A stretch of DNA of 34,136 nt from a virus. Location of the stretch: positions 1 to 34,136 of IMG/VR virus record IMGVR_UViG_3300042452_000226. One strand, written 5' to 3'. Made by a program: the position numbers and the translations under genes. Shown here piece after piece: positions 1 through 34,136 of the stretch; the stretch's first letter is position 1, and each line of letters starts with the position of its first letter. The notes beneath the pieces were generated by a model. It had not been told where the DNA came from, ran no database searches, and saw nothing but the letters and a program-made list of their open reading frames with translations.

Positions 1-60
1 AAGCTGCTCCATAGCACCACGCCGCATCGGGCGACGGAATCTGCCTACGTCATACCGCAT
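1..60 (-). CDS. Start of a truncated unknown gene
   Basis: An ATG at 60-58 opens a minus-strand frame that stays open to the window edge, giving 20 residues rich in arginine (starts MRYDVGRFRRPM). A GGAG lies 7 bases before the ATG, and the upstream gene stops at 73, so the spacing fits the compact late operon. Too little is present to suggest a function. It could be a further tail or lysis gene, because it follows the spike and holin-like genes. Confidence 0.45.
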   Translation of the reverse strand, partial: MRYDVGRFRRPMRRGAMEQL

Positions 61-72
61 CGCTGACTCCGA

Positions 73-615
73 TCAGAGGAAGGCGTAGAAGCAACCCATC
101 GTGCCAGTGCTCGACTCAACCTGCACGGTCACGTACTGCACTCCGATGGTGTCGAGCACCACGCAGGCAGGAGGCGTGCCGGCGGCAGCTGCTGTGCCGG
201 GGCTGTAGACGTTCACCGTGGGGACGCCCGTTCCGACCGTGATCTGGTGGAAGAAGTGCTGCGTCACGCTGTTCACCGACAGGCTCGGAATGCTGCCAGA
301 TGTGGCGTTGTACGCGCAAGCGCAGTCGGCGAGCATCGTCGGGACGTAGATCGGGGTGCCGTTCGTCTGCACGTACGTGGTCCACCCGATCACCCGGAAA
401 CTCGGCGTGGTCGCGTTGTTCGCGCTGTGGAACGGGACGAGGCGTAGGAGGCTCGGCTTGTCGCCGAGGTTCGTCGGCACCAGGAACGTCTGCCCGGTCG
501 TGGACGGCAGCGTAGCGGTCGGGACGGCGTTGTCGTAGGTGCCGCTGCTGGCGGTGACGAGCCCGGTTGTCAGGTAGTTCGGCTTGTCCGTGGCGATGAT
601 GATGTCGGTAGGCAT
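73..615 (-). CDS. Beta-rich probable virion protein, unknown function
   Basis: A 180-aa protein beginning MPTDIIIATDKPNYLTTG. It has no signal peptide or membrane segment, is rich in Thr, Val, Ser, Pro and Gly, and shows the alternating hydrophobic pattern of beta-sandwich virion proteins (for example QYVTVQVESSTGTMGCFYAFL region at the C-terminus). The start is set by AAGGA followed by CACATC before ATG at 615-613; this Shine-Dalgarno overlaps the TAA stop of the holin-like gene. Position downstream of the tailspike and very clean codon bias suggest a minor structural, decoration or fibre-associated protein. I do not recognise the family. Confidence 0.75.
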   Translation of the reverse strand: MPTDIIIATDKPNYLTTGLVTASSGTYDNAVPTATLPSTTGQTFLVPTNLGDKPSLLRLVPFHSANNATTPSFRVIGWTTYVQTNGTPIYVPTMLADCACAYNATSGSIPSLSVNSVTQHFFHQITVGTGVPTVNVYSPGTAAAAGTPPACVVLDTIGVQYVTVQVESSTGTMGCFYAFL

Positions 616-624
616 GATGTGTCC

Positions 625-858
625 TTACGAGAAGTGCTTGATGAGGTAGTTGGCGGCGAAGCTGAACATGGCCCCGATGGCCGCCGCCCAGCCGAGCATG
701 TATCCACGCGAGTGCTCGAGCGAGCGGATGCGCGAGTCGTGCGACTTCAGTTCGTCGCTCTGCCTGCCCTGCTGCGAGAGGATCGAATCGACCTTGCCCT
801 CCAGGCGGCCGATGGCGAGGAATAGTTCGTCGTGTCTTTCGCTGCTCATTGTGGTCAT
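625..858 (-). CDS. Holin-like or XhlA-like small membrane protein
   Basis: A 77-aa protein with a charged, probably coiled-coil N-terminal half (about residues 5-50, RLEGKVDSILSQQGRQSDE region) and one hydrophobic C-terminal segment at about residues 52-74 (YMLGWAAAIGAMFSFAANYL). This coil-plus-anchor layout is typical of phage hemolysin XhlA-like and some class III holin-like proteins that act at the inner membrane in lysis. The start ATG overlaps the TGA stop of the spike gene (ATGA), indicating translational coupling. No endolysin is visible in the window; it may lie beyond the left edge. The role as holin is inferred from topology and position. Confidence 0.6.
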   Translation of the reverse strand: MTTMSSERHDELFLAIGRLEGKVDSILSQQGRQSDELKSHDSRIRSLEHSRGYMLGWAAAIGAMFSFAANYLIKHFS

Positions 859-2228
859 CCAAGTACGATCTGCGTGCCTGAATCGTTGGTCGTGAACACG
901 ACCTGCGACCCGGTGTACGAAATGGTGTACTTACGGAGCGACAGCGACGTGGTGCCGTCGCCGAGCTGGTTGTTGATGGCCACGCTTCCAACCCAGCTCG
1001 TCCTGTCGAGGACGAAGATGCCGGTGTTGTTCGTCACCATCTGCCCAAATCCTGGAGCGTTGAAGTTCGACGTGAACACCGCGTCTCGCACGTAGTTGAT
1101 GACGTTGCCCTCGACCTGGCGTGGCGGTGTGTTCGCCGCAGTGTCGGAGTCGAACACGTTCTGCGTTCCCCAGACGCTGTTTCCGTTGAAGCTGATTTCG
1201 CCGCCTCCGGTGCTGTTCGACAGCTGCAAGACTGCCACGGTGTCAAGAGTCGTGCCTGCGTTGAATCCAGATGCCGTGAATGGCTTGGCTTGGAATGCGT
1301 TCCCGACGATGTTCATGTTCCTGAACAGCGCGTTCCTGACCCAGATCGCGACCTTGTGATTGATGATCGTGTTTCCGGAAATCGCCAGACTCTGAACCTG
1401 TCCATTCGCGTAGTTGGCATCGGTGCTTGATGTCACCAACCGAATTGCGCGGTCGTTTGTACCAGTCGTTCCAGGCGACATATTGACGGTGTTGCCGTTG
1501 ATCGTGATCCCGGCCATAGGGTCATATGCCGAATACCACGGTCGCGTTGCCGGATTTAGGAACGTCGAAAGACCATCAGAATTGATGGAAATTGCAGCGG
1601 CAGTAGTGGACGATGGATATGCGCTTACGGTGTTGTTGCTGACGTTCACAAATGCGGATGGCTCCGACACTTCGATTGCTTGGTCGTAATTGTTCACGAC
1701 GTTGCCGTCGATGGTTGCATACCTAGCGCGACACTTGATTGCGCTGCTAGTGCAGATTGTCGGAGCATCCGTGAGCACCACGTTGTCGCTGACCGAAGTC
1801 TCAAACCCGGTGTTGTAAACCGCATGTTCGCTGCTGTTCAGGAACGTGTTTGCCGAGATGACCCATCCCTTGCCGCATCGGTTGTATGCGGTTCCAGAAA
1901 GCGTGTAGGTGTCCGTCTCGACCTGCGTTGCAAGCGCATACGTCGTGAACCCATACACGCCATCGTCGCACCACGTGAATTGATTGCCGGACACCACGGC
2001 GCGATCAACGCCAGACAAGACCACGGCGTGGATGAACGCACGCCCTGCGGTTGCGTGCGTTGTTGCGGTGAAGTCGCACCCGATGATGGAGGCGCGGTAA
2101 CTCTTGGTCGTGTTGAAATACGACGAGGACTTCAGGCTGTATGCGGCTGGCTCGGTGAAGTACACAGCGGTACTGTCGATGGCCGTGAAGCGGCAGTTGC
2201 GGATCTCCACGTCAAGGGAGTTCTTCAC
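855..2228 (-). CDS. Tailspike C-terminal part (beta-helix), split from N-terminus by frame change
   Basis: A 457-aa frame of right-handed parallel beta-helix type. It has many Asn/Thr/Val rungs with repeated xNxI/V patterns (SGNTIINH, INGNTVNMS, ISFNGNSVWG), as in pectate-lyase-fold tailspikes that bind or cut surface polysaccharide. The ATG at 2228 is probably not a real start: the same frame is open and clearly coding upstream to about 2490 (reads GLKITASNISLVGQANAKLQ). It therefore continues the protein encoded at 2462-3220 after a -1 shift. Restored, the product would be about 788 aa. Codon use is less GC-rich than in neighbouring genes, common in receptor-binding modules exchanged between phages. 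It is last of the tail genes and overlaps the holin-like gene by 4 bases. Confidence 0.8.
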   Translation of the reverse strand: MKNSLDVEIRNCRFTAIDSTAVYFTEPAAYSLKSSSYFNTTKSYRASIIGCDFTATTHATAGRAFIHAVVLSGVDRAVVSGNQFTWCDDGVYGFTTYALATQVETDTYTLSGTAYNRCGKGWVISANTFLNSSEHAVYNTGFETSVSDNVVLTDAPTICTSSAIKCRARYATIDGNVVNNYDQAIEVSEPSAFVNVSNNTVSAYPSSTTAAAISINSDGLSTFLNPATRPWYSAYDPMAGITINGNTVNMSPGTTGTNDRAIRLVTSSTDANYANGQVQSLAISGNTIINHKVAIWVRNALFRNMNIVGNAFQAKPFTASGFNAGTTLDTVAVLQLSNSTGGGEISFNGNSVWGTQNVFDSDTAANTPPRQVEGNVINYVRDAVFTSNFNAPGFGQMVTNNTGIFVLDRTSWVGSVAINNQLGDGTTSLSLRKYTISYTGSQVVFTTNDSGTQIVLG

Positions 2229-2461
2229 GGTGATGGCATTGCGCTGGTCATAGGGCGCATCACCAGAATCGGTGTGCCGAACGTCGCTTCCGACAAACCA
2301 CAGACCATCGACAACAACGTTCTGCGTAGCAGACGCTGCATTGCTGTCCGGCGTCCCGATGAACAGAATCGGATATGCCGTTGCGTTCGTAGCAATGGTA
2401 TTGAAGCGTTGAAGCTTCGCGTTGGCTTGGCCGACAAGCGAAATATTGCTTGCCGTAATCT

Positions 2462-3220
2462 TCAGGCCATTATTTTCATGTGTTCCGTCACCACGGTGCC
2501 GCCCGTCGCAGCCAAGGAATCAATTGCAGCCTGAATTGCTGCTCGATCATCCGTCACCCCGTCACCAACCGCACCGAAGTCCTTCACGCTCACGACATCG
2601 CGGAGCTTGGACAATACCGTCCTTCCAATCGATGTTGCATCAGCAGTTCTGAATCCAACAAGTCCAGCACCGGCAGTCGTGACCCCGGTATTCGCAAGAT
2701 CCGTCCGAAGCGCCGTGTCCGTTCCGCTTCCTGCCGATGTGACTGGGAGACCGTTGGCATCAAAGACCAAGTATTTGTTGGCACGGAGCGCGGCGGTCGG
2801 CAGCTCCATGTTCAGGCTGCCGTCCGAGATCGGCCCCTTCAGGCTGCGACCAACATCCTCGGACATCTGCTGGATCTGGATCGTGGCACGGTCCAGCGCG
2901 TCCGTGATGACCTCTGGGTAGAACCCGCCCTGGTTCGTCAGATCGGTCGGCTGGAGGTTGGCGATGTCCGACGTGATCGTGACCGTGCTCGTCGCCGATG
3001 CGGCTACCGTCAGGTTCACCGTCCCGCCCGGGTTCGTGTTCTGGTTGCCGTTCAACGCGACCGTATAGTCGCTGTTCAGGACGAGAACCGTCTCCACGCC
3101 CGTCGTAGTGTTCAGGCGGATCACGTCCATGTCGGCCGCGGCAAATACCTTGAACGTGAACGGCAGGGCCGTTCCGCTCGTATATGGACCGTTCACGCGG
3201 GTCGTGCTGCTGATCGTCAT
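2462..3220 (-). CDS. Tailspike N-terminal part: virion-anchor and start of pectate-lyase fold
   Basis: 252 aa. Residues about 1-130 (MTISSTTRVNGPYTSGTALP, with FKVFAAADMDV and a LQPTDLTNQGGFYPEVITDALDR helix) match the T7-tail-fibre-type N-terminal anchor found on many podoviral spikes. It ends in the hallmark entry to the spike beta-helix, VKDFGAVGDGVTDDRAAIQ, at about residue 215. The frame then stops abruptly after GGTVVTEHMKIMA. The same DNA in the -1 frame reads GTHENNGLKITASN and runs on into the 855-2228 frame, so the gene is interrupted by one missing base, a sequencing error or, less likely, programmed slippage. The start has GAGGA 8 bases upstream. Expected role: attachment of the spike to the tail and host recognition. 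Confidence 0.85.
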   Translation of the reverse strand: MTISSTTRVNGPYTSGTALPFTFKVFAAADMDVIRLNTTTGVETVLVLNSDYTVALNGNQNTNPGGTVNLTVAASATSTVTITSDIANLQPTDLTNQGGFYPEVITDALDRATIQIQQMSEDVGRSLKGPISDGSLNMELPTAALRANKYLVFDANGLPVTSAGSGTDTALRTDLANTGVTTAGAGLVGFRTADATSIGRTVLSKLRDVVSVKDFGAVGDGVTDDRAAIQAAIDSLAATGGTVVTEHMKIMA

Positions 3221-3264
3221 CTTCGGTGTTCCTCGGCGTATCGGAGGCTACGGATCACGGGTAC

Positions 3265-3280
3265 GGTTACGGGTACTAAC
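3265..3280 (-). repeat. TTACGGGTACT motif copy 1
   Basis: GGTTACGGGTACTAAC overlaps the TAG stop (3278-3276) of the giant virion gene; a half copy, ACGGGTAC, lies at 3257-3264. The tailspike start is 45 bases further on. The other copies are at 20865-20880 and 23695-23710, all at the ends of minus-strand genes. Confidence 0.7.
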
Positions 3281-6200
3281 GCTGCACTCCGGTCAGCGGC
3301 GCGAGCACGGCGGTCGGTCCCGTGACCTCGCCCTCCACCAGCGCCTCGATGCCGTCGATGGTGCGGTTGATCTGGGCGCTCGGGAGCCCGGTGAACGCGC
3401 CGAGCGTGTTGATGGCCGACCTACGGAAGGCGCGGTCGAACTCGAGCTGACCAGCCTGCGTGGCAAGCCCGTATACCTCGCCCACGGCCCGTAGGCCGGC
3501 AGGGCCGCCGTAGCCCATGCGGACGCCCTCCGCGCCCGTCAGGAGCTGCGCCGCACCACCAAACTCGCGGGCGATCACCATTGTCCCCATCAGGTACGAC
3601 AGCTCCTCGGCGGCGAGCTTGCGGGCGAGCGCCTCGGGATCAAGCTCGTCATCGCCGGCGTCGGGCTGGATGGCGCTCTTGATGGCGTATCCGAGCACGA
3701 CCGGGACCACCAGCAGCATGGCGTAGTCGGCGGCCAACTTGCCCTTGCCGCGGGCCGTCATCGTCTGCACGGCGGTCATGTTGTAGACGGTGTTCATGTA
3801 CGAGTAGAACACCGTGAACAGCTTCATGGCAGGACCGCCGCGTTCCACGGCCGCGAGGTCCGAGACGAGGCCGCTTCCCTGCGAGTCGCGCACCGCCTGG
3901 TCAGCGAGCGCCACGGCCTTGGCATCGTCCTTCCCAGCGTCGAGCGCCTTCTGGTACGCGCCGAGCCAGGTCGGGATGTCCACCGACCGCTGCATGTTCA
4001 TCATCAGGAAGTAGGTGCCGGCCGTCACGCGACGGGCCACCTCTGTCTGCCCGCGTACACGGTTCTTGATCTCGTTGATCTCGCGGAACTGCGTGCGTCC
4101 GCGCTCGGCCATGAACGAGCTCTTCTCGGCGACCGTCTTGGCCGACTCGAACGGGCTGGTCGAGAACTGCACGATGCCCTGCCCGATGTACTTGGCGCCC
4201 ACCCGCACGATGCTCTGGTTGAACCCGGTGACCTGCATGGCCGCGCTGACCACGTTGAACCCGAGGCCCGACGCGCTGATTCCCTGCCGCAGCCAGGACA
4301 GGACCGCCTCGCCGGCGACCTGCTGGCCCCGCGCCCCGGTAGCGTTGTCCTTCGTCCAGTCCCGCAGCTGCTTCAGGAACTCCGGCCCACGCGTCTCGCG
4401 GACGGCGTTGGCAAACTTCACGTCCCGCAGCAGGCGATTCGTGGAGATGAGCCATTCGTGCCACGCCAGGTCGTGGATCACGTCGTTCACACCGCTGAAT
4501 GCTGCGTCGAGCGTGTACAGGATCGGCCTGTCGCGGACCTCCTTGGCACGGGCCTTGACGAACGACCGCCTCGTCGTGGCCGCCGTGTACGCGCCTTGAA
4601 GGTCGCGCTTGGCCTCCTCGGCGGCGTCCACGGTCGCCACCCGGTCGGATGCCACCGGGTCGTACTTGACCGGGTAGTAGCCGCCCTGGAGGCTGACCTC
4701 CTTGCCGTCCGACGTTCGGACGGTGAACGGCACGGGCGTGACCCATTCCGGCTCCTTGCCGTAGAGCCTGCGCTCCTTGGCGGCGATCTCCGGGCGGTAG
4801 CCGTCGATGAAGTCCCACACCTGCTGCACGGCCTGCCACTCGGCCTCGGTCAGGCTCTCGAGCACGGGCTGGAGCTGCTCGAGCGTCCAGCCCTCGCCGT
4901 CGAGCAGGCGCTGGCGGTTGCCGTCGTTGCCCATGTTCAGGGCGATGGCGATCCGTGCCTCACGGTTCAGGCTGCGCCCGATGGACCGGAAGTATATCCC
5001 CTTGCCGCCCATGCCGCCGAGCGCGAACACGGGCTTCAGGATCTCGCCGAGCTTCAGGGATGCCTCGGCCCGCATGCGCGTCTCCATGTCGGAGGCGTCG
5101 TTCGCCGTGCGGATGATGGCGTTCCAAAGCGGCCCGTCCTCCTTGCCGCCGTCAAGGACGCGGGCGACGGACGCCGCCTTCAGGTGCTGCGCCGCGAACC
5201 CGCGCAGGAACGCGGCGGCACGGCCGATCCCCGTCAGCGGGGTGCGCGGGTCCACCTTCAGGCCGCGAACCTTGCCGACCGCACGGATGCGGGTGACAAT
5301 CTCGTCGCGCACCTCCTCGAACGCGGCACGCTCCTCGGCCAGGCGCATCTTCTGCTCGTTCTTGCCGACGTGCTCGATCTGCCTGACGGCATCCACTAGG
5401 TCGCGGAACTCGCTGACCTTGAGCTCCTTGTAGTTGACGCGGCGGGCCTCGTTCGCGATTTCCTCGGCGATGTCCGGCACCACGCCAGCGGCCTCGAGGT
5501 CGGCGAGGAACTGCGCCATCGACCGACGCTCCTCGAGACGCTTCAGGCTGACCTGCGCCACCTCAAATCGCTCGAGCAGGCCGGCGACCTGATCGGCCGC
5601 GGCGGCCCCCATGCGCTTGACGTTCTCGTCGCGCAGGACGCGCCGCAGGTACTTGACCTGCTTGTCCACGTACTCCTTGACGCGGAGCGCCTCGGCGGCG
5701 AGCTGGTTCTGGTAGAGCTGCGCCCGCTTTGCGCGGATCAGCGCCTGCTGGCGGTCGGTGCCGTACCGCTGCGCCAGTTCCGGCGCAGGCTCCGTAATCC
5801 CGTAGGTGCGCTGGATGCGCTCGGCGTCTCGGGCAGCGCGGGCCTCGGCGGCAACGAACTCACTTGGACGCACGTCGCGGACGGTCATGTCCGAGATCAT
5901 GTCGGCGGCGACCTGCTTGGCCGTCTCGAGCATGACGCGCACGGGCTGCGTCGCCTTGGCGATGTGCCGCAGCTCCACGGCCACGAACCGAGCGCGGGCC
6001 TCGTTGTGGAGCGCCTTCTGCACCTCGGCCTCAAGCGCCGCCGGGGTGTTCATGTCGCCGTACCGCCGCAGCATCTCGGCGTCCGTGCGCTCGGCTACGG
6101 CATCCTTCATGGGCTTGGCGGCGAGCATGGCACGGACCATCTCGTCCCCGCTCGAGTACCCGAACATCTCGGCCACCATGTCTGGGTCCAGCCCGTCCTT

Positions 6201-9200
6201 GCCGAGCATCCCGTACTTTCCCGTCCCGAGCGACGTGATGTCCGGTCGGACGTTCACGGCACCCCGGAAGCCGGCGGCGCGAGCCGGGGCCATCGCCTCC
6301 TCGGAAGGCATCCCCGCGTACATGGCGCGGACCTTCTCGATGTCCAGGCGGTGCGTTCCCTCGACCTCCACCTCCTGCCCGTCCGTGTCCACGAACCGAC
6401 CGTAGCGCAAGTAGGTCATGGCCCGGTACACGGGCTCCACCTTGACGGCGGCGGCCACCTCGGCGGTGACCTCCTTGCGCTTGGCGTCGTGCTTCTTCTG
6501 GAGGTCGCGCAGGATTCGTGCGCGGGCGTTCCCGAGCCACTGCACCTGCCGCATGCTGGCGGTGTTCAGGTCGGTGACGGCCGCCTCCGTGGCCTCCTGC
6601 TGCATGGCCTGGTAAGCGGCCCACTCGGCATTGTCCATGCCGCTTTCGGCCTGCGTCTGGAACAGACCCTTCATCCCCTCGATGGCCTCCTGCCGCTTGA
6701 TCTGCTCCTCGGAAGCGAGCATGCGGTCGAACACGGCTCGGACCTCGGGCGTCAGGATCGGGAGGTCGGTGCCGAACTCGCGGCGGTAGATCGCGTTCAG
6801 GTCATCGCGGATCGACTTGTATACGCGGCGCATCCAGGCCGACAGGCGCTCGAATACGCCGCGCAGCTCCACGCTCGGAGCCTTGCCCTCGTAAACGTAT
6901 ATCTCCGCGTTGTAGGTGACCTTCTCCTCGAGTGGCCTGCGCTGCTCGAGCGGCATCGTCTCGTAGTTGTCAAGGCGCTCCTGGAACGTGTCGCCCTTCA
7001 CGCCCATGAAATCGAACAGGATGTCGAGGTCGGCGGTCACACGCGCCGGCGGCGTGGCGCTTCGCGCCATGCGGAGGTACTCGCCGATGCGGAGGTGGAT
7101 CAGCTCATGGACAAGCGTCGATACGTCGCCGCCCTTGCCGACGAGGACGTTCAGGGTTCGCGGGTCGATGCCGCCGCGGGCGGGGCCGGCTGCGGCCTGC
7201 TCGAGGATTGCCGATTCTCCGAGATATTGCTCGACGAGTCGCTTTGCTTCGAGGCGGTAAACATCAATACGCCGTCGCCCAGCAACGCCTTCAGCTCCTC
7301 GGTCGTCCCCTTCTGCACTTGGAGTTGGCGCATTGATTCTTGTTTCATCGTAAGAAGTCCATCCTTCGTATTGCGTGATTCCAATGACACGGCTGTCGCC
7401 GGCTACGGCATCCGCGATTGTACGCGCAAGTACATCCGTGTCAACACCCTTGTCGATGGCAATAACCATCGAATCGTTGAATGTTGCGTGTCCCTGAATT
7501 CCGAGCTTGTACAGCGTATTTCCGTACAGATCGCCGATCTGATCTGGGGTCAAACCAGGCTGCAATTGCAGTCGAATGACCCCGGTCTTCCTTGATCCCT
7601 TGAACTCGGTTGCGGAGATGGAGAACATGCCCTCTTGCGAAAGAGCCTCGCCAATCGTTCGGGCGATTTGACGAACCAGTGGCCCAGGCGGCATCCGCAA
7701 CGCGAACCCAACATTCGTATCGCCCTTCCAACCGCCGACCTGCAACACCATGTCGGCCGCGATTCCGTATTCCTGAAGCACTCGAGGAATGATTGTCTCG
7801 GCAACGCGAACGCTGATTTCCTGCCGGCGCAATGGCGACAGCGCCTTCCACTTTGCCTTGAGTTCTTCGTTCGCCGGATCTGGGGCAACTTCAAACATGA
7901 TGGCCGCAGCAGTAGGTTCTGCCGCAAGATTCTTTGCCTGCTCGTCTGCCGCCGTTCGTGACACGCCCGAATACCCAGCATTTGGTTGCATGTCAACCGG
8001 GAGAGCAACCCACGACGGTGTGGTGATGCCACCGGCTCGCTGCATTACCTCCGCACGAGCCGCGTCAATATCGATCTCGCCATCGACGTATCGCTTCCAA
8101 ATCGCTGCGACCGGAGCCTTGAGTCCGCCCTTCATTGCGGCCTCAAACATGCCTCGAATTGCCTCCCACGTGATGGACTGCATCTCACGAGGATCAATTC
8201 CCCTGGCATCGGCAGCTCGACGGTACGCCTCATAGAACACTGCGTATCCGCCACCGAGTCCGAACATCGCGTTCCCGACACCACCGCCAAGGCCATGTGC
8301 CACGAGAGCATCGGTGCCGGCAAGTGGCATCAGATATGCGGCTGCGATTGCATGGGTGTCAATCGTTGCGAAGCGCGGGTCTGCCGGATTGAACAGGTTG
8401 TTGTAGAAGTTTCTGACCTTGTGCTCGCCGCCGATCAGCAGATGGACGTTCTCTGCACGACCGTCAACGTATGCGGAAATTGCCTTCGCTACCTCGTTGT
8501 AACTGCCATAGCGAATGCTCGCCGGCGTACCGGCTTCCGTGAGCATCGGGCTGCCGACGCCGCCCTCTGGGCTGATGACCGGATATGTCCTGTCATTCTT
8601 CGTCTGGTCGAACCATCTGACCATGATCGCAGCAAGGAAGAACTCACGTGCCGCCAATACTTGGTCGAGCGTGCGATCTCCAATATCGTCAATGTTTCCC
8701 TGTGCTTCGTTTACCTTGGACGCCGCCGCATCAAGAGCCTTGGCAATTTCATCGCGCTGTTCCTGCCACTTGGCGATTTCTGCCTTTCCGCGCTTCGGCT
8801 TCTTCTCATCATGCTTGTCAAGCTGACCCTGGCGCTTCGTCACTTCCTTGCGAAGCGATGACAGATATGCCTCTTGCATATCCGTGTCCATCTTCGTGTT
8901 GCCCTGGGTGGCAACGATGTCGATGATCCTGATTCCGAGTCCGACATTCTCGTACCAGTTCTTCTGCGGTGACAAGACCGCGAACACTGTCGCAGCCTGC
9001 ATCGGAGACAAGCCATGACGTTCCGCAAGCCAGTCAACGAGACGCCTTCCGCCGACATACCACATCTTTGCACGCTCACGAATGTCTGCATCCATCGTGT
9101 CGTGCAGCCACAGCAAGTTGCCGGACATGTGCTCGATGATCTGCTCGAGCTGCTGCTGCTCTGTTGCCGTTTCATCAATGCGAACCGGCGCACCAAGCTG

Positions 9201-11879
9201 CTTGAACTTCGCTAGGTTCTTGGAGACAAACTTCGCATCCTGAAGGAAGGTCGGATAGTCAGCGAGCAAGATGTCATTCAACGCATCTTCGAGCGGCTTG
9301 ACTGCGGTCGGAACGCGAGTTGACATCGCCGCCTGCTTGAACAGCTTCGGGCTGGTGATGTCGAAGCGGCGCGACAGCGGGACGATGTTGCTAGCCTCGT
9401 CGCGGGTGACGGGGTCGGCGAGTTTGGCCTGCTCCTTTGCCGGAACAACGTAGACCGTGCTGCGCGTCCTATCTTCAGGCAACACGCTGTCCATCACATT
9501 CTTGATGATGATTCCATCATGCCCTGACTCAAATGCAAGGCGCGCAGCTTCCTCAACTGATACGGCTCCCTCCGGCACGTTCCCGAACACAGTTGGACGC
9601 CACTCTCGACCCGGGAAAGGAATGTTATTGTGTCTCTTACCAAGGGCATCAACGACAAGCGGATTTTGCATCCGCAGTCGAGTTCGGTAGATTGCCGCAT
9701 CTTCGCTCGGACTCAACCACGGGTTTCTGAAGTACGTGTAACCCTGCGCGATTGACGGCTTGCTCGTGAAGAACAAGCCACGCGGCGAATCATTGAACTC
9801 CGTGAACCCACCCTTCGGGGTTCCATGAAACGCTTCAATCGTGTACCCGCTTGCAATCGCCGCCTCGTCCACCATTCGCTGCGCTGCTTCCATGTCGCCG
9901 CGTTCAACGGCGGACGTGTAGTCAGTATCAATTCGTGCAGCCTGCGCCATCGGCGCAGCCATACCTTCACCGCGAACGACCAACGGAACGCCGCGCTCGC
10001 GCTGGTACTGCGCCGGCGTCATCCCGGCCTCGGCGGCGTCAACGACCACCATCGCCTGACGCAGCTTGGCAATCGTCCGCGCCTCGATATCGGTGAACTG
10101 GCCGACCGCACGGACCTGCTCGAACGCCTCGTCCTCAACCTGCTGCGCCTCGGCAACGAATGCGGCGTCGGCGTCCTGCTTCGTGGCGAGGATCGTCCTG
10201 GCCTCCTCCACCACCGCCTGACGCTGCGCCTCGAACGCCTGCGCCTCGGCCGCGCTCATGGCCTCCGGCGCGAGCCGCATGTGCGGCAGCAGCGCGTTCC
10301 CGAGCTCCGTGTTGGCGAGTCTCGCCCCGAACTGCGAGGTCGGGATCGTCACGTCGCCTCCCGTCTCCACGGCCTTCTCGATCCGCTCGCGGATGCCAGG
10401 GAGGATGTCCTCAAGCTGCGCCGTCGTGGTGCCGCTCTGCGCGAGGATGTCGCGTGCGGTGGCGGCGTCCACGTAGATCGTCTCGGCCGGCGTTCCGTTC
10501 GCCTGCGCTGCCAGGAAACGCTCGTATCCCTGTGGGTTGCGCTGGGCAAGCTTGCTTTCCTTGCGGTTCTCGGCGAGGCCGTTGAAGAAGTCCTGCTGCC
10601 GCTGCGTGGCACTGGCGCGGCGCAGGTCTACGACGAGGTTCGCGCCGGGACCAATTCCGCCGAGCAGAGCAGACGCCATGCCGCCGTAGGCGAACGCCTC
10701 AATGACGCGGCCAGCCGCATCGCGCAGGCTCGTCTCGCTGTCGATCCCGTCAGCGGCCTTGGCGAGCTCCTCGGACGCGACGGCCACGATCTCCTGCAAG
10801 CCCTCCTCGGTGGCCTCCGTTCCGACCTGGAGCCCGTATGCCCGTACCCCCGCAGCGAAGGCGGCACGCATCGTCGGCTGCCTGACGGCCTTGGCGACCT
10901 CCTCGCGGATGACCTTGGACGCCAGCGCCCGGAACGGCTTGGCGGCGATCTTCATCCCGACCGCCTCGATCACGCCGTTCAGGAATCCGCCTGCGACCGC
11001 CGCCGGGATGGCGGCATCGTCAGACACGCCTTGCTCGCGCATGTCGAGGTACAGGTTCCCGGCCTCCATCGTCCCCGTACTTGCAACGATGCCGGCGGTC
11101 GCGCCGATGGCACCTCCGGCAACAGCGCCAGCCGGACCAAGGATTCCTCCTGCCGCCGCCCCGGCCACGGTCGTTGTGCCGATGGTGCGGAGTTGGCCGA
11201 CGTTCTGCGCGATCATCTCGGCGGTCGATCCGAGGATGCCCTGCTGGCCGAGCGCCTGCATCTCCTCGGTCAGTTGCTTGGCGCGGTCGAGATCGGCCTG
11301 TCCTGCGAATCCGGCCATCACGCGGGTTCCGATGTCGCCGCGCTCGGAGATGGCGCGACCGCGCTCGTATCCGCGGCCGACCACCCTGAAGAACCCGCCC
11401 GGGGTCTGTAGCATCGCGGCCTCGAACACCAGCGGCTGGAGCTTGGCAAGAACGCCGACATCGTCGCTGGACTGCGCTGCGAACTCGCGGTCTGCGATGT
11501 AGCGGGCGAGGACCGGGTCTTTCCGCAGGAGATCCATGCGCTCCGTGTCCTGGATCATGGCCTGCCGGCGCATCTCGGACATGTTCCGAAGCGCGATGTC
11601 CTGCCCGACCCCGAACCGCCGTCCGAGCGCGTCAGCCTGCGCAGCCTCGTCCGGGTTCACCTCGGAAGCGGCCATGAGCGATGACGCCATATCCTGCCTG
11701 CGCTGCGCCGCGATGTCCTGCACGGCGCGGTCGATGTCCATGTCCACGGGCTCGGGCTTCTGCATCGGGACGCCCGACATCCCGGCCACGGCCTTCTCGA
11801 TGGCATCGAACCCAGGGTCAGCGGGGTTCTGCGAGGGTGCGAAACGCGCCATCTGCTGGTTGATGTCGGGTTCGATCAT
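3276..11879 (-). CDS. Giant internal virion / polyvalent ejection protein (T7 gp16-like position) with ART-like and HExxH segments
   Basis: 2867 aa from ATG 11879 (MIEPDINQQMARF), which overlaps the previous stop as ATGA; longer in-frame extensions look non-coding. Visible order: a Gly/Ala glycine-zipper hydrophobic stretch at about 232-272; an ADP-ribosyltransferase-like segment at about 680-800 (AFHGTPKGGF, GLFFTSKPSIAQGYT, GHDGIIIKNV); a domain at about 890-1230 resembling DUF7178-type phage domains (AVLSPQKNWYENV, GGEHKVRNFYNN, ATIDTHA); an unnamed alpha/beta region; a zincin-like HELIH motif at about 1587; long helical/coiled regions; and a C-terminal part like large-polyvalent-protein domain 38 (LFTVFYSYMNTVYN, about 2680) with a hydrophobic segment at about 2712-2734. 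The position after gp14- and gp15-like genes marks it as the DNA-ejection channel component. Residues about 640-1550 have markedly lower GC than both flanks. Confidence 0.88.
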   Translation of the reverse strand: MIEPDINQQMARFAPSQNPADPGFDAIEKAVAGMSGVPMQKPEPVDMDIDRAVQDIAAQRRQDMASSLMAASEVNPDEAAQADALGRRFGVGQDIALRNMSEMRRQAMIQDTERMDLLRKDPVLARYIADREFAAQSSDDVGVLAKLQPLVFEAAMLQTPGGFFRVVGRGYERGRAISERGDIGTRVMAGFAGQADLDRAKQLTEEMQALGQQGILGSTAEMIAQNVGQLRTIGTTTVAGAAAGGILGPAGAVAGGAIGATAGIVASTGTMEAGNLYLDMREQGVSDDAAIPAAVAGGFLNGVIEAVGMKIAAKPFRALASKVIREEVAKAVRQPTMRAAFAAGVRAYGLQVGTEATEEGLQEIVAVASEELAKAADGIDSETSLRDAAGRVIEAFAYGGMASALLGGIGPGANLVVDLRRASATQRQQDFFNGLAENRKESKLAQRNPQGYERFLAAQANGTPAETIYVDAATARDILAQSGTTTAQLEDILPGIRERIEKAVETGGDVTIPTSQFGARLANTELGNALLPHMRLAPEAMSAAEAQAFEAQRQAVVEEARTILATKQDADAAFVAEAQQVEDEAFEQVRAVGQFTDIEARTIAKLRQAMVVVDAAEAGMTPAQYQRERGVPLVVRGEGMAAPMAQAARIDTDYTSAVERGDMEAAQRMVDEAAIASGYTIEAFHGTPKGGFTEFNDSPRGLFFTSKPSIAQGYTYFRNPWLSPSEDAAIYRTRLRMQNPLVVDALGKRHNNIPFPGREWRPTVFGNVPEGAVSVEEAARLAFESGHDGIIIKNVMDSVLPEDRTRSTVYVVPAKEQAKLADPVTRDEASNIVPLSRRFDITSPKLFKQAAMSTRVPTAVKPLEDALNDILLADYPTFLQDAKFVSKNLAKFKQLGAPVRIDETATEQQQLEQIIEHMSGNLLWLHDTMDADIRERAKMWYVGGRRLVDWLAERHGLSPMQAATVFAVLSPQKNWYENVGLGIRIIDIVATQGNTKMDTDMQEAYLSSLRKEVTKRQGQLDKHDEKKPKRGKAEIAKWQEQRDEIAKALDAAASKVNEAQGNIDDIGDRTLDQVLAAREFFLAAIMVRWFDQTKNDRTYPVISPEGGVGSPMLTEAGTPASIRYGSYNEVAKAISAYVDGRAENVHLLIGGEHKVRNFYNNLFNPADPRFATIDTHAIAAAYLMPLAGTDALVAHGLGGGVGNAMFGLGGGYAVFYEAYRRAADARGIDPREMQSITWEAIRGMFEAAMKGGLKAPVAAIWKRYVDGEIDIDAARAEVMQRAGGITTPSWVALPVDMQPNAGYSGVSRTAADEQAKNLAAEPTAAAIMFEVAPDPANEELKAKWKALSPLRRQEISVRVAETIIPRVLQEYGIAADMVLQVGGWKGDTNVGFALRMPPGPLVRQIARTIGEALSQEGMFSISATEFKGSRKTGVIRLQLQPGLTPDQIGDLYGNTLYKLGIQGHATFNDSMVIAIDKGVDTDVLARTIADAVAGDSRVIGITQYEGWTSYDETRINAPTPSAEGDDRGAEGVAGRRRIDVYRLEAKRLVEQYLGESAILEQAAAGPARGGIDPRTLNVLVGKGGDVSTLVHELIHLRIGEYLRMARSATPPARVTADLDILFDFMGVKGDTFQERLDNYETMPLEQRRPLEEKVTYNAEIYVYEGKAPSVELRGVFERLSAWMRRVYKSIRDDLNAIYRREFGTDLPILTPEVRAVFDRMLASEEQIKRQEAIEGMKGLFQTQAESGMDNAEWAAYQAMQQEATEAAVTDLNTASMRQVQWLGNARARILRDLQKKHDAKRKEVTAEVAAAVKVEPVYRAMTYLRYGRFVDTDGQEVEVEGTHRLDIEKVRAMYAGMPSEEAMAPARAAGFRGAVNVRPDITSLGTGKYGMLGKDGLDPDMVAEMFGYSSGDEMVRAMLAAKPMKDAVAERTDAEMLRRYGDMNTPAALEAEVQKALHNEARARFVAVELRHIAKATQPVRVMLETAKQVAADMISDMTVRDVRPSEFVAAEARAARDAERIQRTYGITEPAPELAQRYGTDRQQALIRAKRAQLYQNQLAAEALRVKEYVDKQVKYLRRVLRDENVKRMGAAAADQVAGLLERFEVAQVSLKRLEERRSMAQFLADLEAAGVVPDIAEEIANEARRVNYKELKVSEFRDLVDAVRQIEHVGKNEQKMRLAEERAAFEEVRDEIVTRIRAVGKVRGLKVDPRTPLTGIGRAAAFLRGFAAQHLKAASVARVLDGGKEDGPLWNAIIRTANDASDMETRMRAEASLKLGEILKPVFALGGMGGKGIYFRSIGRSLNREARIAIALNMGNDGNRQRLLDGEGWTLEQLQPVLESLTEAEWQAVQQVWDFIDGYRPEIAAKERRLYGKEPEWVTPVPFTVRTSDGKEVSLQGGYYPVKYDPVASDRVATVDAAEEAKRDLQGAYTAATTRRSFVKARAKEVRDRPILYTLDAAFSGVNDVIHDLAWHEWLISTNRLLRDVKFANAVRETRGPEFLKQLRDWTKDNATGARGQQVAGEAVLSWLRQGISASGLGFNVVSAAMQVTGFNQSIVRVGAKYIGQGIVQFSTSPFESAKTVAEKSSFMAERGRTQFREINEIKNRVRGQTEVARRVTAGTYFLMMNMQRSVDIPTWLGAYQKALDAGKDDAKAVALADQAVRDSQGSGLVSDLAAVERGGPAMKLFTVFYSYMNTVYNMTAVQTMTARGKGKLAADYAMLLVVPVVLGYAIKSAIQPDAGDDELDPEALARKLAAEELSYLMGTMVIAREFGGAAQLLTGAEGVRMGYGGPAGLRAVGEVYGLATQAGQLEFDRAFRRSAINTLGAFTGLPSAQINRTIDGIEALVEGEVTGPTAVLAPLTGVQR

Positions 11880-13654
11880 TGAGGCTTGCCTGCGCGGAGC
11901 CAAGCCTCCGCGATGTTTCGGATGTCGGTCGGGAGCCCGGATCGCTCGAGCGCCTTGGTGATTTGCTTCATTCGTGCGGCGGGGATATCGCGAAGCATCA
12001 CTTCTTGATCCTCCACCACGACGTATGCCTGCTTGCTTTCCTCCGGCGTCATCGCCGCGAACGGAACCTCCGGGTCGCGTCCCCATCGGCTGACGAACAC
12101 CTTGTCGAGCATGACGCGGTCGATGATGCCCTGCTTCTCGTCACGCGAGAGCTGGCGACCGACGCGTTCCTGCTCCGCGTTGATGAGCGTCTTGACGTTG
12201 TCGCGCATGTAAAGCGACTGCGCCTGGGCGGCACTGTCACCCTTCTGCGGATTGGCGATCTTGTCGAACCCGTTCCGCAGGAGAGTGGCCTCAAGCTGGT
12301 CGGCGTCGATGGACGCGGCGACGATTCTGTCGGGCTTGTTCCGCTCGGCCATGAGCCGAACGAAGGTCGCGTGCGTCATCTTGTTGCGGTTGCGCTCGAG
12401 CCAGTCGCCCTCGGCGACGAGCGCCGGGTTGCGTGCGACCTGCTCCATGACCGTCATCTCGTCCTGCTGGCGCTGGCCTGCCATGTACTTGGCGCGGTCG
12501 GCCGGACGGAGGCGGCCGAACTGGTCGGGCGGAAGATCCGCGAGGCTGTTTCCTGGTACGGCGAGGAATTGCTCCGTGTTATCGATCAGGGTACGGTACT
12601 CCTGCTCGATCAGGGCATCGTCCTGCGCGTACTGCGTCCGCAACTCGGCCTGTACGAACTTTCGCGTCTGGTCGTCCGTGATCTGCTCCGACAATTCGAG
12701 AGCCTCGCGAAGCGTGTACGGCGGCTCAACGGCACCTTCCTTCTGCTGCCAATAGGTCTCCGGGTCGCTTTTCGACATCAGGAGCCCGGTTTCCTTGATG
12801 CTCGTCGCAAGTTCGCCTACCACGGAACGCTGTCGGTTCGCCTCCACGGATTGGGACAGAGCTTGCCGCGTCTTGGCGTCGAGGCTCTCAACGGTCGCGG
12901 AGTCGGAAAGGAACTCGCTTGCCTGCGCGTATTCCTTCTCGGCCATCAAGCCGTTGACGATCCCGACCGCCATGCGGTCATAGACCTTCTGCTCAAGCTG
13001 CTTCATCTGCGCCGAGTCCGGCGCATAGCCCATAAGTTCCCCTGCCTTGCGGATCTCGGCTACGGCCGTGTCTGCGTTGGCCGCGTAGTTGATGAGCCCG
13101 ACCGGGCGACCCTCTGCGTCCTTCATGTTGCGCTGCGAATATGCCTGGATCGCGTAGTCTGCGCTCAACTCTGCGCGGGCCGTTGACTCGTTCGTCTGGT
13201 AGACCCGGAGCTGCTGCACCCGGTGCTGGCCCATGCGGCTCTCGAAGATCCCCATGTTCCGCGCCAGGATCGGGGAGAGCATCCGCCGCTGCACGTCGTT
13301 GTCGAGCATCCCCATCGCCGACTGTCCGGCCTGCGACAGCTCGGCCTGCATGGCCCCGTAGTTCACCTCGGCGTCCTTGCCGATCATCGCCATGTACTTG
13401 TCGGACACAGCCTGCATGGCCCTGCCGGCCGCCACGTCGGCTTCCTTGGTCTTGGCCTCGTCGATGCCGTCCTGGATGGCCGAGCCGAGCCTGTAGGCCG
13501 CCATGCCCGTCTGGGTGAGCTGCTGCCCGAACCGTGCGACCTGCGGCCCTGCGAGGTTCTCGGCGGGCTGAATGCCGGGGGCGGCGAAGTCGCCGATTGG
13601 TCCGGCTCCCTGCGGGGCGACCTGCGGCACGAAGGTAGTCGGTACGGTCGGCAT
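11876..13654 (-). CDS. Internal virion protein, T7 gp15-like
   Basis: A 592-aa, almost entirely helical protein, rich in Ala, Gln, Glu and Arg, with no membrane segment. The N-terminus (MPTVPTTFVPQVAPQGAG, then FGQQLTQTGMAAYRLGSAIQDG) and the gene order between a gp14-like and a giant gp16-like gene identify it as the second internal core protein, ejected with DNA to help form the trans-periplasmic channel. It overlaps the giant gene by 4 bases (ATGA), so the two are probably translationally coupled. Length is somewhat below T7 gp15 (about 750 aa). The function is inferred from position and architecture rather than from motifs. Confidence 0.8.
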   Translation of the reverse strand: MPTVPTTFVPQVAPQGAGPIGDFAAPGIQPAENLAGPQVARFGQQLTQTGMAAYRLGSAIQDGIDEAKTKEADVAAGRAMQAVSDKYMAMIGKDAEVNYGAMQAELSQAGQSAMGMLDNDVQRRMLSPILARNMGIFESRMGQHRVQQLRVYQTNESTARAELSADYAIQAYSQRNMKDAEGRPVGLINYAANADTAVAEIRKAGELMGYAPDSAQMKQLEQKVYDRMAVGIVNGLMAEKEYAQASEFLSDSATVESLDAKTRQALSQSVEANRQRSVVGELATSIKETGLLMSKSDPETYWQQKEGAVEPPYTLREALELSEQITDDQTRKFVQAELRTQYAQDDALIEQEYRTLIDNTEQFLAVPGNSLADLPPDQFGRLRPADRAKYMAGQRQQDEMTVMEQVARNPALVAEGDWLERNRNKMTHATFVRLMAERNKPDRIVAASIDADQLEATLLRNGFDKIANPQKGDSAAQAQSLYMRDNVKTLINAEQERVGRQLSRDEKQGIIDRVMLDKVFVSRWGRDPEVPFAAMTPEESKQAYVVVEDQEVMLRDIPAARMKQITKALERSGLPTDIRNIAEAWLRAGKPQ

Positions 13655-13657
13655 GGG

Positions 13658-14362
13658 TCAGATCCTCTGCGTGGCAACGCCCTCGAGGAGTTCCTCGATG
13701 CGGCGGTTCCGCGCCCAGGTGGTGGCGATGTCGGTGGCGCTGCCGAGAAGGCTCGTCCCGAGCGCCAGTCCGGGGTAGATCGTGCCGGCCGTGGCCTGTA
13801 GGTTCTGCGCGGAGATGTCGGCCATCGTGGCCCCGACCCCGATGTTGAACGCCCGCAGGCGGGCCGCCTCCTGCTCGCGCACGGTCGCGGCGTTGATGTT
13901 GAGGCGGTCGATCTCCTTCATCAGGTCCATGCTCCCGATGATCTCCTTGGCGCTGCCCGCGCCGAGGACGGCCCCGCGGGCCGCCAGCGCGGCCTGTGCG
14001 CTCGCACGCGCTTGTCCTGCCCGCATGGAGTATTGCCCGAACCGCTCCGCGCCCTCGCGCCCGATCTGGCCCGCCGTGAACTCGGCTGCACGCTGGTTGA
14101 TCCGGCCCATCTCGGCGGCGAACCGCTGGTTCTGGGCCTGCATCTTGAGCTGGTTCTGCTGGCTCTGCGCCGCGTAGAACGAGCCGATGGCACCCGTGAT
14201 CGACCCGAAGATGCCGGCGATGGGTCCGGCGACCGTCATGGCTTCCGCGAACTGCGAGGCGAATCCCGGCCCGGAAGGCACGCCGGGAACGGCATAGGAC
14301 TGCCCGCCGATCAAGGTCGGCCCGGTCGGGCTGGTGGAGAACGGTACTTGTACGACTGCCAT
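13658..14362 (-). CDS. Internal virion protein, T7 gp14-like
   Basis: 234 aa. It contains a hydrophobic glycine-rich segment at about residues 40-66 (AGPIAGIFGSITGAIGSFYA) followed by a Gln/Arg-rich amphipathic helical region (QSQQNQLKMQAQNQRFAAEM), the layout of gp14-like ejection proteins that insert in the outer membrane. It ends RIEELLEGVATQRI. Spacing is one base after the nozzle gene stop at 14364 and 3 bases before the gp15-like start. The product probably sits in the capsid core and is ejected first. Family assignment rests on layout and neighbours. Confidence 0.78.
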   Translation of the reverse strand: MAVVQVPFSTSPTGPTLIGGQSYAVPGVPSGPGFASQFAEAMTVAGPIAGIFGSITGAIGSFYAAQSQQNQLKMQAQNQRFAAEMGRINQRAAEFTAGQIGREGAERFGQYSMRAGQARASAQAALAARGAVLGAGSAKEIIGSMDLMKEIDRLNINAATVREQEAARLRAFNIGVGATMADISAQNLQATAGTIYPGLALGTSLLGSATDIATTWARNRRIEELLEGVATQRI

Positions 14363-14363
14363 G

Positions 14364-17297
14364 TCAGCCTCCGATGCTCACTTCGAGGGTCAGCCCGACG
14401 ATGGTCAGGGGAAGGGGATCGGACTGACGGACGTAGATGCGCCCCGCCTGCCGCCACGTGGGCGTGAGCTTCACGCCGATCTCGTCAGTCTTGAGCCCCG
14501 GCGGCGAACCATAGGGCTCCGTGGTGCGCTGCTTGGCCTCGACTAGGTTGTCCGCGTCCGGGCCGACGAAGATGCCGCTCGAGCGGTAGACGCGCAGGAA
14601 CGCCTCGTTGACGTTCTTGGCGCGGCCCTGCCCGAAAGCCTCCATCTGGATCACCATCGGCAGCGTCTCGATGTCGCTGACGTAGGGCAACCCGACGTGC
14701 ACGACCGTGCTCGGGCGCTGGAGGACGGCCACGCCGCCCGTCACCGTGACCTGCGGCATCACGGCACCGTCCGCGAGGATGCTGACCGTTTTGCCCTCGA
14801 GGTGCGTCAGGCCGCCCACCGTGTCACGCGCAAATGCCCACACGGCCGTCGCCACCCCGCGCAGGGCCGCCGGCAGCAGGAGGTCCGTCCGGGCCGTAGC
14901 GACCGTCGTGGAGGTCGTGGACAGGATCGTCAGGCGATAGGTGTTTCCGTTGGCATCGGTCAGGACGATGGCGTCGCCCACGTCCGTGGTCGCAGGGAAC
15001 TGGAAGATCGCGGCACTCGCCGTGATCGTCAGCACGTCGGCCGGACCCCAGGTCGTTCCGCCCGTCACCGTGACCGTGGTCGCCGTCGTGTTCGTTCCGT
15101 CGTAGGTCAGGCCGCTGTCCACGAAGAAGCAGTCCTCGAGGTCGTTGACCTGCCGGCTCGCGAACCGCTCCACATACCGCTTCGTCACCCCGCCGATGGT
15201 GCGCTTCACGATGACGTACAGACGGTCCTCGGAGCCTTCCGCCACGGCGGCGCACGACTCGAAGTCTCCGTCCGTCTCATGCTGGTGCCATGCCGCGATC
15301 TGCTGCTCGGGGATGTACGTCAGTCCGAGCATGCTTCCCGTGCTCGAGATGAACCACAGCAGCGGTTGCGGAGCCTTGCTGTAGCACATGTCCGTGATGT
15401 CAAACCCATCGAACAGGTGCGTGGCACGTAGCGCCAGGTCTCCCGTCACGAACCCGCTCGCCTGCCAGGAGTACCCGAGCTCGCGCACGTGGCCGTCGCG
15501 GGCCGAGCAGTAGACCACCGTGTTGTTCACGATGGACGGCTGCACGTTGTTCGCGCCGACGTAGGACTGCGGTCGCACGGAGATGGTGGTCGGCGTGATG
15601 GTGTCGCTGTTCACCGGGCTCACGCGCCACTCGGCCGCGCTCGTCAGCGCGAGGAGCTGCGTCAGCGGTACGAGGTGGCGGATCGTGTTCGCCTCCCGTG
15701 CGGCCACCCGGAACGCGATTCGATCCGTGTCGATCAGGGGAATGTGGTACGAGATGTCGCTCTCGGTCCCGGTGCGCGTCATCCACATCGTCTGTGGTGC
15801 GTTGTTCGTGCCGGCGAACACGCGGCGCTGCTCGAAGTAACTGACCGCGCCGGGATAGTTGCCGCTCGACGCGAACACGGTATCGACGATGGGCGGCGTG
15901 ATTCCCATGTCAGGCGCGATGTTGTTGTCCGTGAACGTCGTGAGGTCGGTCTGTCCGATCAGGCCGTACAGCCCGTTCTGGCGCTTGTAGACGTTGTAAC
16001 GCGCAGCGCCCGACACGGCAGACCACGTGATCGTGTTGCTCGAGCCCTGCGCGTTCAGGTTGTTGTTCGCGCTTGCGGCTGCGCTCGGTGCGCTCTCGTC
16101 GATTCCGTTCGGTGATATTGTGGTAACGACGTAGTAACTGGTGAAGTCAAGCGCCTTGTCGCCGAACTGGACATATCCGTCGCTCGACCACGTTCCATAT
16201 GACGTTGTATTGAGCGGAATTCCACTGCTATACGAGCGAACTGTGAACTTGTCAGTCGGACCAGTTGATGCGACGATGTAGTAATCGTCCGGGAATGGAT
16301 TCGTCCACGTTCCGCCATCAAGGTAGACCGGATCTCCAACCGACAATCCATGCGGTGCGGTCGTATGTGCGACTCCGGGACTCGCAGAAGTGAATCCGAT
16401 GAGGTCAAGCGCCTCGCCTCGATTTGCGGTCACCGTCACGCTTGTCGGTGACGTGACGGTCGAAGCAAACGAAATGACGGTCAGCGTCCACGTGGTCGCA
16501 CCCAGCCGGCGCAGCTCACGCGGCGCGTAGTTCGGGTGGACGAGTGTCAGCACGTCGGCCGACTGCACGTAGTGGATGTCGAACAGGTCGGCCTCGGCGT
16601 AAGGATTCGGGATCTCGTAGATCCCCGCCGGCAGCGCGTACCAATATGTGGCGTTCGGAGGCGCGTTGCCCGTGGTCGCAGCGATGCAGTAGTAGTTCAC
16701 GCCACCGCTCGATACGAGCGCACCGACCGCGTAGACCTGGTTGGACGTGATCGTTCCGGTTCCCGCGCTCGTCAGGTTGATCGGGCTTCCGCCGGACGTA
16801 AGCGCCAATTGGAACGTGTTCGCGGTCGCTCCGACCACGTAGTAGGTCGTGCTTGCGGACAATCCTCCGGGGAGCGTGGCCGTCGATGCGACCTGCACCG
16901 CAGTCCCGTTCGAGTATCCGTGCGCGTTGCTCGTCAACGTCTCCGTTCCGGTATCGACGCCCGTGATGGTCTTGGTCGTTGAGTAGGCGGCAGGCGTTCC
17001 CGGACCGAGCGTCGCGCCCTGCGTATGGAACCGGAAGTACCCGGCACCCATCTCCAGCACCATCGTCTGCGTGGTGCTGAACGTGAACGGCAGCAGCCTG
17101 GTGCGCTTGGTGCTGTCCTTGACCTCGCGCACGAACGCGGTCCCCGGCCTGTTCTCGGCCGGACCCTGCGGCAGCGCGATGAAATTCAGCATCTTCGCCG
17201 CCCCGGTCTGGAACTTCACGTCATCGATCCGCCCCCACATCTCGGGCGACACCTCGCCGCCCGCGAAGGACCGTGTGTACGTGCGGGTCAGCGCCAT
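14364..17297 (-). CDS. Tail nozzle / tail tubular protein B (T7 gp12-like), enlarged
   Basis: 977 aa, larger than T7 gp12 (794 aa). The N-terminus MALTRTYTRSFAGGEVSPEM with MLNFIALPQGPAENRPGT is the classic opening of podoviral nozzle (tail tubular B or stabilisation) proteins. Inserted beta domains include two segments of the ubiquitin-activating-enzyme-like FCCH type (SNAHGYSNGTAVQV at about 125; TAPHGLSVGDPVYLDGG at about 310) and an Ig/FnIII-like stretch (ISPNGIDESAPSAAASAN, about 395). The DNA encoding about residues 290-400 (16100-16450) is less GC-rich than the rest. It forms the distal tail tube below the adaptor. The start is one base past the TGA of the adaptor gene. Confidence 0.9.
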   Translation of the reverse strand: MALTRTYTRSFAGGEVSPEMWGRIDDVKFQTGAAKMLNFIALPQGPAENRPGTAFVREVKDSTKRTRLLPFTFSTTQTMVLEMGAGYFRFHTQGATLGPGTPAAYSTTKTITGVDTGTETLTSNAHGYSNGTAVQVASTATLPGGLSASTTYYVVGATANTFQLALTSGGSPINLTSAGTGTITSNQVYAVGALVSSGGVNYYCIAATTGNAPPNATYWYALPAGIYEIPNPYAEADLFDIHYVQSADVLTLVHPNYAPRELRRLGATTWTLTVISFASTVTSPTSVTVTANRGEALDLIGFTSASPGVAHTTAPHGLSVGDPVYLDGGTWTNPFPDDYYIVASTGPTDKFTVRSYSSGIPLNTTSYGTWSSDGYVQFGDKALDFTSYYVVTTISPNGIDESAPSAAASANNNLNAQGSSNTITWSAVSGAARYNVYKRQNGLYGLIGQTDLTTFTDNNIAPDMGITPPIVDTVFASSGNYPGAVSYFEQRRVFAGTNNAPQTMWMTRTGTESDISYHIPLIDTDRIAFRVAAREANTIRHLVPLTQLLALTSAAEWRVSPVNSDTITPTTISVRPQSYVGANNVQPSIVNNTVVYCSARDGHVRELGYSWQASGFVTGDLALRATHLFDGFDITDMCYSKAPQPLLWFISSTGSMLGLTYIPEQQIAAWHQHETDGDFESCAAVAEGSEDRLYVIVKRTIGGVTKRYVERFASRQVNDLEDCFFVDSGLTYDGTNTTATTVTVTGGTTWGPADVLTITASAAIFQFPATTDVGDAIVLTDANGNTYRLTILSTTSTTVATARTDLLLPAALRGVATAVWAFARDTVGGLTHLEGKTVSILADGAVMPQVTVTGGVAVLQRPSTVVHVGLPYVSDIETLPMVIQMEAFGQGRAKNVNEAFLRVYRSSGIFVGPDADNLVEAKQRTTEPYGSPPGLKTDEIGVKLTPTWRQAGRIYVRQSDPLPLTIVGLTLEVSIGG

Positions 17298-17298
17298 A

Positions 17299-17979
17299 TC
17301 AGCGTCCAGAGATCCAAGAGGTAATGTGACCGGGCTTCACGTCGCGCTGGTTGGCGTCCGACATGCGGGCCTGTCCGAGGTAGATCGCGACCATCTGGAG
17401 GCATCGCTGCGCCTGCCGTGCGCCCTCCTCGCCCTTCACAACGGGACCGGCAAGGAATGACGCGAGCTGCCACGACAATGCGATGGTGAACATCGGGTCG
17501 AACTTGGTCGAATCGCTCACGAGCGCCTGATAGCGCAGGAGCGCATTCTCTTGATTCGTGTAGATGACCTTGTTCCCGAGCGTGTCCGTCTCAATCACGT
17601 ATTCCTGCGGCACGTACACGCCGGCGGTCGTGATGGGTGGGTTCGTCCATCCGAAGCCGTAGCGGTCGGCGGGGTATGCGCGGACGGAGTAGTCGTTCTC
17701 CGCGTCTGGCGGAAGCACAGCCACGGCGGTCATCATGTCACCGGGGCATGCGTAGGAATACTTCCACATGGTGTACGGCATCGTCACCTGCGCGAGGCTG
17801 ACGCGCCGCGATGCGAACGACCACGTGTGCATCTGGAGGAGCATGTCACGTGCGCTCGGGTAGAACCGGGCGCAGTGCTCGGCCTGCGCTGATCCCTCCG
17901 GCGGGTCGATGCTTGCGACGGTGGCATCGTCACCGAGGTGCGCGAGCGCGAGGTTGCATATCTCGACAACCGATGCCAT
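17299..17979 (-). CDS. Tail adaptor / tail tubular protein A (T7 gp11-like)
   Basis: 226 aa. Opens MASVVEICNLALAHLGDDAT and continues AEHCARFYPSARDMLLQMHTW, the signature of gp11-like adaptor proteins that form a dodecameric ring between portal and nozzle. A strong GGGAGG lies 5 bases before the ATG, but it is contained in an 8-bp hairpin that competes with a longer upstream 10-bp hairpin (17985-18034). This is the only gene in the head-tail block with such a leader, and it sits exactly where head genes give way to tail genes. Confidence 0.9.
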   Translation of the reverse strand: MASVVEICNLALAHLGDDATVASIDPPEGSAQAEHCARFYPSARDMLLQMHTWSFASRRVSLAQVTMPYTMWKYSYACPGDMMTAVAVLPPDAENDYSVRAYPADRYGFGWTNPPITTAGVYVPQEYVIETDTLGNKVIYTNQENALLRYQALVSDSTKFDPMFTIALSWQLASFLAGPVVKGEEGARQAQRCLQMVAIYLGQARMSDANQRDVKPGHITSWISGR

Positions 17980-17984
17980 ACGTG

Positions 17985-18034
17985 CCTCCCGTAGGACGGG
18001 AGGGGCGCCGTGGTTTCCCGCCGACGCCCCTCCC
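17985..18034 (-). promoter_or_regulatory. Two mutually exclusive hairpins, one covering the adaptor-gene RBS
   Basis: Read on the minus strand, GGGAGGGGCG (18034-18025) pairs perfectly with CGCCCCTCCC (18007-17998) over a 17-nt loop. Part of the second arm instead can pair as CCTCCCGT (18003-17996) with ACGGGAGG (17992-17985), loop CCT, which buries the GGGAGG ribosome-binding site of the adaptor gene. Both cannot form at once. No T-run follows, so an intrinsic terminator is unlikely. A translational or processing control between abundant head proteins and the low-copy adaptor is inferred. Confidence 0.65.
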
Positions 18035-18056
18035 TGTTCACCAACTCGTTACGAGC

Positions 18057-18260
18057 TCACTCCGTGCCTGCGGCCTCGGCCACCTTGCCCTTGCGGAGAC
18101 GGCGCGGCGGCGCTTCGGACACGGTCGGCTCGGGTTCCGCGCCCACGCCCTCGATGTACTCGAGGTGGTGGTTGTACGGTCCCTTGTAGTCGAACACGTC
18201 TCCGGGCTGGCGCAGCCCGTTGTCCACAAAGCAGAGAATCTTGGCCTTGACCTTCGGCAT
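18057..18260 (-). CDS. Small head-module protein of unknown function
   Basis: 67 aa: MPKVKAKILCFVDNGLRQPGDVFDYKG, then an acidic middle and a basic tail (PPRRLRKGKVAEA). The opening resembles short proteins found directly after capsid genes in many phages (a K-A-x-x-x-C-F-V-x-G ... G-D-V-F-x-Y pattern), whose role is unknown. Twelve bases separate it from the cement gene. It could be a minor head-completion or regulatory protein. It is followed by a 77-bp gap holding the paired hairpins in front of the adaptor gene. Confidence 0.75.
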   Translation of the reverse strand: MPKVKAKILCFVDNGLRQPGDVFDYKGPYNHHLEYIEGVGAEPEPTVSEAPPRRLRKGKVAEAAGTE

Positions 18261-18272
18261 GGATAGCTCCTA

Positions 18273-18767
18273 TCAGGCGACCGTGAAGCCAGAAGCGTAG
18301 AAATTCTTGCCGTCCTGGTAGTTCAGGACGATGTCGGCAGAGATGACGCCAGAGCCGCTGCCGGCAGAGGTCACCACGTTCGCGCCGAGATACCGCTTCT
18401 GCGCCGCGGTCAGGAGCTGCGAGCCAATCGGGATCACGACCTGCGTGCCAACCGCGATGGCCGTCGAAGGGCTGTATTCGCCAATCACCACGACGTTGGT
18501 GTCAAGGCCAGCGTCATCCGCCAGAACGACCTGATAGATCGGGTCGGTGCTAGCGGCCAGTGCCGTGGTCACAGTGAACACAACGTACAGCGTCGTGCCT
18601 TCCGAGAGTTCCACGTTCTGGTTTCCCTGTGCGACGGTGTACAGCGAACCGCTTGCGGTTGCGGTGTACGCGGTGTTGTTGCGGAGATCCACGACATCGG
18701 GGAAGTCGTAGGTTCCGGTTGCGGTCAGCGTGACGCTGCCGAGGCGAAGGTTGTTATCAAGAATCAT
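18273..18767 (-). CDS. Bbp16-like capsid cement / decoration protein
   Basis: 164 aa, all-beta in appearance. It begins MILDNNLRLGSVTLTATGTY and has the Bbp16-family layout: an early hydrophobic strand pair, a GTTLYVVFTVT strand, IYQVVLADDAGLDTNVVV, then RYLGANVVTSAGSGSGVISA, and an aromatic C-terminus (YASGFTVA). Such proteins stabilise the capsid surface and are encoded immediately after the major capsid gene, as here. The start follows GAAAGGACACACA, a strong leader shared with the capsid gene. The 24-bp gap from the capsid stop contains the palindrome TTACCTATTAGGTAA. Confidence 0.82.
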   Translation of the reverse strand: MILDNNLRLGSVTLTATGTYDFPDVVDLRNNTAYTATASGSLYTVAQGNQNVELSEGTTLYVVFTVTTALAASTDPIYQVVLADDAGLDTNVVVIGEYSPSTAIAVGTQVVIPIGSQLLTAAQKRYLGANVVTSAGSGSGVISADIVLNYQDGKNFYASGFTVA

Positions 18768-18791
18768 TGTGTGTCCTTTCTGCTTTACCTA

Positions 18792-19814
18792 TTAGGTAAG
18801 GCGGGCTTCTGCGTTGATGAGGGCATCGACACGGCGGCACGGAACGCCGAGGAACGACAGCCACGAGTAGGGGGTACCGAACTGCGACAGACCCTGGTTC
18901 ACGGCCAGAACGTTCTGGCTGCGATCCATTGCCTTCACGGCAAGTCCGCTGTGGACAGTGCGGTTCATGTAGAAGGCAGCGCGGCCCATCGACATGTTCG
19001 GGATGCGGTACATGGCGCGTGCCATGAGCTTGATGAGATCGGTAGCAGCGGTATTGGCCTGCGTTCCGGTCGCACCAACGAGATCGCTCACGTCGATGTT
19101 GGCGATGCGGACAACGTAGCGCCAGTCCTTCACGACCAGGCCGTTCTTCCACTGGTAACGGGTGGCGTAAGCCTGAAGACGGTTGTTGCCGTCATACACG
19201 GTCTGCTCGCCGAGATCCTCGTGCATGAGGCCAGCGGTCGAACCCTTCGGGAACGGGCAGTAGACGGTGTTGTCGCCCCAAACAACGAGGTACACCGAAG
19301 TGTTGTCGGTGCTGGTGCCGCCGCCTTCGATGATGTTCTGGCCGACGCCCGACGAGCCAGGGGTCGCCGAGTAACGGGCAGCGAGGCCGAGGAACGACTT
19401 CGGCTCGATGGCGGGGTTGCCATAGAACATCGTGACCGCCTGCGTCTGGTTCATGGCCTCGAGGAAGGCCACGTCTTCGGACAGGCGGAACTGAGCGGTG
19501 TTGCCGTTCAGCATGGCGAGATCCTTATCGACCTCGCTGCGAGCCTCGAGGATGCCGCAGGCTTCATCGACCTGGGCAGTCTGCGACTTGCTGTTCGGGA
19601 TGCCCTGGTTCAGCGCACGCCAGTAGACGGCGGGGAGACCAGTGCGGATCACGACGCGCTCGCCGGTGGGCAGGTTGCCCTCCTTGAACACGCAGTCCTC
19701 GAGGATCTCGTTCGACTGCGAGAGGAGCTCCGCGATGACCGGAACACGGCCCTCGGGATCGGTACGCTTCGCCCAATCGGCGAGCGTCAGGTTGGTGCTG
19801 GAAAGAACTGCCAT
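18792..19814 (-). CDS. Major capsid protein (Bbp17-like, HK97-fold)
   Basis: 340 aa. MAVLSSTNLTLADWAKRTDP, EGNLPTGERVVIRTGLPAVYW, the AQVDEACGILEARSEVDKDLA helix, FYGNPAIEPKSFLGLA and the C-terminal INAEARLT are characteristic of the BPP-1-type major head protein. A strong ribosome-binding site (GAAGGGAATCACACA before ATG) fits high expression. The gene ends with tandem stops TAA TAG. The 14 bases around the stop are the exact complement of a loop region of the putative small RNA at 27791-27925. It sits between the scaffold-like and cement genes. Confidence 0.95.
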   Translation of the reverse strand: MAVLSSTNLTLADWAKRTDPEGRVPVIAELLSQSNEILEDCVFKEGNLPTGERVVIRTGLPAVYWRALNQGIPNSKSQTAQVDEACGILEARSEVDKDLAMLNGNTAQFRLSEDVAFLEAMNQTQAVTMFYGNPAIEPKSFLGLAARYSATPGSSGVGQNIIEGGGTSTDNTSVYLVVWGDNTVYCPFPKGSTAGLMHEDLGEQTVYDGNNRLQAYATRYQWKNGLVVKDWRYVVRIANIDVSDLVGATGTQANTAATDLIKLMARAMYRIPNMSMGRAAFYMNRTVHSGLAVKAMDRSQNVLAVNQGLSQFGTPYSWLSFLGVPCRRVDALINAEARLT

Positions 19815-19835
19815 TGTGTGATTCCCTTCGTGGGG

Positions 19836-20531
19836 TTAGGTGTTGGATGAGTACAGGGCGTCGGCAAGGTCGTTGAACGAGCGGGGTCCGGCCGGCCTGG
19901 CCTCGCCCTTGTTGCCCGTCACCATGCTGTCCTCGCTGATCGCCTTTCCGGCGCGGAACATGAACCGGATGATCTCCGGGTGGTTCCCGAGGCCGGACTC
20001 GTTGAGCAGGCTGCGGAGTTCGGTAGTGCCGAACGCATCGAGCGCCTTCTTCGCCACGGACAGGTTCTCCGACAGACGCTCGCCGCCGAACTCCTTGTCG
20101 GCCTTGCTGCTGTCGGCCCATCCGGTGCGGACGGCCTCGATCTGCGCCGCCTGACGCTCGGCCAGCTTTGGGCCGACCGTGTCAAGGACGCGCTGCGCGG
20201 CTTCCTGCGACAGGTTCAGCTCCTTCGCCACCTTCGAGTACTCGGCGATGACCTCGGAGTCGAACGTTCGACCCTCCGGTGCCTTGAACTCGTAGGTCTC
20301 CGGCGCGGTCGGCTTGGCATCGGCGGGTGCCTCTGCGGCCTTGGCGTCGCTGGCTTCTGGAGCCTTGCCGGCAGCGGCCGCGTCGGCGGCTTGCTGGCCC
20401 TGGGTCGTGGTCGCCTTCTGCTCGCCGCCGTACAGCTTCTCGGCCGTCGCCGAGACGATTGCGGCAGCATCGGATGCGGGAGCGGCTGTGGTGTTGGTTT
20501 CAGCCGTTTCCATCATCGTTGTTTCGCTCAT
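19836..20531 (-). CDS. Putative capsid scaffolding protein
   Basis: 231 aa, acidic and Ala-rich. About residues 1-90 are low complexity (AAPASDAAAIVSATAEKLY, then alternating Ala/Asp/Glu/Lys). The C-terminal half is helical (SEVIAEYSKVAKELNLSQEA, AAQIEAVRTGWADSSKADKE, IIRFMFRAGKAISED), as in phage scaffold proteins that guide procapsid assembly. Location directly before the major capsid gene supports this. It overlaps the Bbp19-like gene by 32 bases. Internal Met residues near the N-terminus leave the exact start uncertain, although ATG at 20531 has AAGGA 11 bases upstream. Confidence 0.8.
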   Translation of the reverse strand: MSETTMMETAETNTTAAPASDAAAIVSATAEKLYGGEQKATTTQGQQAADAAAAGKAPEASDAKAAEAPADAKPTAPETYEFKAPEGRTFDSEVIAEYSKVAKELNLSQEAAQRVLDTVGPKLAERQAAQIEAVRTGWADSSKADKEFGGERLSENLSVAKKALDAFGTTELRSLLNESGLGNHPEIIRFMFRAGKAISEDSMVTGNKGEARPAGPRSFNDLADALYSSNT

Positions 20532-20838
20532 TGCTTGCTTGTTCCTTCATCATGGCCGGGTATTGCTCCGGGCAGAGCGCGTGGACCATGCCGAGCATTC
20601 GTAGCCCGTAGTTCCTGCCGCCCTCCGCGAATGCCATCGACATCGCGTTGGTATTGAAGGAACTGCGGAACACGCCCGCCTGGTCCAGCAGCCGCCACAC
20701 GATGCGACGGCCTCGCTTGCTGGACATGAGCCACTTCACGTCGGCCTCCTCGTTCTGCCGTTCCAGACGCTCACGGAGCTCTTTGTCGGCTCTGTCGCGC
20801 TCCTGGCCCCGCAGGTCGAGGGGGTCGTAGTTGCTCAC
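20500..20838 (-). CDS. Bbp19-like head-module protein
   Basis: 112 aa from a GTG start at 20838. The core RGRRIVWRLLDQAGVFRSSF, FAEGGRNYGLRML and HALCPEQYPAMM match the Bbp19 family pattern (R-x-x-x-W-x-L-L-x-x-x-G-V-F-R, E-G-x-R-N-x-G, C-P-E-x-Y), found beside scaffold genes in BPP-1-like phages. Its function is not established; a role in head assembly is inferred from the conserved neighbourhood. An overlap of 32 bases with the following gene suggests coupling. Upstream, 40 bp separate it from the staple-like gene and contain one copy of the TTACGGGTACT motif. Confidence 0.8.
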   Translation of the reverse strand: MSNYDPLDLRGQERDRADKELRERLERQNEEADVKWLMSSKRGRRIVWRLLDQAGVFRSSFNTNAMSMAFAEGGRNYGLRMLGMVHALCPEQYPAMMKEQASNERNNDDGNG

Positions 20839-20864
20839 GGCGGGACTGTATCCCTGTGGCTAAT

Positions 20865-20880
20865 GCTTACGGGTACTGTC
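20865..20880 (-). repeat. TTACGGGTACT motif copy 2
   Basis: GCTTACGGGTACTGTC overlaps the TGA stop of the staple-like gene (20881-20879) and fills part of the 40-bp gap before the Bbp19-like gene. Confidence 0.7.
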
Positions 20881-21166
20881 AACCGCCGTAGAGCATGGTC
20901 GCCGCCGGACCAATGCCGCCGCCGGAGTCGATAGCCATGTCGGTGATCTGGAGCTCGACGGCCGGCTCGACGCCGCCTTCGACCATCGTCGCGCTCGTCT
21001 CCTTGACGTAGGCGCGGGCGGTGATCGTCACGGTCGTGCCGAGCCGCATGGCCGACGTGATGCCGAGCTTCTCGAGCTGCTCCTTCTCGAGCTCGATGCA
21101 CAGTTCCTCCGGGTACATCTCCTCGGATTCGCCGTTGCCCTCAAGCTTCATGCTGACCATTGCCAT
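20879..21166 (-). CDS. Capsid-staple-like small protein
   Basis: 95 aa from ATG 21166 (MAMVSMKLEGNGESEEMYPE). GGAGGT ends 5 bases before this ATG and lies within the last codons of the portal gene; an in-frame start at 21196 would lie inside the portal gene and is less likely. The pattern of an acidic linker, then YPEELCIELEKEQLEKLGI, GTTVTITARAYVKET and a terminal ELQITDMAIDSG resembles proteins annotated as capsid staple in BPP-1-like podoviruses, thought to fasten capsid subunits. Ends with TGA inside a copy of the TTACGGGTACT motif. Confidence 0.75.
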   Translation of the reverse strand: MAMVSMKLEGNGESEEMYPEELCIELEKEQLEKLGITSAMRLGTTVTITARAYVKETSATMVEGGVEPAVELQITDMAIDSGGGIGPAATMLYGG

Positions 21167-21167
21167 T

Positions 21168-22880
21168 TCAGACCTCCACCCCTGACGGGGAGCCATACCC
21201 GCTAAACATGTTCATCACGTCTGTCAACGCGTTCGGCTGCCCGGTCGGTGCCTGCGCCATGTTCTTGACGCTCTGCGAGGTCTGCTGAAGCGCGGCTGCC
21301 TGTTCCTTCGCAGCCATCGCCTGATTGCGGGCATCGCGCAGGAGCGCGACCTCCTTGTCGGCGATAATGAGCGACGGGTCCACGCCGAGCATGTCGGCGT
21401 ATACGTCGGCCCACTGGTCCTGGTCGAACTTGTCGAGGATGTCGGGCTTCATGCGGGCGATGGCCCCGAGGTTCCCGACGAAGCGGTCCACGGCGTTGGT
21501 GCCGATGGCACGCTGCGCCTGCGCCAGCATGCTGACGAACTCGACGTTCAGGTCCATGCCCTGCAATTCCTGCGGAGCCGGCGGGAGTGCGCCGGACGCG
21601 ACCATGCGGTTGAACGTGATGTCCACCAGCGGGGACAGCAGCTCGTTGTGCAGGCGCTCGAGCACCGGGCCGAGCATGAGGAGCTTCTCCTCGTGGCGCT
21701 CGGCGACCTCGGTGGCGGTCATGCGGGTGTTCGGCGTGTTGGCGAGCATCAGGAACAGGTCCGCGTAGAACGAACCACGCACGCGCTCGCGGCAGTCCAT
21801 GATGTCATTCAGCAGGTACTGGAGGTTCAGGTTGACCTCAAACGCGGTCTTGATCCCGTTCGACTGCCCGTCGTAGTACGACACCCCGCCAGGAAGCGTC
21901 TCCACGTCGCGGTTCTTCATGGACGCCGGCACCTGAAGCGGCGGCTTGGTCTGGTAGTCGATGGCCTGCGCCTTGCGGAGCTGCTCGTGCTGGAGCTGCT
22001 TGATGTCTCCGAGCGCCTCCATGCCGGGGCTGTTGCCGTAGATGTCGCCGCCAACTACCGACCAACGCGGGCAGAGCGCCGGGAAGTACTGAAACCCGCT
22101 CTCGCGCAGGAACACGCCTTCCTCGCCGCCGACCTCAAAGTAATACGAACCCCACGGCATGTTCTTGGCGTCGCGCTTCTTGATGTCGCGGTCGGCACGC
22201 GGCTCAATGGCGTGGATCACTGGCACCCACTGGTCGAGGTTCCCGGTGCGGTACATGTTCTGCACCGACACGCTGCACTTCTCGAGTCCGAACTCCTTGA
22301 CCATCTGCGAGACGGTCATCTCGAACTCGCGGTACAGGGTGCAGACGCGGCCCTTCGCATCGGTCGAGATGCAGTACTCGCCGCAGGTCAGCGGGTAGTG
22401 ATGGATGACGCTCTGGTAGTCGGGGAGCAGGACGGTCGCCGCGGTGCCGAACGTGCCGAGCTCCTCGTACATCTGGTGCAGCGCGTTGTAGGTGTTCGAC
22501 TTCTGGAACACGCGCTGCATGCGCTTGGTCACGTCATCGAGCCAGAGCTTGACCGGGTCGTAAGAGTTCAGTTCCGGGTCCGGCGTGGCGAGGCGGAACC
22601 ACTGCCGTGCCGGCGAGGTCGCGCCCGACATCATGCCGGCGCCGAGGACGCGCAGGGCGCGGGTGCCGGTCGAGTCGTAGATGTTGTTGTGGCGGCGGTA
22701 TCCGCGGTCGCGGTCCTGCCGGAAGTAGCGACCATTGCGCGGCAGGATGTAGGAGGTGAGTTCCTGCCAGTGCGCGAACCAGGACGCACGCTCGCTCTTG
22801 AGCTGTCCCCACCGGGTGAACAGCCGATCCCGCGTGGGAGCGCCGGGATACGACTGATTGTCTCCGGTGTACTCGCTCAT
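21168..22880 (-). CDS. Portal (head-tail connector) protein
   Basis: 570 aa. LFTRWGQLKSERASWFAHWQ and ELTSYILPRNGRYF at the N-terminus, SGATSPARQWFRLATPDPEL, the TYNALHQMYEELGTFGTAA helix, YGNSPGMEALGDIKQLQHEQ and NTRMTATEVAERHEEKLLML are the standard order of T7-type podoviral connector proteins. The protein forms the dodecameric ring through which DNA is packaged and ejected. The length is usual for the family. ATG directly follows the TAA of the preceding gene. The C-terminus is Gln/Ala-rich and flexible. Confidence 0.95.
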   Translation of the reverse strand: MSEYTGDNQSYPGAPTRDRLFTRWGQLKSERASWFAHWQELTSYILPRNGRYFRQDRDRGYRRHNNIYDSTGTRALRVLGAGMMSGATSPARQWFRLATPDPELNSYDPVKLWLDDVTKRMQRVFQKSNTYNALHQMYEELGTFGTAATVLLPDYQSVIHHYPLTCGEYCISTDAKGRVCTLYREFEMTVSQMVKEFGLEKCSVSVQNMYRTGNLDQWVPVIHAIEPRADRDIKKRDAKNMPWGSYYFEVGGEEGVFLRESGFQYFPALCPRWSVVGGDIYGNSPGMEALGDIKQLQHEQLRKAQAIDYQTKPPLQVPASMKNRDVETLPGGVSYYDGQSNGIKTAFEVNLNLQYLLNDIMDCRERVRGSFYADLFLMLANTPNTRMTATEVAERHEEKLLMLGPVLERLHNELLSPLVDITFNRMVASGALPPAPQELQGMDLNVEFVSMLAQAQRAIGTNAVDRFVGNLGAIARMKPDILDKFDQDQWADVYADMLGVDPSLIIADKEVALLRDARNQAMAAKEQAAALQQTSQSVKNMAQAPTGQPNALTDVMNMFSGYGSPSGVEV

Positions 22881-23225
22881 TTAGCCCCCGAGGAGAGATG
22901 TTCGTCCGAGCTGGAGTTCCTGCGGGTTCACGCCCATCGGCCCGGTGAGCATGGTGCTCGAGGGACCGCCGCCCATCTCGGCGGCAGCGCGGCCCATGAT
23001 GTCGGCGACGGCTGGTTCCTGCCTGTTGGCGGCGGCCATCGCCTGCTGCGACTTGCGCTGCTGGCTGCGGGCGGATGCTGCTGCGGCCTGCTGCGCCTGC
23101 TGCTGCTGTCCCATTGCCTCGCGCTGCATCTTTGCGCCGCGTTCGCCGGAGACGATTGCGTACCCGGTTCCGGCGGCTGCTGCTCCTGCCGCGATTCCGG
23201 CGAGAATGGACGAAAGTGCTGCCAT
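22881..23225 (-). CDS. Small hydrophobic/Gln-rich protein beside portal, unknown function
   Basis: 114 aa from ATG 23225 (MAALSSILAGIAAGAAAAG), one base after the GNAT stop; a longer in-frame start lies inside the GNAT gene and is rejected. One N-terminal Gly/Ala membrane-like segment (residues about 4-25) is followed by a Gln/Ala-rich helical region and a conserved-looking tail SSTMLTGPMGVNPQELQLGR with SLLGG. Proteins of this shape occur between terminase and portal genes of podoviruses. A virion-associated role is inferred; no activity can be assigned. Confidence 0.7.
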   Translation of the reverse strand: MAALSSILAGIAAGAAAAGTGYAIVSGERGAKMQREAMGQQQQAQQAAAASARSQQRKSQQAMAAANRQEPAVADIMGRAAAEMGGGPSSTMLTGPMGVNPQELQLGRTSLLGG

Positions 23226-23226
23226 G

Positions 23227-23673
23227 TCAGAGCTCCTTGACGTGCGAACGTTCGGTGTTGACGTACCCCATGCGGGCAAGCATCCTTGCGATGGGCGTCT
23301 CGCCGTTCACGACGAGCTCGCTCATGCACAGGAATCTCGCACCAGCGTCCTTGGCCCAGCCCTCGAGCGCCGCCATGAGGCGGAACGGGATGCGCGTCAT
23401 GCGGTGCGCTGGGTCCACCCACCACGCCAGTTCAATGGCGCACGGGATGCTCGGCGCGAACCACATAGGCGCGATGGCACCGGCGATGGCTCCGACCACC
23501 TTGCCTTCGACCTCCGCGACGAACATGCCGCCGGAGCGGACGATGGCCGAAATGCCCGTGCGAATGTCATCGTCGGACGGCTCGATCATCGTGCCGTACG
23601 CGCTGTAGCCGATGAAATCGCGGGCCATTGCGGTCAATTGGTCGATGTCCTGCTCGGTTGCCTGCCTGACCAT
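23227..23673 (-). CDS. GNAT-family N-acetyltransferase
   Basis: 148 aa. Shows the GNAT order: N-terminal MVRQATEQDIDQLTAMARDF helix, MFVAEVEGKVVGAIAGA strands, IELAWWVDPAHRM followed by helix IPFRLMAALEGWAKDAGA, and a final ARMLARMGYVNTER helix-strand that is typical of acetyl-CoA-dependent N-acetyltransferases. The canonical pyrophosphate-loop Q/RxxGxG/A is not clean (RMTRIPF instead), so activity is uncertain. It lies within the late operon between terminase and portal, a place where such genes occur in related podoviruses; substrate unknown. Shine-Dalgarno GGAGG is 9 bases upstream and matches the 5-prime tail of the putative small RNA B. Confidence 0.8.
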   Translation of the reverse strand: MVRQATEQDIDQLTAMARDFIGYSAYGTMIEPSDDDIRTGISAIVRSGGMFVAEVEGKVVGAIAGAIAPMWFAPSIPCAIELAWWVDPAHRMTRIPFRLMAALEGWAKDAGARFLCMSELVVNGETPIARMLARMGYVNTERSHVKEL

Positions 23674-23689
23674 GACTGTAGACCTCCGT

Positions 23690-25033
23690 CTAGCGGTTAC
23701 GGGTACTGACTTCCTCGTAAGGGTCGTAGTCCTTCGGGCGCGTATCGATGCGCTCCCGCACCTCGCGTGGCAGCATCTTGGCGACCGGGTAAGCGAACGT
23801 GAGGCAGAGCGCGTCGGCCATGTCCGGGCTGCCTCCGCCCTGGAGCCGCTTCTTGATCTCGTCCTTCGACTCGAGCACGCGCTTGCCGGCGGCGTCGTAC
23901 CAGTAGATCGGCGTGCTGATCTCCTGCTTCAGCGTGATGTCGTTGGGGATTGAGCCGCCCGCCTGTATCCACTCGCGTATGGCCCACCACATCTCGGTGC
24001 GCTTGTTGACGAACAGGTTGGCGTAGGTGGCCTTGCCGCCGAACTGCACCTCGGTCACGTCGTAGCCGAGCTGCCGAAGGCGGTCGATCACGCCCGCCCC
24101 TGCCCCTGCGTCGATGAACACGGCGTCCGGGTCGCGGTCCTCGATGACGTTGGCGACGGCTGCCGCAAGCGCCATGTTGTCGATCCCGTGGTGGACGATG
24201 GGCGGCTCCATGCGGAGCCCCTGGCGCAGGACGATGACGCTGCGGTCATCCCCGAACCGGGCCGGGTCCACGCCCACGATGAGGGGCTGGTCGATGATGT
24301 CGCCGTCCTGGTACTGTCGCCGTGCGGCCTCCTCGGCGTCGGCAAGGGCAATGAGCTGATCGTCGCCGGCGGCGCTGAAGTCGCAGAGGTACTCGCGTGC
24401 GAACGCGGCCTCCGGCATGTCGCGCTCAAGGCGCTTGACCTCGTCGGGCGCGAGGGCGTCGGTGTCGTAGACCGTGTACTTCGCAGCATACCAATCCTCG
24501 AGGGAGCCGCTCGCGGCGCGGTAGTACAGCTCGCTGAACAGGTTGATCCCGGCGGGCGTGCCGATGAAGAGCGCCCACCCCTGACGGTCGGAGAGGGCTG
24601 GCTGGATGATGGCCTCCCATACCTCCGGCTTGATCTGCGCGACCTCGTCGATGACGCAGCCGTCGAGGCGAACTCCGCGTAGGGCGTCCGGGTTGTCGCC
24701 GCCGAACAGGCGGATCGTGGCCTTGTTCGACCTGAACGTGACGGCGAGGTCGGCCTCATTGATGTCCACGGACCCGGTGCGGATGAACGGGTCGAGCTTC
24801 TGCTTGAGCCGCGCCCAGGCGATGGCCTTGGCCTGCTTCAGGAACGGTGCCACGTACACGAAGAACCCGAGATCCGAGGTGCATTTCACCGCCCGGTGCA
24901 GGAGCTCCATGAGGGCGAGTTCCGTCTTGCCGGCGCGTCGGTGTAGGGCAAGGACCGTGAACCGCCGGCGTTCGAGGTGGCATCGACGCTGCCATGCCCG
25001 CGGCTCGTAGCCGAGGCGGATGGTCTTACGCAT
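23690..25033 (-). CDS. Terminase large subunit
   Basis: 447 aa. Walker A-like HRRAGKTE (31-38) and Walker B VIDE (127-130) form the packaging ATPase; the RNase H-like nuclease shows acidic residues in VGVDPARFGDDRS (D256), VFIDAGAG (D308) and GGSPDMADALC (D404, D407). It cuts concatemers and drives DNA into the head through the portal. The start ATG overlaps the end of the small-subunit gene by 8 bases. The last codons, before TAG at 23692-23690, contain one of three copies of the TTACGGGTACT motif. Length is normal for the compact podoviral form. Confidence 0.95.
   Translation of the reverse strand: MRKTIRLGYEPRAWQRRCHLERRRFTVLALHRRAGKTELALMELLHRAVKCTSDLGFFVYVAPFLKQAKAIAWARLKQKLDPFIRTGSVDINEADLAVTFRSNKATIRLFGGDNPDALRGVRLDGCVIDEVAQIKPEVWEAIIQPALSDRQGWALFIGTPAGINLFSELYYRAASGSLEDWYAAKYTVYDTDALAPDEVKRLERDMPEAAFAREYLCDFSAAGDDQLIALADAEEAARRQYQDGDIIDQPLIVGVDPARFGDDRSVIVLRQGLRMEPPIVHHGIDNMALAAAVANVIEDRDPDAVFIDAGAGAGVIDRLRQLGYDVTEVQFGGKATYANLFVNKRTEMWWAIREWIQAGGSIPNDITLKQEISTPIYWYDAAGKRVLESKDEIKKRLQGGGSPDMADALCLTFAYPVAKMLPREVRERIDTRPKDYDPYEEVSTRNR
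23695..23710 (-). repeat. TTACGGGTACT motif copy 3
   Basis: GGTTACGGGTACTGAC lies within the last codons of the terminase large-subunit gene, 3 bases before its TAG, with the GNAT gene starting 17 bases past the stop. Confidence 0.7.
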
Positions 25034-25415
25034 CGGGGACGCCCGTGATGACGTTCAGGATGACCCCGCCGCCATGCTCGAGCTGCTGCCTGTCGCCGTA
25101 CTTCTTGGGGTTCCACTTGGCAAGGAGCTTCAGGCGCGTCTCGACCTGAAGCCTTCGCCACGCCACCTCGACCTGGTCAACGGGCTGCGTGTCGGCGAGG
25201 GTCACGCACTGGTCGGCGATCACGTCGTGGCCGTCCTCGCGTGCGCGTGCGATGCGTGCGGAGAAGTTCTCGTCCTTGTCCATCCAGTCGTAAACCGTGC
25301 GCCACTCGGGCTTTCCCTCCTGCCGGCACCACTCGCGGAGGGGCTTGCCGTTGGAGAGCCATGCGACGAGGTCGGTCGCGTGGTGCTCGGGGACTGGTTC
25401 AGGAGGCCGGCCCAT
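25026..25415 (-). CDS. Terminase small subunit (Sf6/P22-like type)
   Basis: 129 aa from ATG 25415 (MGRPPEPVPEHHATDLVAWL). An N-terminal helix-turn-helix (WLSNGKPLREWCRQEGKPE, RTVYDWMDKDENFSARIARA) is followed by a helical oligomerisation part (EVAWRRLQVETRLKLLAKWN) and NPKKYGDRQQLEHGG, the usual end of this family. It recognises the packaging site and loads the large subunit. A longer in-frame extension upstream overlaps the preceding gene and looks non-coding. Adjacent to and overlapping the large-subunit gene by 8 bases, and the preceding HTH gene by 17 bases. Confidence 0.85.
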   Translation of the reverse strand: MGRPPEPVPEHHATDLVAWLSNGKPLREWCRQEGKPEWRTVYDWMDKDENFSARIARAREDGHDVIADQCVTLADTQPVDQVEVAWRRLQVETRLKLLAKWNPKKYGDRQQLEHGGGVILNVITGVPDA

Positions 25416-25653
25416 CCTTCGCCTGACGAGGGCGTTTCCACTCGGCGGGGAGGGAGGCGCGGCGCTGGTATCGGCAGATCTTGCTGACGGTGGTCCAGCG
25501 GAGTCCGAGGTGCTTGGCGATGCGACGATAGCCCCATCCGAGCTCTTCGTGGAGGTCGCGGATTTCCTTGACGGTTGCTTCGGGGATCGTGGCATTGTGG
25601 TGGCTTTCGCCGACTCGCCGGCCGTTCTCGCCGTAGGCCGCGAGCCTGGTCAC
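25399..25653 (-). CDS. Small helix-turn-helix DNA-binding protein
   Basis: 84 aa from a GTG start at 25653, giving a GTGA overlap with the upstream stop. After a basic N-terminus, TVKEIRDLHEELGWGYRRIA and KHLGLRWTTVSKICRYQRR form a resolvase/Hin-type helix-turn-helix. The C-terminus is basic. Next to the terminase genes it may help recognise the packaging site or regulate the late operon. The far upstream ATG in the same frame (25842) crosses two other genes and is not credible. No catalytic domain is present. Confidence 0.7.
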   Translation of the reverse strand: MTRLAAYGENGRRVGESHHNATIPEATVKEIRDLHEELGWGYRRIAKHLGLRWTTVSKICRYQRRASLPAEWKRPRQAKDGPAS

Positions 25654-25796
25654 TTGCGCTTTCGGCCCTTGGCCTTCACGTCTGCGCGGTTGAACTTCTT
25701 GGCGACGGACATGGGGATGCCGACCTTCTTGGCGAAGCTGCGGCTGTGCGCGGCGGCCGCCATAGTTCTGCGCTGCCTGGGTGACTTGCTGGGCAT
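25650..25796 (-). CDS. Very small basic protein
   Basis: 48 aa, MPSKSPRQRRTMAAAAHSRS then FAKKVGIPMSVAKKFNRAD, ending KGRKRK. The start is ATG 25796 overlapping the preceding TAA (TAATG). The K/R-rich ends and the motif M-x-A-A-A-H ... G-I-P-x-x-V-A-K-x-F are those of a class of short phage proteins of unknown role found in many genomes. Nucleic-acid binding is plausible from charge only. It ends with AAG TGA, providing the GTGA junction to the HTH gene. Confidence 0.65.
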   Translation of the reverse strand: MPSKSPRQRRTMAAAAHSRSFAKKVGIPMSVAKKFNRADVKAKGRKRK

Positions 25797-26047
25797 TATG
25801 CGGATTCCTTCGGGGTGAGTGTGATGCGGAGTCCTGCTGCATCTGCGAGGGTGACTGCGGAGTCGAACGTGGCGGTGCGCCTGCCGATCACGGGTGCGTT
25901 CGAGAGGAGGCACATGACGGTATGGGCGCGGAGGCGTCCGCCCTGCTCGAGGTCGCGTGCGACCTGGCTGCGCGTGCGTCCCTGCGCGGTGACTGCATTG
26001 TTCACCGCCTGCTTGAAATCGCTGTACGAACTGATATCCATTGCCAT
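25796..26047 (-). CDS. XRE-like helix-turn-helix regulator
   Basis: About 83 aa. DFKQAVNNAVTAQGRTRSQV, ARDLEQGGRLRAHTVMCLLS and ATFDSAVTLADAAGLRITLT follow the helix plan of Cro/CI-type (XRE) DNA-binding proteins: SQVARDL as second helix and RAHTVMCLLS as recognition region. Three starts are possible: GTG 26062, ATG 26047, ATG 26041; ATG 26047 avoids most overlap with the upstream gene ending at 26055 but has no strong Shine-Dalgarno. It could regulate the structured intergenic region or its own operon; the target is unknown. Confidence 0.65.
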   Translation of the reverse strand: MAMDISSYSDFKQAVNNAVTAQGRTRSQVARDLEQGGRLRAHTVMCLLSNAPVIGRRTATFDSAVTLADAAGLRITLTPKESA

Positions 26048-26054
26048 GAGTATA

Positions 26055-26339
26055 TCAGGCACTTGCCACGGTCTCGCCGAAATCCTCGCTGGTTGCCGCC
26101 CAGATCAGTCGCGGGGTGCCGACGCCGAAGTCCGACTGCTCGATCTTGTCGGTGACGAAGATCCGGGCTTCCTTGATCGTCATGTTCTCCTGGTCGCGCA
26201 GGCGGGCGGCGATCATGTCGGCCGAGTATACGGCGACGGCTATTCCGTCCTCTCCGGGGCGGGGGTACATGACTCCGAGGAGGCAGTCATCGAGGTTGGC
26301 GAGCAGTACGGGGCATCGCCTTGGTTTCCTTCTCGCCAT
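26055..26339 (-). CDS. Small protein of unknown function
   Basis: 94 aa from ATG 26339 (MARRKPRRCPVLLANLDDCL). A basic N-terminus leads into alternating strands and helices (GIAVAVYSADMIAARLRDQE, MTIKEARIFVTDKIEQSDF, GTPRLIWAATSED). A longer version needs a TTG start at 26393 and would overlap the upstream gene by more than 40 bases. The VYSADMIAARLRDQE...EARIFV pattern is seen in small phage and plasmid proteins that lack a known role. I do not assign a function. Confidence 0.6.
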   Translation of the reverse strand: MARRKPRRCPVLLANLDDCLLGVMYPRPGEDGIAVAVYSADMIAARLRDQENMTIKEARIFVTDKIEQSDFGVGTPRLIWAATSEDFGETVASA

Positions 26340-26349
26340 GCGGCGCAGT

Positions 26350-26811
26350 CTACCGAGCGTTGCCGCCGTTTCTGCGGCAATACTCGACGGCAACTGCGCG
26401 GACGCGGTCGCTCGAGAAAGTCATTCCCATCCGCTCCTCGCAGGCTGCGATCTCCTGCTTGGTCGCAGTGGCGAGTACGTCCCTCGCCCATCGGTCCCAT
26501 TCCTCGTACTCGGCCTGGGTCGGGCCTGCGCTCTGGATCGCCTCCCTCCGGGTGCGCTCGACGGCGTGCTCACCCTCGGCAGACAGCGCCTTGCCGGCGG
26601 TCATGTCGCAGTACGTCTTGTGGATCGCCGTGATGTCCGGCTTCACCTCGCGGATGAATCGGTGGTTGCGGATGCACTCCCGCAGCTTGTCCTGGTGCAG
26701 GTGCGCCCACCGCTCGTTCAGCAGCCTCCCGACCTCCTCGTCTGCCTTCCACTTCGGCCAGAGGTTCTGCATGAGCCGCTTCGTCTCAATGAAATCTTCG
26801 TAGTTCGCCAT
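26350..26811 (-). CDS. Unknown protein next to the replication-like gene; possible helicase loader
   Basis: 153 aa, helical, mixed charge, no membrane segment: MANYEDFIETKRLMQNLWPK, then RLLNERWAHLHQDKLRECIR, VKPDITAIHKTYCDM, EYEEWDRWARDVLATATKQE. Shine-Dalgarno AGGAG overlaps the TAG of the DUF1376-type gene and lies 7 bases before ATG. In many phages the gene after the initiator encodes a helicase loader (lambda P position). That is only a positional argument here: there is no Walker motif, so it would be a non-ATPase type if it is one. Confidence 0.7.
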   Translation of the reverse strand: MANYEDFIETKRLMQNLWPKWKADEEVGRLLNERWAHLHQDKLRECIRNHRFIREVKPDITAIHKTYCDMTAGKALSAEGEHAVERTRREAIQSAGPTQAEYEEWDRWARDVLATATKQEIAACEERMGMTFSSDRVRAVAVEYCRRNGGNAR

Positions 26812-26821
26812 GATCGTGCTC

Positions 26822-27286
26822 CTAGAACGGCAACCTTTCCACCTTCACTCTCCTCCCCCCCTTCCGCAAAGGGGGGGTAGGGGGGGATTCAATGTGACTA
26901 TGACTATGACTCTGACTAGCATTGCGGTCGCATTGCGCTTGCATTGCATCCGCATTGCGGTCGCATGACCCCCATCGGGCCTGCGCAGCCCGCTTGGCTG
27001 AATCAGAGCGTTTATTATTCGACACCCTGCATTCCTCAAGGCGCGAGTTCCGCATAACCTCGCCGTCCGTGACGAACTTGGATGCGACCGCATCCCAGTC
27101 CGCATCTGCAATCGCATATGCGCCCGCAATGCGACCGCATTGCTCCGCGCATGCCGGAACGGAACCGTTCGCCCACTGATATGCGAGTAGCGAGATGTAG
27201 ATGCCGCGCTGGGTAGCCGTCATGTGCGCGGTTCCCTGCGTCCAGTCGGCCGCGTAGAACGGGAACCAAGGGTAATTCGTCGCCAT
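26822..27286 (-). CDS. DUF1376-type putative replication protein with internal repeats
   Basis: 154 aa from ATG 27286 (MATNYPWFPFYAADWTQGTA). WFPFYAADWTQGTAHMTATQ, GIYISLLAYQWANGSVP and SRLEECR ... AAQARWG match the DUF1376 (YdaU-like) pattern, a winged-helix-like family often encoded in phage replication modules. The C-terminal third is low complexity (CDRNADAMQAQCDRNASQSH) because the DNA consists of tandem repeats at 26895-26962 and a 9-bp GC stem at 26855-26877. A GGAG stands at 27297-27294. The leader upstream holds interlocking inverted repeats. By analogy with lambda O, the repeats inside the gene may be the origin; this is inference. Confidence 0.78.
   Translation of the reverse strand: MATNYPWFPFYAADWTQGTAHMTATQRGIYISLLAYQWANGSVPACAEQCGRIAGAYAIADADWDAVASKFVTDGEVMRNSRLEECRVSNNKRSDSAKRAAQARWGSCDRNADAMQAQCDRNASQSHSHSHIESPPTPPLRKGGRRVKVERLPF
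26855..26877. repeat. 9-bp GC-rich hairpin inside the DUF1376-type gene
   Basis: Seven C plus TT at 26855-26863 pair with AA plus seven G at 26869-26877 around the 5-base loop CCGCA. In protein it encodes the low-complexity PPLRKGG segment near the C-terminus. A further run of G follows at 26881-26886. The shape recalls small GC-rich palindromes scattered in environmental bacterial genomes. Confidence 0.85.
26895..26962. repeat. Tandem hexamers and 11-mers: candidate origin iterons
   Basis: Four consecutive hexamers TGACTA, TGACTA, TGACTC, TGACTA (26895-26918) run straight into four consecutive 11-mers beginning GCATTGC (26919-26929, 26930-26940, 26941-26951, 26952-26962). The first and fourth 11-mers are identical (GCATTGCGGTC). 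The related 11-mer ATGCGACCGCA recurs in the opposite orientation at 27082-27092 and 27129-27139. All lie inside the putative replication gene. Multiple initiator-binding repeats within an initiator gene are known from lambda O; origin function here is inferred. Confidence 0.75.
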
Positions 27287-27543
27287 ATCCAACTCCAATG
27301 ACCGAGGCATGGCGGGGAGCGGCTGGCGAGCTGTACCCGCCATGCCCACGGTCTTGAGATGTCGAACGGTGCCAGCCGCTCAAGCCCCTTGCGCGAGGCT
27401 CGGGCGCAGTATACCATCTTCCCGTCCGGCGTGTGCCTGACGCGATGCCCGGGATCGTTCCCGTGCGTCGGCACGACCGGACCATACGGGCAGCCACGGA
27501 CGGCTCCCTCCTTTTCGCCCCCGGAATGCGCCCCGCCTGGCAT
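27220..27543 (-). CDS. Doubtful ORF upstream of the DUF1376-type gene
   Basis: A minus-strand frame of about 107 aa. Its first part has coding-like composition and high GC3 (CPYGPVVPTHGNDPGHRVRH, DGKMVYCARASRKGLE), but no Shine-Dalgarno precedes the ATG at 27543; a good AAAGGAGGG lies inside the frame near 27510 instead. The second half (SRPWAWRVQLASRSPPC onward) looks non-coding, coincides with perfect inverted repeats and overlaps the DUF1376-type gene by 67 bases. It may be a short gene with a decayed end, or chance coding potential in a structured RNA region. Confidence 0.3.
   Translation of the reverse strand: MPGGAHSGGEKEGAVRGCPYGPVVPTHGNDPGHRVRHTPDGKMVYCARASRKGLERLAPFDISRPWAWRVQLASRSPPCLGHWSWIWRRITLGSRSTRPTGRREPRT
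27306..27384 (-). promoter_or_regulatory. Interlocking inverted repeats in the leader of the DUF1376-type gene
   Basis: GGCATGGCGGG (27306-27316) is the perfect inverse of CCCGCCATGCC (27336-27346); ACCG/CGGT (27301-27304, 27349-27352) extend the stem. Directly adjacent, GAGCGGCTGGC (27317-27327) is the perfect inverse of GCCAGCCGCTC (27371-27381). A third pair, CTTGAG (27353-27358) and CTCAAG (27379-27384), overlaps the second. On the minus strand this lies 9 bases before the GGAG of the gene at 27286. The two 11-bp stems are interlocked with no linker between their 3-prime arms, so full formation of both looks sterically barred: a switch is plausible. Confidence 0.7.
27422..27503 (+). ncRNA. 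Possible structured RNA ahead of terminator 1
   Basis: CCGTCCG (27422-27428) and CGGACGG (27497-27503) could close a domain containing the perfect hairpin CGTGC-GTCG-GCACG (27462-27475) and GGGA-TCGT-TCCC (27451-27462). A strong plus-strand terminator follows at 27529-27566. The same DNA partly overlaps a doubtful minus-strand ORF, and no good promoter is seen, so this is only suggestive. Confidence 0.3.
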
Positions 27544-27566
27544 CGTGCCGGCGGGGCGTTTCGTTT
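27529..27566 (+). terminator. Intrinsic terminator 1
   Basis: CGCCCCGCC (27529-27537) pairs perfectly with GGCGGGGCG (27550-27558); inner GGC/GCC pairs extend it over the loop ATCGT. The T-rich tail TTTCGTTT follows at 27559-27566. The T-run is on the plus strand only, so it stops rightward transcription. Confidence 0.8.
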
Positions 27567-27609
27567 GGTACCATGCCGGCATCTAACACGCGTCTAGCCC
27601 CAGACGCTG

Positions 27610-27758
27610 CATATTGCCGAATGGCAACGCGGGAAACCGCGCACAGCACCGCGCAAGGCTCTGGCGCACGACAACCAAAGGGCGGTGACCGACACCGCCA
27701 TCAAATCAGCGCGAGGCCTTACGCGCACGACAGCCCCCCACGCGGGGCTGTTTCGTTT
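27610..27758 (+). ncRNA. Structured RNA unit A (six stem-loops and terminator)
   Basis: Successive perfect hairpins: TTGCC/GGCAA (27614-27627, loop GAAT); CGCGG/CCGCG (27628-27641, GAAA tetraloop); GCGC/GCGC (27651-27667); GGCGGTG/CACCGCC (27681-27699, loop ACCGA); GCGCG/CGCGC (27709-27726); CAGCCCC/GGGGCTG (27731-27750) with TTTCGTTT, the terminator. The same order (stem, GAAA-capped stem, inner stems, 6-7 bp stem, CAGCCCC terminator) recurs in unit B, suggesting tandem paralogues. No convincing promoter is visible for A. No family is recognised. Confidence 0.55.
27731..27758 (+). terminator. Intrinsic terminator 2 (end of RNA unit A)
   Basis: CAGCCCC (27731-27737) and GGGGCTG (27744-27750) form a 7-bp stem with loop CCACGC, followed by TTTCGTTT. 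The last T residues form the start of the -35 element of the next promoter, so terminator and promoter are fused. Confidence 0.8.
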
Positions 27759-27784
27759 GACAGCAGCACCGGGCGCGATATACT
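27757..27784 (+). promoter_or_regulatory. Strong sigma70 promoter for RNA unit B
   Basis: Perfect -35 TTGACA (27757-27762), 16-bp spacer, and -10 TATACT (27779-27784). Transcription is expected to start near 27791 (AACAAACC). The only downstream element before a terminator is unit B; no ORF with a ribosome-binding site follows, which supports a non-coding transcript. Confidence 0.8.
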
Positions 27785-27790
27785 TCGCGC

Positions 27791-27925
27791 AACAAACCTC
27801 CGTCAGCCGTTGACGGCGCATAGTCGGGAAACCGACGAACCTTCCGCTAGGTAAGGCGGGCGCCGCAAGGCGAGTGAACAGGTCGAAGTTCACCATGCAG
27901 CCCCTTACGCGGGGCTGTTTTGCTT
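27791..27925 (+). ncRNA. Structured small RNA unit B with own promoter and terminator
   Basis: An expected transcript of about 135 nt. Hairpins in order: CCGTCA/TGACGG (27800-27816); GTCGG/CCGAC with GAAA tetraloop (27823-27836); CCGC/GCGG (27844-27859); CGCC/GGCG with GCAA tetraloop (27861-27872); GTGAAC/GTTCAC (27874-27893); CAGCCCC/GGGGCTG terminator (27898-27917). Two GNRA tetraloops and six consecutive stems are strong signs of a folded RNA. TAGGTAAGGCGGGC at 27848-27861, largely loop, is perfectly complementary to the major capsid message around its stop codon. The unpaired 5-prime end contains ACCTCC, an anti-Shine-Dalgarno sequence. No known RNA family is recognised. Confidence 0.7.
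27898..27925 (+). terminator. Intrinsic terminator 3 (end of RNA unit B)
   Basis: CAGCCCC (27898-27904) pairs with GGGGCTG (27911-27917), loop TTACGC, followed by TTTTGCTT. The stem is identical in sequence to terminator 2 while the loops differ. Confidence 0.82.
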
Positions 27926-27976
27926 ACCGCAGCTCCATCCGGCCACAAACGTTGTAGGCGTTCACCGAAACGCATA

Positions 27977-28029
27977 CAGAACGGCTGCGTTCTGGCAGCC
28001 GAAAGCAACCATTGACCGCAATCGGTCAA
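27977..28029. repeat. Two 7-bp perfect hairpins
   Basis: CAGAACG-GCTG-CGTTCTG (27977-27994) and TTGACCG-CAAT-CGGTCAA (28012-28029) each form 7-bp stems with 4-base loops. A competing pairing GGCTG/CAGCC (27983-27987 with 27996-28000) also exists. No T-run follows. They may belong to a third, terminator-less RNA unit or to an origin or operator region. Confidence 0.7.
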
Positions 28030-28041
28030 CAGGAATCGTGT

Positions 28042-28075
28042 ACGCGCATTCACGCGGATGCACGCGCATTCACGC
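28042..28075. repeat. 14-bp direct repeats, iteron-like
   Basis: ACGCGCATTCACGC occurs at 28042-28055 and 28062-28075, period 20. A degenerate third unit (CGCATATTCACCCGG) follows. They lie directly after the two 7-bp hairpins, within the non-coding region. Protein-binding iterons or operators are plausible; nothing in the sequence proves it. Confidence 0.7.
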
Positions 28076-28079
28076 ATAT

Positions 28080-28319
28080 TCACCCGGACAGAACCGCCCA
28101 CACTTGTGCGGATCTGTAGCACTTTCGCTCCAGCGGACAAGGTTTCGTCACATGGAGCAGCACCCGGCTTCGCCGTGGTCTGCCCCTCGGCGGCAGGTTG
28201 TTCTTACCCCAAAGGTTGCGCTGGATCGCGGCGTACCTCGCGGCCTTCTGGCGATCCCCTTGCGGGTCATAGGGCTCCGACTCCCGCAGTCCCGCATCTC
28301 CGCAATCGAAGTATACCAT
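28080..28319 (-). CDS. Possible small basic protein (low confidence)
   Basis: 79 aa from ATG 28319 (MVYFDCGDAGLRESEPYDPQ). The stretch QGDRQKAARYAAIQRNLWGK and NNLPPRGRPRRSR has coding-like composition and codon use similar to the phage; the C-terminal third is less convincing. The start lies only 7 bases from the divergent ATG at 28327. A GAGG stands 12 bases upstream. It would be the first gene left of the plus-strand orphan gene. A DNA-binding role would be a guess from charge. Confidence 0.4.
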   Translation of the reverse strand: MVYFDCGDAGLRESEPYDPQGDRQKAARYAAIQRNLWGKNNLPPRGRPRRSRVLLHVTKPCPLERKCYRSAQVWAVLSG

Positions 28320-28326
28320 CGTGCAT

Positions 28327-28896
28327 ATGCCTCGCCACGCCAATCTCCCGTTTCACCTGTACGTCCACGTGTGCAACACCGCGCTCGGGCCGACCATGCC
28401 CGCCGGCACGACACGCGGCATCTGGCACGCCGTCTACGCCCGCCCCGGCCAGATCGTCCTGGCGCACGTCCTCCTCGAGACGGGCGCGGAATGGTGCGGC
28501 ATCCCGCTCCACAAGCTCGCGCACGACCCCAAGGCGTTCGAGTTCACTCCGTTTCCGGGCTTCTGCGAGCCGAGCGACCTCCAGCCCTGGGGCGCGATGG
28601 GCGAACACTTCGAGGCGCTGCACCTCGAGTACCTCGAGGGGCTGTCCGTGATGGGAACCAGCGCCGAGCGCGGGTTCTGCGGACGCCATACCGGGGTAGT
28701 CATCGACTGGAGTGACGGGTTCAGTCGTTACCCCCAAGAGCACAAACCGCTCAACCTCATCGAGCGCACGGACGGCAGGTACCTGCTCTTCCCGAACAAC
28801 TACTGCCGATTCCTGGACAAGCACCACACCTCGCACAGGCGCGACGCCGACCTCGCCAAGTACCGCCGCGGCGAGGAGGTGTACTGGGAAGAATAA
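28327..28896 (+). CDS. Isolated plus-strand protein of unknown function
   Basis: 189 aa from ATG 28327 (MPRHANLPFHLYVHVCNTAL); a GTG six bases earlier is the alternative. Strong phage-like codon bias and protein-like composition leave little doubt that it is coding: GIWHAVYARPGQIVLAHVLL, GAEWCGIPLHKLAHD, YPQEHKPLNLIERTDGRYLL, CRFLDKHHTSHRRDADLAKY. There is no signal peptide or membrane segment. Several His and Cys residues could bind metal, but no known motif is seen. No clear Shine-Dalgarno precedes it. It is alone in this orientation, flanked by the structured region on the left and a convergent minus-strand operon 17 bases to the right. Confidence 0.78.
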   Translation: MPRHANLPFHLYVHVCNTALGPTMPAGTTRGIWHAVYARPGQIVLAHVLLETGAEWCGIPLHKLAHDPKAFEFTPFPGFCEPSDLQPWGAMGEHFEALHLEYLEGLSVMGTSAERGFCGRHTGVVIDWSDGFSRYPQEHKPLNLIERTDGRYLLFPNNYCRFLDKHHTSHRRDADLAKYRRGEEVYWEE

Positions 28897-28913
28897 CTTC
28901 CAATTCCTTGAAC

Positions 28914-29177
28914 CTACTGCTCGCGCCTGTACCCGAGCTTCCACAGCAGGCGCGACAGGTCGTTGGCGAGGTCGGTCACGGCCTGCTCGTCAAGCTCGGG
29001 CCGGCAGCAATGGATCGCCTCATGGAGCGTGGTGTCCAGCCGCTCCTCCTCGCTCTGCCATGTGGCAACGCGCAGCACCCTGCCAGCAGCCTTGCCGGGA
29101 TCGACCATGTTCCCATAGTCGTGCAGGTTCGGCGAGAACCGCAGCGTCCAGTACTTGCCGCCGAGTCGGACGCGCAT
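28914..29177 (-). CDS. Small HExxH metallopeptidase-like protein
   Basis: 87 aa. HEAIH at residues 52-56 (LDTTLHEAIHCCRPELDEQA) is a zincin zinc-binding motif; the glutamates downstream (E61, E64) could supply the third ligand. The N-terminus has two strands (MRVRLGGKYWTLRFSP, AGRVLRVATW) before the motif helix, as in compact SprT/ImmA-like phage zincins, although it is much shorter than SprT. A GAGG stands 6 bases before ATG. Possible roles are cleaving a host or repressor protein; substrate unknown. Last gene of the four-gene minus operon 28914-30527. Confidence 0.75.
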   Translation of the reverse strand: MRVRLGGKYWTLRFSPNLHDYGNMVDPGKAAGRVLRVATWQSEEERLDTTLHEAIHCCRPELDEQAVTDLANDLSRLLWKLGYRREQ

Positions 29178-29184
29178 GGGTGCC

Positions 29185-29316
29185 TCACTTGAATCCGCGC
29201 TTCATCGCCTTCCAGGCCGAGGGGCTGACGGTTGACTTCGACTTCGGGCGGCTGGTGCCTGCCTTGCGCCGTGCGTTGATGTTCGCGTAGAGGCCGCGTG
29301 CCTTCTTCTTCGCCAT
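29185..29316 (-). CDS. Very small basic protein (MAKKKARGLYANI type)
   Basis: 43 aa: MAKKKARGLYANINARRKAG followed by TSRPKSKSTVSPSAWKAMKR. The GLYANIxARRKAG opening is shared by short basic proteins in many podovirus and cyanophage-type genomes whose role is unknown. GAGGGG lies shortly before ATG. It is 2 bases beyond the stop of the neighbouring basic protein. Nucleic-acid association is plausible from the charge. Confidence 0.72.
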   Translation of the reverse strand: MAKKKARGLYANINARRKAGTSRPKSKSTVSPSAWKAMKRGFK

Positions 29317-29318
29317 GT

Positions 29319-29585
29319 TCAGCCCCTCGAGGTCTTGCCGCTGCACTTCCACTTCGCACGCGAGAGCCGCAGCGGGCTGTTTGGGTTGCGTGCCGCCGCA
29401 GGGTGCGACTTCATCTGCGCGAAGCTGCGAGCACAGTAAGCATCGCCCTTCGCGGTCCCTGGCTTGATGCGGTCGCCGCCGCCCTTGGCCTTGCCGGCCT
29501 GACCGTAAGAAACCTTGCGGGTGCGGCCCGTATCCGGGTTCCGCACGACCTTGACGAATCTCTTGCCCTTGGCTGGCGTCGGCAT
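29319..29585 (-). CDS. Small basic protein, NPxTGRTRKVSYGQAGKAKGG type
   Basis: 88 aa, strongly basic: MPTPAKGKRFVKVVRNPDTG, RKVSYGQAGKAKGGGDRIKP, GTAKGDAYCARSFAQMKSHP and NPNSPLRLSRAKWKCSGKTS. This pattern, with two conserved-looking Cys residues, is common to small phage proteins of unknown function that often occur beside the GLYANI-type protein, as here. AGGAG 6 bases upstream sets the start. A structural or DNA-bound role is conceivable; I make no firm claim. Confidence 0.75.
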   Translation of the reverse strand: MPTPAKGKRFVKVVRNPDTGRTRKVSYGQAGKAKGGGDRIKPGTAKGDAYCARSFAQMKSHPAAARNPNSPLRLSRAKWKCSGKTSRG

Positions 29586-29618
29586 GTGTGCTCCTATCTG
29601 TCCTTCTGAAACGGTCAG

Positions 29619-30527
29619 TTACTGCGCCTCGCGCACCTCGAAGCGCAGGGTACGCATGGAGTGGCCGTTGCTGCGGACGCTGTCCATCCAGAACCGAAGC
29701 CACAGGGCGCCCTTCGGCTTGGGCGGCATGCCCTTCTCGACGGCCCACCCGTTGCCCTCACTGAACTCGTCCTTGTACCCGGGGCTGCGGACGTGCAGCA
29801 CCCGGTCGAGGTAGGGCCGCCCGTGCAGTGACAGCCTTGCCCGCTGGATGGGCATGATCCATTCGTCATGGGTGTGGCCCGTCCAGATGATGTCTGCGTC
29901 CGGCAGGTAGACGGCCATGCGGGCGGTCTGGATCGTGCCGCGGGTCACGGGGCCGCCGCCGCCGTAGCCGTGGTGCATGTACATCAGGACGCTGTTGGCG
30001 ACGAGCTGCCGGCGCACCTTGCTCCTGACCACGAACCGCACCCAGTTTGCATAACTGCCTGCATATGCAGGGCAGTCCTTGTTCCGCACCTTGAGCGCCT
30101 CGACCAGGCGCTCGTTCATGTCCGTTTCGTGCCGCTTGCGAATTCCGGTTTCGTGGTTGCCGGGGGCGAACAGCAGCGCCATGTCCGCGTGCGGAGAGAC
30201 GTAGTCGGCGGTCGTGTTGATGACCGCGTCGAGGTATCGCCCCTCGCGGTGCTCGGGCCGGCAAGCCGAGGTGTCAGACCTCAAATCGTATTTTCCTTGC
30301 ATACAGCAGAGGAAATCTCCGTTCGAGAGCCACTTCGCCCCGCGCTCGCGGCACTGGCGCATGTGGCGCTCGAACATCCCCCTGTCGGCGTGGGCGTTGT
30401 CGATGTGCGCGTCGGAGATCAGGAGGTATTCTTGGCTCCATCCCGCAGACGGCACGGCCGAATCGGAATCCTCGGTCATCTCGACCGTGAACGATCCGGG
30501 CTGGTGCTGCGTGATGGCGACGCCCAT
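29619..30527 (-). CDS. Calcineurin-like metallophosphoesterase
   Basis: 302 aa. The full set of metal ligands is present: DAH (39-41), NGD (69-71), GNHE (123-126), HH (185-186) and GHTH (217-220). The protein should hydrolyse phosphodiester or phosphomonoester bonds with two metal ions. In phages, relatives include lambda phosphatase-like and Mre11-like enzymes, but the DNA-repair-type partner (SbcC) is absent. LLISDAHIDNAHADRGMFER and YMHHGYGGGGPVTRG resemble stand-alone phosphoesterases annotated in podoviruses. It is the first gene of its minus operon, divergent from the plus-strand early operon. The Shine-Dalgarno is weak. Confidence 0.88.
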   Translation of the reverse strand: MGVAITQHQPGSFTVEMTEDSDSAVPSAGWSQEYLLISDAHIDNAHADRGMFERHMRQCRERGAKWLSNGDFLCCMQGKYDLRSDTSACRPEHREGRYLDAVINTTADYVSPHADMALLFAPGNHETGIRKRHETDMNERLVEALKVRNKDCPAYAGSYANWVRFVVRSKVRRQLVANSVLMYMHHGYGGGGPVTRGTIQTARMAVYLPDADIIWTGHTHDEWIMPIQRARLSLHGRPYLDRVLHVRSPGYKDEFSEGNGWAVEKGMPPKPKGALWLRFWMDSVRSNGHSMRTLRFEVREAQ

Positions 30528-30690
30528 CCAGCCGCACCATAGCGACCGATCCGGCTATTTCACGTTGTAAGAAAAAATTGTCGGAATTTCTCACGGATAC
30601 CCTCTTGCGTACCGATATACGCATGGGTACAACACCCACCGCACGCACGGATGCGCGTTGCAGACGGCGTGCGAAACGAGAGGATTCACG
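30528..30690. promoter_or_regulatory. Divergent intergenic region with AT-rich patch and palindrome
   Basis: 163 bp separate the metallophosphoesterase gene from the plus operon. An AT-rich stretch at about 30555-30592 stands out. The inverted repeat GCGTA-N6-TACGC (30607-30622) overlaps a weak promoter-like pair TTGCGT (30605-30610) and TACAAC (30628-30633), 17-bp spacer. An operator over the operon promoter is plausible but unproven. No ORF is supported here. Confidence 0.4.
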
Positions 30691-30936
30691 ATGAAGATCA
30701 AGATTCGAGAGGCATTGGCCGATAACGAAATGCGACCGTATGAGCGCAGAACGATCATCCAGACCGCTGCCGCGCAGATCAGGACAGGCGCAGCAGCCCG
30801 CGTGCTGGTTGCGTACCAGCGCATCGGGGCCGTGGACATCGACGCTACCCATGAGCTGTACTGCGCGGTGGACGAACTGACCGAGGCCGAGGACGTGTTC
30901 CTTGACATCCACGGCGAGACGGAGGTGGAGCTGTGA
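30691..30936 (+). CDS. First gene of the small-gene operon, unknown function
   Basis: 81 aa from ATG 30691 (MKIKIREALADNEMRPYERR) with AGAGG 9 bases upstream; an in-frame start at 30658 lacks a ribosome-binding site. Helical: TIIQTAAAQIRTGAAARVLV, then AYQRIGAVDIDATHELYCAV and a strongly acidic end (DELTEAEDVFLDIHGETEVE). The acidity could allow it to mimic DNA or bind a basic host protein, but this is speculation. It overlaps the next gene as GTGA. Confidence 0.72.
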   Translation: MKIKIREALADNEMRPYERRTIIQTAAAQIRTGAAARVLVAYQRIGAVDIDATHELYCAVDELTEAEDVFLDIHGETEVEL

Positions 30937-31184
30937 GCCGCCGCACCACCGACGCGTTGGTTGAGCGCATCCTCGACCTCGTCGCCACCTGCCGGCTCGA
31001 GCCGACCCCACGCGCCGACCTCGCACGGCGGTGGGGGATTACGCCCCGCGCCGTGAGCAACGTGATCGACCGAGCCCACAACCTGTTCGGCGTCATGGTC
31101 GCGCACCGCAGGGACGAGGGATACGTCATCCTCGACACCGGGATCATCGACCTCCGCAAGCTGCGGGCAAGGAGGGCGGCATGA
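30933..31184 (+). CDS. Winged-helix/HTH-like small protein
   Basis: 83 aa from GTG 30933 with GGAGGTGGAG upstream. The sequence TDALVERILDLVATCRLEPT, RADLARRWGITPRAVSNVID and RAHNLFGVMVAHRRDEGYVI reads as a helix-turn-helix (ARRWGITPRAVSNVI) followed by a beta wing, as in winged-helix regulators. It is the most probable transcription regulator in the early operon. GTGA overlap upstream and ATGA overlap downstream. Confidence 0.72.
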   Translation: MSRRTTDALVERILDLVATCRLEPTPRADLARRWGITPRAVSNVIDRAHNLFGVMVAHRRDEGYVILDTGIIDLRKLRARRAA

Positions 31185-31489
31185 CCAGCCTCTTCGACGC
31201 AGCCGAGGCCGAGCGGCGCAAGATCGTCGGCAAGGCGCTCGCCGCCGACCACCGCATCGAACTGCTGACCGCGGCACGCGGGTTCGCGGCGTTCATCGCC
31301 GCGCAGCAGGGGACCGTGAACAGCGACGAAGTCGCGGCCATCATGGCCGAGAACGGCCTTGACTACACCGAGCTCGGCAACGCGGCAGGGAGCGTGTTCG
31401 ATGAGAAGTTCGCGTGGACGGGCGAGGTCGTGCCGTCGCGCCGCCCCGCCTCGCACGGCCGGCTGATCCGGGTCTGGAGGAAGGCATGA
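31181..31489 (+). CDS. Small phage protein, possible winged-helix accessory
   Basis: 102 aa from ATG 31181 (MTSLFDAAEAERRKIVGKAL). Helices (AADHRIELLTAARGFAAFIA, TVNSDEVAAIMAENGLDYTE) precede a strand pair at the C-terminus (WTGEVVPSRRPASHGRLIRV). The end pattern, W-x-x-x-x-x-x-S-x-R-P-x-x-H-G-R-x-I-x-V-W, is typical of short replication-module proteins in phages, function unknown. Joined to both neighbours by ATGA overlaps. Confidence 0.72.
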   Translation: MTSLFDAAEAERRKIVGKALAADHRIELLTAARGFAAFIAAQQGTVNSDEVAAIMAENGLDYTELGNAAGSVFDEKFAWTGEVVPSRRPASHGRLIRVWRKA

Positions 31490-31818
31490 AGATCCAGGTC
31501 ACCATTGCGCTGAACAGCGACTTCGCCAACGGCAACCAGGCCATCGCCGACTACTTCCAGGATCACGCCGTGGACGCGACCGTCGAGGTCGAGTGGGTAC
31601 CGGAGACGGACGAGCAGTTCGACCAGCATGGCGGGTCGTACGTCACTCGGTACTGGCGGCTCTGCGAGTGGACGCTGGTGGAGCTTTCGCTCGACGGGAA
31701 GGCGCTCGAGGCCGACGCCGTGCCGGCGGGGTTCCCGATGCAGGAGGTGCTGTCCATCGTGGACGGCAGCGCCTTCCGAGACGACCTCGAGCGCATCGGG
31801 CCGGGAGCGGAGCTGTGA
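31486..31818 (+). CDS. Acidic small protein of unknown function
   Basis: 110 aa from ATG 31486 (MKIQVTIALNSDFANGNQAI). Strongly acidic with several Trp: TVEVEWVPETDEQFDQHGGS, YVTRYWRLCEWTLVELSLDG, QEVLSIVDGSAFRDDLERIG. A mixed alpha/beta protein is likely. No family recognised. GGAGG lies 5 bases before the start; ATGA and GTGA overlaps link it to its neighbours. Confidence 0.7.
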   Translation: MKIQVTIALNSDFANGNQAIADYFQDHAVDATVEVEWVPETDEQFDQHGGSYVTRYWRLCEWTLVELSLDGKALEADAVPAGFPMQEVLSIVDGSAFRDDLERIGPGAEL

Positions 31819-32000
31819 ACGACCTCTTCACCAGTCACGCCCGAAGGCATGAGCAACTTGAGGAGCTTGCGGAGCGACTGCTCGCGCAATCGTCCCTGCT
31901 TGGGCTTCACGCCTGGTACAAGTCGAGCGACGTATTCCGCGCCGCCGCGGATGATGCGGAGGACGCCGCACGCATCCTGCTCGGAATGGAGCCGCGATGA
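31815..32000 (+). CDS. Small helical protein
   Basis: 61 aa from GTG 31815 (MNDLFTSHARRHEQLEELAE). It is almost wholly helical (RLLAQSSLLGLHAWYKSSDV, AAADDAEDAARILLG). No motif is recognised. GTGA overlap with the upstream gene and ATGA with the downstream one place it firmly in the operon. Probably an accessory early protein. Confidence 0.65.
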   Translation: MNDLFTSHARRHEQLEELAERLLAQSSLLGLHAWYKSSDVFRAAADDAEDAARILLGMEPR

Positions 32001-32176
32001 GGGGCGGCCACCTGTCGGTTGTCGCCGACGACAACAACGAGATCGTCCTGGTCAAGGACGGCAAGGAGATCGCACGGATCATGCGTAACGCCAAGCGCCG
32101 CGAGAAGGCGTACATCGTCATCAAGGCCGATCCTGCCATCAGGATCATCCGCCGCAACCCGAAGGAGAGCACGTGA
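31997..32176 (+). CDS. Very small basic protein
   Basis: 59 aa from ATG 31997: MRGGHLSVVADDNNEIVLVK, then KEIARIMRNAKRREKAYIVI and a basic C-terminus (IRIIRRNPKEST). It is short but fits exactly between its neighbours with an ATGA overlap on the left and a GTGA overlap on the right, and has the phage codon bias. Two strand-rich segments flank a basic helix. Function unknown. Confidence 0.65.
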   Translation: MRGGHLSVVADDNNEIVLVKDGKEIARIMRNAKRREKAYIVIKADPAIRIIRRNPKEST

Positions 32177-32361
32177 GAGACCATACGATCATCGACAAGC
32201 TGCGCGAACGTGCCGAGGTGCGACTTGCGGCGGCGAACGAACAGGCGCCGAAATGGGGCGACTACGCGGAGCACTGCCGCAAGGAGGGCGAGCTCCTCCA
32301 CGCGGCGGCAGACCTCATCGAACGGCTGATGGACGAACTACGAAAGGCGAGCGTGAACTAA
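32173..32361 (+). CDS. Small helical protein, IIDKLRERA...AADLIERL type
   Basis: 62 aa from GTG 32173 (MRDHTIIDKLRERAEVRLAA). The C-terminal helix LLHAAADLIERLMDELRK resembles the AADEIxRL motif of the next gene product, so the two may be related. Proteins of this kind are common in phage early operons (Ea22-like neighbourhood) without known function. Ends TAA overlapping the next ATG by one base. Confidence 0.68.
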   Translation: MRDHTIIDKLRERAEVRLAAANEQAPKWGDYAEHCRKEGELLHAAADLIERLMDELRKASVN

Positions 32362-32588
32362 TGAGCGACATCGTGAACAGACTGCGGTCGAACCGCGAGT
32401 GCCTCGCGCCGTGCCTGATGGACGAGGCCGCCGATGAGATTGTGCGACTTGAGCAGGTTGTGCTGACCCTCACCGCCGAGCGCGACGAGGCGAGGCGTGA
32501 AGCCTGTGGACACGGCGAGACAATCGGCGGCGCAATGTTGGAGGCGGAGTTGCGCGGATGGGACTGCTTCAAGGAGGACGGTAAATGA
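32361..32588 (+). CDS. Small coiled protein, MSDIVxRLR...EAADEIxRL type
   Basis: 75 aa: MSDIVNRLRSNRECLAPCLM, DEAADEIVRLEQVVLTLTAE, RDEARREACGHGETIGG. The MSDIVxRLR opening and EAADEIxRL helix are a frequent signature of short phage early proteins of unknown role. A coiled-coil region at about residues 25-50 suggests oligomerisation. One-base overlap upstream (TAATG), ATGA overlap downstream. Confidence 0.72.
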   Translation: MSDIVNRLRSNRECLAPCLMDEAADEIVRLEQVVLTLTAERDEARREACGHGETIGGAMLEAELRGWDCFKEDGK

Positions 32589-32785
32589 TTGACCCCGGCG
32601 ACGAGCACCAGGAGCGCGACATTCTCCAGCGCCTCGATGTCGTATGGGAGGGGATGGGCGAGATGGCGATTGAGGAACGCCGCGAGGCCGCACGCGAGAT
32701 CCGCGCCCTGCGCGACGAGGTGCGCCGGCTGCGGGCCGTGCTTCCGATGCACATACACCGCATCATCTACGAAGGGTCAGGCTGA
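32585..32785 (+). CDS. Small helical, coiled-coil protein
   Basis: 66 aa from ATG 32585 (MIDPGDEHQERDILQRLDVV). A helical middle (AIEERREAAREIRALRDEVR) forms a likely coiled coil and again shows an E-A-A-x-E-I-x-x-L pattern. ATGA overlap upstream; 2 bases separate its stop from the next ATG, the only junction of the run without overlap. Function unknown. Confidence 0.68.
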   Translation: MIDPGDEHQERDILQRLDVVWEGMGEMAIEERREAAREIRALRDEVRRLRAVLPMHIHRIIYEGSG

Positions 32786-32787
32786 CC

Positions 32788-32973
32788 ATGCGGCCAGGGC
32801 GAGGGGAGACGGACGAGGACGTGGTGGACCGGGTGCGGACGAGCGGCACGGATGACCCGCTCACCATCGAACTGATGCAGGAGGTCGTGTACCTGCGACA
32901 AGAGTTGGCGAAGGCTATGAGGCAGGTGAACGCATTCATCCTGCGAGACACGAACCACAGGAGGCGCGATTGA
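32788..32973 (+). CDS. Small helical protein before rusA-like gene
   Basis: 61 aa: MRPGRGETDEDVVDRVRTSG, then LTIELMQEVVYLRQELAKAM and a C-terminal NAFILRDTNHRRRD. The D-V-V-D-R-V-R opening and helical repeat are like the two preceding small proteins. Its last codons carry the AGGAGG ribosome-binding site of the resolvase gene and its TGA overlaps that gene's TTG start. Confidence 0.66.
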   Translation: MRPGRGETDEDVVDRVRTSGTDDPLTIELMQEVVYLRQELAKAMRQVNAFILRDTNHRRRD

Positions 32974-33380
32974 TTACGTTCACCGTACCGGGCGAGGCAG
33001 CACCGCAGGGCAGCAAGAGGGCCGTGCGCTCAAGGGGCGGCCGCATCCTGCTGCTCGAGTCATCAGCCAAGGTCAAGCCGTACCGCGCCGTGTTCGCGCT
33101 GGCGGCGCGTCAGGCGTGGACCGAACCGCCGGCGACCGGGACCGTGGCGGTCGAGCTGCTGTTCCGATTCGTGCGGCCCGCCAGCCACTACACCGCCAAG
33201 GGTGCGCTGAAGGCGACCGCGCCCCTCGCGCCGAGGCGTCCAGATATCGACAAGGTGTGTAGAGCTGCCCTGGATTCCATGACCGGGGTGATCTACGCCG
33301 ACGATTCGCAGGTCGCAATCCTGTCAGCGTGCAAGGAGTACGGGGACCGAGCGGAAACCATCGTAAAAGTGTGGGCTTGA
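32970..33380 (+). CDS. rusA: RusA-like Holliday-junction resolvase
   Basis: 136 aa from a TTG start at 32970 (TTGA overlap) with AGGAGG 5 bases upstream. The opening FTVPGEAAPQGSKRAV and the motif RRPDIDKVCRAALDSMTGVI with YADDSQV (D92, D94, D111, D112) match the RusA family active site. RusA dimers bind and cut four-way DNA junctions with Mg2+, resolving recombination intermediates. Length is close to the usual 120 aa. It sits just before a RecT-like gene, which suggests a phage recombination or repair unit. Confidence 0.9.
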   Translation: MITFTVPGEAAPQGSKRAVRSRGGRILLLESSAKVKPYRAVFALAARQAWTEPPATGTVAVELLFRFVRPASHYTAKGALKATAPLAPRRPDIDKVCRAALDSMTGVIYADDSQVAILSACKEYGDRAETIVKVWA

Positions 33381-33405
33381 CACGGCCCCTACCCTCCCGT
33401 ATAGT
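33377..33405 (+). promoter_or_regulatory. Consensus sigma70 promoter for the recT-like gene
   Basis: TTGACA (33377-33382), 17-bp spacer, TATAGT (33400-33405). The -35 overlaps the end of the rusA-like gene (stop at 33380). The expected start near 33412 leaves a leader of about 50 nt before ATG 33463. This is one of only two near-consensus promoters seen in the window. Confidence 0.85.
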
Positions 33406-33412
33406 GTGCCTG

Positions 33413-33450
33413 TCGTGACCGGGCGCGTTGCCCGGGGCGACGAGTCACGA
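33413..33450 (+). promoter_or_regulatory. Nested leader hairpin of the recT-like gene
   Basis: Outer arms TCGTGAC (33413-33419) and GTCACGA (33444-33450) enclose inner arms CGGGC (33420-33424) and GCCCG (33430-33434) with loop GCGTT. The hairpin starts at the expected transcript 5-prime end and its 3-prime arm touches the GAGAGGAG ribosome-binding site (33450-33457). A role in message stability or translation control is inferred. Confidence 0.65.
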
Positions 33451-33462
33451 GAGGAGAATCAC

Positions 33463-34136
33463 ATGGAACTTGCAAGAATTGGTCAGGCGCAACTTGACCC
33501 CATGACGGTGGCACAAGTGTTCAAGGCGTCGGGGATGTTCCCCGATATCCAGTCCGAGGCGGCGGCATGCGCCAAAATCATCATCGGTCGCGGGCTGGGG
33601 CTGTCGGACTACGACGCCATGACTGGGCTGCACATCATCAAGGGCAAGGCCGTCCTGGCCGCGAACCTGATGGCGGCCTCGATCAAGCGGGCCGGGAAGT
33701 ACGACTACCGTGCCACGTGCTCGGACACCGAGTGCAGCATCGTGTTCTTCGGTCGCACGATGGATGGCAAGTGGGAGGAGATTGGCACCACCGAGTTCAC
33801 GCTTGAGGACGCACGGCGGGCGCAGCTCGGCGGCGACAACTGGCGCAAGTGGCCGAAGGCGATGCTGTTCGCCCGCTGCATCTCCAGCGGGTACAAGCAG
33901 CATTGCCCGGATGCGCTCGGTGCCGCCCCGGTATACGTCGAAGCACACGGCGAGACGGAGATCGTGGAGGATGCTCCGCGCAGCCGTGCCGCCCTGCCCG
34001 CCCCCGCCGAGGTCGTGGAAGCCGCCACGATGCCCCAAGACGCGCCCGTGGTCGCGGACGCCCCGAAGCCCACCCGCAAGCGCAAGGCCGCGCAGGAGGC
34101 ATCCACGCCCGCCCCGGCGGCCAAGGACGGCTACCC
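33463..34136 (+). CDS. RecT-like single-strand annealing protein, truncated by window end
   Basis: 224 codons visible, open at the right edge. MELARIGQAQLDPMTVAQVF, ACAKIIIGRGLGLSDYDAMT, LHIIKGKAVLAANLMAASIK, then FTLEDARRAQLGGDNWRKWP and KAMLFARCISSGYKQHCPDAL follow the pattern of phage proteins annotated as RecT-type recombinases: G-x-G-L-x-x-x-x-A, I-x-G-K-x-x-L-x-A, F-T-x-x-D-A and W-x-K-x-P-x-x-M-L-x-A-R. Such proteins pair complementary single strands in recombination. The C-terminus is Ala/Pro/Lys-rich linker. GAGAGGAG sets the start. The RusA-like gene upstream supports a recombination role. Confidence 0.8.
   Translation, partial: MELARIGQAQLDPMTVAQVFKASGMFPDIQSEAAACAKIIIGRGLGLSDYDAMTGLHIIKGKAVLAANLMAASIKRAGKYDYRATCSDTECSIVFFGRTMDGKWEEIGTTEFTLEDARRAQLGGDNWRKWPKAMLFARCISSGYKQHCPDALGAAPVYVEAHGETEIVEDAPRSRAALPAPAEVVEAATMPQDAPVVADAPKPTRKRKAAQEASTPAPAAKDGY

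Follow-up and report, generated by a model that had tools for sequence, protein, structure and literature searches.

A variable array of predicted small RNA genes in a BPP-1-like podovirus and its relatives

Introduction

What does the hairpin-rich interval at positions 27600–27925 of this viral DNA encode, and where would its products act? The sequence-only reading had described two tandem plus-strand units, A and B, of structured RNA. Both units are real; however, they are part of an array of greater extent, whose upstream member (unit 0) shows stronger conservation. That reading missed the array, the cassette content of which differs between close relatives. We consider it very probable that an array of structured plus-strand RNA genes exists at this locus.

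Genomic setting

The window, that is, the whole 34,136-base stretch analysed, is an IMG/VR virus record with the gene content of a BPP-1-like podovirus. Its minus-strand genes include those for phrog_376/394 tail proteins, the major head protein, a protease, a head-tail adaptor and the terminase. Limnohabitans phage DC33 and Bordetella phage BPP-1 encode related tail proteins, and terminase relatives in bacterial contigs (Ramlibacter, Dechloromonas, Comamonadaceae, Polynucleobacter) are mostly betaproteobacterial; these relationships indicate that the hosts of this freshwater virus are betaproteobacteria. An integrase was found in 0 of 12 such virus records, the contigs of which may be incomplete, and BPP-1 was positive in the identical search. 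The virus is apparently non-integrating, although incomplete contigs lacking an integrase are no proof of a lytic life.

Relatives were sampled as 80 loci via the terminase and 64 via a gene encoding a 191-aa protein. In the sampled loci, the same interval, which is modular, is bounded by the divergent 191-aa gene and by a minus-strand gene, either DUF1376 or another gene in its place. The genes neighbouring the array lie on the opposite strand, and the next plus-strand gene begins at 28321. The 191-aa protein has 25–28% identity to cyanophage proteins annotated as PurM or as a transcriptional regulator. In six loci (L022, L072, L076, L142, L147 and L148), a gene that by eye resembles PAPS reductase is inserted between the array and the 191-aa gene.

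Folding and database searches

The excess folding stability predicted by the sequence-only reading was found: the interval 27600–27925 has a minimum free energy of −149.6 kcal/mol, compared with −120.1 ± 4.6 for shuffled sequences (z = −6.36), and 0 of 100 shuffles were as stable. When the whole window was scanned in 140-nt windows, the mean z was −0.4 (sd 1.2).

A search of Rfam (release 15) identified nothing at or above the gathering threshold, and a permissive scan gave one sub-threshold match at chance level, in keeping with the earlier assignment to no recognised family. ARAGORN identified no tRNA or tmRNA. Neither the region itself nor the array from relative L143 had a BLAST match among INPHARED phages or PLSDB plasmids, and neither unit B nor unit 0 is present in Limnohabitans phage DC33, BPP-1 or three other named relatives. 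Models of B and unit 0 found no credible match in 250 Polynucleobacter-order genomes, with the caveat that strict filters could miss weak homologues; the best was a single match with an E-value of 1e-3, about chance level. Within that caveat, the result makes it less likely that the phage simply captured an sRNA common among its hosts. We also considered tRNA mimicry and CRISPR-repeat mimicry and found no support for either; no Rfam family of any type matched.

Units A and B

The unit B RNA is predicted to span 27790–27922 on the plus strand, with five hairpins followed by a terminator (27898–27917), rather than the six hairpins claimed previously. It is preceded by a sigma-70 promoter (27757–27784, plus strand; TTGACA-N16-TATACT), the −35 of which overlaps the T-rich tail that ends the terminator of A, as had been proposed. 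The GAAA-capped 5-bp stems reported for both units were located at 27823–27836 in B (GTCGG-GAAA-CCGAC) and at 27627–27640 in A (CGCGG-GAAA-CCGCG). The two terminator stems, CAGCCCC/GGGGCTG, are indeed identical (27731–27750 in A); this stem is a common kind of terminator and was rejected as a family signature, since the pattern alone picks up an unrelated phage (L002).

In a gap-free alignment of seven distinct B homologues (alignment A1), 33 of 33 pairs are kept and all 231 cells are paired. There are two compensatory pairs, with hairpin 1 changing from CA/UG to GG/CC in L143, and the tetraloops interchange GAAA and GCAA, that is, one GNRA for another. Variable columns are sparse in stems (5 of 66 paired columns, compared with 24 of 67 unpaired columns; Fisher p = 1e-4) and are spread evenly over codon positions (10/9/10) without periodicity. 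Because the variation is codon-neutral and spares paired columns, B does not appear to be coding, consistent with the earlier claim that no ORF explains the units. Between the window and L143, B is 85% identical, whereas the DNA of the adjacent 191-aa gene is 77% identical, which argues that B is under constraint. In the whole-window scan, B has a fold z of −3.3. The single-sequence minimum free energy of the window's B favours a pairing other than hairpin 1, whereas the comparative data favour hairpin 1; the L143 copy of B alone folds into the conserved structure.

Unit A (27580–27754, plus strand) consists of a core with four hairpins (27580–27673), a second half and the terminator. Its start is at ~27580, upstream of the 27600 given previously, and follows a putative extended −10 at 27566–27574 on the plus strand, identified by sequence comparison: TG-G-TACCAT (TGnTACCAT) in the window, and TG-A-TATCAT or TG-A-TATACT (TGATATCAT or TGATATACT) in relatives. 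There is no good −35, and A might be transcribed by read-through from unit 0. The copy in the window does have the six hairpins claimed for A, plus the terminator; however, this number is not conserved, as L136, L143 and L145 carry short forms that lack the second half. Folded alone, A has a z of −6.1. An alignment of five distinct sequences (alignment A2) contains two compensatory pairs, one from U-A to C-G and one from G-C to A-U. Compensatory changes in homologues, on which the earlier reading depended, are thus present in both units. The covariation comes from few lineages (five distinct sequences for A and seven for B, with two compensatory pairs each), and we regard A and B alone as moderate evidence, because related sequences can outscore shuffles without structure.

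A covariance model built only from B matches A over its full length, with E-values of 3e-9 to 3e-11 (elsewhere in the analysis, ~1e-9 to 1e-11). Because the shared terminator inflates this match, we also built a terminator-free model; with this model, copies of A rank next after B, with E ~0.02 in 640 kb, and the best unrelated match has an E-value of 0.9. Blocks common to A and B comprise AAC-N-AAC, CGUC, GCC, GACG, UGCAUA and GAA, and although the stems have diverged, the architecture and these short motifs are kept. Since the B model matches A, weakly even without the terminator, A and B are probably paralogues, as the earlier reading of duplicated, structure-conserved RNAs proposed; given that A adjoins B, this evidence is good though not overwhelming.

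Unit 0

Unit 0, the core structured RNA gene (27418–27563, plus strand), comprises a P1 domain, a CCACGGACGG hairpin, the string CCCCCGGA and a terminator stem (27528–27558), and it precedes A and B in nearly all relatives. It is preceded by a −10-like CAGTATACCAT (27407–27417, plus strand), and the same motif occurs at 28310 before the 191-aa gene. The palindromic GTATAC within this −10 also yields a minus-strand TATACT for the divergent DUF1376 transcript.

The structural evidence for unit 0 from sequence comparison is strong. A model built from 18 relatives with the window left out (model R2) detects the unit 0 of the window with an E-value of 2e-5. The alignment of 18 sequences contains 13 pairs with changes on both sides; covariation is far above that of slid controls, and 0 of 500 shuffles matched the covariation score. 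The fold z is −3.5 in the whole-window scan and −3.9 in a further folding test. Many pairs in the alignment are G-U (e.g. UG at columns 11-67, 16-61 and 121-138), and these would turn into A-C mismatches if the opposite strand were the RNA, which points to the plus strand.

The single-stranded CCCCCGGA (27518–27525), just before the terminator, is invariant in the alignment and present in nearly all relatives, and it is retained in the L118 and L153 copies that have lost most of the 5' domain. Its complement does not occur elsewhere in the window, where TCCGGGGG appears only as the motif's own antisense. In several relatives, unit 0 also contains a hairpin, CC-ACGGAC-GG, with a covarying stem and a nearly fixed loop, which resembles a CsrA/RsmE site. 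A CsrA/RsmA sponge would be expected to present several GGA motifs in hairpin loops; by inspection, certain relatives have a single hairpin with an ACGGAC hexaloop in their unit 0, others lack it, and A and B have none, so that this role was rejected. A hammerhead reading, based on a CUGACGAG string in unit 0, was considered and found no support.

Cassette joints and turnover

Most cassettes begin with TTGAC(A/G)-N16-TATNNT, with the −35 fused to the T-run of the preceding terminator. The 34-kb window contains a single TTTGAC(A/G)-N16-TATNNT motif, and in ten other loci scanned this motif occurs only before cassettes. Among homologues, the promoter hexamers and the 16-nt spacing are constant, and the spacer sequences are many and different. 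No gene follows any cassette ahead of its terminator. By sequence, the units have what is expected of sRNA genes, namely their own promoter (in unit A, only the extended −10), an intrinsic terminator and no ORF, as well as a structure or seed conserved in homologues, including the invariant string in unit 0.

The arrangements observed among relatives are 0, U-0, U-0-B, U-0-A, 0-A-B, U-0-A-B, 0-X-A-B, U-0-Y-B and U-0-A-Z-B-V; the tally includes overlapping loci from shared contigs, and the counts are therefore not independent of one another. Almost every array contains unit 0, whereas A, B, U, V, X, Y and Z may each be missing. L052 and L080 match the window at 94–98% identity in the flanks, and they lack the stretch from the unit 0 terminator to the B terminator (window ~27560–27908). 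Differences of single cassettes already exist between close relatives. Pattern scans of IMG/VR identified 11 further contigs with B and 8 with A after removal of chance matches, among them those in L173–L177 and L179, in which the rest of the unit is absent.

Unit U, located at 1906–2006 in L143 and found upstream of unit 0 in many relatives, is a further RNA with a TTGnCC-N16-TACAAT promoter of its own; it carries an internal AUA within a hairpin, the stems of which change among relatives. Y and Z have CATCCGAA 5' segments in common and an equal order of hairpins with different stems; by inspection, they are probable paralogues. At ~1785–1935 of L147, a further cassette combines TTGACA-N16-TATGCT with a T-arm-like GGGATTCGAAGGTC string, and ARAGORN identified no tRNA there.

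Elements flanking the array

Directly upstream of the DUF1376 start lies a minus-strand H-type pseudoknot with three helices (27298–27381), which begins about where the TATACT −10 (27407–27415, minus strand) would start the mRNA. Among nine distinct relatives, 10 pairs have changes on both sides, 96% of cells are paired, and 0 of 500 shuffles match the covariation score. The gene downstream varies, with HNH-like genes replacing DUF1376 in L009 and L155. The pseudoknot has no Rfam match and is likely a 5'-UTR element. At this locus, deep covariation support is confined to unit 0 and the pseudoknot.

On the other side of the array, four iteron-like repeats with 10-nt spacing (28039–28088) are a possible replication origin. 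A small conserved minus-strand ORF (28080–28320) is divergent from the 191-aa gene, and a palindromic AGTATACCAT −10 is common to this region and unit 0; the 191-aa gene may be leaderless.

Discussion

We propose, with a probability of roughly 0.6, that the locus is an array of independent, swappable phage sRNA genes that rely on the host's sigma-70 polymerase for transcription and whose products act on the host in trans. Each cassette would comprise a host-type sigma-70 promoter, a hairpin-rich RNA of 90–180 nt and an intrinsic terminator. With the next −35 built into the terminator T-run, cassettes could be gained, lost and exchanged at shared boundaries with expression intact. Host RNA polymerase would transcribe the cassettes, and the RNAs would persist by virtue of their stems and terminators and act on the host cell through single-stranded motifs, for which the candidates are the CCCCCGGA string of unit 0, the C-rich loops of A, and motifs in the linkers and loops of both A and B. 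They could pair with host RNAs or occupy a host protein that binds RNA; the present data fit riboregulation by base-pairing and protein decoying alike. We infer transcription, termination, timing, trans action and host targets from sequence features: trans action because no gene lies within any transcript and the neighbouring genes run the opposite way, and a host-side target because the unit 0 motif lacks a complement in the phage and the optional cassettes turn over. That relatives differ in their cassettes suggests targets specific to a host or to a defence system.

The same turnover, with cassettes swapping between close relatives while expression signals stay, would also suit counter-defence decoys, that is, mimics or sponges of a host RNA-binding protein or an RNA-guided defence complex, with one system per optional cassette. 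Stems that diverge while the architecture is kept also fit such decoys, as does the unit 0 hairpin that resembles a CsrA/RsmE site; however, the CsrA-like loop is missing from many copies of unit 0 and from A and B, no Rfam family matched and no association with defence genes was seen. RNA anti-CRISPRs provide a precedent (PMC10651486), and we consider this explanation possible but rather doubtful. More speculative still is the view of the locus as an RNA counterpart of anti-defence islands, in which a plug-in array with standard promoter and terminator joints would carry swappable, paralogous and structurally diversifying RNA effectors, each directed against a different host defence or RNA-binding protein.

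The remaining explanations account for less of the evidence. Replication-linked RNAs, which would control or prime initiation at the putative origin, are suggested by the four 10-nt-spaced repeats and by the adjacent DUF1376 gene, which is replication-associated in prophages; but every transcript would end at its own terminator before the repeats, all cassettes except unit 0 are dispensable in close relatives, and the stems covary as RNA, with G-U pairs, so that we regard such a role as improbable. At least as improbable are cis-acting leaders, attenuators or antisense elements for the neighbouring genes: terminators are abundant, and any long minus-strand transcript that ran into the DUF1376 gene from the right would have the array as its antisense, yet no plus-strand gene lies between a cassette and its terminator, the next starting only at 28321, and the 191-aa gene persists where the set of cassettes changes. 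Moreover, paralogue divergence has preserved structure, not complementarity to one partner. ORFs of 93–100 aa do cross the region on both strands, and its GC content is high; nevertheless, small protein genes or chance GC-rich palindromes are hardly credible given codon-position-neutral variation, conserved paired columns, compensatory changes and a z of −6.4.

Few virulent-phage sRNAs are known, and most have no known function. The compact, conserved locus described here, from podoviruses of fresh water, combines fixed cassette joints with a number of RNA families that are unrelated or have diverged. Near-identical phages provide natural presence/absence variants, which make the role of such sRNAs directly testable. 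In T4, the RNAs of bands C and D are encoded within a tRNA cluster, whereas those of the array have their own sigma-70 promoter and terminator, no accompanying tRNAs and a variable set of members. Small RNAs of virulent phages are already known (T4 bands C and D, PAK_P3; PMC4933390; review PMC12197685), and what appears new is the RNA families and the cassette-array organization, found neither in Rfam nor in the open-access literature searched. The T4 bands, small RNAs of a virulent phage described in the 1970s, are still of unknown function according to PMC4933390. Prophages encode trans-acting sRNAs such as PreS, VpdS, 24B_1 and AgvB (PMC12197685) and svsR (PMC12803456), which reprogramme the host either through base-pairing or by tying up Hfq; these are likewise phage-encoded sRNAs, but most have known targets and occur as single genes in temperate phages, and no multi-cassette exchange has been described for them. 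RNA anti-CRISPRs (Racrs, PMC10651486) are stand-alone small phage RNAs that block host defence by mimicry; they copy CRISPR repeats, whereas none was recognised in the array. In Pseudomonas phage PAK_P3, sRNA1 and sRNA2 are two RNAs of ~100 nt in neighbouring intergenic regions (PMC4933390). Unlike our proposed cassettes, they are late, strongly expressed and not described in that study as paralogous cassettes or a variable array; like them, they are small intergenic RNAs of a virulent phage for which trans action has been proposed.
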